Below, piece after piece: positions 1-64,000 of a stretch of 64,000 nt of DNA. The DNA comes from a virus. Under the pieces are notes generated by a model. It searched no databases, was not told where the DNA came from, and was given only the letters and a program-made list of their open reading frames with translations. Each line of letters starts with the position of its first letter. The first letter of the stretch is position 1. Location of the stretch: the IMG/VR virus record IMGVR_UViG_3300042914_002952, positions 1 to 64,000 of that record; one strand, given 5' to 3'. A program made the position numbers and the translations under genes.

Positions 1-1
1 A

Positions 2-103
2 CATATTCGTAATATAATAATAGTAAAGGTTACAAGATTAGTAGAATTAACCTATGGTTTAAATGAAACGATAAATGACTATAAAAAATTAAAAATCAGA
101 TGA
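2..103 (+). CDS. C-terminal end of an upstream gene (partial)
   Basis: An open frame enters from the left edge and stops with TGA at 101-103. It encodes the last 33 residues of a protein whose start lies outside the window. The stop overlaps the ATG at 100 of the next gene (ATGA), so the two are probably translationally coupled in one operon. The residues that remain are too few to identify a family. Confidence 0.6.
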   Translation, partial: HIRNIIIVKVTRLVELTYGLNETINDYKKLKIR

Positions 104-1107
104 AAATCAACGCTTTAATGGTTGCAGTTGGATTTGGTCCAACATATAAAAAAAGATTATTAAATAATATAAAGACAAATAAAGGTTATGAAAAATATGA
201 CGTTTTAATAATAACTGATGATGTTGAATATTGGGACGATATAAAAAATAAAGAAAATATTTTTATTGAACACATTGACGATTTAAGAAAAGATTATCCT
301 TGGTCAATAGAAAACGAAAAATTACCTAATGAGAAAAGGGACGAAATAAAATACGCAAAAGAAATTATTGAGAATGATTTTAAATTCCCAACATTACTAC
401 ATAGATTTAGTTTTATATGGAAAAATGCTCAAAATTATGATGGTTTTATATGGCCAAATACCGACGTATTACCTAAAGAAATCACAGAAAATCATGTAAT
501 TGAAATGAATAATTATTTTTCAAAAAAAGAATTTTTGAGTAGTGGAACAAATAAAAATTATACTTGGTGCACCGATATTGATTTACCAAAAAAACATATA
601 ATTATGTGTCCAGGTGGTCATCCATATGATAGTCACGAACAACATAGTCATTTAGTAGATTACACAAAAAAAATTAACGAAAAATATAAAATAACCGATA
701 AAGAAATCATTCATAATTTTTTAATGTTTGATGGTAACTTTACAACCTATAATTTTCCAAATAAAACTTATTATTTTAAATTTTTTGATTTAATAAATAA
801 TATTTTAAAAGAATATTTTGAAAATAAAGATGAGTTTTTTAAAATAGGTGGTAATACCATATGGTTAACGGGTCAAGAGTATATAACATCAATTGCAATG
901 TATTTAATGAATGGAACAATGATACCATTAAATACTTGTAACATATTAGGTAGCCAAACATTTGACATATGTTGTTACCCCGAAGATAGATTTTGGAATT
1001 GGGGGTGGGACCGCGATATTAATGAAGGACAAGAAGGGTTTATTAGAAAGCATTATGATAAATTAAAACATTTTTATGAATCTCGAGGACAAAAATGGGT
1101 TTACTAA
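100..1107 (+). CDS. Putative glycosyltransferase-like protein
   Basis: 335 residues, first of a run of sugar-handling genes. The N-terminus reads as a Rossmann-like beta strand (MKINALMVAVGFG), and a second strand ends in LIITDD near residue 40. A tract around residue 115-123 (DGFIWPNTDVL) resembles the acidic metal-binding loop of GT-A glycosyltransferases. No family is recognised with certainty, and the call rests mainly on the downstream GT2-like genes, the FkbM-like methyltransferase and gmd. The start overlaps the previous stop (ATGA) and the stop abuts the next gene. A role in building a glycan on virion or host surface is inference. Confidence 0.45.
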   Translation: MKINALMVAVGFGPTYKKRLLNNIKTNKGYEKYDVLIITDDVEYWDDIKNKENIFIEHIDDLRKDYPWSIENEKLPNEKRDEIKYAKEIIENDFKFPTLLHRFSFIWKNAQNYDGFIWPNTDVLPKEITENHVIEMNNYFSKKEFLSSGTNKNYTWCTDIDLPKKHIIMCPGGHPYDSHEQHSHLVDYTKKINEKYKITDKEIIHNFLMFDGNFTTYNFPNKTYYFKFFDLINNILKEYFENKDEFFKIGGNTIWLTGQEYITSIAMYLMNGTMIPLNTCNILGSQTFDICCYPEDRFWNWGWDRDINEGQEGFIRKHYDKLKHFYESRGQKWVY

Positions 1108-1134
1108 TTGTCTTTTTTTATTTATCATCATTTT

Positions 1135-1911
1135 ATGATAGAACAATTAAAATTATACGATGTTAAATCACCAAAACTTAGATTAGGTAATGACGCGGAT
1201 GGGGGGTACGTTGTTACACAAGAAATTTTAAACAAAAGCACCGCTTTATTTTCATATGGTGTAGGTTCAGATATCTCATTTGAACTAGATTACGTAAAAA
1301 AAACAAATAAATCGTCGTTTTTTTATGACCACACAGTTAATTCCCCAGAGATTCCCGAAAAATATTCACATTTAATGTTTTTTAAAAAAGAAGGGTTATC
1401 ATATAAAAAAGAAGATATGTTAAATAGTTTTTTTTCACATTATGATGAAAGTGGTGTTAAAGGAAAAGTACTATTAAAAATGGACATAGAAGAAAATGAA
1501 TTTTCTTTTTTTTTAAATACAGACATTGAAAAACTATCAACATTGGTTTCGGGTATTGTTGTTGAATTTCATTTATTAGGTAGAGAAGAAAATTTTAATA
1601 ATTTTTTTAAAATTTTAGAAAAGTTAAATAAGTATTTCTATCATTGTCATTTACATGCCAATAATTATGCTGGTAGTTTAATTTATCATGAGTATGATAT
1701 AGAATTTATATTACCACACGTTTTGGAATTGACTTTTACAAATAAAGATATTGTTCCATATAATGGAAATTTTTTTGAAAAAATATTTAAATATGATAAT
1801 AAAGTTCCATTAGATATGGGTGAATTTCCAACAGAACACGATAGAAAAAATGATTGGAATAGACCTGACCATTCTTTATCTTTTATAAATACAATAAATA
1901 AATTACAATAA
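1135..1911 (+). CDS. FkbM-like SAM-dependent methyltransferase
   Basis: 258 residues from the ATG at 1135. An in-frame TTG at 1108 directly after the preceding stop would add nine residues but is a less likely start. The tract near residue 115-120 (LLKMDIEENEF) corresponds to the LKIDIEGAE motif that marks FkbM methyltransferases. The early GNDADGGYVV tract fits the usual N-terminal region. FkbM enzymes O-methylate sugars or glycan-linked hydroxyls using S-adenosylmethionine. Its position inside a glycosyltransferase cluster suggests it caps a phage-specified glycan. The Glu-Glu-Asn in place of Glu-Gly-Ala is a modest departure from consensus. Confidence 0.65.
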   Translation: MIEQLKLYDVKSPKLRLGNDADGGYVVTQEILNKSTALFSYGVGSDISFELDYVKKTNKSSFFYDHTVNSPEIPEKYSHLMFFKKEGLSYKKEDMLNSFFSHYDESGVKGKVLLKMDIEENEFSFFLNTDIEKLSTLVSGIVVEFHLLGREENFNNFFKILEKLNKYFYHCHLHANNYAGSLIYHEYDIEFILPHVLELTFTNKDIVPYNGNFFEKIFKYDNKVPLDMGEFPTEHDRKNDWNRPDHSLSFINTINKLQ

Positions 1912-1913
1912 AT

Positions 1914-2759
1914 ATGATTTATATTTCACTAACTACAGTACCATTAAGAATGGAACAAACCAACGAGTTTAAAAAAAATTTGGAGTCTTTATTATTTCAA
2001 AAAACAAATAAAGAATATAAAATATTATTAAATATTCCTTATAAATATAGAAATGGGACAAGAGAATATAATATTTCGGAAGAATTACAAAATTTTTTTA
2101 ACATAAACAATAAAATTATAATTAATAGAATAGAAAAAGATTACGGTCCTGTGGTTAAGATAACAGGTGCGTTGTCTTATGTTACAAATCCAGAAGATAT
2201 CTTAATTGTGTGTGATGATGACCATTATTATCATGAAGACATGGTTGAATATCATGTAAAAAAAATAAATGAACATCAAAATACTATTATTTGTTTTAGA
2301 GGCGACAACCCAATAGAAAAAAGAGAATGGATTGAAGATGGTGTAACTAAATACACACTAAGTCCAACTCACGTTTATTTTCCTGTAAAACACGATTCAC
2401 AATTAATTGTACCAGGTCACTGGCACAGTGTATCGTATAAAAGAAGTTATTTTGATGATGATTTTTTGAACGAAGATTTTTTATCGTTATCAACAAATGA
2501 TGACATATTAGTTGGGTACTATTTTAGATTGAAACAAAAACCAATTATTTGCGTGAGGTGGGATGATGAAAAAGATTGGAGAATGGTTAATAGTGATGGT
2601 AGGAATTCACATTCGTTTCCAATTCTTTACCCCTTACCATTTCCCGATTCAGGATTTAACGAGCATAGAAAAGAAGCGAATAATCACATGGGTTTTATGG
2701 ACCAAAAAATATACAACGAATTTACACAAAATAATCATAAAATATATATTGAAAATTAA
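1914..2759 (+). CDS. GT-A fold glycosyltransferase
   Basis: 281 residues. It opens with a beta strand and an LTTVPLR motif. Near residue 100-103 it has CDDDHYYH, a DxD-type metal and nucleotide-sugar binding signature preceded by a hydrophobic strand (ILIVCDDD), as in GT2-like enzymes. The downstream neighbour shares length, the LTT-P-R opening, the DYG tract and the CDDD motif, so the two are paralogues. It starts two bases after the preceding stop and is followed by a 5-base gap. The donor sugar cannot be read from sequence. Confidence 0.7.
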   Translation: MIYISLTTVPLRMEQTNEFKKNLESLLFQKTNKEYKILLNIPYKYRNGTREYNISEELQNFFNINNKIIINRIEKDYGPVVKITGALSYVTNPEDILIVCDDDHYYHEDMVEYHVKKINEHQNTIICFRGDNPIEKREWIEDGVTKYTLSPTHVYFPVKHDSQLIVPGHWHSVSYKRSYFDDDFLNEDFLSLSTNDDILVGYYFRLKQKPIICVRWDDEKDWRMVNSDGRNSHSFPILYPLPFPDSGFNEHRKEANNHMGFMDQKIYNEFTQNNHKIYIEN

Positions 2760-2764
2760 ATAAT

Positions 2765-3610
2765 ATGTCTTTTTTAGAAAAATTAAAAAAATTAATAATT
2801 GGGGAAGAAAAAAAAGTTGTTATTACGCTGACAACAATACCATCAAGGTTAAGTGCTGAGCACGAAACAGGATTAAAAAGTAACATTAAATCATTAATTG
2901 AGCAAGATTACGATGGTGAATATGAAATACACTTTAATGTTCCATCATTTTATAAACAAACAGGGGAAAAATACGTTGTACCTCAATGGTTAAGAGATGT
3001 TTCATCTAATTTTCCTAAGTTAAAAATATTTGAAAATTTAGAAGATTACGGTTCAATAACAAAGTTGGTCCCAACTTTGTTAAGAATTTCAAATGAAAAT
3101 ACAATTATTATAGTTTGTGACGATGATTTGGTTTATCACCCAAAAATGGTCGAGGAACAAGTTAAAAACCAAGAAAATTACGAAAATACCGCTTGTGGGT
3201 ATGATGGAAGTAGGTGTGTGCACCCCAATGAGTTCAACGATATTAGAGATTCTTTCGTTGTCTCAGTTTATAAAGATGTGTACGTAAAAATTTTACAACA
3301 TTACAAAACAATATCTTATAAAAGGTCTTTTTTTAAACAAGATTTTTTTGATGAATTTCTTGGTGGTTCTTGGGCGGACGATATTTTGGTTTCCGCGTAT
3401 ATGGGGAAATCGGGTATTAAAAAATTAGTTAGGTATTATGAACATGAAGAAAAATTGATAACTATCGAACAATGGCAATCAAAAGGTGGTGTTTTAACAT
3501 TCCCCGTAATTTCACATACAACACATGAAGGTCTTGAAGGATGTAATCTATTTAGGCAAAAACAAATAGATGATAATCATATGAAATATATTAATTTGGG
3601 ATGGATATAA
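2765..3610 (+). CDS. GT-A fold glycosyltransferase (paralogue of preceding gene)
   Basis: 281 residues with the same architecture as the gene before it. An ITLTTIPSR opening at residues 19-27 follows an 18-residue N-terminal extension. DYGS appears near residue 98, and a hydrophobic strand ends in VCDDDLVYH near residue 120. The C-terminal WADDILVSAYM tract parallels TNDDILVGYYF in the paralogue and may carry catalytic acid residues. Tandem duplication followed by divergence is the simplest origin. Likely substrates are nucleotide sugars used in the glycan pathway that also includes gmd downstream. Confidence 0.7.
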   Translation: MSFLEKLKKLIIGEEKKVVITLTTIPSRLSAEHETGLKSNIKSLIEQDYDGEYEIHFNVPSFYKQTGEKYVVPQWLRDVSSNFPKLKIFENLEDYGSITKLVPTLLRISNENTIIIVCDDDLVYHPKMVEEQVKNQENYENTACGYDGSRCVHPNEFNDIRDSFVVSVYKDVYVKILQHYKTISYKRSFFKQDFFDEFLGGSWADDILVSAYMGKSGIKKLVRYYEHEEKLITIEQWQSKGGVLTFPVISHTTHEGLEGCNLFRQKQIDDNHMKYINLGWI

Positions 3611-3670
3611 AAATTCAATTAAAACTCAATATTAAAAATTATAATAAATTAATCACAAAAAATTAAAATT

Positions 3671-6076
3671 ATGCCATTTAGTACAGGATATTTTAAACAA
3701 CAAACCAAAGATTACATATTAAATAAATACGATAAGTCTATTAAAATTTTAGATGTAGGTGCGGGTGCAGGTGCATATTATGATATGTTACATAATGAAG
3801 GGTACAGTAACTTAGATTGTGTTGAAGTTTTTTCTAATTACGTTAAAGATTATAACTTAACTGAAAAATATAAAAAAGTGATAATTGGTGACATAACTAA
3901 ATTAGACATTGATTTCGATGAATATGATTTGATTATTTTTGGTGATGTTATAGAACATATAGCCTTAGAAGATGCTAAATTGTTGTTAAATAAAATTAAT
4001 CGTAGCGATGTTATTATAGGTGTCCCATTTAATTCTCCTCAAGGAATCCACTTTGAAAATGAATATGAAATTCATTTACAGGATGATTTAACATTTATTA
4101 ATTTTTTTGAACGTTTTGAGGGATATAAACCATTTTGTTTAAGATTTGATTATGGTTTATTTGTTAAAGGAGATAATAACACTATTTTTCTTGAAACACA
4201 ACAATCTTCGATACCAGAAACATATCAAAGTTTTATTAACTCTAATTTTAATGATTACATTATTAGTGATATTAATGATATTGATAATATCATATTATTA
4301 AAAAATCAAATACAATCTTTATCTCAAGAAGAAAAAACTAAATTATTTAATTATTTATCAAAACCAACTATAGAAGTAATCAATAAAGATTTAACAATAG
4401 TAACAGGATTATGGAATATAAATCGTCCCGGTAGAGATTTTGACCATTATATAGAACATTTTAAAAATTTTTTGGATATACCTGTTAACATGTTTATTTA
4501 TATTTCTAAAGAATATGAATATTTGGTTTGGGAAAAACGTTCTAAAGAAAATACATTTGTTAAACTTTATGAATTAGATGATATAAAAAATGACATATAT
4601 AAACCACATTGGGATAAAACTCAAAATATAAGAACTAACCCTGATTGGTTAGACCAAGCTGGTTGGTTGTCAGGGTCACCGCAAGCGGTTTTAGAATATT
4701 ATAATCCGATAGTACAATCAAAAATGTTTTTATTACATAGTGCGACGATTTGGAATCCTTTTAACACTGAATATTTCTTTTGGTTAGATGCTGGTATTAC
4801 TAATACCGTACCACATGGTCATTTTGTTGGAAATAAAGTATTAGATAAATTAACAGAAATCGGTAACCCATTTTTATTCTTAAGTTATCCGTATGAGGCT
4901 AATACTGAAATTCATGGATTTACGTTTAGTGAAATGAATAAAATCGCGGGAACCAAAGTCGAATATGTATGTAGAGGTGGCTTATTTGGTGGACATAAAC
5001 AACAAATAAACGAAGCGAATGCAACATACTACTCATTATTAACGAACACACTAAATACGGGATATATGGGTACGGAAGAAAGTATATTTACTTTAATGTC
5101 CTATTTAGAACCCCACATTTACAAAAGATTTGAATTAGACGGTAATGGATTGATTGTGAAATTTACACAAGCGATAATAGATAATAATATTAAAATTATC
5201 GAAACAAAACTACCATCGATTTCTAAAAATTTTATTAAATATACAGATAGAGACGTTGAGAAAGTTAAAACAAATTTATACATTTTAACTTTTAATTTTC
5301 CTGAACAAGTATTGCATACCATAGAGTCGATGAAAAAGACATCAGAGTGGTTAACTAAACCTCATTTAGTTTTATTAGATAATTCAACAACTGAAGAGGT
5401 TAGAAGTGAAAATAGAAAAATTGCCGAAGAGTATAATTTTGAATACATTAGTTTAGAGGGTAATACGGGTATATGTGGTGGTAGACAATCAGCTGCAGAA
5501 CATTTTCATAATTCAGATGCTGACTTCATGTTTTTCTTTGAAGATGATATGACAGTTAATCCACCCGAATTAGAAGGACAATTTTGTAGAAATGGATTTA
5601 GAAAATACATACCAAATCTCTACAATTTAGTGCACAGAATAATGTTAAAAGAAAAATTTGATTTTCTTAAATTATCGTTTACTGAAGTTTATTTTGATAA
5701 CGATAAACAATGTTCTTGGTACAATGTCCCACAAAATATTAGAACAAGAGATTGGCCACATTACGATAAACTACCTGTAACAGGTTTAGACCCAAATGTA
5801 CCCCTAACTAATTTCAAAAATATTAGAAGTATGGATGGGTTATCTTACATTGATGGTGAAATTTATTATGCAAACTGGCCGATGATTGTAAGTAAAGAAG
5901 GTAATTATAAAATGTTTATTGAAACAACTTGGGCTCACCCATTTGAACAAACTTGGATGTCGTATATGTATCAATTGACAAAAGAAAATAAACTAAAACC
6001 GGCGGTGTTATTGGCATCACCAATTTGGCATGATAGAATTAAACACTATCAACCAAATGAAAGAAGAGAAAACTAA
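3671..6076 (+). CDS. Three-domain methyltransferase / HtrL-YibB-like / GT2 fusion protein
   Basis: 801 residues with three recognisable segments. Residues 1-170 are a class I SAM methyltransferase: ILDVGAGAGAY is motif I and IIFGDVIEH is the following acidic strand. Residues about 235-500 resemble the HtrL/YibB (WlaTC-like) glycosyltransferase family: it opens with LTIVTGLWNINR and has FFWLDAGI as a DxG-type acidic motif. Residues about 535-801 are a GT2-like GT-A domain, with NTGICGGRQ and FFFEDDM as the nucleotide-sugar and metal-binding site. One chain therefore appears to methylate and to add two sugars. It sits between the GT pair and gmd, and ATG at 3671 follows a 60-base gap without a clear terminator. 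Confidence 0.7.
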   Translation: MPFSTGYFKQQTKDYILNKYDKSIKILDVGAGAGAYYDMLHNEGYSNLDCVEVFSNYVKDYNLTEKYKKVIIGDITKLDIDFDEYDLIIFGDVIEHIALEDAKLLLNKINRSDVIIGVPFNSPQGIHFENEYEIHLQDDLTFINFFERFEGYKPFCLRFDYGLFVKGDNNTIFLETQQSSIPETYQSFINSNFNDYIISDINDIDNIILLKNQIQSLSQEEKTKLFNYLSKPTIEVINKDLTIVTGLWNINRPGRDFDHYIEHFKNFLDIPVNMFIYISKEYEYLVWEKRSKENTFVKLYELDDIKNDIYKPHWDKTQNIRTNPDWLDQAGWLSGSPQAVLEYYNPIVQSKMFLLHSATIWNPFNTEYFFWLDAGITNTVPHGHFVGNKVLDKLTEIGNPFLFLSYPYEANTEIHGFTFSEMNKIAGTKVEYVCRGGLFGGHKQQINEANATYYSLLTNTLNTGYMGTEESIFTLMSYLEPHIYKRFELDGNGLIVKFTQAIIDNNIKIIETKLPSISKNFIKYTDRDVEKVKTNLYILTFNFPEQVLHTIESMKKTSEWLTKPHLVLLDNSTTEEVRSENRKIAEEYNFEYISLEGNTGICGGRQSAAEHFHNSDADFMFFFEDDMTVNPPELEGQFCRNGFRKYIPNLYNLVHRIMLKEKFDFLKLSFTEVYFDNDKQCSWYNVPQNIRTRDWPHYDKLPVTGLDPNVPLTNFKNIRSMDGLSYIDGEIYYANWPMIVSKEGNYKMFIETTWAHPFEQTWMSYMYQLTKENKLKPAVLLASPIWHDRIKHYQPNERREN

Positions 6077-6081
6077 AAAAT

Positions 6082-7059
6082 ATGAAAAAAAAAGCATTAA
6101 TAACAGGGTTGAATGGTATGGATGGTTCACATTTAGCTGATTTTTTATTAAAAAAAGACTATGAGGTTTTTGGTGTCATAAAAAATAAAACAAATGAAAC
6201 TTTAACAAATGCAAAACATTTAATCGGTAAAGTTAAAATGTATAATGCGGATTTGACTGACCAAAATTCTTTATTTAGAGTAGTAAAAGAATGTGAACCT
6301 GACGAGGTTTATAATTTAGCATCACAGTCATTTGTTGGTGATAGTTGGAATACACCAGAATTAACATCTAACGTTACAGGTTTAGGGGTTTTAAGAATGT
6401 TAGAAACTATCAGAGAATCTAATAATAAGAATATAAAATTTTATCAAGCGTCTTCCTCTGAAATGTTTGGTAAGATGGTTGAAAATCCTGCAAATGAAAA
6501 AACACAATTTTATCCTCGTTCACCCTATGGTGTTTCTAAATTATATGGGCATTGGTTAACCAAAAATTACAGAGAAAGTCACGATATGTTTGCTGTTAGT
6601 GGGATTTTATTCAATCATGAATCAGAAAGAAGAGGTTATGAATTTGTAACAAGAAAAATATCTGACGGAGTAGCAAAAATACATTTAGGTATTATTGATA
6701 AAATATATTTAGGCAATTTAAAAGCGGCTAGAGATTGGGGATACGCACCTGATTACGTTGAGGCTATGTGGTTAATGTTACAACAAGAATCACCCGATGA
6801 CTTTGTTATTGCCACTGGAATAGTTAAAACAATAGAAGATTTTTTAGATTGTGCATTTCAAGAAATTGGTATTAATAATTGGTCAAAATATGTTGGAATT
6901 GATAATAGGTACATGAGACCCGCGGAGGTTGATGTTTTAAAAGGTGACTACAGTAAAGCAAAAGAAAAATTGGGGTGGGAACCAAAAATTAACTTTGAAA
7001 ATCTTGTAAAAAGAATGGTTAAAAATGATATTGAATTACAAAAAAAAATAGATATTTAA
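6082..7059 (+). CDS. gmd: GDP-mannose 4,6-dehydratase
   Basis: 325 residues, an extended short-chain dehydrogenase/reductase that converts GDP-D-mannose to GDP-4-dehydro-6-deoxymannose, the precursor of GDP-fucose, GDP-rhamnose and related sugars. The NADP-binding TGLNGMDG is at residues 8-15. The catalytic set is visible as the Ser-rich SSSEMFG (124-130) and Tyr149/Lys153 in SPYGVSK. The GILFNHES-RRG-EFVTRKI tract is the family's substrate-loop signature. Length is slightly short of bacterial Gmd (about 350-370). No reductase or epimerase follows here, so the final sugar is unknown; the host may finish it. Confidence 0.92.
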   Translation: MKKKALITGLNGMDGSHLADFLLKKDYEVFGVIKNKTNETLTNAKHLIGKVKMYNADLTDQNSLFRVVKECEPDEVYNLASQSFVGDSWNTPELTSNVTGLGVLRMLETIRESNNKNIKFYQASSSEMFGKMVENPANEKTQFYPRSPYGVSKLYGHWLTKNYRESHDMFAVSGILFNHESERRGYEFVTRKISDGVAKIHLGIIDKIYLGNLKAARDWGYAPDYVEAMWLMLQQESPDDFVIATGIVKTIEDFLDCAFQEIGINNWSKYVGIDNRYMRPAEVDVLKGDYSKAKEKLGWEPKINFENLVKRMVKNDIELQKKIDI

Positions 7060-7078
7060 ACTAAAAAGAAATTAATTG

Positions 7079-7303
7079 ATGATTGTAAAAGAATTTGAAT
7101 TTATTGGTGATGTAATAGGTCAAATAGAACGTAGGGGTGGTAGTTTTATGAATTCAACAAATACTTATTTAAATGAAGAATATAGATGTTATTTATTAAG
7201 ACAGAATAACAAAACATATCTAACATCTTTTGATAATTTTAAAATAGCAGAGGAATATTTAATTCAATTGGAAAACAGTAGAGGTGGTGTTTTAATACCA
7301 TAA
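7079..7303 (+). CDS. Small protein of unknown function
   Basis: 74 residues from ATG at 7079 (a TTG directly before it is also in frame). No family is recognised. The protein is soluble in character, with a GRR/GGS-like basic turn (IERRGGSF) near residue 18 and a tyrosine-rich middle. It follows gmd by 19 bases on the same strand and may be the last member of that operon. Confidence 0.5.
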   Translation: MIVKEFEFIGDVIGQIERRGGSFMNSTNTYLNEEYRCYLLRQNNKTYLTSFDNFKIAEEYLIQLENSRGGVLIP

Positions 7304-7340
7304 ACTTATTAAATAAAAATAATGGAATCTGAAAGTGATA

Positions 7341-7565
7341 ATGAAGACGAAAGTAAAAGAATCGAAAACAATTTTATATCGAGATACTTCTCTAATGTTA
7401 GCTATGTTTTTCTTACCATTTGGGTACGATGCCCTATTCAAATTATTGATGGAAATAACTGGTTCATATTGGGCAGCAGATATAATTTTCTATTTTATTT
7501 CAGGTTGTTTTTGGTTATCCTATATTTTTTTTTCACGAAAAATATCTAACTCAAACGAAGTTTGA
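7341..7565 (+). CDS. Small two-helix membrane protein
   Basis: 74 residues from ATG 7341 (GTG at 7335 is an in-frame alternative). Two hydrophobic helices (about residues 17-34 and 42-64) flank a short turn, with a positively charged N-terminus and C-terminal SRK. Another frame over the same bases opens at ATG 7322. I prefer this one because it has coherent transmembrane segments and ordinary codon choice for this genome. It converges with the minus-strand gene that follows, overlapping by 20 bases. Function unknown. Confidence 0.5.
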   Translation: MKTKVKESKTILYRDTSLMLAMFFLPFGYDALFKLLMEITGSYWAADIIFYFISGCFWLSYIFFSRKISNSNEV

Positions 7566-7869
7566 TTTCCATCGTTCTAAAACATTCAAAAAATCCATCA
7601 ACTTCTGTTAATTCTCTGTTATGTTTGGGTTCTTGACAGGGAAACATTACACGATTATCATTTGTTGATATATTGTACACCCAATGGTGTTTTGTTAACA
7701 TTTCAACAGTTAAATAAACACCATTTTTATCAAAGAATCTATAAAGTTTTTTAATATCATAGTATTGGAGCACGGATATGCTTGGTACGCCAACATTTGG
7801 AAACATCGTTTTTGAAAACAATTCAAATGATTTTGGGAAAAAAATCTCTATTACATACCAATCTAACAT
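7546..7869 (-). CDS. Hypothetical protein
   Basis: 107 residues on the minus strand, alone between plus-strand genes. It begins with an ATG at 7869 preceded by AT-rich sequence and ends inside the 3' end of the convergent membrane-protein gene. No domain is recognised. The sequence is rich in aromatic residues and lacks signal peptide or membrane helices. Confidence 0.5.
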   Translation of the reverse strand: MLDWYVIEIFFPKSFELFSKTMFPNVGVPSISVLQYYDIKKLYRFFDKNGVYLTVEMLTKHHWVYNISTNDNRVMFPCQEPKHNRELTEVDGFFECFRTMEIKLRLS

Positions 7870-7911
7870 ACTATTAAGTATATTGAAATATAATAATTAG
7901 ATACAAAGAAG

Positions 7912-7919
7912 TATTTATT
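7912..7919 (+). promoter_or_regulatory. TATTTATW motif before the zincin-like gene
   Basis: TATTTATT ends 4 bases before the ATG at 7924. It belongs to a set of identical or near-identical motifs upstream of putative late genes, interpreted as a late promoter core; too close to the start for a conventional leader. Confidence 0.45.
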
Positions 7920-7923
7920 GTTA

Positions 7924-8292
7924 ATGAGTTTTTTAGAAAAAAATAAACAAGAAAAAATAACATCATTTGTAAAGTTTGTTAATGATGAACTCGGATTAAA
8001 AAATTGTCCGAAAATAATTTTGCAAAATGGTAGGGGTGATTTAAAGACCACCGCAAACTACAATTATTCTTCCGATACAAAAACCATTAGGGTCAATTCA
8101 AAAAATAGAGCATTGGTTGATGTAATGAGAAGTATCGCACATGAAATGGTTCACCATAAACAATATGAGGATGGTAGATTAAAAGTTAAACCAGCGGACA
8201 TAGGAGGAGAAATAGAAGACGAAGCAAATGCAAAGGCCGGACAATATATAAAAATGTTCGCACAAAAAGATAAAACAATATACGACGAATGA
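7924..8292 (+). CDS. Zincin-like metalloprotease-family protein
   Basis: 122 residues from ATG 7924. HEMVH at residues 73-77 is an HExxH zinc-binding and catalytic motif in a helix (IAHEMVHHKQYE). The downstream EIEDEAN tract near residue 98 is a plausible third zinc ligand, as in small gluzincin or ImmA/SprT-like proteins. The rest is short, so it is probably a minimal peptidase domain. It opens a run of putative virion genes and has a TATTTATT motif directly upstream, suggesting late expression. Substrate unknown; wall degradation, virion maturation and host-protein cleavage are all possible. Confidence 0.65.
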   Translation: MSFLEKNKQEKITSFVKFVNDELGLKNCPKIILQNGRGDLKTTANYNYSSDTKTIRVNSKNRALVDVMRSIAHEMVHHKQYEDGRLKVKPADIGGEIEDEANAKAGQYIKMFAQKDKTIYDE

Positions 8293-8546
8293 AAATAATT
8301 GTAACAGAAAAACAAATGAAATTAATAACGGGTAGTGTTATTGATGATTTAAGTGAAGAAGAGGATACCGCATCCGCCCAACCATCCGCTGGAACTAGTA
8401 GTTCTGGTAGTAAACAAGGTTATCCTGAAGTTGGTAAATGGGAAACAGGTGTGACTAGAGGTCCAGCAAATCAAATCGGTGTTACCAAATGGTCGGATGT
8501 TGTTGGTTCAACATTAAAAAGAGGAAAAGCAAACCCATTAAAATAG
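8289..8546 (+). CDS. Small putative virion protein with CTS-like N-terminus
   Basis: 85 residues, overlapping the preceding stop by four bases (ATGA). The first 13 residues (MKIIVTEKQMKLI) resemble short leaders seen on several larger proteins in this window. Serine/alanine/glycine-rich sequence follows, as in disordered internal head proteins. No family is recognised. Confidence 0.5.
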   Translation: MKIIVTEKQMKLITGSVIDDLSEEEDTASAQPSAGTSSSGSKQGYPEVGKWETGVTRGPANQIGVTKWSDVVGSTLKRGKANPLK

Positions 8547-8566
8547 AATATTAATAATATTAAAGA

Positions 8567-8574
8567 TATTTATT
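8567..8574 (+). promoter_or_regulatory. TATTTATW motif before the 414-residue virion-like gene
   Basis: GATATTTATTA context, 14 bases before the ATG at 8589; member of the putative late-promoter set. Confidence 0.5.
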
Positions 8575-8588
8575 AAGGTAAATCATCT

Positions 8589-9833
8589 ATGTTATACAAT
8601 AAAAAATTATTACTATCAGAATCTGAAAGAAACAGAATCTCCAATATATATAATGGAAATTCTGCTCAATTTGATTTTGTAATCAGTGACTGGTTGTCAC
8701 CTGATGAAAAATATGTGATTTTTTTAGATGAACTATACGATATTCAAAATAAAACCAAATTAGGTAATATTTGGGAAAATTTTGAAAATTTTAAATTTTT
8801 CTTAAAACATTCTTTTGAGGTCGCAACAAATGTGTCTGAGGAGATACGAGAAGACGTTCTGAGTGATATAAATAAATTTGTTATTACAGAGTCCACTCAA
8901 AATTTATCTCATCTTAAATCAATTTTTAGAGAAATTTTAAATGAACAAACCGTAGCTGGTAGTCTTTATAATTTTGGAAAAAACACAATTACAGGTGCGG
9001 TAAAAAATACCGCAGATTTTTTTAAAACAAGTTACGAGGGGGCAAAAAAAACCATAGGTGCCTTGTCTCAGGGTGATTGGAATCAAGCAATAAATATTGT
9101 AAAAAAGGGGGCATTGTATGTGGCGAGAAAAATACGTGCCGCTTTATACAACCCAATTGGATTAATACTTGATGCGATTTTGGTTGCAACTGGTGTAGGT
9201 AAATTAGTTGCTTGGATTCCGTGGGCGATAGCGGTTGGTTTGGATATATATGAATTTATCACAGGTAATTATGAGGACCCCGACTTACATTGGGGGTGGA
9301 GATTATTGTTTACTGCTTGTGATATAACGGGATTGATTTTTGCAGGTGCAGCGTCTAAAACTTTAAAAACACTCGTCAACTCGATGATTGGAAGGTTCGG
9401 TAAAACCGCAGGAGGGGTATCAAAAGCGATTAAATCGTCACCTAAATTACAAAATATTTTTAAAAATTTTTCAAGATATTTAACAAAAGCAAAAGAATTT
9501 TTAACGTCAGCTCAAAATACTTTTAAAACTAAATCACCAATGTTATATAAATTTATCTCAACCGCCTTGGGTGGTTTTAATCGATTTGCAACATTTGTTG
9601 GTGAAAAAACAATACAATTATTGGGGATAGGAGGTAAAATATTATCTGCACCTGGTAAATTAGCCGGTAAACTTGGTGCCGGACAAGCGGTACAAAATGT
9701 TGCAAATGTTGCTGTACCAATAACCATTTTAGGTACAAAGGGCGAATATGATAAATCGAAATTTGAAGATGAACAATATGTCGCTTTATTAAATAATAAA
9801 ACAACGTCAGAATATAATTATGATGATTTATAA
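8589..9833 (+). CDS. Large hydrophobic putative virion protein
   Basis: 414 residues. The N-terminal leader KKLLLSESERNRI is followed by a soluble region to about residue 115. A second LxE-rich tract (FREILNEQ) comes next, then a hydrophobic helical half. The segment around 190-260 (GLILDAILVATGVG, then IPWAIAVGLDIYEFITG, then a GW-rich turn) resembles the membrane-active hairpins found before toxin domains in polymorphic toxins. I do not recognise a family. Its place among CTS-like genes, its late-type motif and amphipathic helices suggest an internal or ejected virion protein that inserts in host membranes; this is inference. Confidence 0.55.
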   Translation: MLYNKKLLLSESERNRISNIYNGNSAQFDFVISDWLSPDEKYVIFLDELYDIQNKTKLGNIWENFENFKFFLKHSFEVATNVSEEIREDVLSDINKFVITESTQNLSHLKSIFREILNEQTVAGSLYNFGKNTITGAVKNTADFFKTSYEGAKKTIGALSQGDWNQAINIVKKGALYVARKIRAALYNPIGLILDAILVATGVGKLVAWIPWAIAVGLDIYEFITGNYEDPDLHWGWRLLFTACDITGLIFAGAASKTLKTLVNSMIGRFGKTAGGVSKAIKSSPKLQNIFKNFSRYLTKAKEFLTSAQNTFKTKSPMLYKFISTALGGFNRFATFVGEKTIQLLGIGGKILSAPGKLAGKLGAGQAVQNVANVAVPITILGTKGEYDKSKFEDEQYVALLNNKTTSEYNYDDL

Positions 9834-9844
9834 AAATAAAAAAT

Positions 9845-11467
9845 ATGGAAAATAAAGACACAAAAACAATAAGAAAATATCTAAATCTTATCGAATCTAT
9901 TGAAAATAGATTAATACTTGAAAAAAATTCAAATGTCGACTTAAACGAAGAGAGTGCGTTTGTTACCGCGGCTAGAAGTGAAAAACTAGCAGCAGCTGAA
10001 CTAGAATCTGTATTAAAAATGATGAAAAGTGATGCTAAAGTTTCTGCTGAACTAACTAAATTAGGTATTAGAAACACGGATGAATTATTGGCCGCATTAA
10101 AAGGTAATAGGGTAACCTCCAGTATAAAAGGTGCAATGGAATTGAACATTTTAAAGTCTCAAACAGGGAACGCTAAATTAATTGATTTAGCTGCCGAAAA
10201 TGTTGCTAAAAATCAACAATTTTTAAAAAAATATGAAACACAAATTAAAGCGGGTCAACCACAATTTGAGGCTGCTTTAAAACAAGCGGGATATAGTGAA
10301 CGTGCGATTACTAAAATTGTTGAGAAAGCGTATTTAAAACAAACTAGTGGTATACAATCAACCGCGACTCAAGCTAAACAATCAGCATTAAATCAACCAG
10401 GAATACGAGATAGATTAAAAGATAAAGCATATGTTGATGGATTAAAAGCCAAATATAAACCAAAAACATTAAGTCAACAAATATCAGATAAAGTTAAAGG
10501 TATGGATTGGAAAAAAGCGGTAGGTTATACTCTTTTAGCTGGTGGGTCCATCGCGGCACTATGGTTCCTTTTTGCGGAATTGGGGAAAACTGACGAATTA
10601 CCAGAAGTACCACCACAAGATTTTCCACCATGTGCAAAAAGTTTACTAACAAATAAACAAGGTGTTATTGCAGTGAGTCCAAAAGGAGAAATTTCAATAG
10701 TGACAAAACAAACAGGAGTCGTCGCATATGATGGTGTAGGTGGTTTGAGATTTTATTCCAATGGTAGAGTGTTCACCGCAGATAATTCAAAAAGAGGGAC
10801 ATATACTTGTAAAGGCACAGAAGTTGCGGTACAAGAAGAAAATAAAAATTTAAGTGAAGAAGATGTACTTGGTATGTCAATAACTTGGGACAGTAAAACC
10901 ACACCAGAACCAGGTGAAACACCCGCACCAGGAACTAAATCAACATATAGAAATTGTACGGATTTTCCTTACACTTTTGGATGTAGAAGTCAAGTAATTA
11001 AAGAAGTTCAAGTGTGTTTAGGTATGTCACCAAAATATCAAACGGGAAATTTTGGTCCAATTACGTTAAAAGAATTAAAATCAAAAAGAGGTGAAGAAAC
11101 TATTACCAAGGAAGTTTATGATTCAATAAAACAATCCTGTCAAACCAGCGCTACTCGACCTGAATCACAATATATTGAACCAATGCCATCAATAAAATCG
11201 GGTCAAATTCAACAACCTGAAATTCAACCTAAAACTCAACCATCTCAACCATCTCAACCATCTCAATTAAATAAAGATTTTTGTGTGGCCTTATTCAAGA
11301 ATATTGATGATAGAGACCAAGAATCGGGTAGAAAAACCGCAAACAGTACGGAAATTCAACAAATTAAGGACTGTTTGCAACAATACAATTTTCTCTTTAG
11401 TGGAAGTGCAAAAATGAGAAGAAGATATGGTTTAACTATGTCTGGTGGTGATAGAGGTATTAGATAA
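9845..11467 (+). CDS. Putative virion protein with one membrane helix and PG-binding-like domain
   Basis: 540 residues. A short leader (TIRKYLNLIES) with LxE tracts is followed by an Ala/Lys-rich helical region. A single membrane helix lies near residue 227-247 (VGYTLLAGGSIAALWFLF). A tract near residue 378-410 (IKEVQVCLGM, then GNFGPITLKEL) fits the PG_binding_1 pattern in which a small helical bundle binds peptidoglycan. A proline/glutamine linker with SQPSQPSQ repeats leads to a short Cys-containing C-terminus. Predicted role: tail or internal virion protein that spans the membrane and touches peptidoglycan during entry, or an anchored lysis factor. Confidence 0.55.
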   Translation: MENKDTKTIRKYLNLIESIENRLILEKNSNVDLNEESAFVTAARSEKLAAAELESVLKMMKSDAKVSAELTKLGIRNTDELLAALKGNRVTSSIKGAMELNILKSQTGNAKLIDLAAENVAKNQQFLKKYETQIKAGQPQFEAALKQAGYSERAITKIVEKAYLKQTSGIQSTATQAKQSALNQPGIRDRLKDKAYVDGLKAKYKPKTLSQQISDKVKGMDWKKAVGYTLLAGGSIAALWFLFAELGKTDELPEVPPQDFPPCAKSLLTNKQGVIAVSPKGEISIVTKQTGVVAYDGVGGLRFYSNGRVFTADNSKRGTYTCKGTEVAVQEENKNLSEEDVLGMSITWDSKTTPEPGETPAPGTKSTYRNCTDFPYTFGCRSQVIKEVQVCLGMSPKYQTGNFGPITLKELKSKRGEETITKEVYDSIKQSCQTSATRPESQYIEPMPSIKSGQIQQPEIQPKTQPSQPSQPSQLNKDFCVALFKNIDDRDQESGRKTANSTEIQQIKDCLQQYNFLFSGSAKMRRRYGLTMSGGDRGIR

Positions 11468-11478
11468 TAAAATGTATT

Positions 11479-12105
11479 ATGGATATTAGAAATAAAATAA
11501 AAAAGAGTTTAGTTGAGGAGCGTCAACAAAAGTTAACCACGTCTTTGAATGAATTAGAAGACATTAGGGATGACAATTATTTTGTTGAAAAATACTTTTT
11601 AACTTGTTCTAAATTATTGGAAGAAGGATATTCTTTGGAAGAAATTGAATCAACAGGAATAAAAGATAAATTAAATAGTATTGATTGGAAAGGAGCACTT
11701 TCCGATGCGGCAGTAAATTCAGGAAAAGAATATGCAATTAGGTTTATTTTAACCCAAGTTTTTAGTGTTGGTCCAAATGCCGCAACGTTTTTATCAAGAA
11801 CACTTGCGGATATGAATCCTTTAAATCTTATAAAAATATTCAAAGGACCCTCTGAATGTAATAGTGGTTTTCCTGAGATAGTTGATACTCTTTTAGAACA
11901 AGTGGTTAGATATCTTGCTGCCGGTGCTACGGGTGTAGACTCCAATACATACGATTTAAATCCAATTAGAAATTTGGGACAAGGTGGTAATACTGCAATT
12001 AGAGATGTTGTATCAACAACCGCAGGTAATTTGTTTGGTGAAATAATTAAAGAATCGGACTTAGGTGAAAAAATATCTAAAAGATTTTGTGAATTTATAC
12101 ATTGA
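11479..12105 (+). CDS. Putative virion protein, unknown family
   Basis: 208 residues, beginning with the CTS-like leader MDIRNKIKKSLVEERQQKL. The remainder is mixed helical with a hydrophobic stretch (IRFILTQVFSVGPNAATF) near residue 88 and a Gly-rich tract near 150. It ends two bases before the start codon of the next gene. No known domain is seen. Shared leader style and operon position link it to the genes on either side. Confidence 0.5.
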   Translation: MDIRNKIKKSLVEERQQKLTTSLNELEDIRDDNYFVEKYFLTCSKLLEEGYSLEEIESTGIKDKLNSIDWKGALSDAAVNSGKEYAIRFILTQVFSVGPNAATFLSRTLADMNPLNLIKIFKGPSECNSGFPEIVDTLLEQVVRYLAAGATGVDSNTYDLNPIRNLGQGGNTAIRDVVSTTAGNLFGEIIKESDLGEKISKRFCEFIH

Positions 12106-12106
12106 T

Positions 12107-13033
12107 ATGGAACTTACGAAAAAACAAATATTAGAAATAACTAAAAGTAAGAAAAACGATTCTCACTTAAATGAGGGAATATTAGATACTGAAAACGTAC
12201 TTTTAGCCGCGGGATTCATACCTGTGATTGGTGAAATTGCGGATATCATTTCAATAATAAGATATATTATGAGGGGTGAACGTCTTAAAGCAGCTTTGAC
12301 GTTGGTTGCATTAATCCCCACAGTTGGTGATTTACTTGTTAAACCCATTTTATTCGCATTTAAAGGGGCACCAAAATTATTAACAACAGGTGGACCTAAG
12401 TTGGGTGAATACCTCGCTAAAAATCCGCAATTGGCCAATAAATTTAAAGATTTAGCACAATACGCTTCTGACCCAAGAGTAACTCAAACCGTGTCAAAAA
12501 TATCAAATGTAAACAAAGGATGGGGAAGAGGTTTACAAGGTGGTTTAGACACATTAAAAAATATATCGGTAAAATATACCGGTCAAGTTGGTAAAGGTTT
12601 AGAGGCGGGTGTTAAATCGTTATCTGCGGGTAAATCATTTGCGGGTGGTCTTAAAGGATATTTTCAAGGACAAAGACTATCAAAGTATTTTGCTAAAAAT
12701 GGAATGTTACCATCAAACGCATTATCAAGGTGGTGGCAAAATGTTTTAGCAAGAAGAGATAGAAGATTGGCGTTTTCTAAATTTTTAATTGCCAACAATT
12801 TATTGGGTAAATTTGGAATACCTAACATCGCTTCACTTGATAATTGGATGAAAGATGAGAATAACTTAAATAAATTAGCTGAAGACCCTACAACAAGTAA
12901 TTTTATTGCCCAAAATTCAACCCCACAAGATTTTGGTGGGGGTCAACAACCATCTACCGATGATGGTGGAGGAATGTTAGGTGGTGCAATGAATTTATTT
13001 ATGTTAAAATATTTAGCAAAATTTATTGCTTAA
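12107..13033 (+). CDS. Putative virion protein with pre-toxin-like membrane hairpin
   Basis: 308 residues from ATG 12107, one base after the previous TGA; an in-frame ATG at 12065 inside the upstream gene is rejected as start. After a leader (MELTKKQILEITKSKK, then LNEG), residues about 38-98 read AAGFIPVIGEIADII, then a basic loop, then AALTLVALIPTVGDLL. This is very like the hydrophobic hairpin (pre-toxin/PT-TG style) of polymorphic toxins. The middle is Gly/Lys-rich, and the C-terminal end contains GGG/PQ low-complexity sequence. A membrane-active internal virion protein is the likeliest role; no toxin catalytic domain is visible. Confidence 0.55.
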   Translation: MELTKKQILEITKSKKNDSHLNEGILDTENVLLAAGFIPVIGEIADIISIIRYIMRGERLKAALTLVALIPTVGDLLVKPILFAFKGAPKLLTTGGPKLGEYLAKNPQLANKFKDLAQYASDPRVTQTVSKISNVNKGWGRGLQGGLDTLKNISVKYTGQVGKGLEAGVKSLSAGKSFAGGLKGYFQGQRLSKYFAKNGMLPSNALSRWWQNVLARRDRRLAFSKFLIANNLLGKFGIPNIASLDNWMKDENNLNKLAEDPTTSNFIAQNSTPQDFGGGQQPSTDDGGGMLGGAMNLFMLKYLAKFIA

Positions 13034-13048
13034 AATTAAAATACGAAA

Positions 13049-13056
13049 TATTTATG
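13049..13056 (+). promoter_or_regulatory. TATTTATW-like motif upstream of a small structured intergenic RNA
   Basis: TATTTATG, 15 bases after the stop of the 308-residue gene and upstream of a structured 100-base stretch with no ORF. If active it would drive a short RNA ending near the strong hairpin at 13129-13153. Confidence 0.3.
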
Positions 13057-13062
13057 TTTAGA

Positions 13063-13171
13063 GTCAAATGGTTTGGTCACCATGAGATAATAAACTAATA
13101 AAACGAAAGGAGGGGTTCAATATCTCGGCAAAGGGGTCAATTTGACCCCTTTGTTCGTTTATGAGATATTG
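13063..13171 (+). ncRNA. Structured intergenic element, possible small RNA or 3' regulatory structure
   Basis: A 9-bp stem (13118-13126 with 13163-13171) encloses an 11-bp GC-richer hairpin (13129-13139 with 13143-13153). Just upstream lie a short TGGT/ACCA hairpin and the sequence TAAAACGAAAGGA. A related arrangement (GGTTT-nnn-CACCA, TAAAACGARAGGA, TCGGCAAAG) recurs at 25940-25990. No protein-coding frame of note is present. The strand on which it acts is uncertain. Confidence 0.4.
13129..13153 (+). terminator. Hairpin, probable terminator of the 7.9-13.0 kb late operon
   Basis: Perfect 11-bp stem with a 3-base loop (CAAAGGGGTCA / TGACCCCTTTG) followed by TTCGTTT on the plus strand. The T-run is interrupted, so efficiency is uncertain. 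Confidence 0.5.
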
Positions 13172-13183
13172 TGTACTTAAAAT

Positions 13184-13210
13184 AAAAAAACCCACCTTGT
13201 GAGTGGGTTT
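13184..13210 (-). terminator. Rho-independent terminator after tmRNA
   Basis: Read on the minus strand: 8-bp stem AAACCCAC / GTGGGTTT with a 7-base loop, followed by a run of seven T. It lies 37 bases beyond the tmRNA 3' end. Confidence 0.8.
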
Positions 13211-13246
13211 CTTTGTACTTATCGGAAAGTACAAAAAGTTAGCCAG

Positions 13247-13664
13247 TGGAGATGGGCGGAATTGAACCGCCGTCCACCCCGAGAAATCATAAATGGACTA
13301 CATGCTTATTCAATTAGTTCACAACTGACAAATAAATGGTTCCTATTTTGACATTGTTACCAATAACTGTGTCGAATTCACTTTTACCACTTTCGTGGAT
13401 TTACAGGTAGTACTCTGAACGAGACCCTTGACACTTTAGGTTGTATCACACCTTAAAGACTTCTGTTTCTAGGTTATTTGTCTCCCGACCCATTGATAGA
13501 TTCGCCTAGGCTACTGCTACCTTGGAAGAAGCGAGGATACCCGCAATTTCCATGTTGTTATAAACGTTGCCGCTTAATTTGTACCATCATTGATTATGGT
13601 CATAGATGATGTTTGACCGCATGCCCATTTAACATTTACACGTGTGTCGATTCCTTTCATCCCC
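13247..13664 (-). ncRNA. ssrA: tmRNA (SsrA)
   Basis: A 418-nt minus-strand RNA. The 5' end GGGGATGAAAGGAATCGACA and 3' end CATCTCC-A form a 7-bp tRNA-like acceptor stem. The T arm GGACGGCGGTTCAATTCCGCCC is intact, and CCA is not encoded. A tag frame inside reads through ATG GAA ATT GCG and ends SSKVAVA with TAG at 13506-13508. That C-terminus of small hydrophobic residues is expected for a degradation tag, although it is not the usual ALAA ending. The exact resume codon cannot be fixed by eye. tmRNA rescues stalled ribosomes together with SmpB; no smpB is seen here, so host SmpB is presumed. A host-type promoter lies upstream and a terminator downstream. Confidence 0.9.
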
Positions 13665-13698
13665 AAAATTTCAAAGAACAAAAAATTGTTATTTGTGA

Positions 13699-13729
13699 TA
13701 AATATACGAAAAGTTTTCAATATTTCAAA
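13699..13729 (-). promoter_or_regulatory. Bacteroidota-type promoter of tmRNA
   Basis: Minus strand TTTG (13726-13729), 19 bases, then TATATTTA (13699-13706). Matches the TTTG / TAnnTTTG form with one mismatch. Predicted start about 28 bases upstream of the mature tmRNA 5' end. Confidence 0.7.
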
Positions 13730-13738
13730 AAAAATAGC

Positions 13739-13767
13739 AAAAAAAAAGGTTAGAATTTTCTAACCTT
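13739..13767 (-). terminator. Terminator of the large structured RNA
   Basis: Minus strand: 10-bp stem AAGGTTAGAA / TTCTAACCTT with a 2-base apparent loop, followed by a run of T. Marks the 3' end of the ~940-nt RNA. Confidence 0.8.
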
Positions 13768-14690
13768 AATTAATTGTTGAGGGCCTTTCGACTCTTTGCT
13801 CCACCACTTGATTTTAAATCAAGAAAAAAAAAACACTGAGATTACATGTTTTATTAGTTGACTTTAAAAGGATTATTGTTTCCCTTTATATCCACAACCT
13901 TTTGAGTTGTACCAACCAGTGACGGCCAATTAGATTAACCAATCCTTGAGTCATCGGATACTCTCTCAATACTAATCACTCCTCGAGAATGCCTTCCCAA
14001 TTAACCCTTGCGGGGTTAGAGGACTTTCTTAAAAATCGTATCGGGCTTGGGACCCTCTACGGCAATGAACGTTTCATTACTAAGTAGTCACCTGTTTCCG
14101 ACGACTGATGAGCACTTTTCCTTTTTATTAGATTTTGTTAATCAAAATAACAAGTTTTTTGGTTTGCGGATTATGAAGGTAGTGGCTCATCGACCAGCCA
14201 TGTCATCTTTTGAACAACACGATACTAAACTACCCTCTGAAATCTCCCGATTTCCATATTTTTGGACTCCTTCAAGAAAAGAACCTTGGTAGGTTCAAAT
14301 CAAGGACAATAACAGCACCACCTGTACAAAGTCATACCTTTCGGTTTTAAGATTCCCATCATATTGAATCACGCGATTACATAGTTGGATGACTATGTTT
14401 CTCACATAAATCCTACGAGTTATTCTTATTGGTGTTCCCACCTCAAATGAAGGACCCGCATCCCCCATTCGTTTTACCACTTTCACTACAGTGTCACCCT
14501 CGTTACTCAAGGTTAAACGATATCTCGTTTGTCTACTCGAGCTCTCTTTCGAAAGCCGCAACTCATCTAACCGAGTGAGTCACTTTATACCACTTTCGTG
14601 GTTTATTTAAGGACCATAGACGGCCCTATTTTTAAATTTTCAAAGAACGATTGATTTTTCAAATCATGGTCTAAACCATAAGTATCAAAT
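13746..14690 (-). ncRNA. Giant structured noncoding RNA, candidate GOLLD (or ROOL) class
   Basis: About 940 bases on the minus strand between a host-type promoter and a terminator, with no credible protein frame in either direction. The sequence is GC-richer than its surroundings. It is full of short stems with GNRA loops, for example ACCACGAAAGTGGT at 14589-14602 and AACCCCGCAAGGGTT at 14003-14017, plus others with CGAAAG loops. Size, ornate folding, phage origin and position beside tmRNA and tRNAs match what is known of GOLLD RNAs (roughly 800 nt or more, often near tRNAs in phages); ROOL is shorter, near 580 nt. It is not 16S/23S rRNA, RNase P or tmRNA as far as I can see. Class assignment is from setting and style; a covariance-model search is needed. 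Confidence 0.7.
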
Positions 14691-14696
14691 CTTTTA

Positions 14697-14727
14697 CAAA
14701 GATACGAAAGAAATCAATACAAGTCAA
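14697..14727 (-). promoter_or_regulatory. Bacteroidota-type promoter of the giant RNA
   Basis: Minus strand CTTG (TTG at 14725-14727), 20 bases, then TATCTTTG (14697-14704), a full match to TAnnTTTG. Predicted transcription start near 14690. Confidence 0.7.
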
Positions 14728-14758
14728 GCATTTTTAAAATTTTTTTTTATTTTTTTTT

Positions 14759-15220
14759 TTAAAGTCTCACTAAATGATTGGCTCCGTAGGTAGTCATAGC
14801 CCCATTGTGTTTGTATCTAACCTTATATCCCATACCTTGAACCAAACCAACAGCCTGTCTTAATACCTTGTTTGACCTAAACTTTGGGTCTGGGTTTAAA
14901 TCGATATCAATCCACGTTACTTTAGGTAAATCGTTATTTCTTAAAAACTCAGCAACTTCTATGGCTTTCCAAACTTCATTAATTAATCTAACTGACATCT
15001 CTTTTTCAAATGGTGTGGTTTCTTTTGTGCACAAAATATGGGCACCTTTACCTTTCATGTATAAAGCGATAACAGTACCGTACACCGTTTTAAAATTACC
15101 AAATGATTGAGAATCTGACCCAATTAATATTTCGGTGTCAGGTTTTTCTAATAAAAAATTTCTTATATATTCTATTATATTATCTATCGGTATTCCGTGT
15201 AGTGTTTTAAAATTTTTCAT
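14759..15220 (-). CDS. YkuK-like RNase H-fold protein
   Basis: 153 residues. A beta strand with GSDSQ near residue 38-42 is followed by alternating strands. A WIDIDLNPD tract appears near residue 103-111, and a C-terminal KHNGAMTTYGANH. This matches the DUF458/YkuK family, predicted to have an RNase H-like fold with acidic residues at the SDSQ and IDID strands. Biochemical activity of the family is not established. It lies downstream of the tRNAs and upstream of the giant RNA on the same strand, so a role in RNA processing is attractive but unproven. A TATTTATA motif lies 9 bases upstream of its ATG. Confidence 0.7.
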   Translation of the reverse strand: MKNFKTLHGIPIDNIIEYIRNFLLEKPDTEILIGSDSQSFGNFKTVYGTVIALYMKGKGAHILCTKETTPFEKEMSVRLINEVWKAIEVAEFLRNNDLPKVTWIDIDLNPDPKFRSNKVLRQAVGLVQGMGYKVRYKHNGAMTTYGANHLVRL

Positions 15221-15229
15221 AACTTATAA

Positions 15230-15237
15230 TATAAATA
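15230..15237 (-). promoter_or_regulatory. TATTTATW motif before the YkuK-like gene
   Basis: Minus-strand TATTTATA ending 9 bases before the ATG at 15220; lies between the gene and tRNA-Arg. Confidence 0.4.
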
Positions 15238-15240
15238 TAG

Positions 15241-15312
15241 TAGGCCCACCTAGACTCGAACTAGGAATAACAGATTAGAAATCTGTGGTTATATCCCTTT
15301 AACTATGGGCCC
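15241..15312 (-). tRNA. tRNA-Arg (anticodon TCT)
   Basis: 72 nt. Acceptor stem GGGCCCA / TGGGCCT with discriminator A, anticodon arm ACAGA-TTTCTAA-TCTGT, and T arm CCTAG-TTCGAGT-CTAGG. CCA is not encoded. It reads AGA, a dominant Arg codon in this AT-rich genome. Confidence 0.95.
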
Positions 15313-15319
15313 AACTTTG

Positions 15320-15404
15320 TACCACCGACCGGACTCGAACCGGTACGGGAATTACTCCCAACAGAGTTTAAGTCTGTATCGGCTACCAATTACGACACGA
15401 TGGC
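15320..15404 (-). tRNA. tRNA-Leu (anticodon TAA)
   Basis: 85 nt with the long variable arm of class II tRNAs. Acceptor GCCATCG / CGGTGGT, anticodon loop CTTAAAC (TAA) within an ACAGA/TCTGT stem, T arm ACCGG-TTCGAGT-CCGGT. Reads UUA, the main Leu codon here. Confidence 0.95.
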
Positions 15405-15415
15405 ATTTTTTTATA

Positions 15416-15446
15416 TAAAGATACACAAAAAACTAATGATTTCAAA
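15416..15446 (-). promoter_or_regulatory. Bacteroidota-type promoter of the tRNA-Leu/Arg pair
   Basis: Minus strand TTTG (15443-15446), 19 bases, TATCTTTA (15416-15423), about 11 bases before the tRNA-Leu 5' end. Confidence 0.6.
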
Positions 15447-15448
15447 TA

Positions 15449-15691
15449 TTAAATATAGTCTTCACACCATATCGGTGTTTTTTCTCCTACATATGAACCA
15501 GAAACATTAAATTCAAAGTATTCAACGGCATCCATTTCACTCATACCTTGTTTTGTCAGTACATCAATACACTTACTAACAGAATAGATTAATCTCATTG
15601 TTTTTGTTTCGATACCTATTATTGCATCGTCGAAACCGTCGGCCATTAAAATATCCTCATCAGGATAGATGTCTAAAATTTTTTGTATCAT
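15449..15691 (-). CDS. Hypothetical acidic protein
   Basis: 80 residues, acidic, between two tRNA pairs. The LMADGFDDAIIGIE tract near residue 15-28 is the kind of short conserved block seen in small phage proteins of unknown function, but I cannot name a family. No membrane helix or signal. Confidence 0.6.
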   Translation of the reverse strand: MIQKILDIYPDEDILMADGFDDAIIGIETKTMRLIYSVSKCIDVLTKQGMSEMDAVEYFEFNVSGSYVGEKTPIWCEDYI

Positions 15692-15710
15692 TTTTTAAAA
15701 ATATTTTTAG

Positions 15711-15784
15711 TACTCCCGATGGGACTCGAACCCACAAGCTTCCCCGTGAAAGGGGGATGTCCTAACCAGTTAGACGACAGGAGC
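15711..15784 (-). tRNA. tRNA-Glu (anticodon TTC)
   Basis: 74 nt. Acceptor GCTCCTG / CGGGAGT, anticodon arm TCCCC-CTTTCAC-GGGGA, T arm TGGG-TTCGAGT-CCCA. CCA not encoded. Reads GAA/GAG. Confidence 0.95.
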
Positions 15785-15802
15785 ATTGTTTCATAATTAA
15801 TG

Positions 15803-15875
15803 TGACCCTGGGCAGGTTCGAACTGCCGACCCATACATTAAAAGTGTATTGCTCTACCAACTGAGCTACAGAGTC
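15803..15875 (-). tRNA. tRNA-Lys (anticodon TTT)
   Basis: 73 nt. Acceptor GACTCTG / CAGGGTC, D arm AGCTCAGTTGGTAGAGC, anticodon arm ATACA-CTTTTAA-TGTAT, T arm GGCAG-TTCGAAC-CTGCC. The discriminator A is followed by CA, not a full CCA. Reads AAA, very frequent in this genome. Confidence 0.95.
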
Positions 15876-15884
15876 ATTAGGTGA

Positions 15885-15915
15885 CAAATATACATAATAA
15901 AAACTAAAAAACAAA
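15885..15915 (-). promoter_or_regulatory. Bacteroidota-type promoter of the tRNA-Lys/Glu unit
   Basis: Minus strand TTTG (15912-15915), 19 bases, TATATTTG (15885-15892): full match to TTTG / TAnnTTTG, 10 bases before the tRNA-Lys 5' end. Confidence 0.75.
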
Positions 15916-15967
15916 AAAATGTCATATATAATTTTTTAAATATATATGAAAAATAAAATTGCCGGGA

Positions 15968-15975
15968 TATTTATT
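15968..15975 (+). promoter_or_regulatory. TATTTATW motif at the head of the envelope island
   Basis: GGATATTTATTG, 42 bases before the ATG at 16018; a member of the putative late-promoter set with a longer leader than most. Confidence 0.4.
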
Positions 15976-16017
15976 GTTAACCAAACATGATAAATAAACC
16001 AAACATAAATTATAACT

Positions 16018-16272
16018 ATGACTTTCAAAAATTGGATTGTAGACTTATTTAAAGACGAGAGAGGTTCTACTTCTATAAAACCCGTAATCGCATTTTTAGG
16101 TTCAACTTTTCTATGTGGTACTATGTTAGCTAATTCATTTTCTCATGGTGATATTAAACCATCTGAGGATTTGGTAAACGCAGTAATGATTATAACCGCG
16201 ATAGGAATGGGTGCCGATACTTTGGATAAGTTTTCACATAAAAGGAAATTTGAAGACAATGTATCTGAATAA
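16018..16272 (+). CDS. Small membrane protein, possible holin
   Basis: 84 residues with two hydrophobic helices (about 24-42 and 52-68), a basic N-terminus and a charged C-terminus. Size and topology are compatible with a class II holin but no family signature is seen. It is the first gene of a plus-strand operon of secreted and envelope proteins, three bases before the next start. Confidence 0.5.
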   Translation: MTFKNWIVDLFKDERGSTSIKPVIAFLGSTFLCGTMLANSFSHGDIKPSEDLVNAVMIITAIGMGADTLDKFSHKRKFEDNVSE

Positions 16273-16274
16273 AA

Positions 16275-16769
16275 ATGAAAAAACCATATATACTTACCGT
16301 TTTATTTTTTCTTTTATTGGGGTTAAATAATCTTAACGCCCAAAGTCTTGTTGTTGATACGGTAATCAACAACATAAAAATAGGTCCATTTACTGAAAAT
16401 AAAAATTTGGCATTTGGAGTTAAAAATATTGCTGAAGAAATTATAAACGAACAGGATAAATTTTATTTGGTTGGAGACAAATCAACGTCAGAATATAAAA
16501 TAAAAATTGAACTAATATTTTTTGATATTATTAAGGTTAACTCCGGTATTAGTGTTTTCCATCAAGATAAAACAACGACGGTAATTAGAATGAAAGGGAT
16601 TCTATACAAAGGAGATAAAAAAATAAAACAAGAATTTTCGGAAGGGAAATCGACAGAAATATCAACTTCAACAATCATTATTGATGAAGGTGGTAAATTT
16701 AATCAACAATCTGCCAGTTCAGCAATAAAAAAAACAACTCAAACACTATTAAATAATTTATTACTATGA
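16275..16769 (+). CDS. Secreted CsgG-like/periplasmic protein
   Basis: 164 residues. A signal peptide (KKPYILTVLFFLLLGLNNLNA) is followed by Gln at the predicted mature N-terminus. The mature part alternates short beta strands (YKIKIELIFFDIIK, then VIRMKGILYKGD) and ends in an amphipathic helix. The layout resembles the periplasmic core of CsgG-type proteins and parallels the larger CsgG-like gene at 19588, though without a clear pore loop. Possibly a CsgG partner or a diverged half-copy. It overlaps the next start by four bases. Confidence 0.5.
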   Translation: MKKPYILTVLFFLLLGLNNLNAQSLVVDTVINNIKIGPFTENKNLAFGVKNIAEEIINEQDKFYLVGDKSTSEYKIKIELIFFDIIKVNSGISVFHQDKTTTVIRMKGILYKGDKKIKQEFSEGKSTEISTSTIIIDEGGKFNQQSASSAIKKTTQTLLNNLLL

Positions 16770-18673
16770 AAAAACTAATTTTAACATTTGTGTTAATGAT
16801 GATAACCTATGTAGGTTATTCACAGAGCGTAGGTAATTTTCAACAATTATCTACAATAAGAAGAAACGATACGTTAGATGTAATATTTCAATACATCCCC
16901 GACCCAACAAAAGATGTAAGGTCGTTTCAAATCGATTTCCAATTTAAGAAGGATTTATTTACACACGTTTCAACAACTGTGGATAATAGTGTTAATACCA
17001 TGACACCGGCAATATCATATAACGAATATGATAACTTTAAGTATGGTTCATATAGTCCAGCAACGGGTTTATATGGGTATGTTAATGACACAAATTGGAC
17101 CGTCGCTAGAAACTTTTTAGTATTATCAAGTGGTTCTCAAATTTCAGGAGCAATATACATCATTCACAATAAATTTTTAATTAACAATGTTCAATCCAAT
17201 TTCGTGGAAGATAGTGTACACGTGAACTGGGTTAGATTGTTTAAAAAAGACGGTACAAGTATTGGTGATAACGTAGCGAATTTGACTTACAAGAGTATGA
17301 AGTTAGATTTGGGTGGTAACTTGGTTATAAGTGGTAATGTTGAACTTCCACCGACTATGAAATTAGATGGTAGAAGACCAATGGTTATATGTACTAAATT
17401 AAACACTGGTGAGTTTGTGTCTTCTTCTTTATGTGATACTTCAGGTAACTATAGTTTAAATAATGTTGATAGAAACACTAGATATAAATTACTTTTAAGA
17501 TTCCCATCTGATAGTATGGAAACTTTCAGAGATTATGCGGTAACGATATCAGATGCCGTAAAAACATATGATGAATTTACAAGAACAGACGTTAATCAAA
17601 CGTATTCAAGATTTTATTTGAAAAATGGTTTATCTTATTTGATTGCTGATTTAAATGGAAATGGTAATTTAGATGGTGGTGACCCGTATTTGATATACGC
17701 AAATGTTAGTGGTTTAAGAAAAATAGATACTACGAACATGATTAGAGTGTTTAAAGCATCTGATTATGATAACTTAGTTTTAGGTCAAAACCAATGGTCT
17801 ATTTGGCCTAATTTTTTAAACACAACAAACTTTATCACGGATAGTGTTGGTAACGAAAATTTGGTTGTGAATATTAAATACTTTATACAAGGTGATGTTG
17901 ATAGAACATTCTCTTCAAGAGTGTGGGATAGTAATGGTAATTTAGTTGCCAGAGCAATTTATAAAGGTAAATTAGATATTAACATACCAAACACATATTC
18001 TGTTGGTAATCCATCGTTATATGTTCCATTTAACATAAACACAAATGGGGATAATAACTATGGACTACAATTTGAAATGAAGTATGACAGAACAAAAGTT
18101 AAATTTGAAGAAATCGTGTCCAATTTTAATGGTGGCCCATGGTTACAATATGTGACACACGATGAACTATCAGGTACTGTTAGGTTTGGCGGAATGAATA
18201 ATCAACAAAGAGACGGTTTAATTGGTCAATCGACACCTTTTAAACTTAAATTTTCACCAATTGGTGGTGAGGATATCGTAACAAATATTCAAATTAGAGA
18301 ATTGATGGATGCCTCGGACGAAAATGGTGACCACTTAAATATTGAGTTACAAAACCAAATCGCAGTTTTAAGTTATAGGTCAATTCCACAGACCCATCAA
18401 GTTGTTGAAGAAATAACAGCATCGATAAGACCAAACCCAACAACAGGTTGGTTTGAATTAGAAGTTAAATTTCCAAATCAAAATATGTTTATGGACGCAT
18501 CTATTTATGATATCAGAGGTAAGTTGATTCAAAACGTAGGACAAGTTATAACAAATCCAATGGAAACGGTCGCATATAAACAAATTGATATGACATACGC
18601 TTCTAATGGAAATTATTTTCTAATTCTGAATAATTATAATAAACAATTAACTAAACAATTTATAAAAGTATAA
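16766..18673 (+). CDS. Secreted cohesin/dockerin-like protein with T9SS sorting domain
   Basis: 635 residues. A signal peptide ends near residue 19 (GYS, then Gln). A cohesin-like beta sandwich lies at about 25-190, and a CarboxypepD_reg-like sandwich at 195-270 (ISGNVEL to YSLNNVDRNTRYKLLL). A dockerin/EF-hand-like loop follows near 295-310 (ADLNGNGNLDGGD). A second cohesin-like domain spans about 410-535 (VPFNINTN, then YDRTKVKFEEI). The C-terminus (about 548-635: RPNPTTGWFELEV, then YDIRGKLI, then NGNYFLIL, ending KQFIKV) is a textbook type A sorting domain of the Bacteroidota type IX secretion system. The protein should be exported to the host cell surface by host T9SS. Phage carriage of such a domain is unusual. 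Confidence 0.8.
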   Translation: MKKLILTFVLMMITYVGYSQSVGNFQQLSTIRRNDTLDVIFQYIPDPTKDVRSFQIDFQFKKDLFTHVSTTVDNSVNTMTPAISYNEYDNFKYGSYSPATGLYGYVNDTNWTVARNFLVLSSGSQISGAIYIIHNKFLINNVQSNFVEDSVHVNWVRLFKKDGTSIGDNVANLTYKSMKLDLGGNLVISGNVELPPTMKLDGRRPMVICTKLNTGEFVSSSLCDTSGNYSLNNVDRNTRYKLLLRFPSDSMETFRDYAVTISDAVKTYDEFTRTDVNQTYSRFYLKNGLSYLIADLNGNGNLDGGDPYLIYANVSGLRKIDTTNMIRVFKASDYDNLVLGQNQWSIWPNFLNTTNFITDSVGNENLVVNIKYFIQGDVDRTFSSRVWDSNGNLVARAIYKGKLDINIPNTYSVGNPSLYVPFNINTNGDNNYGLQFEMKYDRTKVKFEEIVSNFNGGPWLQYVTHDELSGTVRFGGMNNQQRDGLIGQSTPFKLKFSPIGGEDIVTNIQIRELMDASDENGDHLNIELQNQIAVLSYRSIPQTHQVVEEITASIRPNPTTGWFELEVKFPNQNMFMDASIYDIRGKLIQNVGQVITNPMETVAYKQIDMTYASNGNYFLILNNYNKQLTKQFIKV

Positions 18674-18677
18674 AATC

Positions 18678-19025
18678 ATGAGTGAAGAAACAGAAAACGA
18701 CGGCTCTTGGGGTGGTTTGAAAAAAACCATCGTAGGTACATTAGCAACCATTGTCACAGGTGGTGGTGTGTGGGTATCCACAACTCTATTTGGTGGTGGA
18801 GGGGACGATAAAGAAGAAACTAAAACAGAACAGGTTGCACCCGCACCAGTTATTAATCTTAATTTAGAAAATAATAACACTCAACAACAAAATAACTCGG
18901 GTGGTGGAACAACTATCATAAAAGAAAGAGTTATTGAAAAGCAACCAGAAAATAACAATAAACCCGCACCTGCTCCGAAGAAAAAAGAAGGTGATGAATT
19001 TAAAGAAACCCCACCAGCATGGTAA
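18678..19025 (+). CDS. Single-pass membrane protein with low-complexity tail
   Basis: 115 residues (ATG 18678). An acidic N-terminus is followed by one hydrophobic helix (about 17-40, IVGTLATIVTGGGVWVSTTLF). The tail is rich in Pro, Asn, Gln and Lys. It could span the inner membrane with a periplasmic or cytoplasmic linker; spanin-like or scaffold roles are conceivable but no motif decides. The stop overlaps the next start. Confidence 0.55.
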   Translation: MSEETENDGSWGGLKKTIVGTLATIVTGGGVWVSTTLFGGGGDDKEETKTEQVAPAPVINLNLENNNTQQQNNSGGGTTIIKERVIEKQPENNNKPAPAPKKKEGDEFKETPPAW

Positions 19026-19591
19026 ATGATAATTCTCAAAACACTGGATTTAGAGAACTTCTAAATTCAATGATGAAAAGAAGGTGGTTTATAACCGCCA
19101 TAGTTCTTGGTGGGTTCATGTTAATTATGGGTGGAATATTTTTGGCCATATTTGAACAAAGTGCCATAAGTGGAGAATGGAAAGAACTTCTTCTTTTACT
19201 TCTTGGTGCTTTCATTGGTTCCTACGGTAAAATCATTGACTATTGGTTCAGTGATACTGATAAGGATAAAATGTTAGTTCAAAAAATGGATGAAGAGGAT
19301 GGTACTTCGTTATCAAATACATCGGATATACCAGATTCACCAAAACCATCAACACCATCTAAACCCATTCTTGATTTAGAAAGTACTGAAACGAAATCAA
19401 ATAATGAACAAAAAGTTGGTGTAGAAATCGATGAGGATGGTGATGGTATTATGGATGGTTTAGATTTCGATAATGACGGTATCATTGATGAATATTTCAC
19501 ACACAGACAATGTGAACACGTTTGGGGTGATTCAGACAATGACGGTGATTTAGAGTGTTTAAAATGTGGTAAAATAAAAGACGAAGAATGA
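19019..19591 (+). CDS. Two-helix membrane protein with Ca-loop and Cys-rich C-terminus
   Basis: 190 residues. Membrane helices lie at about 24-46 and 54-71. An acidic Ser/Pro linker follows, then EF-hand or thrombospondin-3-like loops (DEDGDGIMDG, DFDNDGIIDE, DSDNDGDLE). Two Cys-containing pairs (RQCEH near residue 161 and CLKCGK near 182) could bind zinc. The calcium-loop plus Cys knuckle on a membrane anchor is an uncommon combination. It sits between the T9SS cargo and the CsgG-like gene, so an envelope role is likely. Function unknown. Confidence 0.6.
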   Translation: MVNDNSQNTGFRELLNSMMKRRWFITAIVLGGFMLIMGGIFLAIFEQSAISGEWKELLLLLLGAFIGSYGKIIDYWFSDTDKDKMLVQKMDEEDGTSLSNTSDIPDSPKPSTPSKPILDLESTETKSNNEQKVGVEIDEDGDGIMDGLDFDNDGIIDEYFTHRQCEHVWGDSDNDGDLECLKCGKIKDEE

Positions 19592-20352
19592 ATAACATAA
19601 TCAAAATGAAAAAATATTTACTACCAATTTTAGTATTTCTATTTTGGGTTATCATAATGACGATATTAATGTTTGATGTTGCATCTGCACAAGTTATTGG
19701 TAAAACACAAACAGAGCAATACAAAGCGTCATTTGAAACAAGTGTAAATATTGATTCATTAATGGATTATGAGGGACCACAAATTCCTATTCAAATTTTG
19801 AAAATAGGTATAAATGATGAAGTTTATGAACAATACCCAGAATTAAAAGAAAAAAAAGTTGGTTTGGGTGTTGCAAATATCACATTGGAGTACTTGGAAA
19901 ATCTAAATAGATTTACTTTTACCGAAGATAAAACCGAAATAAAAAACAGAATGGTTAAACAATTCCAAGCGTCTCAAGCTGGAATAAGTGCAGATACTTT
20001 AGATGGTAGGGGTAAAATTCGTTTAGCACACTATTTTGTTAGTATTGAAGTTTATGATTTTTCAATAAGTGAAGATGAGACTGTTAACTTGTCTGATGGC
20101 GTAAAAAATACTGTGGTTACAAGATTAGGTTTACAGGTTAGATTTACCGATGCAGAAACAGGCCAAATAATCGCTGCAAGTGGTTTGGGTGAAGCTAAAA
20201 CGGTAAGAGAATTAAGTTTAATAAACGACGATAATTTAAGTGATGTTAAATTTAACCAATCAACTATTGGTATAAGCACTAAAAAAGCATTAGACATTGC
20301 ATGTTGTAGAATACTATTGAGAATGATAAAAAAGGGTGTTTTCCCTAATTAA
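19588..20352 (+). CDS. CsgG-like curli secretion/assembly protein
   Basis: 254 residues (ATG 19588 overlaps the previous stop; ATG 19606 is an alternative). A long signal peptide ends VASA with Gln next. The body follows the CsgG/HfaB pattern: VGLGVANITLEYLENLNRFTFTED, a strand-rich core (HYFVSIEVYDFSI), then VVTRLGLQVRFTDAETGQIIAASGLGEA and a C-terminal helix after ISTKKALDIACCRILLRMI. CsgG forms the outer-membrane nonamer that exports curli subunits. No lipobox Cys is evident at the cleavage site, so anchoring differs from E. coli CsgG. I recall csgG-like genes from other marine T4-like phages, but function there is unsettled. Confidence 0.75.
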   Translation: MNNIIKMKKYLLPILVFLFWVIIMTILMFDVASAQVIGKTQTEQYKASFETSVNIDSLMDYEGPQIPIQILKIGINDEVYEQYPELKEKKVGLGVANITLEYLENLNRFTFTEDKTEIKNRMVKQFQASQAGISADTLDGRGKIRLAHYFVSIEVYDFSISEDETVNLSDGVKNTVVTRLGLQVRFTDAETGQIIAASGLGEAKTVRELSLINDDNLSDVKFNQSTIGISTKKALDIACCRILLRMIKKGVFPN

Positions 20353-20393
20353 CAAAGACAGATTCTAATATCTTCTTTTAAAGAAAATGAGTG

Positions 20394-21824
20394 ATGATAT
20401 TAAAAAATATTATAAAAGTATCTTTAATAATATTACTTATAATATTTTCTAAAATATCAAATGCACAAGTAACCACTTATACATTTATAGACCCTTGTAC
20501 AAAAGAAGTTAACATTTTTAGTGTACCATTACAAGGAGGTAAAACAACAATAATTTTTTTAAATAAAATAGGTTATTTTGATAGTGACGATTTGTTAAAT
20601 GGAACATTTTCAAATTGGATAAATCAAGTTTATGGTGAATATAGACAAATAAGTCCGTGTTCACAACAACAATCTCAAGTAACTCAAAATCAAATAACCA
20701 GTCAAATAATCGGAGGAGTTGTACAATCGGTAGTCGGTTCAATAATGTCATCCAATCAATCTTCAAATGGGTCAACAGAAAATAACAATGAGGACTCTGA
20801 AGAAAACAATAATACTCAAAGAAATGGAAACAATAATACTACGGGAAATAATGAAAACAACTCTTCAAATCAAGGAGGAGGACAATCTCAACCAAATCAA
20901 ACAAATGGTGGGTCATCTGGAGGAACAAATAACGGTCAAGGAAATGGAACTACAGGCAATGGTGGAGCGAATGGAGGTACAACTGGTTCAACACAAGGAA
21001 GAAATCCGTCGACTAAACCGACTGTAAACAATTCAAACAATTCTGAATCAAATGGTGAAGAAGTTGCCGCAACTACCACAATAAATTTAGATAGTAGAAC
21101 CGAGAAAGGTGATAATTCATCAAATGATGGTGGTGGTTCAGGAAGAAGAGGTGGGTCAAGAAGTGGTGGTTCAAACAGTAATCCAATTATAGTTTCCTCA
21201 GATTTAACATCGGCACAAAATTTAGATGGTAGGTTCACAGGGATAATAAACATCAGTACCAGTAGGTCGTCGATGACTGGTTTATCAAATTATGGTGTTA
21301 CAAGTATGATTTGGTTAAATTTAAACCAATTCGCCATTTCCGCCAAATATAGTAAAATACATTTTGATAAAAGTCAAAAGTTAAAATTCGTCCATAATCT
21401 AAATTTAACAGGTGTTTATACATATGGTAATTACCTGGTATTTTTAGGGTATAGTGGTATCTTAAATGCAGGTAAATTCGGAGTAACCGGTTTAAATTTG
21501 AGTGCTGCCGCCTCAATAATCACTAAAGAAAAAACAGGTTATTACTCACCTTCTGCAACTTTTTTCTACACAAAACCATTTCAGGTTAACAAAAGATTTA
21601 TGATGTCACCTGAAATATATGTAATGTCAACACCGTTAGTTTATTCAACAAAAGATAGAATAACAATTACAGACAGGTACGTGAGTGGTTTTATAGGTAC
21701 GGGAATGGATTATCAAATATCAAAAAGATTTAAAATAAACTTGAATTATAAGGCAAATATGAGTACTAAACCGAATTTTCCTATTTTGTCTTTTTTTCTA
21801 ATTGGTAGTAAAGTTAATTTATGA
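20394..21824 (+). CDS. Outer-membrane beta-barrel protein with Asn/Gly-rich linker
   Basis: 476 residues from ATG 20394 (an in-frame GTG precedes it). A signal peptide ends SNA with Gln following. A small Cys-containing N-terminal domain runs to about residue 85. A long low-complexity Asn/Ser/Gly/Gln linker covers about 95-265. From residue about 270 to the end, alternating amphipathic strands (MIWLNLNQFAISAKYSK, NYLVFLGYSGI, NLNYKAN) terminate in Leu after SFFLIGSKVNL, as in 10-12 strand barrels. Likely inserted in the host outer membrane through BAM. It overlaps the lectin gene by four bases and follows the CsgG-like gene, so both may form one envelope device. Confidence 0.65.
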   Translation: MILKNIIKVSLIILLIIFSKISNAQVTTYTFIDPCTKEVNIFSVPLQGGKTTIIFLNKIGYFDSDDLLNGTFSNWINQVYGEYRQISPCSQQQSQVTQNQITSQIIGGVVQSVVGSIMSSNQSSNGSTENNNEDSEENNNTQRNGNNNTTGNNENNSSNQGGGQSQPNQTNGGSSGGTNNGQGNGTTGNGGANGGTTGSTQGRNPSTKPTVNNSNNSESNGEEVAATTTINLDSRTEKGDNSSNDGGGSGRRGGSRSGGSNSNPIIVSSDLTSAQNLDGRFTGIINISTSRSSMTGLSNYGVTSMIWLNLNQFAISAKYSKIHFDKSQKLKFVHNLNLTGVYTYGNYLVFLGYSGILNAGKFGVTGLNLSAAASIITKEKTGYYSPSATFFYTKPFQVNKRFMMSPEIYVMSTPLVYSTKDRITITDRYVSGFIGTGMDYQISKRFKINLNYKANMSTKPNFPILSFFLIGSKVNL

Positions 21825-23569
21825 GATTCTTTGGGTTCTTGTATGTATTATTTTTATTACCAATATTTGTTTTTTCTCAAAACATAAGCGCACCATCATC
21901 CACCAATTTTTCTCAAAATTTATCTAATCAAAATGCGAGTGGATTTTCAATATCAAATTTTAACACAAGCGCAACTTTACTTATTACAATTGGTTTAGTA
22001 AATCCACCGGCCGGTACTACTCTTTCGTTAATAACAACAACAGGATTATCTTTAAGTACAGGTTATTCTTCTTGGTCAAATTTTACAAGAATTAGTTTTA
22101 CGGGTATTCAATCAAATATTAACAACGCTTTAAGTTCGTTAAAATTAAACACAGGTTCTTTACCGGGTAATGTTTACATCGCGGTAACCGCAACCGTAAA
22201 TCCAACGGGATATTATTATTTACCAACAAACGGACACTTTTATAGACCGATGTCTTGGCCAGCGGGTAATTCAGGAACAAGTAATTCGATATATGAAAAT
22301 ATAAAAACATTATCAACACAACAAACATTTAAAGGACAAACCGGGTATTTGTTAACGATTACATCTCAAGATGAACAAAATTTTGTTCAGTCAAACGTAC
22401 CGGGTAATAATATTTTATTTTCATTAACAGACGTTGGTCAAGAAGGTGTTTGGAGAATAGATGCCGGACCTGAAAATGGTACAATAATAAAAACATCAAA
22501 TTCGGGCGGAAACGTTGCGGGTAGATATAACAATTGGTGTGGTGGTGAACCAAACAATTGGGGTAGTGGTGAAAACTATGCAGTTACTAAATGGGGTGGT
22601 GGTAATTGTTGGAACGATTTTGGTCCACCTGCATCATCTTTTCCTGGTTCAATAAGTGGTTATGTTGTTGAATTTGGAACGTGGTCAGACCCCGCAAATC
22701 AAAATTTCACAGATTTTTTTACAGGATTTGTTACACATCAAATTACTTGTACACCATCACAAGAACCACCAAAACCCATTGCAGTAAACGGTAGTAGAAC
22801 GGGTAGTGGTACTGTGACAATATCAGCAACAGTTGGTCCCGGTCAAACTGTTGATTGGTATAATAATTTAACAGGGGGTAACCCAATATTAGTTGGTAAT
22901 ACCACTTTTACGACACCAGTTATTTCTCAAACAACAAAATATTATGCTCAGTCAAGAAATACGTCAACGGGTTGTGTTAGTTCAACAAGAACAGAAGTCA
23001 CGGCAACAGTTTCAATTTCAGAAACAATAAGTGGGACAATAACTATTCCTAATAATATAACAAATAGACCACAATTAAAATTTTATCTTGTTGAGAATAA
23101 TTTAGAAACATTAATACAGACCATAAACGTTAATTCAAATGGTTCATATACTTTGAACCCAACAAAACACAATTCAACATACAAAATAGTTCCAACGTTT
23201 TTTGATTCATTAACAAATAACGATTTTAATTTATTATTTAACGAATCTAAAAATGAAAATACACCAAATCAATTACCCATTGGTTTGGTTTTAAATAATG
23301 GAAAAAAAATGATTTCGGGTGATATTAATAATGATGGAAAAATAACAATTGTCGATGCCTATCTATTGGCATCAAGAATATCGGGAATGATTTATTTTAA
23401 CGAAACGGTATGGTATTACGAAAATGATTATAATTTAATAGGTATTGGTAATTTTAATTCAATACCTAATTACCGACAATTTATTGTTAATTTTGGGACA
23501 TCCAATATTATTTTAAATTTAAAATATATTGTTAAGGGAGACTGCGATTTGTCAATATCCTCTTATTGA
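21821..23569 (+). CDS. Secreted C-type lectin with Ig-like and dockerin-like modules
   Basis: 582 residues. A signal peptide ends VFS with Gln next. A beta-rich N-terminal domain is followed by a C-type lectin domain at about 130-290. That domain has both calcium-site hallmarks, EPN (in GGEPNNWGSGENYA) and WND (NCWND), implying Ca-dependent sugar binding, mannose-type by the EPN rule. Residues about 315-400 form an Ig-like module of Bacteroidota type. A CarboxypepD_reg-like sandwich and a dockerin-like loop (SGDINNDGKITIVDAYLL, about 502-518) follow. The last ~90 residues align with residues about 300-395 of the T9SS protein at 16766, but the chain stops where that protein continues into its cohesin and sorting domains. 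Confidence 0.75.
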   Translation: MRFFGFLYVLFLLPIFVFSQNISAPSSTNFSQNLSNQNASGFSISNFNTSATLLITIGLVNPPAGTTLSLITTTGLSLSTGYSSWSNFTRISFTGIQSNINNALSSLKLNTGSLPGNVYIAVTATVNPTGYYYLPTNGHFYRPMSWPAGNSGTSNSIYENIKTLSTQQTFKGQTGYLLTITSQDEQNFVQSNVPGNNILFSLTDVGQEGVWRIDAGPENGTIIKTSNSGGNVAGRYNNWCGGEPNNWGSGENYAVTKWGGGNCWNDFGPPASSFPGSISGYVVEFGTWSDPANQNFTDFFTGFVTHQITCTPSQEPPKPIAVNGSRTGSGTVTISATVGPGQTVDWYNNLTGGNPILVGNTTFTTPVISQTTKYYAQSRNTSTGCVSSTRTEVTATVSISETISGTITIPNNITNRPQLKFYLVENNLETLIQTINVNSNGSYTLNPTKHNSTYKIVPTFFDSLTNNDFNLLFNESKNENTPNQLPIGLVLNNGKKMISGDINNDGKITIVDAYLLASRISGMIYFNETVWYYENDYNLIGIGNFNSIPNYRQFIVNFGTSNIILNLKYIVKGDCDLSISSY

Positions 23570-23901
23570 TGATTTGTATTAAGTTTATTATATAAAGTTA
23601 ATATTTGTTCACAGTATTCATATTCTTCTTTATCTTCAAAGAAGGGTAAAATGTCTCTAATTAAAACAAAACACTCTTTTTTGTTGAATTTTAATTCAGT
23701 TTCCCATTGAAGTCCGTTAATTTTTGCGGATAATAATAATATGACGTTTTCTTTATCTTTTCTATTTATACTTTTAAAAGATAATACAACATTTTTATAT
23801 ATTTCTTCTTTGTTTTTTAAATAAAATTCAGGGAAGTCTTCATACGATTCGTCGATTTTTAGTTTCTTAATTATCGTGTCCTTTGGTTTGTCTTGATACA
23901 T
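23563..23901 (-). CDS. Hypothetical protein
   Basis: 112 residues from ATG 23901; a TTG at 23922 would add seven. Acidic/basic mixed helical protein with Cys near the C-terminus and no recognised domain. It overlaps the convergent lectin gene by seven bases and has a well-formed host-type promoter just upstream, pointing to early or middle expression. Confidence 0.55.
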   Translation of the reverse strand: MYQDKPKDTIIKKLKIDESYEDFPEFYLKNKEEIYKNVVLSFKSINRKDKENVILLLSAKINGLQWETELKFNKKECFVLIRDILPFFEDKEEYEYCEQILTLYNKLNTNHQ

Positions 23902-23919
23902 TGCACTATCTGTTTTAAT

Positions 23920-23950
23920 CAAATATACGAATCATAAGACTCATATCAAA
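23920..23950 (-). promoter_or_regulatory. Bacteroidota-type promoter
   Basis: Minus strand TTTG (23947-23950), 19 bases, TATATTTG (23920-23927): full consensus match, 18 bases before the ATG at 23901. Confidence 0.7.
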
Positions 23951-23965
23951 ATTTTTTTATTAACA

Positions 23966-24424
23966 TTATTGGGTATGGTCTATTTTAACCCTAACACAAG
24001 ATTGTTCTTGTCTTTCTCTCATTAAAAAATTATTGATATACCCCATAATGTTAGATGCCCCAACTGGGTTCGCTGAATGTGTATAAACCTGTGGAAAGTT
24101 AATCGGGGTATTCCTTTTCTCCATAGATGACATCTTTTCTCTATTTTGAGAAAAATTATCGTAGTAGTGATTTATTAACCATTTAGCACAATCATATCCT
24201 GTTTTTTCTTTAATATTCTCATAATTTAATTGTCCGTTTGGGTAAACATTTGAATAGAATTCCTCCATCGCACTATCACCTAAATCATGGTCAAGAGATA
24301 TTATGTCAATATTCTCTAATCCAATTTTTGTTACTGTTTTTACAAAATCATCGTAATTTCTTACAACAATCCAATCTGTATTAATTGGTGTACGGATATC
24401 GTCTAAATAAATTTTAACTTTCAT
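23966..24424 (-). CDS. Cyclic-phosphate processing receiver-like (cREC) protein
   Basis: 152 residues. The N-terminal YLDDIRTP (residues 6-13), the strand-loop WIVVRNYDDF, and ISLDHDLGD near 43-50 match the cREC family. This is a receiver-domain derivative assigned to RNA repair by comparative genomics. A conserved GYDCAKWLINHY helix follows. The predicted task is handling 2',3'-cyclic phosphate ends made by ribonucleases, so that a ligase can reseal them. It overlaps the RNA ligase gene by 11 bases and is the third member of a ligase-kinase operon, which strongly supports the assignment. Confidence 0.75.
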   Translation of the reverse strand: MKVKIYLDDIRTPINTDWIVVRNYDDFVKTVTKIGLENIDIISLDHDLGDSAMEEFYSNVYPNGQLNYENIKEKTGYDCAKWLINHYYDNFSQNREKMSSMEKRNTPINFPQVYTHSANPVGASNIMGYINNFLMRERQEQSCVRVKIDHTQ

Positions 24425-25481
24425 CTTTTTTAAATGGTTTAGAATATGTTGGTCGTATTAATTTCCAAATTTTGCTTGAGTAGTCTTTACCATCTAACAT
24501 ACTAAATAATAAATATGGGTACTTATATTTTTTAGTATATTCAGCAAATACCGCTCTATTTTCACCGTTTGAACTTCTACTAATTACTTTGAAAATACAC
24601 TTGTATTCTTTTTCTATTTTTTCGTATTGATTTAACAATTCGTTTTTAGTGTCTCTAACCCAATTATAAAATTCATCGGGTACTTTATCAAGAATTTCAT
24701 CAAAAGAAATATTATCTCTTAAAGATTCCCAAATATCGATATTTGAAACATTCGTTAAAATTCTATGTAAACGAACATACTCTTCAAACTTTATTTTCAT
24801 TCTAAAATTTGAAGGATAAAATCGAATAACAAACCCCTCTCTATTTGGGGTATTTAGTTTTTTATATGTATCAAAAGTTTCTTTCCCAAAAGTTATCATG
24901 GTACTTTCCACAATATCTTCTTCTTTAATTTCTGATGAATTAAAAATTGCTCGGGCAGTATACCAATTCAGTTCACCTTCAGGTGACGTTACCGATAAAA
25001 AAGTAACCTTATCGTGTTCGTAACTGACTACAATTCTATTCTCCGAATAGATTATTTCTAATAAATAAGTAAATCCCTTAACAAATTTTGATAAATCATA
25101 TTTTGATTTAAGAATATTAAAACCACGAATAGATTGTTCTGAGGTAAACGAACCTCTTGTCGCCATTATCCACTCATCATCATAATTAAATAAAATACCA
25201 AGAGACCCGTCCATTTTTTCTTGAACATAAGCATATTCACTATTCCAAGGAATTAAATCTTTATGAATAACCTCTTCGTAATTAAAAAATTTACCAAACG
25301 GTTTGGCAACAATATCACCTTTTGAATTAGTAATGAGACCACGACACTGCATGGTGATATCATCCCAAAGAGATTCATACTGTACTTTGGGGGTATAGTT
25401 CCAAATGCACAAATCTTTGGTAGGATGGATTTGTTTCATTAATAAACCATCTTCGTGGTATTTTTTAAGTGTTTCTATCAT
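24414..25481 (-). CDS. RNA ligase (T4 Rnl1-like nucleotidyltransferase)
   Basis: 355 residues. Motif I is EKMDGSLG with the adenylated lysine at K89 and D91-G92. Motif III is YLLEIIYSENRIVV near 165. Motif IV is REGFVIRF near 225, and motif V (MKIKFEEYV) follows closely. Layout and length fit the T4 RnlA-type ligases that seal broken tRNA anticodon loops. The C-terminal ~110 residues are helical, as in Rnl1. It is coupled by ATGA overlap to the P-loop kinase upstream and overlaps the cREC gene downstream. Acts on RNA 5'-phosphate and 3'-OH ends using ATP. Confidence 0.85.
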   Translation of the reverse strand: MIETLKKYHEDGLLMKQIHPTKDLCIWNYTPKVQYESLWDDITMQCRGLITNSKGDIVAKPFGKFFNYEEVIHKDLIPWNSEYAYVQEKMDGSLGILFNYDDEWIMATRGSFTSEQSIRGFNILKSKYDLSKFVKGFTYLLEIIYSENRIVVSYEHDKVTFLSVTSPEGELNWYTARAIFNSSEIKEEDIVESTMITFGKETFDTYKKLNTPNREGFVIRFYPSNFRMKIKFEEYVRLHRILTNVSNIDIWESLRDNISFDEILDKVPDEFYNWVRDTKNELLNQYEKIEKEYKCIFKVISRSSNGENRAVFAEYTKKYKYPYLLFSMLDGKDYSSKIWKLIRPTYSKPFKKDES

Positions 25482-25861
25482 ATAGAAAATTCAAAACGTT
25501 TCTTCATTATTTCTAATCTATCTTCTGGTACTCCGTGTAAATTCAAACCTCCATGTCGATTTTCAACAATAATGGAATGTACCCTGTAACCAAATTGATT
25601 AGCCATTTCATAGTAAGAATCCATTTCCCATTTTTGAGTGAAAGTATTAGATACAATGATAAGTGGTTTTTCCAACAACATCCAATCCGAAACTTGATTC
25701 CTACACCATTCGTGTGCTATTTTTAATTTTGACCCGTCAAAGTGATATTCACCGTCTTTCATAAAGTACATATCCGCTTCGATATGTTCACCATCTAAAA
25801 GTTTCGCTAACGTTGATTTACCTGACCCAGGTAATCCTCTTAAAAGTAACAGTTCTTTCAT
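25478..25861 (-). CDS. P-loop polynucleotide kinase-like protein
   Basis: 127 residues from ATG 25861. The Walker A GLPGSGKST is at residues 9-17. EADMYF near 31-36 matches the substrate aspartate region of AAA_33/polynucleotide kinases, and IIVSNTFTQ near 72-80 is the Walker B-like strand. It ends with a lid Arg tract (PEDRLEIMKKRF). Length is that of a kinase domain alone; the phosphatase half of T4 Pnkp is missing. With the ligase and cREC partner downstream it would phosphorylate 5'-OH ends during RNA repair. An in-frame upstream extension to 25936 runs through a terminator and is not used. Confidence 0.8.
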   Translation of the reverse strand: MKELLLLRGLPGSGKSTLAKLLDGEHIEADMYFMKDGEYHFDGSKLKIAHEWCRNQVSDWMLLEKPLIIVSNTFTQKWEMDSYYEMANQFGYRVHSIIVENRHGGLNLHGVPEDRLEIMKKRFEFSI

Positions 25862-25899
25862 TTTATTTGTTTTTACAAATATACGAAAAAAAAACCAAT

Positions 25900-25927
25900 A
25901 AAAAACCCCCAACGGAGAGTTGGGGGT
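25900..25927 (-). terminator. Terminator between clpC-like gene and RNA-repair operon
   Basis: Minus strand: 9-bp stem ACCCCCAAC / GTTGGGGGT with a 5-base loop, followed by TTTTTT. Confidence 0.85.
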
Positions 25928-25995
25928 CATGGTCATTTTGTGGTTTCAACACCACTAACTAAAACGAGAGGAATCGGCAAAGATTTCCTATTTGA
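25928..25995. repeat. Second copy of a small structured intergenic element
   Basis: Plus-strand order: GTGGTTTCAACACCAC hairpin, CTAACTAAAACGAGAGGA, then a GGAA...TTCC hairpin containing TCGGCAAAG. The same blocks occur in the same order at 13073-13135, with extra bases inserted before TCGGCAAAG. A minus-strand TATTTATA motif lies just outside at 25998-26005. No protein frame. Could be a small RNA or a binding site; orientation undecided. Confidence 0.4.
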
Positions 25996-25997
25996 TA

Positions 25998-26005
25998 TAT
26001 AAATA
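25998..26005 (-). promoter_or_regulatory. TATTTATW motif upstream of the small structured element
   Basis: Minus-strand TATTTATA in the 170-base gap between the clpC-like stop and the kinase start; a transcript from it would cover the element and end at the 25900-25927 terminator. Confidence 0.3.
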
Positions 26006-26033
26006 TATATACTTTTACAAAAAGTCAAGGTAT

Positions 26034-28052
26034 TTAGCTTCTTTTTTTAATTATTTTTATTTCACCGTCTTTAAACTTCAGTAAAATGTTTTGATTTTCA
26101 GACACCTCACCTCTTAGTATTTTTTCACTTAAAAAGTCCTCACACAAGTTTTGTATGATTCTCTTTACTGGTCTAGCCCCGAAATCTTCTTGGGTATTCA
26201 ATTCAGAAATCCTATCAACAATTGATGAATCAAATGAAACTTTATAATTTTTTAGTGTGAGTCTTTTTTTAAGTTTCTCTAATTCAAGTTCGATTATTTT
26301 GTGGATACTTTCTTTTACGAGAGGATTAAAACTAATGATATCATCCACCCGATTTAAAAATTCAGGATTAAAGTATTGCTTCAAAGATTTTTGAACAATT
26401 AATTTTTTTACTTCCTCATTTTGAGTATTACTAAAAGATGTTTCAAATCCGAGACCCTTACCAAAATCAGAAACTTTTTTTGCTCCAATGTTAGAGGTCA
26501 TGATAATTATTGCATTTGAAAAACTAACTTTCCTTCCAAAAGAATCTGTAAGGTGTCCTTCATCTAAAATTTGTAATAGTATATTGAACACGTCTTTATG
26601 GGCCTTTTCTATCTCATCAAATAAAACCACAGAAAAGGGGTTGTGTTTAATTTTTTCAGTCAACTGACCACCTTCATCATATCCAACATACCCAGGAGGT
26701 GCACCAATCAATTTTGCAACATTGTGTTTTTCCATGTATTCACTCATATCAACCCGAATAACTTTATTTGGGTCATTAAACAATATCTCTGCAATTGATT
26801 TTGCTAAGTAAGTTTTACCAACACCTGTTGACCCTAAAAAGATAAAGGAACCAATTGGTTTATTGGTGTCTTTAATTCCAACTCTGTTTCTTCGTATTGA
26901 TTTTGATATAATTGAGATTGCCTCATCTTGACCAATAACTTTAGATTTCAATTTTTCTTCTAAATTTAAAAGATTGTCAGTTTCAACAACATCAACTTTA
27001 GATATAGGAACACCGACAATTTGGGATACCATTTCATATACATCATCTATTGAAATTGGTATTTTACTATCTTTTTGTGTTTCCAACCATTTTTCTTTTT
27101 CTTCTTGTAGTTTTGATAAAACCTTTTTTTCTTCATCTCTTAACTTAGCCGCTTGTTCATATTGTTGATTTTTTACTACCTGAATCTTCCTCATTTTTAT
27201 ATCATCGGACTCTTTTTTAAGTTTTTCAATTACTTCAGGTATTTTAGAGTTTATTTTTTTATCGGAACCAAGTTCATCTAAAACATCAATTGCTTTGTCA
27301 GGAAATTGTCTATCTGTTATGTACTTTGAAGACAAGGTAACGATTGTAGATAAAACATCATCACTATAATGAACTTTATGAAAATCTTGATATGAATTTC
27401 TAAGATTTTTTAATATTTGAACTGTTTCATCGGCCGATGGTTCCTTTAAAACTATTTTTTGAAATCTTCGTACAAGTGCACCGTCTTTTTCAATGTTTTT
27501 TTTGTATTCATCAAAAGTGGTTGCACCAATACATTGAATCTCACCTCTAGCCAATGCGGGTTTTAATATATTGGCAACATCCATTGAACCACTTGCGTTA
27601 CCGGCACCGACCATCGTATGCATTTCATCAATAAACAATATTACATTTGGTTCATTTTGTAACTCATTTAAGATTGCTTTAATCCTTTCTTCAAACTGAC
27701 CCCTGTACTTTGTTCCTGCAACCAAAGACGTTAAATCCAACGATAATAATTTTTTATCCAATAGATTACTTGGACAATCTCCATTGACTATTTGTAATGC
27801 TAATTTTTCAACCAACGCCGATTTACCAACACCAGCATCACCAACAATTATTGCATTATTTTTTTTCTTTCGGGCTAAAATTTGGGCAATTCTTTTGACT
27901 TCTTTTTCTCTACCAACAACGGGGTCAATTTTACCTTCTTCCGCTAATTTATTTAAGTCCCTTGAAAAATTATCAAGAACCGGTGTAGTTGAACTTTTTT
28001 TTGTTTTTTTGGAACTCGATGGGTTCCCATCTTCGAAAAAATCTACTGACAT
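26034..28052 (-). CDS. clpC: ClpC-like AAA+ unfoldase lacking the N-domain
   Basis: 672 residues from ATG 28052. The first AAA+ module has Walker A GDAGVGKS (71-78), a Walker B ending FIDE, and a GAGNASGS loop. A middle region carries a UVR-type pair of helices (YEQAAKLRDEEKKVL) as in ClpC rather than ClpB. The second AAA+ module has GSTGVGKT, LFDEIEKAH and GARPVKR sensor 2. The usual Clp N-terminal repeat domain is absent; only a ~25-residue low-complexity tail precedes module 1. GLGFETSF near the place of the ClpP-docking IGF loop suggests it could dock on host ClpP. Transcribed from a host-type promoter, divergent from the Hsp20 gene. Confidence 0.88.
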   Translation of the reverse strand: MSVDFFEDGNPSSSKKTKKSSTTPVLDNFSRDLNKLAEEGKIDPVVGREKEVKRIAQILARKKKNNAIIVGDAGVGKSALVEKLALQIVNGDCPSNLLDKKLLSLDLTSLVAGTKYRGQFEERIKAILNELQNEPNVILFIDEMHTMVGAGNASGSMDVANILKPALARGEIQCIGATTFDEYKKNIEKDGALVRRFQKIVLKEPSADETVQILKNLRNSYQDFHKVHYSDDVLSTIVTLSSKYITDRQFPDKAIDVLDELGSDKKINSKIPEVIEKLKKESDDIKMRKIQVVKNQQYEQAAKLRDEEKKVLSKLQEEKEKWLETQKDSKIPISIDDVYEMVSQIVGVPISKVDVVETDNLLNLEEKLKSKVIGQDEAISIISKSIRRNRVGIKDTNKPIGSFIFLGSTGVGKTYLAKSIAEILFNDPNKVIRVDMSEYMEKHNVAKLIGAPPGYVGYDEGGQLTEKIKHNPFSVVLFDEIEKAHKDVFNILLQILDEGHLTDSFGRKVSFSNAIIIMTSNIGAKKVSDFGKGLGFETSFSNTQNEEVKKLIVQKSLKQYFNPEFLNRVDDIISFNPLVKESIHKIIELELEKLKKRLTLKNYKVSFDSSIVDRISELNTQEDFGARPVKRIIQNLCEDFLSEKILRGEVSENQNILLKFKDGEIKIIKKRS

Positions 28053-28067
28053 ATTTTGTTTTTTATA

Positions 28068-28099
28068 CAAATATAAGGGATTTCATGATAAAAAACAAA
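28068..28099 (-). promoter_or_regulatory. Bacteroidota-type promoter of the clpC-like gene
   Basis: Minus strand TTTG (28096-28099), 20 bases, TATATTTG (28068-28075), 15 bases before the ATG. Confidence 0.7.
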
Positions 28100-28203
28100 T
28101 ATATGACAAAATAACCTAAAAAAGAAAAAAAGTATGACAATATGTCAGTTTGTGTAATTTGGAATCTTTTTTGTATAAACATATTCAAATAAAAAAATAT
28201 AAT

Positions 28204-28575
28204 ATGTTAACACTTTACAGAGACCCATTCAAAGACGTATTAGATACGTTTTTTGAAAAACCATCTCTATTTAGGGATGGTCAGAGTAAAATCGTTACAA
28301 GAGATGATGAATATCAAATCCACCTCTCTGTACCGGGATTGACAAAAAATGATTTGACAATTTCGGTAAAAGATGGTTTGATTTCCATTTCTTATAAAAA
28401 GGAAGAAACGGATGACAAAAATTATTCGTTTGTCAATTCGTTTAAAAAAACTTATTTGATACCAGAAGATGTATCTGAAAAGGATATTTCGGGAAAGGTT
28501 GAGAATGGTATTTTACAAATAACTCTTCCGAAGAATAAGAAAAAATCATTGGAACGATTTATCTCTTTAAATTAA
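28204..28575 (+). CDS. Small heat-shock protein (Hsp20/alpha-crystallin)
   Basis: 123 residues from ATG 28204. The alpha-crystallin domain occupies about 30-115: YQIHLSVPGLTKNDLTISVKDGLISIS at its start, SFKKTYLIPEDVSEKDISGKVENGILQITLPK at its end, including the conserved GILxIxLPK. The C-terminus (ERFISLN) keeps an I-x-L anchor. T4-like phages often carry an Hsp20-type gene. It is divergent from the ClpC-like gene and closed by a strong terminator, so the pair may handle misfolded or virion proteins during infection. Confidence 0.88.
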   Translation: MLTLYRDPFKDVLDTFFEKPSLFRDGQSKIVTRDDEYQIHLSVPGLTKNDLTISVKDGLISISYKKEETDDKNYSFVNSFKKTYLIPEDVSEKDISGKVENGILQITLPKNKKKSLERFISLN

Positions 28576-28580
28576 AACAA

Positions 28581-28605
28581 ACCCCGAATCGATTCGGGGT
28601 TTTTT
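28581..28605 (+). terminator. Terminator after hsp20
   Basis: ACCCCGAATCGATTCGGGGT palindrome (stem 7-8 bp around ATCGAT) followed by TTTTTT. Confidence 0.85.
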
Positions 28606-28611
28606 ATTTGA

Positions 28612-28619
28612 TATTTATT
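28612..28619 (+). promoter_or_regulatory. TATTTATW motif after the hsp20 terminator
   Basis: GATATTTATTA, 24 bases before the ATG at 28644 and directly behind a terminator, a terminator-promoter arrangement. Confidence 0.5.
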
Positions 28620-28643
28620 ATGTATATTACTAAACAAAAAAAA

Positions 28644-28991
28644 ATGAAAGTAATAATTGCTGGTGGTCGTGATTTTAACAATTACGAACTTTTAAAAGAA
28701 AGGTGTGATTATTTTTTACAAAATCAAACCGACATAGAAATTGTAAGTGGTAATGCTAACGGTGCAGATAAATTGGGTGAACAATATGCCATTGAAAAAA
28801 ATTATTCATTAAAAATTTTTAAAGCGGAATGGGATAAATATGGTAAATCAGCGGGAATGATTAGAAATACGGAAATGTCAAATTACGGTGACACTTTGAT
28901 TGCATTTTGGGATGGAAAAAGTAAAGGAACGTCACACATGATAAATGAATCAAGAAAAAAAAATCTAAAAGTTAGAGTAATAAATTATTAA
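28644..28991 (+). CDS. SLOG-like DUF2493/YspA-type protein
   Basis: 115 residues from ATG 28644. MKVIIAGGRDFNNY at the N-terminus, VSGNANGADKLGEQYA near 38-53 and the later AFWDGKSKGTSHMI tract are the three conserved blocks of the YspA/DUF2493 branch of the SLOG (Rossmann-like) superfamily. These proteins are predicted to bind nucleotide or nucleotide-derived ligands; some relatives act in phage-host conflict. It is one base from the KTSC gene and forms a short operon with it and a nucleotidyltransferase. Confidence 0.8.
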   Translation: MKVIIAGGRDFNNYELLKERCDYFLQNQTDIEIVSGNANGADKLGEQYAIEKNYSLKIFKAEWDKYGKSAGMIRNTEMSNYGDTLIAFWDGKSKGTSHMINESRKKNLKVRVINY

Positions 28992-28992
28992 T

Positions 28993-29238
28993 ATGGGAAT
29001 TACATCAGAAAAAATCGAAGGAAATATTATTGAAGTTCAAATTTCTTCTTCAAACCTTAAAAGTGCCAAATATAATACCGAGGAAAAAAATCTTTTGGTT
29101 GAATTTAATAATGGCTCTATTTATGAATATGAGGACGTACCATGGGAAACTTTTGTAAAATTACGAATGGCAGAATCTCAAGGTAAATATTTTAATTCAA
29201 GTATATCAAAAACATATAAATACAAGAAAATAACATGA
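28993..29238 (+). CDS. KTSC domain protein
   Basis: 81 residues. SSNLKSAKYNTEEKNLLVEF then NGSIYEYEDVPWETFVKL and GKYFNSSISKTYKYKKI match the KTSC domain along its full length, though the namesake Lys-Thr-Ser-Cys is not strictly kept. KTSC proteins are small beta-rich proteins found alone or next to nucleic-acid enzymes; function undetermined. The stop overlaps the next start by four bases. Confidence 0.8.
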   Translation: MGITSEKIEGNIIEVQISSSNLKSAKYNTEEKNLLVEFNNGSIYEYEDVPWETFVKLRMAESQGKYFNSSISKTYKYKKIT

Positions 29239-30005
29239 GTTTGATTGATGAACTTTTTGAAAAATCCGATAAGAAAATCGTAAAATCATTTACGCCAAAG
29301 AGTTCGTTATGTAATAAAATTTTTAATTTAGAGGGTGAACCGTCTTTAAAAGAAGAAGTAAGAAGTAAACTATTGGAAGTAACCAATGAATTTTTAGAAT
29401 ATTTAGGTATAGAATTTTTTGTTTATGATGTTCATTTAACAGGTTCTTTGGCCAATTATAATTGGTCAACATATTCCGATTTAGATATACACATAATAGT
29501 CGATTTAGATGAATTTAGTAATGGGAAGGAAAAAACAACAACTTATAATGAAATTGTTAGAGAGTTTTTTGAATTGAAAAAGAAATTATGGTCGACAACA
29601 AATGATATTAAAATAAAGGGCCATGAAGTTGAGTTATATATCGAGGATATCGATGATAAAGGAGTTTCGACTGGTATATATTCCATTTTAAATAATGATT
29701 GGATTAGAAAGCCAGAAAAAAATGAAACAAATATAGATGAAAAAAAAATATTACAAAAAGGTGAAGAGTATGGGAAATTAATTGATGATATATTCAATCG
29801 TGCAAAAAATGGTGAAAATGTTGTAAAAGAGGTTGATGAGTTAAAAAACAAATTGAAAAGATTTAGACAGTCTGGTTTAGAAAGTGGTGGAGAGTATTCT
29901 TATGAAAATTTAACATTTAAGTTATTAAGAAGAAACGGATTTATTGACAAACTTTTTAAAATAAAAACATACGTTAGAAGTAAAAAATTGTCTTTACCAC
30001 AGTAA
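29235..30005 (+). CDS. MNT-type nucleotidyltransferase
   Basis: 256 residues. LTGSLANYNWSTYSDLDIHIIVD near residue 68-90 is the GS-x(n)-DxD signature of the polymerase-beta/MNT nucleotidyltransferase fold; a further acidic strand (HEVELYIED) near residue 135 supplies the third carboxylate. The C-terminal half is helical with a basic KNKLKRFRQSG tract. It may transfer a nucleotide to RNA, protein or a small molecule. Coupled to the KTSC and SLOG-like genes upstream. Confidence 0.75.
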   Translation: MSLIDELFEKSDKKIVKSFTPKSSLCNKIFNLEGEPSLKEEVRSKLLEVTNEFLEYLGIEFFVYDVHLTGSLANYNWSTYSDLDIHIIVDLDEFSNGKEKTTTYNEIVREFFELKKKLWSTTNDIKIKGHEVELYIEDIDDKGVSTGIYSILNNDWIRKPEKNETNIDEKKILQKGEEYGKLIDDIFNRAKNGENVVKEVDELKNKLKRFRQSGLESGGEYSYENLTFKLLRRNGFIDKLFKIKTYVRSKKLSLPQ

Positions 30006-30033
30006 ATAAAACAATTTTTTTACTATATGTGTG

Positions 30034-30066
30034 TATTTATTAATAAACAAATAATAATATTTATTA
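30034..30066 (+). promoter_or_regulatory. Two TATTTATW motifs at the head of the morphogenesis region
   Basis: TATTTATT at 30034-30041 and again at 30059-30066; the second ends 12 bases before the ATG at 30079. Confidence 0.5.
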
Positions 30067-30078
30067 ATTTATAAAAAA

Positions 30079-31107
30079 ATGGCAGATTTAAAACCATTGG
30101 GTAGTGAAAAACTCAAAGCGGATGAAAAATTAAAAAGAATCCTTGAGTTAACATACTACGGTGAAAACAAAAATAAAACCATCACCGAATCTAAATCTTC
30201 AACAATGAAGACAGAATATATATCTGAATCCGTTAATGGGTTTAGATATGGTATTGTTAAAGAAAAAGATGGTTTCTATGTAAAAAAAGGTTTAAATGAA
30301 AGTTCATTAGATTACATTGGTGGACTTTTTATGAAAAATAAAAATAGATTTAATTCATATGCTGAGGCACTTAAAAGATTACAACTATTAAGTGGCGGTG
30401 AATTAAATGAAGCAACAAAATATGTTTTAAAACAAAAACCTTCAACACCTGAAGGTGATATGGGAGCATTACCACCAGCACCTGAAGGTGATATGGGTAC
30501 GGATTTACCACCGGCACCTGAAGGTGATATGGGAGCATTACCACCAGCACCTGAAGGTGATATGGGTACGGATTTACCACCGGCACCTGAAGGTGATACG
30601 GCAATGGGAAATGAGGGTTCACCTAAACCGTCGGATTATATGACGGAAGTGCAGAAATTTGCTGGTAAGTTGGGACAAGAATTAAGAGACCAAAAAGAAA
30701 AAATGGAAAGTGACGATATTAAATATGTTTTAAACATGATAATATCCGCAGTTGATTTAGACAAACTCGATGATGAAGATATTGAAGAAATCGGTGGTAA
30801 ATTTGATAGAGAAATTGAGGATGACGCAACAATGGGAGATAATATGGATGACGAAACCTTACCAGCAGACGATGAAACCGTTCCTGAAGAACCTGCAGGT
30901 GATGAGGAATTAGGTGAAATGATGGGTATGGATAAACTTGAGTCTTTTATTAATCAACCAATTGAAACTGGTGAGATAGATTTGTCAAAATATGCCGATT
31001 TAGGAAAAGGGACAAACGAGGAAGATTTAAAAGAGATTGATTTAGATGAAATTAAAAGTGAGATAAATAAAAGTATTGCTGAAACTTTAGGTAAATATTT
31101 CAAATAA
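30079..31107 (+). CDS. Putative prohead/virion protein with PPAPEGDMG repeats
   Basis: 342 residues. The first ~110 contain candidate head-protease sites (TITE, YISE) and a basic aromatic-rich block (GFRYGIVKEKDGFYVKKG). Residues about 122-175 are tandem repeats of PEGDMG with PPAP spacers; an 11/12-residue alternation repeats twice at DNA level. The C-terminal half is strongly acidic with predicted helices. Composition and location just before the terminase/portal block suggest a head-internal or core-type protein; no named family. Confidence 0.6.
   Translation: MADLKPLGSEKLKADEKLKRILELTYYGENKNKTITESKSSTMKTEYISESVNGFRYGIVKEKDGFYVKKGLNESSLDYIGGLFMKNKNRFNSYAEALKRLQLLSGGELNEATKYVLKQKPSTPEGDMGALPPAPEGDMGTDLPPAPEGDMGALPPAPEGDMGTDLPPAPEGDTAMGNEGSPKPSDYMTEVQKFAGKLGQELRDQKEKMESDDIKYVLNMIISAVDLDKLDDEDIEEIGGKFDREIEDDATMGDNMDDETLPADDETVPEEPAGDEELGEMMGMDKLESFINQPIETGEIDLSKYADLGKGTNEEDLKEIDLDEIKSEINKSIAETLGKYFK
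30448..30600 (+). repeat. Tandem 33/36-bp alternating repeat within the virion gene
   Basis: Units starting CCTGAAGGTGATATGGG alternate between 33 and 36 bases, so a 69-bp composite occurs twice, followed by a partial unit. In-frame and coding for PEGDMG-x-PPAP. Confidence 0.8.
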
Positions 31108-31108
31108 A

Positions 31109-31507
31109 ATGCGTCTTATTTATGTTAACGAAATAGGAACAGACTATAAAGGTCAAAAACAATACGAATTCATATTCAGCTTGTCTGGCGAAATAAATAT
31201 GGATGAATGGTATGATGTTCCCGCTTCTTCAACATTTACAACTAAATCCCCAAGTGTTGAATACATAGACCAAGTTGGTCTACTCAAAGATACGGATATT
31301 GTTTTTGAATTGATACAAAATTCTGACTATTTTGGTATTATCGATGCTGTTGACGGTATAGTTGCAATGGCTTGGGAAAAAACAAATTTTGATTCAGAAA
31401 AAGATAGGTTATTTTTTAGATTTGGAGAAACCTATGAATTTATCACAAATAAATTAAAACAAAGAGGAATAACATTAGAAAATAAAAAAATAAAATATTA
31501 TGAATAG
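31109..31507 (+). CDS. Hypothetical protein of the packaging operon
   Basis: 132 residues, mixed alpha/beta, aromatic-rich (FEFIFSLSG-like and WYDVPASS tracts). No family is recognised. It starts one base after the previous stop and overlaps the next start, so it is part of the morphogenesis operon. Confidence 0.6.
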   Translation: MRLIYVNEIGTDYKGQKQYEFIFSLSGEINMDEWYDVPASSTFTTKSPSVEYIDQVGLLKDTDIVFELIQNSDYFGIIDAVDGIVAMAWEKTNFDSEKDRLFFRFGETYEFITNKLKQRGITLENKKIKYYE

Positions 31508-32267
31508 AAAAATAATAATTGAAAAACTTTTAAAAGAAGGGTTTTCAGAAAAAACTCTTGTTAGTTTTAATGATAAACAACTTGTGACTTTATCAAAAAC
31601 AGTTTTAAAAGAAGCTGTGATGATTAAAAAAGACAATGTAAAAGATATCGCAGCAGCTAAAGCTGCTGGTAAAACTATTGAAACTTACGAGTCAAAACAT
31701 AAAGATGTAAATGAAAAGTGGAAAGGTGATGTTAAAGTTAAGAAAACAGGAGAACATGCAGATAAAACTGTATCTGAATTAAAAAAAGAACTTAATTCTT
31801 TAAAAGAAAAAAGTAAAAAATATCAAGACGAAGGTAAAAAAGTTCCTAAAAAAATTATAGACCAAGAAGCGGAATTGAAATTTGCTATTAGAGCAAAACA
31901 AGGGTGGAAGAAAAAAATGAATGAAAATGTTTCCGAAATTGAAGAATGGGTTTTAGATTTAACCGAATCAAAGTATTCTCAATTTACATCAAAAAATGAT
32001 ATCATGAAAATTATAAATGAAAAAATGGAAACGTTTCAACCGATGCCTATGTCAAAACCAAAAAAAGGTCACAACGGTATTCCTGAGTTTATGACTTACG
32101 ATGCAATTGTTGGTAATCAACCGGCTCCATCACCAAATCCATCTCAACCTGATGTACTTCCCGATGCACCACCAAAAGAGAAAGATAAACCAAAACCAAA
32201 AACACCTTATCAACCGGGTCCGGGGGTTGACCCTAAACCTAAAGCATTAAGAGAAAAAAAATATTAG
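31500..32267 (+). CDS. Putative internal head protein with CTS-like leader
   Basis: 255 residues. The N-terminus MNRKIIIEKLLKEGFSEK matches the leader style of other putative virion proteins here. A Lys/Glu-rich coiled-coil region (about 75-140) follows, then a candidate ISEIEEW region and a Pro-rich C-terminal tail. Basic, helical composition is reminiscent of head-internal proteins. No family assigned. Confidence 0.55.
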   Translation: MNRKIIIEKLLKEGFSEKTLVSFNDKQLVTLSKTVLKEAVMIKKDNVKDIAAAKAAGKTIETYESKHKDVNEKWKGDVKVKKTGEHADKTVSELKKELNSLKEKSKKYQDEGKKVPKKIIDQEAELKFAIRAKQGWKKKMNENVSEIEEWVLDLTESKYSQFTSKNDIMKIINEKMETFQPMPMSKPKKGHNGIPEFMTYDAIVGNQPAPSPNPSQPDVLPDAPPKEKDKPKPKTPYQPGPGVDPKPKALREKKY

Positions 32268-32270
32268 ACA

Positions 32271-33599
32271 ATGAAGTTTTTAAAAAAAGATTTATTACGT
32301 ATATTAAGTGAAAACTTACATGAGATGCCAATGGATTTTGATACACCTGATAGACCATATCAAGGATTACAAGACAAATTAGCACAAGGAGACACTCCAC
32401 TAAAAAAGATTCCATTACCGTCAACCGGTGAAGAACCTAATAAAAATTTTCAAGAATTACTTGCATCTGAAAGATACAGACAAGTAGTTGCTAAAGTTAG
32501 AGAATATACGGGAGTTGATGCACCAATGCGAGGTGAAGAAAATATTATGCCGTTGGCTCGAATGATGATGTTAGCACATGATGAAATTATCCAAACTGAA
32601 CGGGCACATAAAGAAGAATTAGAAAGACTTGCAGTTGAATTAGTAATGAAAGAAATGGGTATTCCTGAAGGGGCCCTACAATTTGATGCGAAGATTGTTG
32701 GTATGGGTGAAATTGATACTCAGAATTTTAATCGAGAAATGCAACAACAACCAAATATTGAACCTGTCGACATTGAACAAGATTTGATGAGTGATTTGGA
32801 ATCAATGACAATGGAAAAGGCGAAGAGAAGATTAATTAATAATATGATACAAGGGGCATCTAAAAAAGGTCACTACATGTATCATTATGTTGCAGATAAG
32901 ATTAGAGAGATTACGGGTTCTGACAGAATTATTGGACAATATGGTATTTTGATGTCAATCAACGATACGTTGTACTGGCAATTAAGTGATGAGACCATGA
33001 AGATGATGATGGGTGGGCCTGAAGGTGGTGGTTCTGTTGGGGGTAAGGAAGAGGTAAGAAGAAATACTAATCCACCGACAATCGTTGCGAGAGGTGTTAA
33101 TTTTCCGATTCTTGTTCATGAGTTAATTAAGGGTGTTATGGAATTGTTTGCGATTCAAGGAAGACCTACAGATGAAGAAGGTAATGAAGATACAGAAGCG
33201 TGGTCAGAAATTGAGGGTTCTGAGGACACTCTTGAAAAAGAAATGTGGGATTTACGTTTAGGACCAGCAATTTGGGAAAGAATTAGGTCTCAGTATCCTG
33301 AAAATCTTTTAACTGATGAAAATAAAATAGAATTACAAAATTATTTATTGGTTGAAATATTTAAATTACCAGCAAAACAATTTTTGGTGTTTATGAGAGA
33401 GGTTATATCGGGTTCAGATGGTGGTAAACGTTTAATGAACGAATTGATGGATGGTATAGATAAATTGCTTAAAAACCAAGATTATCAAGATGCTATTGAT
33501 GCATTTAACGAAGATTTAAATGACATTACAGATAATACAGATGATGATGATTTATCTGATTTCTTAGGTGGTTTAGGTATTAGATTATCCGACGATTAG
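32271..33599 (+). CDS. Putative virion or packaging protein
   Basis: 442 residues. The leader MKFLKKDLLRILSENLHEM contains an I-L-S-E site for the head protease. The body is mostly helical with a Met/Gly-rich loop (MKMMMGGPEGGGSVGG) near 245 and an acidic C-terminus. Immediately upstream of the terminase, where a small terminase would be expected in T4-like maps, but it is far longer than gp16 and shows no clear helix-turn-helix. Recorded as unknown. Confidence 0.6.
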   Translation: MKFLKKDLLRILSENLHEMPMDFDTPDRPYQGLQDKLAQGDTPLKKIPLPSTGEEPNKNFQELLASERYRQVVAKVREYTGVDAPMRGEENIMPLARMMMLAHDEIIQTERAHKEELERLAVELVMKEMGIPEGALQFDAKIVGMGEIDTQNFNREMQQQPNIEPVDIEQDLMSDLESMTMEKAKRRLINNMIQGASKKGHYMYHYVADKIREITGSDRIIGQYGILMSINDTLYWQLSDETMKMMMGGPEGGGSVGGKEEVRRNTNPPTIVARGVNFPILVHELIKGVMELFAIQGRPTDEEGNEDTEAWSEIEGSEDTLEKEMWDLRLGPAIWERIRSQYPENLLTDENKIELQNYLLVEIFKLPAKQFLVFMREVISGSDGGKRLMNELMDGIDKLLKNQDYQDAIDAFNEDLNDITDNTDDDDLSDFLGGLGIRLSDD

Positions 33600-33622
33600 T
33601 CCGTTTAAATGACTAAAAAAAG

Positions 33623-33649
33623 AAAGGGGGACTTATGTCCCCTTTTTTT
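33623..33649 (+). terminator. Terminator before the terminase gene
   Basis: GGGGAC-TTAT-GTCCCC stem flanked by AAAG and a T-run. Same stem sequence as the terminator after gp23. Confidence 0.85.
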
Positions 33650-33650
33650 A

Positions 33651-33658
33651 TATTTATA
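33651..33658 (+). promoter_or_regulatory. TATTTATW motif before gp17
   Basis: TATTTATA sits between the terminator T-run and the ATG at 33662, only 3 bases before the start codon. Confidence 0.55.
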
Positions 33659-33661
33659 TAT

Positions 33662-35434
33662 ATGAGTAATCAAAAAATAGAACAACTAAAGGAGTATGCT
33701 AAAATTATCAAAGACACCCCTTATGCATTAAAAACGTATTTACAAACTTACGATAATACGCAAAAAAGATTCGTTCCGTTGGAGTTATTTCCTGACCAAA
33801 TACAATTATTAGAGGATTACGAAAAATACAATGAGAATATAACGAGAAAATATAGACAGGCTGGTGTAACAACGGTTACCGCTGCTTGGATTTCAAAAAA
33901 ACTTCAAACAGCAAAAAAAGATAATCCTGAAAGGGTATTGATAATAGCAAACAAAAAAGACACTGCGGTTGAAATGGCTAACAAAATTAGGGCGTTTATT
34001 GAACAATGGCCCGATTGGGTTAATGTTGGTTTTTCACCGGATAAAAATTCAGAAAGTAGATTTAGATTAAACAACGGTTGTGAAGTAAAAGCAGTGGCAA
34101 CATCTGCAGATGCGTTAAGAGGTTACACACCAACGATATTGATTTTTGACGAAGCGGCATATATTGAGGCCGGTGAAGATTTTTGGGCAGCATCTATGGC
34201 ATCATTGTCTACGGGTGGTAAGATTATTCTTATTTCCACACCAAATGGTTTTGACCCAATTTATTACGGTGTATACGACCAAGCTATTAGAGGTGTTAAC
34301 GATTTTCATATAACTGACTTAAGATGGTTTAAAGACCCGAGATACACAAAAGATTTAAGATGGGTTAAATGTAGTGATATTGTTCACTATATGTTAAATA
34401 GAGAACAATATGACGATGATGAGATTGTAATGACCGATTTTGAAATCGAAAATTACAAACAGTATGAAGAGGAAGGATATAAACCTTTATCTTCTTGGTT
34501 TGAGTCAATGTCTAAAAAATTCAAATTTGATAGAAGAAAAATTGCTCAGGAATTGGAGTGTGATTTTCTTGGTTCGGGGGATGGTGTGATTCCAACAGAA
34601 GTGCAAGATAACATTGTCAAAAACATGTTGAGGGACCCAAAAGAAAAGTACATGCAAGGTACTTTTTGGCAATGGAAAGAACCTATACAAGGCCATAAAT
34701 ACATAATGGGTGTTGATGTTAGTAGAGGTGATAGTGAGGATTTTTCATCAATAAACATTATTGATTTTGATGAAAGAGAACAAGTTGCAGAATATATTGG
34801 TAAAATACCGCCTGATGATTTAGCATCTATCGCTTATAAATGGGGTGTTCTTTACGAAGCGTTTATTGTTGTTGATATTACTGGTGGGATGGGTGTTGCA
34901 ACATCAAGAAAACTACAAGAATTAAATTACAAAAATCTCTATATTGATGGTATTAACACAAAGAATATTTGGGAATATAATTCTAAAGCAATGGAAAAAA
35001 TACCCGGTATTAACTTCAATAATAAGAGAACACAAATTGTGGCAGCGTTTGAAGAACAATTGAGAAAAGGGTTTCAAGTTAGGTCCGCAAGATTAATGAA
35101 TGAATTAAATACGTTTGTTTATATCAATGGTAGACCAGACCACATGAAAGGTGCTCATGATGATGCTATCATGAGTATGTCTATGGCTCTATATGTTGGT
35201 GATATTTCTTTTGCTCAACTAAGTAAAAATGAAAATGCAAATAAGGCGATGCTAGAATCGTGGACAATATCTGAGAGGACATATGAACCAAATAAATCAT
35301 TTTATTCATATGGAACATCATTTGACCAAATTGGTTCAATGTCATCGGATGGTAATCCTATTTTTCAACAAAACAATAATGCAACAAAAGAACAATATAA
35401 ACAATATTCTTGGTTATTTGGTAAACAACGTTAA
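33662..35434 (+). CDS. gp17: Terminase large subunit
   Basis: 590 residues from ATG 33662. The N-terminal ATPase has its Walker A region at 63-71 (KYRQAGVTT), Walker B ILIFDE at 159-164 and a following STPNG coupling motif. The C-terminal RNase H-like nuclease begins near residue 335 with MGVDVSRGDSED and includes a second acidic strand (VVDITGG) and HDDAIMSM. This is the T4 gp17 type, which pumps and cuts concatemeric DNA at the portal. The P-loop lysine is absent from its usual place; Lys63 before the loop may substitute, as in lambda gpA. A 52-base gap separates it from portal. Confidence 0.93.
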   Translation: MSNQKIEQLKEYAKIIKDTPYALKTYLQTYDNTQKRFVPLELFPDQIQLLEDYEKYNENITRKYRQAGVTTVTAAWISKKLQTAKKDNPERVLIIANKKDTAVEMANKIRAFIEQWPDWVNVGFSPDKNSESRFRLNNGCEVKAVATSADALRGYTPTILIFDEAAYIEAGEDFWAASMASLSTGGKIILISTPNGFDPIYYGVYDQAIRGVNDFHITDLRWFKDPRYTKDLRWVKCSDIVHYMLNREQYDDDEIVMTDFEIENYKQYEEEGYKPLSSWFESMSKKFKFDRRKIAQELECDFLGSGDGVIPTEVQDNIVKNMLRDPKEKYMQGTFWQWKEPIQGHKYIMGVDVSRGDSEDFSSINIIDFDEREQVAEYIGKIPPDDLASIAYKWGVLYEAFIVVDITGGMGVATSRKLQELNYKNLYIDGINTKNIWEYNSKAMEKIPGINFNNKRTQIVAAFEEQLRKGFQVRSARLMNELNTFVYINGRPDHMKGAHDDAIMSMSMALYVGDISFAQLSKNENANKAMLESWTISERTYEPNKSFYSYGTSFDQIGSMSSDGNPIFQQNNNATKEQYKQYSWLFGKQR

Positions 35435-35456
35435 TCGTTTATTTTAAACTAATTTT

Positions 35457-35483
35457 TATTTATATTCTTTTTAACTATTTATA
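35457..35483 (+). promoter_or_regulatory. Two TATTTATW motifs before gp20
   Basis: TATTTATA at 35457-35464 and 35476-35483; the second ends 3 bases before the ATG at 35487. Confidence 0.55.
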
Positions 35484-35486
35484 TAC

Positions 35487-37289
35487 ATGGCTGATAATTT
35501 AACAGTATTTCAAAGATTAACAAAAATATTTGGTTTTCCCGGTAAAGTAACTCCTGAAGAAGCACCATCTTTTAAATTCGATAAAGAAGAAATTTTAAAA
35601 ACGAGTAGTAGAGAAGAATATGAAAAGGCGATGTTGCAGGCTCAACAAACTCAATACATTGCTGATAAATTTTCTAAACTTGACCAATCACTGTATAACC
35701 AATCTGTTTATTATGAACCAAACAGATTATCAATGTATTATGATGTTGAGTCGATGGAGTTCACTCCTGAAATTTCAGCTGCTTTGGATATATACGCTGA
35801 AGAATCTACAACATTATCTGAAAAGGGAAACTTACTAACAATCTTTTCGGAATCCGATAGAATTAAATCAACATTAGAAGATTTATTTGTAAACAGATTG
35901 GATTTAAACACTAATTTACAAATGTGGGCTAGAGGTATGTGTAAATATGGTGACAATTTTGTTTATTTAAAAGTTGACCCAGAAAAAGGTATTATTGGTT
36001 GTCAACAATTACCAAATATTGAGATTGAAAGATTAGAGGGTAAGGAAAGTAAAACCCCTAATCAAATGGATACTATGCAAATGCCAAGTAGAGAACTCAG
36101 ATTTCAATGGAAAAATAAAGAAATGGAGTTTCAGTCTTGGGAAATTGCTCATTTTAGACTATTAGGTGACGATAGAAAACTTCCTTATGGTACATCTATG
36201 TTGGATAAAATCAGGAGGATTTGGAAACAATTGTTACTTGCTGAAGATGCTATGTTGATTTATAGAACAACGAGGGCACCCGAAAGACGTGTATTTAAAG
36301 TTTTTGTTGGTAATATGGATGACAAAGATATCGAACCATATGTACAAAGAGTTGCGAATAAATTTAAAAGGGACCAAGTTGTTGATTCAAGAAACGGTCA
36401 AGTTGATATGAGGTATAATCAAATGGCGGTAGACCAAGATTATTTTATTCCTGTTCGTGACCCGGCTCAAACAAATCCAATTGAAACATTACCTGGTGCT
36501 CAAAATTTGGGAGAAATTGCGGATATTGAATATATTCAGAAAAAAATGTTAGCCGCACTAAGAATACCAAAAGCCTTTTTGGGTTTTGAAGAAGTTGTTG
36601 GTGATGGTAAAACATTAGCACTAATGGACATTAGGTTCGCAAGAACAATTAATAGAATTCAAAAATCTTTAATACATGAGTTAAATAAAATCGCTTTAAT
36701 TCATTTGTATTTAGTTGGATTAGAAGATGAATTAAATAATTTTTCATTATCTTTAACAAACCCATCCGCTCAGTCAGATTTATTAAGAATTGAACAATGG
36801 AAAGAAAAAATTCTCTTATATAAAGACGCCACTTCCGACCAATCTCAAATAGGTATATTACCCGTTTCACATACATGGGCAAAAAAGAATATCTTGGGTA
36901 TGAGTGATAGTGAAGTTGTTTTAGATTTACAACAACAAAGATTAGAAAGGGCGATTGGTTTTGAATTAACTAATACTCAAATGGTAATAAAACGTTCGGG
37001 TGTTTTTGATGAGGTCGATTCCAAATATGGTATTCCCGAAAATGAGAGGGAGGCCGCAGCACAATCACCAGAAGGTGCTGAAGCAGGTGGGGGTATGGAT
37101 ATGGGAGCACCACCAACACCACCTTCACCGCCGGCCGGTGGTGAGGCTCCGCTAAGTGAAAATAAAAAAATTAGATTAACAAATTTTTTAGGTGAATCTA
37201 ACAATTTAGAAGATTTATTTGATATTAATAAAGCACAACAGAATATTTATGAAATAGAAAATAAATTAAACGATATACTAAACCAATAA
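35487..37289 (+). CDS. gp20: Portal protein
   Basis: 600 residues of the T4 gp20 type. LSMYYDVESMEFTPEISAALDIYAEEST near residue 80-107 is the conserved portal block. HFRLLGDDRKLPYGTSMLD and LLAEDAMLIYRTTRAPERRVF lie in the wing/stem region, and AALRIPKAFLGFEE then TLALMDIRFARTI follow in the crown. A Gly/Pro-rich linker near 530-555 precedes the C-terminus. Forms the dodecameric DNA channel at the head vertex and docks gp17. No tail sheath/tube genes intervene between gp17 and gp20, unlike T4. Confidence 0.95.
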   Translation: MADNLTVFQRLTKIFGFPGKVTPEEAPSFKFDKEEILKTSSREEYEKAMLQAQQTQYIADKFSKLDQSLYNQSVYYEPNRLSMYYDVESMEFTPEISAALDIYAEESTTLSEKGNLLTIFSESDRIKSTLEDLFVNRLDLNTNLQMWARGMCKYGDNFVYLKVDPEKGIIGCQQLPNIEIERLEGKESKTPNQMDTMQMPSRELRFQWKNKEMEFQSWEIAHFRLLGDDRKLPYGTSMLDKIRRIWKQLLLAEDAMLIYRTTRAPERRVFKVFVGNMDDKDIEPYVQRVANKFKRDQVVDSRNGQVDMRYNQMAVDQDYFIPVRDPAQTNPIETLPGAQNLGEIADIEYIQKKMLAALRIPKAFLGFEEVVGDGKTLALMDIRFARTINRIQKSLIHELNKIALIHLYLVGLEDELNNFSLSLTNPSAQSDLLRIEQWKEKILLYKDATSDQSQIGILPVSHTWAKKNILGMSDSEVVLDLQQQRLERAIGFELTNTQMVIKRSGVFDEVDSKYGIPENEREAAAQSPEGAEAGGGMDMGAPPTPPSPPAGGEAPLSENKKIRLTNFLGESNNLEDLFDINKAQQNIYEIENKLNDILNQ

Positions 37290-37293
37290 TCAA

Positions 37294-38031
37294 ATGACAA
37301 ATTTTGGAGAATTTAAATTAAAAATGTTAACTAAGTTAACTGATTTATATACATCAAAAAATAAAGTGGAATTAAAAAATACCATAAAATCAATCACATC
37401 AAATAAAACATTATCCGAAATGTATACTTTCTATGAAAACATAGAAAATTTAAACATCACATCAAAAGATAAGGCCAAATTATATGTGGAATCAATCGAA
37501 CCTATTTTGATTGAAAAAATGAAAACTATAAAGAAAGATTTGAAAAATTTCACTAAGAATTTAAAAGAAGTTGAGTTTGAAAAAAATTCTTTGTATGAAA
37601 ATTTAGATATTCTTTCGGAAGAAAACACTATACACAATATATCCAAAAAAATAGATGCTAGAGAAAATTTAATTGAACATTTATTGAAGGAAAAAAAACG
37701 AGATGAAAAACCAAGTGAAATTCAAATAGAAAATCATTCACTGTTGAATGCAGTATTGGTTAATAATTTTAATATAAAATATTCGGATTTTTTAAGTGAG
37801 GAACAAAAAGAAACATTTAATAAAATTGTTTCAATGCCCAATGATGAATTAATAAAAGAAACAAAAAACCTTAAAAAGGAATTGACTAACAAAATCGACT
37901 CTTTGATTAAAGAATCGAGTGAGGATACGTTAAAAGATAAATTAAAAAATGTGATGTCAGAAATAAATAAATCTGACACCACAAAATTTGATTATTATAA
38001 ACTTATTGAATTGAAGAATGGGTTACTATGA
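37294..38031 (+). CDS. Putative prohead core protein (gp67/gp68 position)
   Basis: 245 residues, Lys/Glu-rich and almost entirely helical with long coiled-coil stretches (about 55-135 and 185-225). Its place directly after portal is that of T4 gp67/gp68, small core proteins; it is longer than those and no sequence signature confirms homology. Starts four bases after the portal stop and converges with the bS21 gene, overlapping it by six bases. Confidence 0.55.
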   Translation: MTNFGEFKLKMLTKLTDLYTSKNKVELKNTIKSITSNKTLSEMYTFYENIENLNITSKDKAKLYVESIEPILIEKMKTIKKDLKNFTKNLKEVEFEKNSLYENLDILSEENTIHNISKKIDARENLIEHLLKEKKRDEKPSEIQIENHSLLNAVLVNNFNIKYSDFLSEEQKETFNKIVSMPNDELIKETKNLKKELTNKIDSLIKESSEDTLKDKLKNVMSEINKSDTTKFDYYKLIELKNGLL

Positions 38032-38223
38032 CCTATCTTCTTTGCTTTTAATTTTTTGTTTATAAATTGCTTTAAGTAATTTATCTCTTTTAGCCACGGA
38101 AGGTTTCACAAACTCCTCTCTGTCTCTTAATTGTTCATTTTGTCTTGTTTTTTGAACCCTGTATTTATATTTTTTTAATGCGGATTCAATTCCTTTTTCT
38201 TTACTTACATTGATTTTTATCAT
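38026..38223 (-). CDS. rpsU: Ribosomal protein bS21
   Basis: 65 residues, matching bS21 throughout: INVSKEKGIESALKKYK at the N-terminus, then REEFVKPSVAKRDKL, and a basic C-terminus with Tyr54 (KAIYKQK). bS21 sits on the 30S platform near the 16S rRNA 3' end. In Bacteroidota it helps hide the anti-Shine-Dalgarno tail. A phage copy could replace the host protein and alter which messages start efficiently. It is the only minus-strand gene inside the head module, and upstream sequence contains CG-TATATTTT, a partial host-type promoter element. Confidence 0.92.
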   Translation of the reverse strand: MIKINVSKEKGIESALKKYKYRVQKTRQNEQLRDREEFVKPSVAKRDKLLKAIYKQKIKSKEDRS

Positions 38224-38322
38224 AACTTTTTTTTTAAAAATATACGAAAAAAATTTTAAATTATTAACATTATTTCATATATTTTATAAACACCATAAAA
38301 ATATTATATATGATAAATAATA

Positions 38323-38748
38323 ATGAAAAAAGGAAAATTTATAGTAATTGGTTCACACAAGAGTGTAAAAATAGGTTACGGAACTGTAGATTATAAAAAT
38401 TTAAAAACAATTTACATACAATTAAACTCATGGATACAACCAACGTTGGATGAACAAGATTTTGATAAATTAATTTATAAAAGTAGAAAAAGAATAAAAG
38501 ATAAAATCTATTTACTTAATTCCGAGTTTTTCAAACCACAGTGTATTGTTGATTTGGACATAAAAACAAACGGAATTAAATTAAATAAAAGGTCTTTTAT
38601 GGATTTAGAAATAACCCTTTATGTTAGTAAACATTTTGATGTAAGGTCAAAAGAAATAAAAAATTACATTGCAAACCTATCAAAAGACATAATCGAAACA
38701 GTACTTGTTGACAAAACTTTTTATAATTTCTTCGATAAAAAGAATTAA
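38323..38748 (+). CDS. Hypothetical protein in head module
   Basis: 141 residues, basic, predicted alpha/beta with alternating strands (KFIVIGSHKSVKIGYGTV). A GATAAATAATA tract precedes the ATG. It lies between the core-position gene and the prohead protease. No recognised domain; T4 has no obvious counterpart at this place. Confidence 0.55.
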   Translation: MKKGKFIVIGSHKSVKIGYGTVDYKNLKTIYIQLNSWIQPTLDEQDFDKLIYKSRKRIKDKIYLLNSEFFKPQCIVDLDIKTNGIKLNKRSFMDLEITLYVSKHFDVRSKEIKNYIANLSKDIIETVLVDKTFYNFFDKKN

Positions 38749-38761
38749 TCTTTTTCCGAAG

Positions 38762-38769
38762 TATTTATT
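38762..38769 (+). promoter_or_regulatory. TATTTATW motif before gp21
   Basis: GTATTTATTATA, 12 bases before the ATG at 38782. Confidence 0.55.
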
Positions 38770-38781
38770 ATAAAAAGTTTA

Positions 38782-39465
38782 ATGAAGATATTGGGTCCTA
38801 ATGATACCGGTAGAGGTATTCTTTTAGAATACGATGCTGGATATATTTCATACGAAGAAAATAAGAAAATAATTTCTGAAATGAGAGAAATGGATTTCTC
38901 TCAAGATATTATATTGTTTGCTGTTTTACAAAAATATGATACACCAAACAAAAATGGTAGAATATATCCGGAACTTTTATTAAAAAGAGAAAACGAAAAA
39001 TATCAAACATTAATTAAAAAGGGTGGTGCTTTAAATGAATTAAATCACCCAAGTTCGTCTTTAATTGATTTAGATAGGGTTTCCCATTCAATTTTAGAGA
39101 CATGGTGGGATGGTAAAATATTAATGGGTAAAATAAAACTTTTTACTTCACCCGCATGGAAAAAAATGGGTATCGTAAGCACAAAGGGAGACCAAGCGGC
39201 AATGTTAATTATGAATGGGGCAACACTTGGTATATCATCAAGAGGTGTTGGTTCATTAAAAAATGTAAAGGGACAAAATATCGTTCAAGATGATTTTGAA
39301 TTAGTTTGTTTTGATTTAGTATCATCTCCAAGCACCCCAGGAGCGTATGTTTTCTCAGACATAAATGACAGAGAGCAGTATCAAGAGTCATTGGATGAAA
39401 AACCAAAAGACGTTGATAAAATGAAAAATCTTATGTCAAGATTGGATAGTTTTTTATCAAAATAA
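38782..39465 (+). CDS. gp21: Prohead core protease
   Basis: 227 residues of the T4 gp21 (S77/herpesvirus-assemblin-like) type. Candidate catalytic residues are His89 in ELNHP and Ser152/Ser153 in LGISSRG; the FELVCFDLVSSPSTPGA tract is the conserved C-terminal block. It cleaves scaffold, capsid and internal proteins after (I/L)-x-E during head maturation. Gene order portal, core, protease, scaffold, capsid is that of T4. Candidate target sites are visible in several products of this window. Confidence 0.9.
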   Translation: MKILGPNDTGRGILLEYDAGYISYEENKKIISEMREMDFSQDIILFAVLQKYDTPNKNGRIYPELLLKRENEKYQTLIKKGGALNELNHPSSSLIDLDRVSHSILETWWDGKILMGKIKLFTSPAWKKMGIVSTKGDQAAMLIMNGATLGISSRGVGSLKNVKGQNIVQDDFELVCFDLVSSPSTPGAYVFSDINDREQYQESLDEKPKDVDKMKNLMSRLDSFLSK

Positions 39466-39517
39466 ATTTTTTTACGTTTTTAACAACGTAACATAATATT
39501 TTTTACGAAAAACAATA

Positions 39518-39525
39518 TATTTATT
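39518..39525 (+). promoter_or_regulatory. TATTTATW motif before gp22
   Basis: ATATATTTATTATA, 19 bases before the ATG at 39545; probably also serves gp23, which lacks its own motif. Confidence 0.55.
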
Positions 39526-39544
39526 ATAAAACTATATTCATAAA

Positions 39545-40747
39545 ATGAGCAACAAATCAATTTTAGAACAAGCGTTACTTCAAGTACAAACACTTGAAGA
39601 AGCAGTAAAAGCGAACGCAAAAGGTATACTGGCTTCTACAATGAAACAGGAACTGAACGATTTGCTAAAAGAATCATTGGAAGAAGAGAAAGAGGTTGAC
39701 GAACAACCCGATTCTGAAGAGGATACAGATGATGTACCAGTAAAAACTGGCGATGAAGAAAATCCAGATAATGAAGATGATGAACCATCAAAAGATATCG
39801 ATTCATTAGATACCGATGATGACATGGCCCCAACAATGGACGACATGGACACCGATGATGACATGGCTCCAACAATGGACGACATGGACACCGATGATGA
39901 TGTATTAGATATGACCGGCGCAGATGAAGACGAAATTTTAAAAGTTTTCAAAGCAATGGGTCCTAATGATGGTGTAATTGTCAAAAAAGATGATAATCAT
40001 ATTGAGTTATCTGACGGTGATGATGAGTATATCATTCAATTAGATGAAGACGAAATGATGTCTGATGAAATGCCGGTCGATGAAGACGAAATGATGTCTG
40101 ATGAAATGCCGGTCGATGAAGACGAAATGATGTCTGATGAAATGCCGGTCGATGAAGACGAAATGATGTCCGATGAAACTGTTTACGAAATTGAACTTGA
40201 TGATGTAGATGAGGGTGACATGTCACCTGAAGACGCAATGGAGGGAGATGTAGAACCAGTTGAGGGTGATGTCGATGAATCCGCTCGTACAATGGGTTAT
40301 GGTTACCATGGGGGTTTAAAATCAAAAAACGTGTACAAGGCTGGTAACAAAAGAGACGAAATTAACGAAGAGGTTAGTAAACTAAAAAAACAAAACGATG
40401 AATATAAAAAGGCGTTAGTCTTATTCAAAGATAAGTTAAATGAAGTTGCTGTCTTTAACGCTAATTTGGCCTATGCAACTCGTTTATTTACCGAGCATTC
40501 AACAACAAAACAAGAAAAATTAAATATCTTAAAAAGATTCGATTCAATCTCAACCTTGAAAGAGTCTAAGAACTTATACAGTTCAATAAAAACCGAGTTG
40601 GAAACAAAAAAACCAGTAACCGAATCGGTGGTTGAAAAAATAAATCACGCACCAACATCTTCTTCTACGAATGTATTGTCCGAGTCTAAGGCTTATGAAA
40701 ATCCACAATTCAAAAGAATGAAAGATTTGATGCAAAAATTAAAATAA
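39545..40747 (+). CDS. gp22: Prohead scaffolding core protein
   Basis: 400 residues, very acidic. A helical N-terminus (ILEQALLQVQTLEEAVKANAK) leads into Asp/Glu-rich repeats: a 13-residue unit TDDDMAPTMDDMD twice, and a 12-residue VDEDEMMSDEMP unit repeated near 165-212. The C-terminal 150 residues form basic/acidic coiled coils ending FKRMKDLMQKLK. Position between protease and capsid genes and the composition identify it as the gp22-like assembly core, which would be cleaved by gp21 and lost. The repeats make it much larger than T4 gp22 (about 269 residues). Confidence 0.8.
   Translation: MSNKSILEQALLQVQTLEEAVKANAKGILASTMKQELNDLLKESLEEEKEVDEQPDSEEDTDDVPVKTGDEENPDNEDDEPSKDIDSLDTDDDMAPTMDDMDTDDDMAPTMDDMDTDDDVLDMTGADEDEILKVFKAMGPNDGVIVKKDDNHIELSDGDDEYIIQLDEDEMMSDEMPVDEDEMMSDEMPVDEDEMMSDEMPVDEDEMMSDETVYEIELDDVDEGDMSPEDAMEGDVEPVEGDVDESARTMGYGYHGGLKSKNVYKAGNKRDEINEEVSKLKKQNDEYKKALVLFKDKLNEVAVFNANLAYATRLFTEHSTTKQEKLNILKRFDSISTLKESKNLYSSIKTELETKKPVTESVVEKINHAPTSSSTNVLSESKAYENPQFKRMKDLMQKLK
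39808..39890 (+). repeat. Tandem 39-bp repeat in scaffold gene
   Basis: A 39-base unit beginning GATACCGATGATGACATGG occurs twice with a single third-position difference, followed by a partial third unit. Confidence 0.8.
40045..40180 (+). repeat. Tandem 36-bp repeat in scaffold gene
   Basis: A 36-base unit GATGAAGACGAAATGATG... is present three times nearly exactly and a fourth time with changes at its end; codes for acidic DEDEMMSDEMPV units. Confidence 0.85.
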
Positions 40748-40780
40748 ACAATAAACTTAAAAAATAAAAAATCTAAAAAA

Positions 40781-42526
40781 ATGGGAGCATTATTAGAATC
40801 AGGTATGGTTGGTAACATTGGATTAAAACACCTCCGTGTTATCAAAGAAGATACCATTAAAAAATGGGATGAGTTAGGATTCCTTGAGGGTCTTGGCGGT
40901 CATCAAAAAGATAATATCGCGCAATTATATGAAAACCAAGCGTCATATTTGATAAACGAAGCGGCTGTTGCTGATGCATCAGGTTCATTTGAAACTGTTG
41001 TATTCCCAATCATCAGACGTGTATTCTCCAAATTGTTGGCGAATGACATCGTATCTGTACAAGCGATGAACCTACCTATCGGTAAATTGTTCTACTTTGT
41101 ACCTAAAATTCAAGAAAGACAATCTAACGCAACAGGTGACCACTATCAACCATATGGTTTCCCAAGTTCGTTGACTGACCCTAACACTGGTTATACTGGT
41201 ATCAACTTGTACGACCGCTTTTACGAGACTTCTGAAACCGATGCAGTTACTTCAGGTTTGTTTGATTACTCTAAAGGTTCGTATGCGGCGGTCACCGCTA
41301 ACCCACATGCGTTTGTGACTTTCTCAAATGGAACTGCAAGTACATCAGCAGCCGCTTTATCTGGTGCTAGTGTATCAAGTTTCATCATTGCCGTTTCGGG
41401 TTTCACAACTTATGAAGGTGGTGGAAAATTAGCAGGACCTAACGGTCATCCAATGGATACTGAAGAGTTCTTGGCTTCTTTAACTGTAACAATTGCTGGT
41501 AACACTACCACAAACAATGGTGCTAAAAATTTCAACGTGGTAACACAGAAATATGGTAAAGGTATCGTAGAATACGGAAGTAAAGGTACAGGTAGAACCG
41601 GTAAGTATTTTAACGTTTGTGATGCTGAAGGTGTTATTTACTTAAACGTAGATGTTGAAACATACACTAATACTTCAGGGTACACCGGTGCTGATTTCTC
41701 TTCTAACGACTTGGCACTTGCAAATATTACTGTTGCGTGGAGAGAGTACAACTCATTAGAATTTGAGGAAGAAATCGGTGAAGTTTCTTTCGACCTTGAA
41801 TCAGTAACAGTTTCTGTGACTGAAAGAAAGTTGAGAGCTAGCTGGTCTCCTGAATTAGCACAAGACGTAAGTGCATTCCACAACATCGACGCTGAGGCTG
41901 AATTAACAGCTTTATTGTCCGAACAAATCGCGGCAGAAATTGACCGTGAAATTCTTCGTGATATTCGTAAAGGTGCCGCTTGGACCACCAAGTGGGACTA
42001 CAACGAATGGAAATATGGGGCTACAGGTAACGCACCTTTCCAAGGTTACACCCAAAAAGACTGGAACCAAACATTGGTTACCAAGATTAACCAAATCTCG
42101 GCTCAAATCCACAAAACTACCTTAAGAGGTGGGGCTAACTGGATTGTTGTATCTTCTGAAGTATCAGCAGTATTTGATGACTTGGAGTACTTCCACGTTT
42201 CAAACGCGGCTCCTGAGCAAGACCAATACAACATGGGTATTGAGAAAATCGGTTCATTGGCAGGTCGTTACCAAGTTTACCGTGACCCATACTTACCAGC
42301 CGGTAAGATTATCATCGGTCACAAAGGTAAATCATTGTTGGACGCTGGTTACATTTACGCACCATACGTTCCACTACAATTGACACCTACAATGTATAAC
42401 CCATTCAACTTTACACCGATTAAGGGTATCATGACAAGATACGCGAAGAAAATGGTTAACAACCGTTACTTTGGTGTAATCAACGTTAATGGATTGACTA
42501 CATTTAGTCTTGACACCTTAAGATAA
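40781..42526 (+). CDS. gp23: Major capsid protein
   Basis: 581 residues of the T4 gp23 type. The first 60 residues form the propeptide (helical, with HLRVIKEDTIKKWDELGFLEG). It ends at YLINE-AAVADASG, an I-x-E site, so mature protein should begin at Ala61. SFETVVFPIIRRVFSKLLANDIVSVQAM follows as in gp23. RKLRASWSPELAQDVSAFHNIDAEAEL and YVPLQLTPTMYNPFNFTPIKGIMTRYAKKM are the conserved HK97-fold blocks. Codon use is visibly more C/G-ending than in neighbouring genes, as expected for the most highly expressed virion gene. A strong terminator follows. Confidence 0.95.
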   Translation: MGALLESGMVGNIGLKHLRVIKEDTIKKWDELGFLEGLGGHQKDNIAQLYENQASYLINEAAVADASGSFETVVFPIIRRVFSKLLANDIVSVQAMNLPIGKLFYFVPKIQERQSNATGDHYQPYGFPSSLTDPNTGYTGINLYDRFYETSETDAVTSGLFDYSKGSYAAVTANPHAFVTFSNGTASTSAAALSGASVSSFIIAVSGFTTYEGGGKLAGPNGHPMDTEEFLASLTVTIAGNTTTNNGAKNFNVVTQKYGKGIVEYGSKGTGRTGKYFNVCDAEGVIYLNVDVETYTNTSGYTGADFSSNDLALANITVAWREYNSLEFEEEIGEVSFDLESVTVSVTERKLRASWSPELAQDVSAFHNIDAEAELTALLSEQIAAEIDREILRDIRKGAAWTTKWDYNEWKYGATGNAPFQGYTQKDWNQTLVTKINQISAQIHKTTLRGGANWIVVSSEVSAVFDDLEYFHVSNAAPEQDQYNMGIEKIGSLAGRYQVYRDPYLPAGKIIIGHKGKSLLDAGYIYAPYVPLQLTPTMYNPFNFTPIKGIMTRYAKKMVNNRYFGVINVNGLTTFSLDTLR

Positions 42527-42546
42527 TCATAAATTATCTTATGTTT

Positions 42547-42573
42547 AAAAGGGGGACATTGTCCCCCTTTTTT
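42547..42573 (+). terminator. Terminator after gp23
   Basis: AAAAGGGGGAC-ATT-GTCCCCCTTTTTT; the stem repeats that of the terminator at 33623-33649. Confidence 0.9.
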
Positions 42574-42590
42574 ATTGCACCATTCTTTTG

Positions 42591-42598
42591 TATATTTG
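42591..42598 (+). promoter_or_regulatory. Possible host-type -7 element
   Basis: TATATTTG 4 bases before the ATG at 42603. The -33 region falls in the terminator T-run and is only a weak match, so this is tentative. Confidence 0.35.
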
Positions 42599-42602
42599 TA
42601 AT

Positions 42603-42791
42603 ATGGAATCTGAAAAAATAAAACAAATAACTTACGAGAAATCAAAAAACGGTTATACCGTGGGTATTGATATTAGAGATGAAAAAAACTTAAGTGAAAT
42701 TGGTAAATTAATTGTTAAAGGTGACGCCATTAGATTGAATTATTATTGTGATGATAGAATCCATTTTACGTCTAAAGAAAAATTAAAATGA
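42603..42791 (+). CDS. Small hypothetical protein
   Basis: 62 residues from ATG 42603. Predicted alpha/beta, with a two-strand C-terminus (GDAIRLNYYCDDRIHF). It overlaps the dCMP deaminase start (ATGA) and so is co-transcribed with it. No family recognised. Confidence 0.55.
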   Translation: MESEKIKQITYEKSKNGYTVGIDIRDEKNLSEIGKLIVKGDAIRLNYYCDDRIHFTSKEKLK

Positions 42792-43237
42792 ATTGGACAG
42801 ATTATTTTTTAAATATTGCTGAAGCAATTAAATTAAAGTCTAAAGATAAATCGACCCAAATTGGTGCTGTTATCGTTGGAAAAGATAATGAAATACTCTC
42901 TACGGGTTATAATTCTTTCCCAAGAGGTTTAGATGATTCAATTGAAGAGAGACAGGAAAGACCTGAGAAATATTTTTGGTTTGAACATGCAGAAAGGAAT
43001 GCAATTTTTAATGCCGCAAGAATTGGTGTTTCTCTAAAAAATTCAACGATTTACATCACTTCAGGTATACCGTGTATGGATTGTGCTCGTGGAATTGTAA
43101 ATTCAGGTATTAAGACAGTGTGGTGTAAATATACCTGCACAACAAAAAATAAAGAAAAGTGGGAAGAATCCCAAAAAAGAAGTCTACAATTATTTGATGA
43201 GTGTGGTATTCAGGTGTTTTTTTACTCTGACCACTAA
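42788..43237 (+). CDS. dCMP deaminase
   Basis: 149 residues of the cytidine/deoxycytidylate deaminase fold. The zinc site is H67-A-E69 plus P95-C-x-x-C99. TQIGAVIV and the GYNSFPRG substrate loop are as in T4 Cd-type enzymes. Converts dCMP to dUMP for dTTP synthesis; together with the dUTPase in this window it supports an AT-rich phage genome. The 3' end overlaps a convergent minus-strand gene by 48 bases. Confidence 0.92.
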   Translation: MNWTDYFLNIAEAIKLKSKDKSTQIGAVIVGKDNEILSTGYNSFPRGLDDSIEERQERPEKYFWFEHAERNAIFNAARIGVSLKNSTIYITSGIPCMDCARGIVNSGIKTVWCKYTCTTKNKEKWEESQKRSLQLFDECGIQVFFYSDH

Positions 43238-43483
43238 ATCCCCCGTTCCTTTAATTATTCGATGATACAGACCTTCTGGTATGTAAATTGGGGTATTTTT
43301 TTTAATCCTTGTTGGTAGTTCATTATCAATTTGAAACATCCAATCGGTGTCATGTTCACAAATAACTGTTCGGTCTTCCTCATCAAAATGCCATTTAAGT
43401 TCAGTATCTAGTGTGTTTGAACTAAATGTTCTAATGTAGAATCCTTCTTTTAAATTTTCAGTAAAGGGTAATTTATCTACCAC
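43190..43483 (-). CDS. Cupin-like small protein
   Basis: 97 residues starting at GTG 43483, overlapping the preceding stop. Repeated beta strands and the tracts ELKWHFDEEDRTV and IYIPEGLYHRIIKGTG suggest a small cupin barrel, though only part of the metal ligand set is present. Overlap with the dCMP deaminase 3' end is long for this genome but both frames look coding. Function unknown. Confidence 0.6.
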   Translation of the reverse strand: MVDKLPFTENLKEGFYIRTFSSNTLDTELKWHFDEEDRTVICEHDTDWMFQIDNELPTRIKKNTPIYIPEGLYHRIIKGTGDLVVRVKKHLNTTLIK

Positions 43484-44460
43484 GGACTTGAAGATTTTAT
43501 TCCAAGTGCTTTCCTATATCTTGAAATATTACAACTCCAATACCCCGCTGTTGTCCTATCTTTCTTCTGGTCACACTTGTGACGAGCCCTGAACGACTTT
43601 GCGGCTTTTGGGTTATTATTCCTAACTCTCAAATTAGGGTCTCCAAAAGTGACCTTAACAACGTTACCGCTACTATTTTTTACATATACAGCAAATTTCT
43701 TTGGGCCACCTGGTGTTCTGAATGGTTTATTGAGTTTAACGTTTTTACCTCTGTGTTTTGCTTCAACAAGATATTCTTCTTCGTCCAAAATAAATGGAAT
43801 ATCTAAAAATACTTCTTCCCCTTCGTAAATTCCTGTTTCACCTATGTTTGTTTTTATCAATTCCAAATCATCACCATCAAGTAACAAAACACCTTCATTA
43901 TATAATCTTCTTGATTCATTAAATAAATTAAAGAATTTTTCCGAATATATTCTATAAACATTTTCAATCAGTGGTTTCTGATTATTTATATGATAAGATA
44001 AACCCTCACTTAATAAGTGATTTTTTGATTCAACTAATGTAAGTAGTCTAGGTGGTAAATAAGTTTCAACTATTTCTTCAACATTTAAATTTATAAAATT
44101 TACATTTTCATCAAATCTTGTGAAAGTAGGTTTATTTCCTTTACCTATTTTAGGTTCTTTTTTTTCCGCGTTTCTTTTTTGTGTCACCATAGATTTTTTT
44201 TCTTCTTTTGAATAAGAACCAGCGGTTTTTGGGGTATCTTTAGATACTTTTTTTTGTGGTCTACATTTAGGGTAACCTTTTCTATCTTTATCACCATCAG
44301 CGTCTTTTCTTCCACATGGTGGGTGTTTACCATCTACTTTACGACTCACATCAACCCATTTTTCTTTAAACCAACGTCTAAGGTCTTCTCTTAAAACTTC
44401 ACCACTTTCAAGACATTCTTGAATGTATTTTTTATCTTCTTTATTTACAAGTATTTTCAT
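43477..44460 (-). CDS. Putative virion protein with DUF5872-like N-terminal block
   Basis: 327 residues. The N-terminal MKILVNKEDKKYIQE leader is followed by LREDLRRWFKEKWVDVSRK and PPCGRKDADG then KGYPKCRP. From memory this is the DUF5872-like block shared by many large phages and giant viruses. A Lys-rich linker leads to a helical middle with candidate I/L-x-E sites (HLLSEG). The C-terminal beta-rich block (KVTFGDPNLRVRNNNPKAAK, SFRARHKCD, YWSCNISRY) recurs in phage head-related proteins. The paired Cys residues could bind zinc. Likely packaged in the head. Confidence 0.6.
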   Translation of the reverse strand: MKILVNKEDKKYIQECLESGEVLREDLRRWFKEKWVDVSRKVDGKHPPCGRKDADGDKDRKGYPKCRPQKKVSKDTPKTAGSYSKEEKKSMVTQKRNAEKKEPKIGKGNKPTFTRFDENVNFINLNVEEIVETYLPPRLLTLVESKNHLLSEGLSYHINNQKPLIENVYRIYSEKFFNLFNESRRLYNEGVLLLDGDDLELIKTNIGETGIYEGEEVFLDIPFILDEEEYLVEAKHRGKNVKLNKPFRTPGGPKKFAVYVKNSSGNVVKVTFGDPNLRVRNNNPKAAKSFRARHKCDQKKDRTTAGYWSCNISRYRKALGIKSSSPW

Positions 44461-44467
44461 ATTAAGA

Positions 44468-45223
44468 TTAATTAATATAACAATTTAATTCATATTTTTC
44501 ACCCATACCATATACTTGAATATGTAACGCTTTTTTTTGTTCTTTATCATCTTTTTTTAGTGTTATGGTGAATCTATTTGTCTTTCCCTCTGATGGTTTT
44601 TTTGGGCCTGACCCAATTTTTTCTGCGGTTTCTTCTTTATCATATGTGTACCCTTTTTTCTCAGCATAATCAAGTGCTGCATTTATTGCGGATGTGTAAC
44701 TCTTGTGATAGATTTCATATGATTTATCGTTTTTTCCCTCATTTATCTCTTCGTTTGTTGCTTTTCTCCATTTACCACCTTTTTGTTTGTATCTTTTTGC
44801 GGCTGCACCATTACAATACGCACTTGGACAAACATCATATCTTGCTTTGGCCCACGCCAAAGCCGCAGCCCATAACTTAGGATTAGTTGGTTTGTTTTTT
44901 CCCTCATCAATAGATTTTTCTTCATTCATACTAAATTGACTGAGGTCCGCCCTTACTTTATTTGAAGGTTCAATTTGATTCATTAAAAAATCGAAAACTT
45001 GGTCTAAAAGACTTTTCGCCTCCGCAATGTGGTCTTGAGCCCAATCGTGTTGTTTCATTATTGAATCAATTGTATTTTTATTTTGTTTCATTAACATATT
45101 ACATTGTCTTCCCATTTGTTCAATGTTGTCAAAAAACATATAGTTTTCGGGTCTATTCTCTAATTCTGGTTGTTCAGAAATTACCCTTAAATGTTTTCTT
45201 ATTATTTTATCTAAATTTTTCAT
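44468..45223 (-). CDS. Putative virion protein with CTS-like leader
   Basis: 251 residues. The leader MKNLDKIIRKHLRVISEQ contains an I-S-E site at 15-17. A helical region follows, then a compact block PKLWAAALAWAKARYDVCPSAYCNGAAAKRYK near 120-150. This block, again from memory, is common in large-phage and nucleocytoplasmic-virus proteins. The C-terminal domain (about 165-251) is alpha/beta, ending YGMGEKYELNCYI. Seven bases separate it from the following gene; a TATTTATA motif lies just upstream. Confidence 0.6.
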   Translation of the reverse strand: MKNLDKIIRKHLRVISEQPELENRPENYMFFDNIEQMGRQCNMLMKQNKNTIDSIMKQHDWAQDHIAEAKSLLDQVFDFLMNQIEPSNKVRADLSQFSMNEEKSIDEGKNKPTNPKLWAAALAWAKARYDVCPSAYCNGAAAKRYKQKGGKWRKATNEEINEGKNDKSYEIYHKSYTSAINAALDYAEKKGYTYDKEETAEKIGSGPKKPSEGKTNRFTITLKKDDKEQKKALHIQVYGMGEKYELNCYIN

Positions 45224-45227
45224 ATAT

Positions 45228-45235
45228 TATAAATA
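45228..45235 (-). promoter_or_regulatory. TATTTATW motif before the 251-residue virion gene
   Basis: Minus-strand TATTTATA ending 4 bases before the ATG at 45223. Confidence 0.5.
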
Positions 45236-45237
45236 TT

Positions 45238-46611
45238 TTATCTTTCTGACAAGATTTCAAACTTGACGTAATTATTGTAAAAAACTTCTTCTGTATATGT
45301 TTTTGATTTGAATTCCATGTAATATTCTCTTGGAATTAAGTATGATGTATCTAAGTAGAAAGAATTTTCATTTGTAACATCTGTTTTTGTCCAATCAAAA
45401 ACAACAACATTTGTTTTTCCTTCTTTTATAAAAATACGATAATACACATCATCAAATAAAACCGTTTTTTGTTGTTCAATTGACTTTAGTTCAATTAGTA
45501 TTTTCTTTAATTCTCCTCTAATTATTTTTTCATTTTGTTTTATACCTGAAAATTGTACGATATAATTTTGCGTTTCTTTTGGATTTTCACCAAAACTATA
45601 TCCAGAAGAAAAAGATTTTGGTACAAATTTTTGAGTGACATCACTAATTGATACACCATCAATTGATAAATTTTTCCACTTGTCATAATAAAATCTTTTA
45701 CCATCACAAAGTTGACCTAATAAACCAAAACTAACTTTATACACACCCTTTCTAATTTTTGTTGTTGTTAACCCTGTAACACCAGTAATTGGTGTTAAAC
45801 TTGAATTTAACACGTCGACAGTTGGGGTGTTATCTAAATCATAAAAATTCGTACCTTTTGTCACATAGAGGTAAAGGTTATTTACTTTGTCCCCAATAAA
45901 ATTTTGTCTATTATCAAATATTCTATCTTCAAATACGGTTTCTACAAATGGTTCAAAAAAAGTTTGAGTGTATTTTGAAAAAAAAGAAACAGATTGTTCA
46001 GTAGAATCTGTAATCTCTTCATATTCACTATCAAATTTTATCCCTAATCCATAATTGGTATTACCCGATACAACAATTCCATTTACATAACTTGTGATGT
46101 CTAAATTGATGTTTTCGTTACCATTGTCAAAATGAATAGTATCAATTATGGTTGCACCGGTAGAATATACTCCTTGAGTTGTCCATCCACTTATTGTTGT
46201 TTTGTTAAACCAATTGGATGGTCTTGTATCATATATTTTATCACCAAAATCATCGGTATATTCCACAAATTCGTAATCATAACCAACACCCTCATCCCAT
46301 GATTCATTTAATTTAAAAACAACCAAATCAAAAGAGGTTGCTCTTTCTCGTCCATTTGATTTATCATTACCAATTAATTTGGGGTCACCAATGACAGTAT
46401 TTGTCATTTTTAAATAGTGTTTAGTGTTGTTATCTATAACTAAATCACCATTATTAACTTTAGATGTTAATCCACTAAAATTAACGGTAAAAATAAATCT
46501 AGAAAACCCCTCACCATAATAAATTTCGGTAGTTGGATTTTTGGCGGTATTGACCTCACTATTTTTAATAATAGTGTTATTTTTTGAAAAATAAGAACGA
46601 TAATATGACAT
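45238..46611 (-). CDS. Putative tail or baseplate structural protein
   Basis: 457 residues, beta-rich, with repeated aromatic/Gly-Asn patterns typical of tail proteins and no membrane segment. It has its own TATTTATT motif and precedes two virion-type genes. No family is recognised; baseplate wedge or neck roles are both possible given the gp5-like neighbour upstream. Confidence 0.55.
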   Translation of the reverse strand: MSYYRSYFSKNNTIIKNSEVNTAKNPTTEIYYGEGFSRFIFTVNFSGLTSKVNNGDLVIDNNTKHYLKMTNTVIGDPKLIGNDKSNGRERATSFDLVVFKLNESWDEGVGYDYEFVEYTDDFGDKIYDTRPSNWFNKTTISGWTTQGVYSTGATIIDTIHFDNGNENINLDITSYVNGIVVSGNTNYGLGIKFDSEYEEITDSTEQSVSFFSKYTQTFFEPFVETVFEDRIFDNRQNFIGDKVNNLYLYVTKGTNFYDLDNTPTVDVLNSSLTPITGVTGLTTTKIRKGVYKVSFGLLGQLCDGKRFYYDKWKNLSIDGVSISDVTQKFVPKSFSSGYSFGENPKETQNYIVQFSGIKQNEKIIRGELKKILIELKSIEQQKTVLFDDVYYRIFIKEGKTNVVVFDWTKTDVTNENSFYLDTSYLIPREYYMEFKSKTYTEEVFYNNYVKFEILSER

Positions 46612-46623
46612 CAGTTTTTATAT

Positions 46624-46631
46624 AATAAATA
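46624..46631 (-). promoter_or_regulatory. TATTTATW motif before the 457-residue tail gene
   Basis: Minus-strand GATATTTATTATA ending 12 bases before the ATG at 46611. Confidence 0.55.
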
Positions 46632-46636
46632 TCAAT

Positions 46637-48217
46637 TTAGTTGATTTTAATTGAGGTATTTACCAACTCTTGTCTTAATCTATTATATAATCTTTCCAAC
46701 TCAGTGTGAGCGTCGTAATCAGATTTAACGTATGGCTTATTAATGTTGTGTACGTGGGTGGTTAATACATTGTACACCGCATCTATAAAACTTAATAATA
46801 TTTCACCTCGAACTAAAGAATAGGTATTTGGGTCTATTTTTTGAACATAATCGTCTTGATTATATTCGTAACTATCTAAGCTCGAAAAATCAATTGTTTT
46901 ATCAGTAAAATTTGTGTCCGTTGATAAAAGATATATTTTATCTGCGGTCATATTTCCAAATGTCTGTTCTTTTACTTTTGTATCAATTTTTAAAACCTGT
47001 GTTTTTTTCTGTATTGTTTTTTGTGGTGGATTAATTGAATCTTGACTAAAAACGATACTTGAACCAGCTGATGTTTTTGACGTTAATTGAATTTTGGATA
47101 AGACATATTTTCTATTTGCAAATTCAGTAGAAGTTGTTACTCGGTTCTTAAATTCTGATGTTGGTCTAAAGAAAAATGGATGTATCTCTAAAAATTGAAC
47201 AGACTGAGTACCGTCGTTTGTTGTTATTAAGTTAGATAATAATTTATAGGGGACAATACCATCAAAACCATTTTGGTGGATTTCATTTAATTTATTTCTA
47301 ACGGAATATATGACTTCATTTAGTTTATTGTTTAACGTTAGACCACTATAACCATTAATATTGTTTAAATTAATTTGAAACGTGTATGTTACACCAGATT
47401 CAGATAACAATACGGTTTCATTTTGTAGTATTTCAGTAAATTCTGTAAAATTATTTGAATTATATTTTGGGATATAAAAATTTGGTTTAACTTGGTAAAT
47501 GTAAAAATTACATATAGTTGGATTGGTTAAGTCATCCAAATCGTATTCGATTATGTATTTTATTATTTTATTTTCTGTTGTTGTTTCTTCTTTTATTTCT
47601 TCTGAAAGAAATTTTTTATCTGAAAATTTTTTAAGGTGTAATCTTGCTGATTTTCTCGATACAATTGGGAAACCTCGTGAAATTAATAATTCTTCATTTT
47701 TGGTTGCTTTTATTTTTGAAATTAGTTTACCTGCCCTTAAAACTAAACCTCCGGTTGTAAAGACAATGTCATCACCGTATTTACCTGAAACAGAGTAGTC
47801 TTTGTATTTTGATAATGCATTTTTTGAATTTTCAGGTAACTCACCTAATTCATTTTTTATAATATCTGACTTCGCTTCAACAGATACACCATATGAAGTA
47901 TCGGCAATTTGTTCATTAAAAGTTTGAGAGTTGAAATCAAATCTTGTTGTGAATGGTCCAGCAATGTATTCTTGGTTTACTGTTGTCTTTTCGGTGTCAT
48001 ATCTTATTATTTTTACTGTTTGTTTAATTTCTGGTATAAAATTAATATTATTCGGTAAAAATGGTATGGCTAAAAATGGGTCATCTTTACTCCATTCTGT
48101 ATATTCTTTAATATTTGATTTTGCACCAACATAATCATCATAGTCTATAACACGTATTCGACCTAAACCTTTTGGGTCATTATTATCAATACAAACACCT
48201 AAATCAACTATTTTCAT
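46637..48217 (-). CDS. Baseplate hub/spike protein with gp5-like OB-fold
   Basis: 526 residues. The N-terminal VDLGVCIDNNDPKGLGRIRVIDYDDYVG matches the OB-fold opening of T4 gp5/VgrG-like proteins, in which a short DP-x-GRI/V-x-V strand begins the barrel. The large middle is mixed, and the C-terminus (ILLSFIDAVYNVLTTHVHNINKP) has the helix plus HVH tract typical of hub-associated phage proteins. No lysozyme domain is visible, so unlike T4 gp5 it would not itself cut peptidoglycan. The stop and start overlap neighbours in a late operon. Confidence 0.65.
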   Translation of the reverse strand: MKIVDLGVCIDNNDPKGLGRIRVIDYDDYVGAKSNIKEYTEWSKDDPFLAIPFLPNNINFIPEIKQTVKIIRYDTEKTTVNQEYIAGPFTTRFDFNSQTFNEQIADTSYGVSVEAKSDIIKNELGELPENSKNALSKYKDYSVSGKYGDDIVFTTGGLVLRAGKLISKIKATKNEELLISRGFPIVSRKSARLHLKKFSDKKFLSEEIKEETTTENKIIKYIIEYDLDDLTNPTICNFYIYQVKPNFYIPKYNSNNFTEFTEILQNETVLLSESGVTYTFQINLNNINGYSGLTLNNKLNEVIYSVRNKLNEIHQNGFDGIVPYKLLSNLITTNDGTQSVQFLEIHPFFFRPTSEFKNRVTTSTEFANRKYVLSKIQLTSKTSAGSSIVFSQDSINPPQKTIQKKTQVLKIDTKVKEQTFGNMTADKIYLLSTDTNFTDKTIDFSSLDSYEYNQDDYVQKIDPNTYSLVRGEILLSFIDAVYNVLTTHVHNINKPYVKSDYDAHTELERLYNRLRQELVNTSIKIN

Positions 48218-48432
48218 TTAATTTTTCTATTTTCAATTTCTTCTAAAACTTTAGAATGTAAATTTTCTATTGTTTCTAATTTATGTGTTAAATTAACAAT
48301 GTAGTTTTTCAAATCTTCGTGTTGTTTAAATAAAAATTCTTCCGTTTCAAATAAATCTTTATTTGATTTGTCTTTAACATTTTCAATTACATTAACGAAT
48401 TTGTCTTTTTCCATTTTAGAATTTTTTTCCAA
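48214..48432 (-). CDS. Small coiled-coil protein
   Basis: 72 residues, charged, one long predicted coiled coil (about 10-65). It overlaps both neighbours (4 and 17 bases), so it is part of the baseplate operon. Function unknown; chaperone or structural linker are possibilities. Confidence 0.55.
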   Translation of the reverse strand: MEKNSKMEKDKFVNVIENVKDKSNKDLFETEEFLFKQHEDLKNYIVNLTHKLETIENLHSKVLEEIENRKIK

Positions 48433-50389
48433 CTCCCGATATTAATCCCGGTGGTATAATTGCACCACCAGCAACAGGTGGACCGGGTAATGTACCACCT
48501 TGTAAAACAATTTTAACAAACGAATTTGAATCTTCTTCTTCTGTGTGACCATCAATAATTGATTTAACTAAATTACCAATGTCATTAGACTCACCAAACA
48601 ATGGTCCTGTAGGTATTCCTGAAGACTCCAATCGATTCATCACATTCATAAACGCCCTATCTTGACTATAACCCGGTAATTTATCTGAAAAAAGTAATAA
48701 CAAAGACGGAACTGAAATACTAAGTCTTTGTGAGAGTGCCCCTTCTATTGTTGTCAATATTGTTTGAAAAATTGCATAACAGTTATCAATTCCGTTTTCT
48801 AAAATCTTTTTTAGGAGAGCAATTAATGATGTTATTATTAAAAGATATCTCTTATATTTGTTTTTTAAAATTCTTTGTACTACTTCATTCACAAAAGCCA
48901 ATAAATCAATTTTAACGAGTCTCCAAAATTCTCTAATGAACAACCAAAACAAATCAGATACAATCTTGGTAATTGCCTTTTTAAATTTTTTAATTAATTC
49001 TTTGGCGTTTAAATAAACATTTACCGCCATTGTTTTAAAGATTTTATATAGAATAATTAATGGTAAAAATATCTTTGCGGATATTACTGACATTACCAAT
49101 ACTTTAGGTATGTAAAGTATAAAATTATTTAGTAATGCATCCAAAAGAATATTGATTGATAACGAACCACCAGATTGTTCAGACGCGTCCCTTGCAACGT
49201 TTTCTAAAGATTGATTTACTGAGTCTTGTATATTTTTTTCTCTTGATAAAAAAATAAAGTCTTCAACATGCATATCACTTACTGGTATTTCATAGTCATC
49301 ACAACTTTTAAATTTTAAAACTCCTCTATTTCTAGCATCTTCACTATCTAAGTCTATACCTTCAACATTGTCAAAATCAAAATAGAATTCCAAATCTTCG
49401 TCATTTTCATTGAACATATCGACGGGTGTTTGATTTTTTAAAAGGTCACGATTTGTCCCTCCACAAATTTTTAATAATCTATCAATTAATCTTGAGGAAA
49501 AGTTGATTGACTCTGTAAATTTTTTTGATTCACTACAACTAGCACCGCCATTAATGGTAAATAACATACATTGTTTTACGATATCATTAATATCGGAATA
49601 TTCCAAAGAGTTATAATAGTCTGTAATAAAATCTTGTACATTTACAACACCCGCGGTTCCTCTTGTAAACCCACTAAAAGTAAATTTTTGAGTACCAGCA
49701 TTCCAAGATGCGGTAAATAGGTCATTTCCATTATTGGAGGTGTACGTATGGGTTCCACCATTAGCCATTAAATCATAAAGATTTCTATTAAGTTTTTCTT
49801 TGTTTTTATCCGGTGACTTTGATTCATAAACTAATTGACCACATGTTGAATCAGGGTCCAATGTGAAAATATTTAAAAAATCAAATTCATCGGGACTAAG
49901 TTGAATTGAATCAACGTTAAATACTGATTTTGAACCACATATTCCGTCACCCATAAAAAGTGCCTCCGAAAGTCTATTAATAACAATTTCTTTGGCTTGA
50001 CCTAATGTTACATTTGCAGACGAAATTGCGTGTCTTTTAATTTTAGATTTGGAGGGATTTCTATCAATATTGACGTTTATTCCCCTTCTGTTTGGGTTAC
50101 TAAAAGATATGTTATTTAATTTATCGTTAACCGTTTTTTTGTTTGTTGTGATAAATTGTTCAACAACTTCTATCAGTTCACCAAAAATATCTTTTTTATT
50201 GTCTATTTTTCGTTTTTTCTTATCAAGAAGCGCACTTAATTGTTCTCCTAAAAATTGGTTAGGGTCAGGTATGTTTTTTTGAAAAGCATCCCCAACATTC
50301 TCAATTTTTTTTGTGGAATCGTCAATTATTTTTTTTACAGACTCAATCTTTGCCTGTAATTTTTTTTTTGTTTCTTTAGTTTTACTCAT
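48416..50389 (-). CDS. Large putative baseplate/tail protein with membrane-like region
   Basis: 657 residues. The N-terminus is charged and coiled (about 1-75). A soluble beta/alpha middle has Cys-containing turns (GDGICGSKS, STCGQL). From about 405-525 long hydrophobic and amphipathic helices follow one another (NNFILYIPKVLVMSVISAKIF, then LIILYKIFKTMAVNVY), and the tail is Gly/Pro-rich. Hydrophobic helices in a virion operon may mean membrane contact during DNA injection or a tape-measure-like function. No family is recognised. Confidence 0.55.
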   Translation of the reverse strand: MSKTKETKKKLQAKIESVKKIIDDSTKKIENVGDAFQKNIPDPNQFLGEQLSALLDKKKRKIDNKKDIFGELIEVVEQFITTNKKTVNDKLNNISFSNPNRRGINVNIDRNPSKSKIKRHAISSANVTLGQAKEIVINRLSEALFMGDGICGSKSVFNVDSIQLSPDEFDFLNIFTLDPDSTCGQLVYESKSPDKNKEKLNRNLYDLMANGGTHTYTSNNGNDLFTASWNAGTQKFTFSGFTRGTAGVVNVQDFITDYYNSLEYSDINDIVKQCMLFTINGGASCSESKKFTESINFSSRLIDRLLKICGGTNRDLLKNQTPVDMFNENDEDLEFYFDFDNVEGIDLDSEDARNRGVLKFKSCDDYEIPVSDMHVEDFIFLSREKNIQDSVNQSLENVARDASEQSGGSLSINILLDALLNNFILYIPKVLVMSVISAKIFLPLIILYKIFKTMAVNVYLNAKELIKKFKKAITKIVSDLFWLFIREFWRLVKIDLLAFVNEVVQRILKNKYKRYLLIITSLIALLKKILENGIDNCYAIFQTILTTIEGALSQRLSISVPSLLLLFSDKLPGYSQDRAFMNVMNRLESSGIPTGPLFGESNDIGNLVKSIIDGHTEEEDSNSFVKIVLQGGTLPGPPVAGGAIIPPGLISGVGKKF

Positions 50390-50766
50390 TAGACTTTATA
50401 GGTGGAATCCTTAGTCTCTGAATCATCGTCATTTATTAATTTTTCTAAGATTACTCTATCTTCTTCTGTTAATTGAAGTTTACCACCAGAATTAATGGCA
50501 TTAGGTCCATAACTTTGTTTTAACAGTGCGCTTTGTAATTTTACCAACGATATTTTTTTTTCGGTACAGTCATTTAGAATCTTTTGTTGTTCTTTAATTA
50601 CCGGACCAATAACACTCATGTCCTCCGAATCTTTCATAAAAGTTAACATCTTTTTTGTAATCATGGATGCGGTGGTTTTTTGTTCCATAATATCGTTATA
50701 AATTTCTTGCATTAATACAAGTGCGGAATCAGTATCTAAGGATATTAGATTTTTATTACGTCTCAT
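50389..50766 (-). CDS. Hypothetical protein, virion operon
   Basis: 125 residues, helical, with LDTDSALVLMQEIYNDI near the N-terminus and an acidic C-terminus. Its stop shares a base with the start of the next gene. A TATTTATA motif lies four bases upstream of the ATG. No family recognised. Confidence 0.6.
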   Translation of the reverse strand: MRRNKNLISLDTDSALVLMQEIYNDIMEQKTTASMITKKMLTFMKDSEDMSVIGPVIKEQQKILNDCTEKKISLVKLQSALLKQSYGPNAINSGGKLQLTEEDRVILEKLINDDDSETKDSTYKV

Positions 50767-50770
50767 AATA

Positions 50771-50778
50771 TATAAATA
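50771..50778 (-). promoter_or_regulatory. TATTTATW motif at head of the baseplate operon
   Basis: Minus-strand CTATTTATATA ending 4 bases before the ATG at 50766. Confidence 0.5.
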
Positions 50779-50787
50779 GTAAAAAAA

Positions 50788-51486
50788 TTAATTTATAAAA
50801 GTAAACACGATATCAACATACATTTTTTTGTATTTTTTCAAAGATGTTCTTATTTCTTTTGTTGATAATGAGGTCATTTCTCTTAATGATAACAGAATCA
50901 AATTTTTATTAAATTTATTACCATTTCCAATTTGAAAAATTTTATCAAAATTACTAAAAATTTCAATCAATGCATATCCTAATTTTTGTTCATTTTCGGT
51001 CATTTCTTCATTTTCAATAAAGGTTTCTAAATCATTTACGAATTTGATAATGACATCTCTATAATCAATTTCTATTTCATCCATAACATATGAATGTTCA
51101 GGACTTTCTTCTAATTCCGCTGACACATCTTCATATGAGATTGTTCTATTTGTTTCTTTTGTGTCTTTTTGTATACTACCCATTAAGTAGTTTTTACAAA
51201 TAGTACCAAAGTAAGAATATGCCTTGTGATTTTTGGTGTGGTCGAATTTATTTATTTTTGTAATAAGAAAAGACATGGTATCTGAATGTATATCTTCAAA
51301 TTCCAAATCTTTTCTATATAACTTATAACGTCGAATAATTGATTCGACCATTATTGTGAGAGGCTCTTTTAAATATTCATTGAATATCTTATTCTTTTCA
51401 TTGTCGGAATCAGATTGTAAATATCTTACTACCGCTTGTTCTTGTTCCTCCCCAAAATATATTTTTTGGGTTCTTTTACGGGGCAT
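50788..51486 (-). CDS. gp55: Late-transcription sigma factor (T4 gp55-like)
   Basis: 232 residues. A sigma-70 region 2-like segment spans about 50-115: YRKDLEFEDIHSDTMSFLITKINKFD, then AYSYFGTICKNYLMGSIQK, the pattern of sigma helices that bind core polymerase and -10 DNA. The C-terminus is helical, ending VDIVFTFIN, comparable to the hydrophobic sliding-clamp-binding tail of T4 gp55. No region 4 is visible, in line with late promoters that lack a -35 box. It should direct host core polymerase to a short -10-only motif; TATTTATW is the obvious candidate here. Confidence 0.8.
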   Translation of the reverse strand: MPRKRTQKIYFGEEQEQAVVRYLQSDSDNEKNKIFNEYLKEPLTIMVESIIRRYKLYRKDLEFEDIHSDTMSFLITKINKFDHTKNHKAYSYFGTICKNYLMGSIQKDTKETNRTISYEDVSAELEESPEHSYVMDEIEIDYRDVIIKFVNDLETFIENEEMTENEQKLGYALIEIFSNFDKIFQIGNGNKFNKNLILLSLREMTSLSTKEIRTSLKKYKKMYVDIVFTFIN

Positions 51487-51487
51487 T

Positions 51488-52267
51488 TTAATTTTCTACA
51501 TAATTTATATCTCTTACGTTTTTAAAGAAAAATTCTTTTTTTGCGGTATCCAACCAAAATTTAACTTCGTTTGAATCTAATTTATCTTTATCTGAGTTTT
51601 TATAACTCCAAAATAAAGAATCTTCTCTAAAATTAACGTGTTGATAACCCACCCTTGGTATTGTCATAATTTTTAAATTATTAAATGTTAATCTTAATAA
51701 AAATTCATAACCAAAAGTCAGTTTAATGTTTTCTTTCAATTTACCATATTCTTCTATTTTTGATGTTCTATATATACCACCTGATATTTGAAAATTTTGA
51801 TATTCTAAAAGTGCCGCATTATCTAATAAACCTTGTTTATCGGTAAAACCGTAAGCCCAAGTCGATTCATTAGTGTAACTTAAAAAGTTACCTTCAACAT
51901 TTATATCTTTTACCAAAGATAGAAAAACATCTACATCTGGATTCTCATTTGAATATTCATTAAATAGGTTTACCCAATTTTTATTATACTCATCGTCAAT
52001 CTCTAAAATAGAAAACCATTCGGTTTCACAATTATCAATTCCTAAGTTTATTTGACTACAGAAATCAGTTTTTCCTTTATTTTCTATAATTACACATTCC
52101 AAATTTGTTTGTTCTATTTTTATGTTTGATAATACGTTTTTTGGTGCAACTATTAATAATTTAACATCGTTATAAAATCTTTCAACGGACTTAAATGCAT
52201 TGTCAAACATTATTTTATAATCATCGTTCCATTTGTGAACTGGTAATATTACGGATATTTTTTTCAT
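51488..52267 (-). CDS. GT2-like glycosyltransferase
   Basis: 259 residues. It begins KKISVILPVHKWND, the usual first strand of GT2 enzymes. INLGIDNCETEWFSILEIDDEYNKNWV near 74-100 contains the acidic metal site. The C-terminal GYEFLLRLTFNNLKI and Trp/His-rich tracts fit the acceptor region. Clustered with a GT-B gene 14 bases upstream. Substrates unknown. Confidence 0.75.
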   Translation of the reverse strand: MKKISVILPVHKWNDDYKIMFDNAFKSVERFYNDVKLLIVAPKNVLSNIKIEQTNLECVIIENKGKTDFCSQINLGIDNCETEWFSILEIDDEYNKNWVNLFNEYSNENPDVDVFLSLVKDINVEGNFLSYTNESTWAYGFTDKQGLLDNAALLEYQNFQISGGIYRTSKIEEYGKLKENIKLTFGYEFLLRLTFNNLKIMTIPRVGYQHVNFREDSLFWSYKNSDKDKLDSNEVKFWLDTAKKEFFFKNVRDINYVEN

Positions 52268-52281
52268 TATACTTATTTTGT

Positions 52282-53367
52282 TTATTTATCCGAATCTAAT
52301 ATTGAATCAAATTCTTCTTTTAATTTATCAATTGCGTTATTAATATTATCAATTCTTTTATTAATAAAAGAATTAAAAATATTTACAATGTTATTTTCTG
52401 TAATATCGGTTGAATATGGTAATAAAGTATCTTTCATTTTTTGTTTTACATCATCATTAATCTCAATACCTTCTAGCCATGCTGTTACATATGTACCTAA
52501 AATTTCAACAATTTTAGATTCATCGTATGTCCACATGCCATTTTCTGATAACCAATCAGGTTCATTTTTTGGAATTTTTCCAACAATTGGTACTTCACAT
52601 TTCATAGATTCTAAAGGAAATGTTCCAAAGGTTGAATCATCATCAACCCATACAGACACCATACATTCTTTTAATCCGTTCGCAAAATCAACATACGACA
52701 TATTAACCATGTCTCTAAATGTAATCCATCTTAAATGTGGGTATTTTATGTAAAATTCAGATATGATTTTTTTATTAATTGACCTATCTTTACACAAAAT
52801 AGCTATTACGGGTTTTAATGTAGTTTCATTTTTAGAAAATTCATCTCCAATAATTGGTGGAATAATATGTACTAAACATTCATTAAATAAATTATTTATA
52901 TATTTTTTTGAAAACTCGGTTGTGGTTATTACTCTATCAAATCCATAATCTGACCACCTACTGCCAATTGGTAATGTTTCAAAAATATATTCTTTTTGTT
53001 GAATCAACATGATTTTAACACAACGTATGTTAGATAAAGATTCTAAAACATTTGAATAATACTCAGGAACAACAATTATATCTTCAATTTTTATTTCTAC
53101 TCTATCGTCTTTAATTGTTACAATTTCCAAATCTGAGTACTTATCTCCCAACCACTGAGAGATACCGGTGTAAGTTTTATCTTCTACTAAAATTTTAGCA
53201 TTAAAATTTTCATTTTTTAGTGTTAATGCTAAATCGTATATGTATTTAACAGATGCTCTTGGGTTATTTTTAGTATCATAAACTAAAAAATATATAACAT
53301 TTGTTTTGTTGTGTAAATTTTCTAACGAATTAGATAGTTTTTCAATATTTTCATTATTTTTATTCAT
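52282..53367 (-). CDS. GT-B fold glycosyltransferase
   Basis: 361 residues. NVIYFLVYDTKNNPRASVKYIYDLALTL near 25-50 is a GT-B N-terminal strand and helix. The C-terminal domain carries VSVWVDDDSTFGTFPLESMKCEVPIVG near 235-262, the usual donor-binding E-x(7)-E-like region. A coiled C-terminal tail is unusual. Next to a GT2-like gene; overlaps the upstream gene by eight bases. Confidence 0.7.
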   Translation of the reverse strand: MNKNNENIEKLSNSLENLHNKTNVIYFLVYDTKNNPRASVKYIYDLALTLKNENFNAKILVEDKTYTGISQWLGDKYSDLEIVTIKDDRVEIKIEDIIVVPEYYSNVLESLSNIRCVKIMLIQQKEYIFETLPIGSRWSDYGFDRVITTTEFSKKYINNLFNECLVHIIPPIIGDEFSKNETTLKPVIAILCKDRSINKKIISEFYIKYPHLRWITFRDMVNMSYVDFANGLKECMVSVWVDDDSTFGTFPLESMKCEVPIVGKIPKNEPDWLSENGMWTYDESKIVEILGTYVTAWLEGIEINDDVKQKMKDTLLPYSTDITENNIVNIFNSFINKRIDNINNAIDKLKEEFDSILDSDK

Positions 53368-53641
53368 CTTCAGGGATTAATATATCATATTTTATTAGGG
53401 TATTAAAAGCAATTTTAAATGAAATGGTTAAACCATTTTCTGCAAACGGACCTAATTCGTTGTCAACTTCTGCAAATTCACTTAAAATTCTTTCAACACA
53501 AGATTTTATTATTTCATATTTAAATAAGTTTATTTCAAAAGTTGTTGTGCCGTCTTCATTTTTGACTTCATTGCCTGTTTGACACGTTTGAGTAATCCCA
53601 TCAACATTGATAAAATAGTTTTTTCCGAGAATTTCAACCAT
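53360..53641 (-). CDS. Hypothetical protein
   Basis: 93 residues, beginning with beta strands (EILGKNYFINVDGITQTC) then a helix with an acidic end. Its first 112 bases overlap the upstream HAD-like gene in another frame, which is long for this genome. Not recognised; the compact size and position suggest a conserved phage protein. Confidence 0.6.
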   Translation of the reverse strand: MVEILGKNYFINVDGITQTCQTGNEVKNEDGTTTFEINLFKYEIIKSCVERILSEFAEVDNELGPFAENGLTISFKIAFNTLIKYDILIPEDE

Positions 53642-54216
53642 AATTTGTTTATTTCTGATAATTTACTAATTTCTAAATCAATTTTGTAGTGATTATTGTA
53701 ATATGTATTAAATTTAATAACTTTTTTGTTTTTTGGACACTTTTCAATAACTTCAAAATCTTCAGTTATCCATACATCGCATTTTTTCCATAAATTATCT
53801 ATTTCTGAATTATTTGAAAAAATGACTTGGTCCATCATTATTCCATTCTTTGAAATAAAAAAAAGAGAAGCAGATTTTGCTTTCCCTTTTTCATTTAACC
53901 CAATTAAAGTAAAACGAGAATTGGGATGTTCAATAATTAATTTGTTTAAATCTGTTGCCGTTTGACTATAACTTAAACCGGCGTGTCCAAAAATTTCAAT
54001 AGGAAAATCAAAATAAAGAAACTTGATAAATTCATCTACTGACTGAAAAGAATATGAATCCATTATTTTTTGAAAAGATAATGGTTTTGTTTTTACCTTA
54101 TATTCAAAGGTTTCTTTTTCCTCCGATTCGGTATTTAAAAAATAATCCTTATAGTGATAGTCGAATTTTTGAACAGTATTTCTTAGAACACCATCAATAC
54201 TTACAAATATTTCCAT
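53530..54216 (-). CDS. HAD-like nucleotidase-type protein
   Basis: 228 residues. MEIFVSIDGVLRN opens like HAD-type phage 5'-nucleotidases, but the first aspartate of DxDG is replaced by Ser (SIDG), so catalysis is doubtful. The later KKCDVWITEDFEVIEKCP and FNTYYNNHYKID tracts fit the C-terminal motif region. The last ~37 residues overlap the next gene and read like out-of-frame sequence, so the natural end may be shorter or the stop may have been lost. Confidence 0.55.
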   Translation of the reverse strand: MEIFVSIDGVLRNTVQKFDYHYKDYFLNTESEEKETFEYKVKTKPLSFQKIMDSYSFQSVDEFIKFLYFDFPIEIFGHAGLSYSQTATDLNKLIIEHPNSRFTLIGLNEKGKAKSASLFFISKNGIMMDQVIFSNNSEIDNLWKKCDVWITEDFEVIEKCPKNKKVIKFNTYYNNHYKIDLEISKLSEINKLWLKFSEKTILSMLMGLLKRVKQAMKSKMKTAQQLLK

Positions 54217-54253
54217 ACAAAGAATATAACAATAAAATCATTGCATGTAAAGT

Positions 54254-54970
54254 TTAATCGTATCTTCTTAGTATTTCTGTTATTATAGGATTTCTGACGA
54301 TATCTCTATCATCAAATTCAAATATACCAACATTTGGTAAATCACCTAATCTTACCTTAGCATCGTATAATCCTGTTTTTGTTTTATCTTTGAATTTATC
54401 AGATTGTTCTAAATCACCAGAAATAAAAAATTTAGAATTAAAGCCGATTCTTGTTAATAACAGTTTCATTTGAGATGGTGTTGTGTTTTGTGCCTCTTCA
54501 AATACTAAAATGGTATTATCCACATTCCATCCTCTCATGTATGCCAATGCCGCAATTTCAATAAAACCCTCATCTTTAAGTTTTTCTCTCGCGTCTTTAC
54601 CTATTATTTTATTTAACAAGTAATAAGATGGGTAGATGTATGGGTCTAATTTTTCTTCTAAACCACCAGGTAATGAACCTAATTTTTCTTCCGCTTCAAC
54701 AGCGGGTCTAACAATGATTATTTTCTCATATTTATTTTTATCGTCCCATAATAAATCAATTGCTCTTTTCATAGCAATATAAGATTTACCAACACCCGCT
54801 GGTCCAAAACACAAAGTTATTTCATTATCAGTTAAAGTTTTCCAATATTCTTCTTGATTCTTTGTTAAGAATTTTTCTTTTGGTTGTTTAATAATATCTC
54901 TAATTCTTTGTTTTTTAGGTGTTTGTCTTTCTTCTGTATTTACTGATAATTTTAATATTGACTTTCTCAA
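54254..54970 (-). CDS. phoH: PhoH-like ATPase
   Basis: 238 residues. Walker A GPAGVGKS is at 56-63. VRPAVEAEEKLGSLPGGLEEKLDPY and VFEEAQN (Walker B) with SGDLEQSD are all PhoH signatures. The family couples ATP hydrolysis to RNA-related work and is among the commonest metabolic-type genes in marine phages; its phage role is unsettled. A basic ~30-residue N-terminal tail precedes the domain. Confidence 0.92.
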   Translation of the reverse strand: MRKSILKLSVNTEERQTPKKQRIRDIIKQPKEKFLTKNQEEYWKTLTDNEITLCFGPAGVGKSYIAMKRAIDLLWDDKNKYEKIIIVRPAVEAEEKLGSLPGGLEEKLDPYIYPSYYLLNKIIGKDAREKLKDEGFIEIAALAYMRGWNVDNTILVFEEAQNTTPSQMKLLLTRIGFNSKFFISGDLEQSDKFKDKTKTGLYDAKVRLGDLPNVGIFEFDDRDIVRNPIITEILRRYD

Positions 54971-54997
54971 TTTATTAATATTTTATATTTTAATTAT

Positions 54998-55603
54998 TTA
55001 TTTTCCTGTACTACCAAACCCACCTTCACCTCGTTCTGAATCCGATAATTCATCAGACTCAATAAATGTGACAGAAGGATACGGCATGATTATTATTTGT
55101 GCTATTCTATCTCCTACTTTGTAATCTATTTCATCCAATCTAATATCATTTTTACCAAAAATTTTTTTAAAAGTTGCTTGAATTTCACCTCTATATCCGC
55201 TATCAATTACTCCCACGCAATTGGTTAATGACAAATCAGTTTTTCTTATTGATGACCTTGGAAACACTAATCCTACATAACCTTTTGGTATTTCCATAGC
55301 AATACCTGTTCCGTATGTAATATCAAATGTGGTATTTGATATTATCTTAGTTGCAACTAAATCCATACCAGCATCGCCGTCTTTTGCGTATTTGGGAATC
55401 ACTGCATCTGGGTGTAGTTTTTTTACTTTTACTTCAAATTTATTTACGTCTTGTTCTATTTGTGATTTTATCTCTTGACCAAGATTAGATAAAAGACCGT
55501 TTAAGTCATCCATAAAACTTGAATCAGTACTTTCTTCTTGCAAAATTTGATTTTCTAACTCTTGCAATTTTTTAATATAATCTTCAATTTGATTTTTTTG
55601 CAT
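54998..55603 (-). CDS. dut: dUTP diphosphatase with N-terminal extension
   Basis: 201 residues. The trimeric dUTPase domain starts near residue 55. Motif 1 is DGDAGMDL, motif 2 PRSSI, motif 3 GVIDSGYRGEI, motif 4 GDRIAQIII and motif 5 RGEGGFGSTG. It removes dUTP and supplies dUMP, complementing dCMP deaminase. The first ~55 residues form an acidic coiled-coil extension not found in standard enzymes (about 150 residues); role unknown. Overlaps the upstream gene by 20 bases. Confidence 0.93.
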   Translation of the reverse strand: MQKNQIEDYIKKLQELENQILQEESTDSSFMDDLNGLLSNLGQEIKSQIEQDVNKFEVKVKKLHPDAVIPKYAKDGDAGMDLVATKIISNTTFDITYGTGIAMEIPKGYVGLVFPRSSIRKTDLSLTNCVGVIDSGYRGEIQATFKKIFGKNDIRLDEIDYKVGDRIAQIIIMPYPSVTFIESDELSDSERGEGGFGSTGK

Positions 55604-56156
55604 TTTTTTCTTCTAAAATTGCTAATTCAAAACCGATTCTAACCACATTAGATAAGTTAGATGCTCGATATTTTACTAATTTATCTTCAGTATCTCTATC
55701 TGAATTTAAAATCGTTTGAAATTCTTCTTCAGATAATTGGATACCAAATCTTAATACATAGTGAATCGACCTTTCATTTGATTTCATTGAAACTTCACTA
55801 TCGGTAAATTCATACATTTTACCTAAATTCTTTCTATGCCATTCACTTGGGTTTGGTTTGAATAAGAAACTTTTTCCTATTTGAGACAGAAAAACACACT
55901 TCAATATTGAAGATGGAGTTTGTTTCATATTATCGGGTAAAATATCGTTTGTTTTGACCGCATATTTTGCTGCTTTAAAACACACATTTAATAATCCCCC
56001 AGGATAACAACCAAACATGTCCAAAGACATTGACGATGGTGCTAAAAAAAATTCCTCACCTAAAAAATCTAATAATTCTTGATTAAAAAGATTGTACTTG
56101 GCGTTTGTTTCTAAGAATTTAGCCTTATTTAATTCGATTTGTTCTTTGTTCAGCAT
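55584..56156 (-). CDS. HD-domain-like protein with missing metal ligands
   Basis: 190 residues from ATG 56156. The order APSSMSLDMFGCYPGGLLNVCFKAAKYA, then CVFLSQIGK, then ERSIHYVLRFGIQLSEEEFQTIL matches phage HD-type phosphohydrolase proteins (PGGLxxH..., LxHDxGK). However, the His and the HD pair are replaced (Asn; Ser-Gln). It is therefore probably a non-catalytic relative. Assignment from pattern only. Overlaps the dUTPase gene, so co-transcribed with it. Confidence 0.5.
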   Translation of the reverse strand: MLNKEQIELNKAKFLETNAKYNLFNQELLDFLGEEFFLAPSSMSLDMFGCYPGGLLNVCFKAAKYAVKTNDILPDNMKQTPSSILKCVFLSQIGKSFLFKPNPSEWHRKNLGKMYEFTDSEVSMKSNERSIHYVLRFGIQLSEEEFQTILNSDRDTEDKLVKYRASNLSNVVRIGFELAILEEKNAKKSN

Positions 56157-56160
56157 TTTT

Positions 56161-56394
56161 TTATTTTTTGTAATATTCAGGTGTGTTTTTTTGGTCGATA
56201 ATACATTCAATTGGCATTTTTACAATTGCTAAACTTTCTGAAGCTCTCATGTCTCCAGACCTGTATTTAGAAACAACAAGGGTCGCTTCTTCAACAGAAT
56301 CTGCTTCAACGATGTACTTTAGTTTTTGTAATCTTGGATTACCATTTCTGTCTAAATTTTCGGTTTCATAACCGACGGTTACTAAGTAGTGCAT
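56161..56394 (-). CDS. DUF4494-like small protein
   Basis: 77 residues from ATG 56394; a longer frame to 56511 overlaps the glycosyltransferase and is not preferred. HYLVTVGYETENLDRNGNPR then KYIVEADSVEEATLVVSKY follows the DUF4494 pattern known from Bacteroidota and their phages. Four bases from the next gene. Function unknown; the family supports the host assignment. Confidence 0.65.
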   Translation of the reverse strand: MHYLVTVGYETENLDRNGNPRLQKLKYIVEADSVEEATLVVSKYRSGDMRASESLAIVKMPIECIIDQKNTPEYYKK

Positions 56395-56410
56395 TTTTTT
56401 GTTTTTAAGT

Positions 56411-57631
56411 TTAAATGATTGTTTTGAAAAATTCTGTTCTGTCCTTACAAACTTTTTGTAAGGAATATTTGTCTTTAACCGTTTCGTATAATTTATTACC
56501 CAAATCTTCAATCATGTTAGGGTTTTCGATTAAAAGTTTCATATACTTGGCCCAAAGTTTATGACCCTTTTTTTGTGGAACAGTTAGTGCGTTTCCATCG
56601 TTAATAAAACTTCCGTCTTGATATGCATTTTTTAAGTCAAAAGTATATGGTTCAGTTTCACTAGCGATAATTGGTTTTTTATGAAAACCAGACTCAATTA
56701 TTTTTAACTGAGATTTATTGGCATTAAAATCCGATTCAACCACCGGTGCCAAAGAGACATCAAATAAGTTATAATTGTTACCGTAAATGTTGATTGGTTG
56801 GGTCCAAACTCTTTTATATTTTTTATTAGATGTATCTATTTCTGGTGTTTGAGTAAAATTCATCAGATATGATTTATATTCGCTGTCTACACTTCTGTAA
56901 TTATTTGTGAATATTTTTTCATATTTAAACCACACAGTTTCTTCGGGTTTAATTGGTCTTGTTCTTTTTTCTCCCGTTTTTGGGTTAAATTCTGTGACAT
57001 TTCCTCTTAAATCAAATCCACATAAAACAAATTGCACATTTTCATAATTGGTTGAAATCACAGATATCCCATCATTTAAAAGTTCAATATCATGTAAGTG
57101 ACTTGACCCACCTAACCAACCAAATCGGATTTTTTCTGATTTTGTTGGTTTTGGTTGAAATTGAGATTCGTTAGAATCAATTGCATTTGGAAAAACATAT
57201 ACATTTTTGTTACCTGTTCTATTTTTTATGTTATTTGCAAAGAATTCTGTTGTACATGTGATATAATCAGAAATCTTCATTAACTCCATTTTCTTTTTCG
57301 GTAATTGACTTTCTCTGATGGCCAAATACATCGGATGTCTATGGTCAGGAGACCAATAGTCATCAATGTCCATTACTACTTTTATTCCTTGTGATTTTAA
57401 AAAGTTAATTCGTTGTATATTTTCTTCATGTGTATTTTGATGAATAAAACTATGAAAAACAACAATATCATAATTTTTAAAGAAATTATCACCTTCGGTG
57501 ACATTAAAAGATATGTCTATATGAAAATCATTAGAATAGTTATCTCCAATGTATTTAAATGGGTCCAGTACCCTATATTTACCAACACCATGTGTGTCGG
57601 GTGCAATTGCTAATATTTTTATTTTTTTCAT
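56411..57631 (-). CDS. GT4-like GT-B glycosyltransferase
   Basis: 406 residues from ATG 57631. MKKIKILAIAPDTHGVGKYRV is the N-terminal Rossmann opening. VVMDIDDYW near 94-102, then FPNAID, and FGWLGGSSHLHDI at the start of the C-terminal domain are typical of GT4-like proteins of phages. KSQLKIIESGFHKKPIIAS near 325 is the donor-binding region. Another member of the phage's glycan set, placed apart from the 1-7 kb cluster. Confidence 0.8.
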   Translation of the reverse strand: MKKIKILAIAPDTHGVGKYRVLDPFKYIGDNYSNDFHIDISFNVTEGDNFFKNYDIVVFHSFIHQNTHEENIQRINFLKSQGIKVVMDIDDYWSPDHRHPMYLAIRESQLPKKKMELMKISDYITCTTEFFANNIKNRTGNKNVYVFPNAIDSNESQFQPKPTKSEKIRFGWLGGSSHLHDIELLNDGISVISTNYENVQFVLCGFDLRGNVTEFNPKTGEKRTRPIKPEETVWFKYEKIFTNNYRSVDSEYKSYLMNFTQTPEIDTSNKKYKRVWTQPINIYGNNYNLFDVSLAPVVESDFNANKSQLKIIESGFHKKPIIASETEPYTFDLKNAYQDGSFINDGNALTVPQKKGHKLWAKYMKLLIENPNMIEDLGNKLYETVKDKYSLQKVCKDRTEFFKTII

Positions 57632-57680
57632 TAATATTTCTCTATATGAGAAATATAAGAAAAAAAAATGAAAAAACAAA

Positions 57681-58262
57681 TTACTTTGACTTATTTACTC
57701 CTGTAATTTTTCCTTTAAAAATTGAATCACCAACTTTTAGTACTAAACTTTCATTAATTGATAAAGTTTGTTGTGCTGTAAGTATTTGGTTTAATTTTGA
57801 ATCTAAAATTTCCGTTACAGTTTTTCTAACAACATTTTCAATAAGTGGACTTAATTGTTTAATTAACTCAGTATTATTTATCTGACTTGACTGTGTTTTT
57901 GTTGGTTTTGAAGAAACACCTTGTGATTCCATTAATTTTTTTGTTTTTTCAACAAAATTTAAATCTAAAGAATCGGATAAACTAATTTGTGGGATTGGGT
58001 TTTCAATCATCGCTTTTTTAATTGCATCTGGTAATTTTGATTCTTGTATTTTTTGGAGATTAGGGACAGATGGATTTTGTGACCAAGGTTGTTGTATTGT
58101 TTGAGACTTTAATACTTCTTCGGGGTCACTTCTTAAAATTTCTTCATTAACTGAACCTTTTTCAAATTGTCCTGTTTCTACTTTTTGCATTACTTTTTTG
58201 GCTTGTACCAACCTTTGCATTAAATCGTTTGTACTTATTACACCATTTCCTTTTTGTTCCAT
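57681..58262 (-). CDS. Hypothetical protein of the virion-like cluster
   Basis: 193 residues, Gln/Ser-rich, partly disordered, with a small C-terminal beta domain (LSINESLVLKVGDSIFKGKITGV). Gene order with the WYL-like gene suggests a virion or assembly role. No family recognised. Confidence 0.5.
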   Translation of the reverse strand: MEQKGNGVISTNDLMQRLVQAKKVMQKVETGQFEKGSVNEEILRSDPEEVLKSQTIQQPWSQNPSVPNLQKIQESKLPDAIKKAMIENPIPQISLSDSLDLNFVEKTKKLMESQGVSSKPTKTQSSQINNTELIKQLSPLIENVVRKTVTEILDSKLNQILTAQQTLSINESLVLKVGDSIFKGKITGVNKSK

Positions 58263-58280
58263 AACTATAATATAATTATT

Positions 58281-59120
58281 TTAAAAAAAGATTAAAGCTT
58301 TAATTCTTAAAATTTCTTCCTGTAATGGAATGGTTTCATCTTTTTTTATTTGTATGTTGTTTCTTTTTAAGATTTGAGTTAAATCATATTCTGAGTCTTT
58401 TTCAAACTTTCTTCTAGTTCCTTCTCCTGGTGTAGTATTTAACCCTAAATCTATTTGTGCTCTTTTCCAATCTTCAATTCTTTTTTTGTATAAATCATCA
58501 ATACCGATTTTGAAATCATCAGGACTTAATGTTTTTTCATTATTGATTGTTTTTACTTTTTTTTCTAAATTTTTAAAAACTTCGTCTTCTCTTTTTAAAT
58601 CTTGAGTTGGTAGTGGTGAAGGTTTTACTTTTGGTTTTGGTTGAGGTAACTCGTCTTTTTGTGGTTGAGTTTGTTTAGGTTTAGGTTCGGTTATGGGTTT
58701 TTCTTTTTTAGGTTGCATCGTAACACCCCAATCAGTTGTTACATATGTTACAGAAAAACTACCATCATCACCTTCTTTATAGTTTGGTCTTTTTGTTGAA
58801 AATTGTTCATCTTCATAAACAATTAAAGAGCCGGTAGAAATTCTATCAATTAAAAAAGTTCTCCAACCGTGTTTTTGAAAACCTTTTTTAGATGTTGATG
58901 GTGGTTGTGTCCAACCTCTAACCGCTAAATTTCCTTTTTTTGTTAATCCAGATGCGACCAATTCAACTTTAACTCGTCTACCAGCTAAGACATCTTTTGG
59001 TGGTCCTTTATAATAAAAGGAAACGGGGAATCTATTTTTTATCGCATATTCTAATCTTGCCCTAATGCTTGTTTTAGGATTGGCTTCTAAAATAGATGTG
59101 AAAAATAATTTATTAGACAT
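58281..59120 (-). CDS. WYL-like domain protein, putative virion component
   Basis: 279 residues. Residues about 20-105 (LEYAIKNRFPVSFYYKG, then GRRVKVELVASGLTKKGNLAVRGW, then WRTFLIDRIS) follow the SH3-like WYL pattern. They appear without a DNA-binding domain. A long Pro/Lys/Gln linker (about 135-175) leads to a helical C-terminus. Phage proteins with an isolated WYL-like fold may be structural; regulatory ligand binding cannot be excluded. Shares one base with the next gene's stop. Confidence 0.6.
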   Translation of the reverse strand: MSNKLFFTSILEANPKTSIRARLEYAIKNRFPVSFYYKGPPKDVLAGRRVKVELVASGLTKKGNLAVRGWTQPPSTSKKGFQKHGWRTFLIDRISTGSLIVYEDEQFSTKRPNYKEGDDGSFSVTYVTTDWGVTMQPKKEKPITEPKPKQTQPQKDELPQPKPKVKPSPLPTQDLKREDEVFKNLEKKVKTINNEKTLSPDDFKIGIDDLYKKRIEDWKRAQIDLGLNTTPGEGTRRKFEKDSEYDLTQILKRNNIQIKKDETIPLQEEILRIKALIFF

Positions 59121-59497
59121 TAAAAATCAGGATATGGTTTATTGTTCCCGTATTTATTTCTTGATTGTAGTCCAATTCGTTCTCCGATATCGGTTTTGGT
59201 CCCAACACTACCATTGTTTTCTCCTCTGCCTTTGTCATCACCATCAGAAATGGCATTTCTATTTACAGAAGAGTATTCGTTTTTTGGACCATACAAATTT
59301 CGAGCTTGTAATGTTTTTCTTTCTGAAATGTCTGTTTTTGTACCTATACTACCATTATTTTCACCTCTACCTCTATCATCACCATCCGATAGTGCGCCTG
59401 TATTGGATGAATCGTACAAATCACCATAGTTATATTCATTTCTGGCCAATAAAATGTTTCTTTCTCTATCGCCAATTGTTTCTAATTGTGTTGCCAT
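59120..59497 (-). CDS. Repeat protein with SDGDDRGRGENNGS units
   Basis: 125 residues built from about two and a half copies of a ~45-residue unit: RN-Y-aromatic turn, then SDGDD(R/K)GRGENNGS(I/V)GTKTDI-ER. Highly hydrophilic with Asp-Gly-Asp loops that could bind calcium. No known family is recognised. The repeat is visible at DNA level (59200-59240 versus 59345-59385). Likely a small structural or decoration protein. Confidence 0.6.
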   Translation of the reverse strand: MATQLETIGDRERNILLARNEYNYGDLYDSSNTGALSDGDDRGRGENNGSIGTKTDISERKTLQARNLYGPKNEYSSVNRNAISDGDDKGRGENNGSVGTKTDIGERIGLQSRNKYGNNKPYPDF

Positions 59498-59498
59498 A

Positions 59499-59996
59499 TT
59501 AGTAAGTTATTAATTTTTTTATTTTATCAACTTCCTCATATAATTTTAAAGAGGATATTGGGGATACGCTTGTTTTATTAGAATTACTTTTTATTAAGTT
59601 TGTTGGTATTTTAAAATTAAATCTTTTTTTGTGTTTTTTTAAATGTGAATTTTTTCTTTCGTTATTCATTCCGGTCATGTCATCGGATTTCATTTTTGAT
59701 TTTTTTCTATTAGAAATTAAATCTCTTTCTCCTTTTAAAAACTGATTAGCCCATTTTTCCATTAACTCACCACCACACAAGTCATATTTTAATTTATCTT
59801 TTATTTTGTCAATGTTTTGAAGGTCGTGTATTATTCTTTTTAGTTGTCCGTATTTTACTTTTTTATCCGATATAAGTTTTTTTGCGCGTTGAATTCCCCT
59901 TACATTTTTTCCATTTAATCCAATAATCGTATGATTTATTGTTTTTAAAATGTCTTGAGGTATGTCAAATACTCTATCTTTTAGTTCCTTATTCAT
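59499..59996 (-). CDS. Hypothetical basic protein
   Basis: 165 residues, Lys-rich, with a helical N-terminal domain (VFDIPQDILKTINHTIIGLNG) and a basic tail (LKKHKKRFNFKIP). Overlaps the next gene by eight bases. No family recognised; may be a DNA-associated internal protein. Confidence 0.5.
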   Translation of the reverse strand: MNKELKDRVFDIPQDILKTINHTIIGLNGKNVRGIQRAKKLISDKKVKYGQLKRIIHDLQNIDKIKDKLKYDLCGGELMEKWANQFLKGERDLISNRKKSKMKSDDMTGMNNERKNSHLKKHKKRFNFKIPTNLIKSNSNKTSVSPISSLKLYEEVDKIKKLITY

Positions 59997-60738
59997 TGTC
60001 TTTATTTAGTAATTTGATAACATCTTTTACTGAAAGATTATTTTTAACTAAAGTATTTTTAAGTGCTAAAATTTGTTTTTTTATTATAGGATTTAATTCT
60101 TTATCAATATCTTCTGTTTGGTCTTTTTTTACTAAATCACTATTTTGTGTTTTTTTTGATAAAACACTTTCAACATAATCTTCCACATATTTTTTAGGGT
60201 TTTCAATTAATCTGACTTTATCACCTTTTAAATCTTCATCATATCCGTATGATGACAATCTTTCTTCGGCTTCTTTATCATCTAACCCTAAATCCTTTTT
60301 AAAATAATCTTCAGCGTCTTCCCTATCTTCATCATTACCCAAAGTTTTTTCGTATCCCAACGCTTTACTTAAATCCGCTTCTGCCCAATATCTTAACGAA
60401 GTGTGTGTACCATGAACACCATGTGTTCCCATAGAACCTGCACTTGTTTTTACAATTTCATCGGTAGTTTTTTTTGAACCACCTTTACTATCTTTTGTTG
60501 TTGGTATTTTATTTACCGCAACATTTCCTTTTGTATCTACAATTTCATCAACATCTTTTTCTACCTCATCTGGTAATTTTTTAAAATCGGTGTCACTAGA
60601 AAATTCTTTAGCCCATTTTGACCATTTTTTTCTCTCCTTTTTTGGAATTGATTCATCAGAAGCCTTCGCATAAAAATATCTTTGTTGTTTTTTTGATGCA
60701 AATTTTTCTTCAATTATTGATTTTATATAGTTATCCAT
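59989..60738 (-). CDS. Putative virion protein
   Basis: 249 residues. The N-terminus (YIKSIIEEKFASKKQQRYFYAKA) has the KKQQRYFYA block recurrent in phage structural proteins, followed by a WSKWAKEF helix. The remainder is acidic and helical. First gene of the long minus-strand late region, with a TATTTATT motif upstream and divergent from the fibre-like genes. Confidence 0.55.
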   Translation of the reverse strand: MDNYIKSIIEEKFASKKQQRYFYAKASDESIPKKERKKWSKWAKEFSSDTDFKKLPDEVEKDVDEIVDTKGNVAVNKIPTTKDSKGGSKKTTDEIVKTSAGSMGTHGVHGTHTSLRYWAEADLSKALGYEKTLGNDEDREDAEDYFKKDLGLDDKEAEERLSSYGYDEDLKGDKVRLIENPKKYVEDYVESVLSKKTQNSDLVKKDQTEDIDKELNPIIKKQILALKNTLVKNNLSVKDVIKLLNKDNE

Positions 60739-60755
60739 GTAATTACTACTTTAGT

Positions 60756-60763
60756 AATAAATA
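60756..60763 (-). promoter_or_regulatory. TATTTATW motif (divergent, leftward)
   Basis: Minus-strand GATATTTATTA, 17 bases before the ATG at 60738; faces away from the rightward motif at 60781. Confidence 0.55.
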
Positions 60764-60780
60764 TCAAAAGAAAGGAAAGA

Positions 60781-60788
60781 TATTTATA
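60781..60788 (+). promoter_or_regulatory. TATTTATW motif (divergent, rightward)
   Basis: GATATTTATAG, 5 bases before the ATG at 60794. Confidence 0.5.
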
Positions 60789-60793
60789 GTATA

Positions 60794-62191
60794 ATGAATA
60801 CACAAAACATTCTCAAATATTGGGGTACCAAATTAGATTTGCAACTCGATTCATCAGAATATTATGATTATGAAATAGCAAAGACCGAGGTTGATTACGA
60901 TGAATTGGTTTTGGATTTAGAAAATTCAATACCTTACACATCTTTAACTATTAATACTACAGGTTTAACAAATTCAGATTGTACAAGAGATACCATAAGT
61001 TTAGTTGAATATAATAATACTGTAAATGATACTGGATATACTTATTCAGCGATTACTTGGACTTTATCGTATTCAGCGTTTACTAGTACATTTTCTAATT
61101 CTGATATTATATTAAATAATGATGTGTATGAATTAAATTTTAGTGGTAACACACACTATTTGAAAATAGATGAATTTAATAACGCACTTTCAAATCCGTT
61201 TTCATTAAATCTTAGTGATTTTAAAACAGGTGTTACGGGATATTCTTATGCTTGTGTTCAAAAATTAACAGATAACGATAATTGTTGCCCACAAGACCCC
61301 CAACTAAACGCGAAACCATGGGCATATCAAATTAATCATGGGGGTGGTAATGACAATTGTTCATATAAAGTTAAGAGAAGAACAGAAAAGGGTTGGACCA
61401 TTGATTTGGTACTTAATAGAGATGATAATCCATGGTCAAGTGGTAAAACAATTTACTATTTAGGTGTTAGGGGTGAAACGGAAAATACAAAGTACTCAGA
61501 TAATAATCTTTCTTTTTCTTTTACAAACGACGGTAGGATTCAATGGAGAGCATCGAGATATTCGGGAATATGTTTAACTGATAGTGGGTACACTGAATCA
61601 TATTATACGTCATCAGGACAAACACCGGTACTATGTACGAGTGGGACATCCGAAGATTTTAATATTACCATAACCTTTGAAAGAAATAAATATTTTACTG
61701 ATTGTGGTATAGAAAACAATGGTGGTTGGAATGATTTAATTACAGGGAGAACATTAAACACTTCAATATCGGATTGGTTAACTGGTGCAACACCATCGTA
61801 TGATGATGTAGAAATTTTAAACAAAAAATGGGCGGAAGAAAAAAATAGAAGGTTAGGGACATTAAAAATTTATCTAAATGGTAAAAAAATTTATAAATTA
61901 AATGATTGGGAAGAGGTGATACCTTCAACAAGGGGATATCAACCTATGATTCAATCTTGGGCTGGTGGAACTCAATATTCAGGAAGCCTACATAATTTGG
62001 GTATTTCTTGTTTTATTTTTAAAAGAATCCAATATTATGAGGAACCATTAAACTATGTTAGAGTTAATCATCATTATTTGGTTGACACTAAACCAAACTA
62101 TAACATTGTAGAGTGTGATGAAGATTGCGTTGATTCTACAACGATTATTATAACGGCACCAGAAAATGATTTACAATATGAATATATATAA
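60794..62191 (+). CDS. Putative tail fibre/adhesin protein
   Basis: 465 residues, beta-rich and Thr/Ser/Asn-rich, with several Cys (NDNCCPQDP, DNCSYKV, VECDEDCVD). A region near 170-380 looks like a lectin/LamG-type sandwich (WTIDLVLNRDD, IYYLGVRGE, GTLKIYLNGKKIYKL). That pattern is common in receptor-binding proteins. Followed by a second adhesin-like gene on the same strand. Specific receptor unknown. Confidence 0.6.
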   Translation: MNTQNILKYWGTKLDLQLDSSEYYDYEIAKTEVDYDELVLDLENSIPYTSLTINTTGLTNSDCTRDTISLVEYNNTVNDTGYTYSAITWTLSYSAFTSTFSNSDIILNNDVYELNFSGNTHYLKIDEFNNALSNPFSLNLSDFKTGVTGYSYACVQKLTDNDNCCPQDPQLNAKPWAYQINHGGGNDNCSYKVKRRTEKGWTIDLVLNRDDNPWSSGKTIYYLGVRGETENTKYSDNNLSFSFTNDGRIQWRASRYSGICLTDSGYTESYYTSSGQTPVLCTSGTSEDFNITITFERNKYFTDCGIENNGGWNDLITGRTLNTSISDWLTGATPSYDDVEILNKKWAEEKNRRLGTLKIYLNGKKIYKLNDWEEVIPSTRGYQPMIQSWAGGTQYSGSLHNLGISCFIFKRIQYYEEPLNYVRVNHHYLVDTKPNYNIVECDEDCVDSTTIIITAPENDLQYEYI

Positions 62192-62206
62192 TAAAATAAT
62201 AATATA

Positions 62207-64000
62207 ATGCCATCAGGAATAAGAATATCGAGTATTAATTTAAGTGGTAAAACCGCCACTGTAACTTTCTTGCCATATACAGGTGGTACATTTAATTTAG
62301 GTGAAAAAACTTTACCATTTGAATATAATTCAAGTTATCCATATGGTGTATATGAACTATATTTTGAATTGTATAATAAAACATATGAGGTAAATGCTTT
62401 GTTTCCGTCTCCTTCTATTACGCCAACAATTACAAGAACACCTTCTATTACGCCAACAATTACAAGAACACCTTCCATAACACCGTCCCCAACACCTAGT
62501 GTAATTATAGAAGATTTAGATTTTGATGGGTTTATTAACTCCGGTTCTATTGTCATAACGTACATAGTATCAATACCAAGTGCGGTTGATTTCGATGTTA
62601 CTATTGATTTTGTTCAAGAACTCCCCATAATAGGTGGTGGAAGACCTTTTTACATAAAGGGTAATATAATAATACCAAAAGGTTCTACTCAAGTTGGTAC
62701 AAAATATTCGTCATCAGAAGAGTGGGCTGATTATAGTAAATTATCAGGTGTTAGTGTTTTAACGACAACAGTAACAACACCAGGAGGTTCTAATCGATAC
62801 ACGGTAAAAGAACTTATAAAATTTGGGGAGGAACCTCCTGACATTGGACCTATTCCTGATAATCAAATACCCGACCCAAATTCAATATCAATCACACCAA
62901 CACCAAGTAGAACAATTACACCAACACCGACAAGGACGATAACACCAAGTATTACACCAACACCGAGTCAATTACCTTGTGTTTGTAACGGTCCTGTGGG
63001 TATTCCTTTTGCGAACACACCTGGAAACCCAATACCAATAACAATACGAGAAAGTATTGATGGTAACTCAACGGGTTTATACCGTTATTTTCAAGGATGG
63101 TTGTCTAATTTAGTGGATGTTTGTGGTTATCCAAATGGAAACATAAGAGAAGTTTTCAATTACAGACCGAACACGTTTTCTTCAGGTCAAGGTAGTATGT
63201 ATAGAACGGTAACGGATAGTTTTTATACTAAATCTTATTCGTACATGTTGGCAATTAAAACAATACCAAGTGCAGCGCATCTTACAATTCCAAATTTTAA
63301 AATAACTGTAGGTACGGGTGTTAAAGGTGATTGTTCTTTTGGAACATATATCATTAATAACCCATCTTTTAATACGTGGTATGTTATTAGAGTAGATGTA
63401 AGAGACATTACTTTATATGGTAACGAAATTTGGGCACACGTGGTTCAAGAAGGTAATTCAAGTTATTATTTATGTACAAATCCAGGTAATGACTCATGTT
63501 GTTATGTAACCACATCAGGTGTTGATGTTGGTCAAAACGATTTACCATATAATCATCCCTGTCCGTGTTCTGTAACAAGTTGTCTTGATTTAGGTGTTGT
63601 TCCTCCATATCCTATAAATTTTTGGTGTCCAAATCCTTGGGACACACCGATTTGTACTTTAACACCAACACCATCAAGAACAATTACACCAACCGTAACA
63701 CCATCAAGAACACCAACACTAACACCATCCATCACACCAAGTAGAACTCCATCAGTAACACCATCAAGAACAATTACACCAACACCAACACCATCCATTA
63801 CACCGAGTATTACTCTATCGGTAACACCAACATCCACCAATAGTTCAACACCATCTGTTACACCAAGTGTCACACCATCAGTAACACCAACATCTTCTAT
63901 TACACCAACACCATCCATCACATCGAGTATTACTCCATCGGTAACACCAACATCTTCTATTACACCAACACCATCCATCACATCGAGTATTACTCCATCG
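62207..64000 (+). CDS. Large Thr/Pro/Ser-repeat adhesin-like protein (partial, 3' end outside window)
   Basis: An uninterrupted frame from ATG 62207 to the window edge, 598 codons with no stop. The N-terminal ~70 residues are beta-rich. A first TPSITPTITR block (about 72-105) leads to a folded region with Asp-rich strands. Two more TPT/TPS blocks flank a Cys-rich beta domain (about 260-480). From about residue 485 onward TPTPS/TPSVTPT repeats continue to the end. Such mucin-like linkers separate folded heads in surface fibres. Starts 15 bases after the previous gene, same operon. Likely part of the host-recognition apparatus. Confidence 0.7.
   Translation, partial: MPSGIRISSINLSGKTATVTFLPYTGGTFNLGEKTLPFEYNSSYPYGVYELYFELYNKTYEVNALFPSPSITPTITRTPSITPTITRTPSITPSPTPSVIIEDLDFDGFINSGSIVITYIVSIPSAVDFDVTIDFVQELPIIGGGRPFYIKGNIIIPKGSTQVGTKYSSSEEWADYSKLSGVSVLTTTVTTPGGSNRYTVKELIKFGEEPPDIGPIPDNQIPDPNSISITPTPSRTITPTPTRTITPSITPTPSQLPCVCNGPVGIPFANTPGNPIPITIRESIDGNSTGLYRYFQGWLSNLVDVCGYPNGNIREVFNYRPNTFSSGQGSMYRTVTDSFYTKSYSYMLAIKTIPSAAHLTIPNFKITVGTGVKGDCSFGTYIINNPSFNTWYVIRVDVRDITLYGNEIWAHVVQEGNSSYYLCTNPGNDSCCYVTTSGVDVGQNDLPYNHPCPCSVTSCLDLGVVPPYPINFWCPNPWDTPICTLTPTPSRTITPTVTPSRTPTLTPSITPSRTPSVTPSRTITPTPTPSITPSITLSVTPTSTNSSTPSVTPSVTPSVTPTSSITPTPSITSSITPSVTPTSSITPTPSITSSITPS
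62408..62500 (+). repeat. Short Thr/Pro/Ser-coding repeats, first block
   Basis: ACACCTTCTATTACGCCAAC-type 30-base unit occurs twice exactly, then once in altered form, in frame within the adhesin-like gene. Confidence 0.75.
63660..64000 (+). repeat. Thr/Pro/Ser-coding repeat array running off the window
   Basis: Repeated ACACCA/ACACCATC units, including a 66-base unit that repeats almost exactly at the edge (ACACCAACATCTTCTATTAC start at 63883 and 63949). Expected to vary in length between relatives. Confidence 0.8.

Follow-up and report, generated by a model that had tools for sequence, protein, structure and literature searches.

A boxA-like leader element precedes a GOLLD RNA gene in a T4-like phage and may bring rRNA-type antitermination to its transcription

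The window (the whole 64,000-nucleotide stretch of DNA analyzed here) is part of a 121,302-base IMG/VR virus record and contains, between a tmRNA gene and an open reading frame (ORF), roughly 940 bases that a sequence-only reading took for a giant structured phage RNA. The locus raises two questions: to which family does this RNA belong, and how would a phage have so long an untranslated RNA transcribed to its end? Our answer to the first is the known GOLLD family; for the second, we propose that a boxA-like leader brings rRNA-type antitermination to the gene.

A complete GOLLD gene beside phage tRNA and tmRNA genes

The features of the locus are as follows.

13246-13664, minus strand: tmRNA gene with tag GNVYNNMEIAGILASSKVAVA, neighbor of GOLLD
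13671-13679, minus strand: boxA-like GTTCTTTGA, 15 nt before the tmRNA (identified by motif comparison)
13739-13767, minus strand: intrinsic terminator (stem 13767-13748, nine T at 13747-13739)
13768-13832, minus strand: 3′ tail past the Rfam model, composed of a hairpin, TGGTGGA, and a second hairpin (TGGTGGA comparison)
13833-14237, minus strand: GOLLD 3′ domain, Rfam RF02032 (model positions 1-416 of 416, 314.5 bits)
14238-14639, minus strand: GOLLD 5′ domain, outside the Rfam model (recognized in relatives by nhmmer; of 108 predicted pairs, 79 have two-sided changes)
14640-14648, minus strand: GTTCTTTGA, the boxA-like element in the leader of GOLLD (motif counts against shuffles)
14664-14681, minus strand: leader hairpin TTATGGTTTAGACCATGA, between promoter and boxA (folding against shuffles)
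14697-14727, minus strand: Bacteroidota-type promoter (TTG at 14727-14725, TATCTTTG at 14704-14697)
14759-15220, minus strand: upstream ORF, matching phrog_11311 of unknown function
15240-15875, minus strand: four tRNAs, neighbors of GOLLD

The minus-strand element is a complete GOLLD gene and a member of the known family. In the Rfam covariance search of the stretch, GOLLD alone exceeded its gathering score (150), by more than twofold and with a single match in the record, and the only other match lay below threshold. The earlier preference for GOLLD over ROOL is therefore upheld by a full-model match, which also excludes the alternative of a new class of giant RNA. ROOL (RF03087), which shares the size class and the phage setting, was absent from the matches of the stretch up to an E value of 1, and neither the record nor the 35 records searched gave a match to it, with control genomes likewise giving none. 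The RNA RsaA matched over the tail and terminator at 25.4 bits (gathering score of 50; E = 0.085), a sub-threshold score that was taken as chance.

The predicted folding energy of the 945-nt minus strand is −278.3 kcal/mol, compared to −231.4 ± 9.4 kcal/mol for 20 dinucleotide shuffles (z = −5.0). The homologues were aligned in 42 rows, dereplicated to 30 with the window included, and the pairing that the sequence-only reading expected to covary does so: 152 of 210 pairs have changes on both sides. In total, 97.0% of cells are paired, versus 79% when partners are shuffled among sequences and 38 to 44% when they are slid by 1 to 3 columns. Covariation is strong in both domains, which behave alike, and 96.7% of cells in the 5′ domain (∼400 nt) are paired, versus 80% in shuffles.

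GOLLD env-38 was shown by cryo-EM to assemble into a 14-copy RNA cage, and a GC/CG switch in its self-kissing loop L21a (bridge B8) is given as evidence for the cage bridges, according to PMC12286853. The window's RNA resembles env-38 in its full 3′ domain and its phage setting beside tRNAs and a tmRNA; for the 5′ domain, the likeness is one of similar length. A hairpin loop of the 3′ domain reads CGCAA in 27 of the 30 aligned sequences and GTCGA in 2 and is missing in 1. This switch resembles that of env-38, and from the resemblance we infer that the loop is the one forming bridge B8. Assembly of the window's GOLLD into a 14-mer cage is predicted, and the loop switch seen is compatible with one bridge. 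One relative, L070, does not have the hairpin of the GC/CG switch (alignment columns 946-961) and may lack one cage contact.

To collect relatives, we searched viral contigs for the upstream ORF and for two DNA patterns of the 3′ domain, which yielded at least 284 loci. In these, an iterated profile recognized the 3′ domain in at least 38 places (the window counted twice), and a scan with a pattern of the 5′ domain added further loci. The boxA-like motif was used in none of these scans, and no GOLLD loci of Firmicutes or actinobacteria knowingly entered the set. All picked relatives scored above the Rfam gathering score (17/17 and 7/7, 24 in total). At upstream-ORF relatives without an nhmmer GOLLD, Rfam found GOLLD in 0 of 16 stretches. 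Searching in full 14 virus records with upstream-ORF relatives, among them L038 with a GOLLD match already, gave GOLLD in 3, and bacterial genomes with such relatives gave 0/2. GOLLD was also found in 0/198 genomes of the phylum, a count of little weight given that stricter filters were applied and that control genomes gave none too. The same holds for the controls of three phages with related head proteins, namely, Flavobacterium phage immuto, Rhodothermus phage RM378, and huge phage LR756508, in which GOLLD was found in 0/3.

Several loci bear observations of their own. In Acinetobacter phage AM24 (L404:2362-3151), GOLLD lies unannotated within a tRNA array, and the same stretch of phage Ab15 is annotated with small hypothetical proteins, probably spurious ones. 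Freshwater-1 RNA (RF02979) occurs among phage tRNAs at L005:1153-1214, L012:1590-1652, and L025:122-184, loci at which no GOLLD was found. In L037, a group I intron (181-380, 60.7 bits) is followed after ∼1 kb by a GOLLD 3′ domain. On the plus strand of L126, an 83-nt stretch (5274-5356), ∼410 nt before the GOLLD 3′ domain, matched the whole tmRNA model at 51.8 bits (gathering score of 47); it has room for the tRNA-like part only, with no tag region, and was not called by ARAGORN.

The window's GOLLD lies in a phage setting near tRNAs. That the phage is T4-like, as had been supposed from the letters, is supported: the head protein of the record matches phrog_138 (major head protein), which we take to be the T4 gp23 group, and relatives of the protein carry the label gp23. 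Its nearest named relatives belong to Flavobacterium phages (40.7% identity, 280 bits) and a Microcystis phage (41.3%, 297 bits), and the same two groups are nearest for the terminase (205 to 206 bits and 212 bits, respectively). Protein likeness is divided as to the host, with the Microcystis phage slightly higher in bits. The earlier assignment to a Bacteroidota host stands as likely, judging by the forms of the promoter and the boxA-like element and with Flavobacterium phages among the nearest cultured relatives; the slightly higher bits of the Microcystis phage count against it. An ATP-dependent protease gene (26034-28070, minus strand) is nearest by rank to genes of the huge phages LR756502 and LR745206 (∼53% identity), both of which carry GOLLD 2 to 6 kb from the protease gene.

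Promoter, leader hairpin, and terminator of the gene

The promoter and the boxA-like element are conserved and keep their positions among the relatives, as does, less strictly, the terminator. TTG plus TANNTTTG at this spacing, a layout that we take to be that of a Bacteroidota promoter, precedes the RNA in 24 of the 30 dereplicated sequences, including the window, compared to 0.3% of shuffled leaders. In the window, the layout is formed by TTG and TATCTTTG, the consensus promoter noticed earlier, and transcription of GOLLD probably starts at about 14690. Folding of the 45 nt on the 5′ side of boxA reaches the most stable 5% of shuffles in only 17/30 sequences, of which the window is one.

At the other end of the gene, the stem and T run form the clear terminator that had been described, and a hairpin-plus-T site is present at most 260 nt after the RNA in 23/30 sequences by a loose scan without a shuffle control. 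The seven sequences without a proposed terminator include L264, in which a tRNA comes next. TGGTGGA occurs within 110 nt in 9/30 sequences and in L264 is part of a tRNA. The tail in which it lies (13768-13832) also occurs in near relatives and is similar to the 5′ part of a tRNA-Leu, and a real tRNA occupies that place in L264; the tail may be a tRNA remnant.

The complete transcription unit claimed by the sequence-only reading thus extends from the promoter (14727-14697) to the terminator (13767-13739), and the interval that it had assigned, 13739-14727, runs from the −33 element through the end of the T run. The predicted transcript is ∼950 nt. The window's GOLLD differs from env-38 in having a conserved promoter and terminator that mark its ends, an extra 3′ tail that it shares with near relatives, and the boxA-like leader; PMC12286853 was not among text matches for boxA plus GOLLD.

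The boxA-like motif before GOLLD and other stable RNA genes

The alignment rows were chosen to begin at the motif, and its conservation was therefore counted on the loci. At the expected place, GTTCTTTGA was present in 24 of the 26 loci with enough upstream DNA (window included) and GTTCTTT[GA]A in 25 of them; the background is 0.27 to 0.31% of shuffles and 0.007 to 0.012 matches per 170 nt elsewhere in the loci. A recount of all viral and phage loci gave 52 loci with 40 distinct 3′ domains, 30 of which have the motif at most 560 nt upstream. Four are cut off, such that the motif precedes 30 of 36 distinct assessable GOLLDs, including the window, and 6 are without it. Many of these loci belong to related phages, and the 36 are not 36 independent events. 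Contig L060, first placed among five cut or partly matched loci, was counted as assessable on its full Rfam match and is motif-free in 700 nt upstream. The other GOLLDs without the motif are those of metagenomic contig L126, huge phage LR756502 (L407), and three Acinetobacter phage records. GOLLD as such consequently does not need the motif. Where a promoter −7 element was seen (26/30), the motif lies 16 to 94 nt past it, and it precedes a conserved segment of the 5′ domain by 34 to 85 nt, variable distances as expected of a protein-binding signal.

The same core occurs in rRNA leaders of the likely host phylum, and in the GOLLD leader it is sited downstream of the promoter. A scan of bacterial genomes for Bacteroidota-type 16S starts gave at least 119 loci, 113 of them with at least 200 nt upstream and at least three with titles naming other phyla. 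Among the matches listed, the 350 nt upstream of 16S contained GTTCTTTGA in 41/113 (shuffles, 0.35%) and GTTC[TA]TT[GA]A in 69/113 (shuffles, 1.3%), leaving 44/113 without this core. The motif-to-16S distance among these listed matches has a median of 118 to 125 nt and is mostly about 100 to 145 nt. A longer motif (core plus WTTG) is present in 5/30 GOLLD leaders, versus 37/69 rRNA leaders among the matches listed. Three of nine 16S leaders inspected, all Flavobacteriaceae, contain GTTCATTGA. Because of its place before 16S rRNA and its fit to what we take to be the boxA consensus of Escherichia coli and Bacillus, the motif is here called boxA.

Among tmRNAs of the related phages, 5/9 have GTTCTTT[GA]A at most 110 nt upstream, and GCTCTTT[GA]A takes its place in two of the four that lack it. 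GTTCTTT[GA]A also lies at most 110 nt before 11/39 tRNA-Leu genes, compared to 3/297 other tRNAs. The spacing is 14 to 15 nt to tmRNA and 15 to 28 nt to tRNA-Leu. The motif was matched 54 times in 29 loci, with L002 counted separately from the window, to which it is identical here; 16 of these matches precede a tRNA or tmRNA by at most 110 nt, against 4/179 for exact permuted 9-mers (60 draws pooled).

These observations bear on what the motif is for. One alternative gives GTTCTTTGA a structural role in GOLLD: base paired to UCAAGGA in the 3′ domain, it would join the two domains, and its resemblance to boxA would be chance. RNAalifold does propose seven such pairs (alignment columns 3 to 9 with 1024 to 1030; 95.7% of cells paired), but none of the seven has compensatory changes, and shuffling the partners among sequences gives practically the same value (95.9%). 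Furthermore, a near-identical partner, UUAAGGA, persists in the motif-free L407, the only substitution that the motif shows among the aligned sequences, G to A in L158, disrupts the proposed pair, and the motif also precedes some tRNA-Leu, tmRNA, and 16S rRNA genes. Since compensatory changes are lacking, we regard this helix as a weaker explanation than antitermination and as unlikely. It is somewhat less probable again that the motif, although real and common to stable-RNA leaders, serves RNA processing or 5′-end stability. Before tmRNA and tRNA-Leu, the motif lies only 14 to 28 nt from the mature 5′ end, as would suit such a role; the much greater distance that prevails before 16S rRNA among the matches listed, and a sequence that presumably is boxA itself by the E. 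coli and Bacillus consensus, argue against it.

An ordinary GOLLD without a special leader, whose motif merely reflects common descent of the phages, is improbable. The relatedness of many loci, by which the 30/36 are not independent, speaks for it; yet sequences as little as 59% identical to the window keep the motif, the DNA around it diverges, and huge phage LR745206 has it after a tRNA gene, with no promoter seen before it. A protein-coding or other ordinary RNA gene can be dismissed: an 88-amino-acid (aa) ORF does lie inside the stretch on the minus strand but is intact only in the window and in L003, a relative with 96% identity (2/30 sequences), an 81-aa ORF on the plus strand is stop-free in 3/30, so that neither ORF of at least 60 aa is conserved among the aligned sequences, in line with the earlier judgment that no plausible protein is encoded, and the covariance match spans the full GOLLD model.

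A proposed role for rRNA-type antitermination

We propose, with a probability of roughly 70%, that the boxA-like leader serves transcription of GOLLD by the NusB/S10 antitermination used for rRNA. RNA polymerase would start at the Bacteroidota-type promoter near 14690 and transcribe first the short hairpin and then the boxA-like sequence, to which host NusB and ribosomal protein S10 would bind. The polymerase would thereby become an rRNA-type antitermination complex able to read through ∼900 nt of untranslated, highly structured RNA in which Rho could otherwise stop it. The complex may also tether the 5′ end while the remainder folds. The transcript would end at the terminator near 13740, and the GOLLD RNA would then assemble into a 14-copy cage, as env-38 does. 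Protein binding, antitermination, help in folding, and cage formation by this copy are each inferred.

According to PMC10250234, E. coli boxA binds NusB and S10 and is both necessary and sufficient for assembling the antitermination complex of rRNA operons. This complex makes transcription more processive and presumably aids folding; the elements after an rrn promoter are ordered boxB, boxA, boxC. According to PMC4807359, boxA partly rescues transcription across a 567-bp noncoding insert from Rho in a NusB-dependent manner. An untranslated phage RNA of ∼900 nt with a cage to fold into would be well served by such a complex. The same paper describes E. coli rRNA itself as largely Rho resistant without Nus factors, which counts against our proposal, as do the six motif-free GOLLDs, the rRNA leaders and the majority of tRNA genes without the core, the small number of GOLLD leaders with the longer motif, and the pairing with the 3′ domain that RNAalifold allows.

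The window's leader has the core of many Bacteroidota-type 16S leaders and, like the rrn leader, the order promoter, hairpin, boxA. It differs from the rrn leader in that the phage motif precedes a noncoding RNA, some tmRNAs, and some tRNA-Leu genes. A second known system is the lambda nut site (boxA, boxB, and N protein), in which the hairpin follows boxA. Phage use of boxA and Nus factors would be common to both systems, whereas in the window the hairpin comes before boxA and no match to a phage-encoded NusB or NusG was found in the record (controls were positive in 10/14).

A full-text search of a limited literature collection found no paper naming boxA together with GOLLD or ROOL, and among titles and the beginnings of abstracts in that collection no related paper joined boxA with bacteriophage tRNA genes and tmRNA. 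The RNA is an ordinary GOLLD in its identity, and the leader appears to be the new part. GOLLD expression increases during lysis (PMC12286853), and in Mycobacterium strain MaubT, where GOLLD belongs to a tRNA cluster, its expression is low (PMC6582537).

A bolder reading, to which we give about even odds, is that Bacteroidota phages put the host rRNA leader signal on GOLLD, tmRNA, and a tRNA-Leu, such that the cages would be made by an rRNA-type antitermination polymerase. The boxA RNA, being abundant, may additionally draw NusB and S10 from the host rRNA operons, linking GOLLD to a takeover of ribosome synthesis. This idea is suggested by work cited in PMC4807359, in which a transcribed lambda nut RNA ties up Nus factors and rRNA expression falls.

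GOLLD RNAs form RNA-only cages larger than ribosomes, and an rRNA-type signal offers a definite, testable mechanism by which so long an untranslated RNA could be transcribed. The conserved leader signal also marks the start of the GOLLD gene. If the proposal is true, GOLLD, some phage tmRNAs, and phage tRNA-Leu genes would share one mode of expression that borrows the rRNA machinery of the host.
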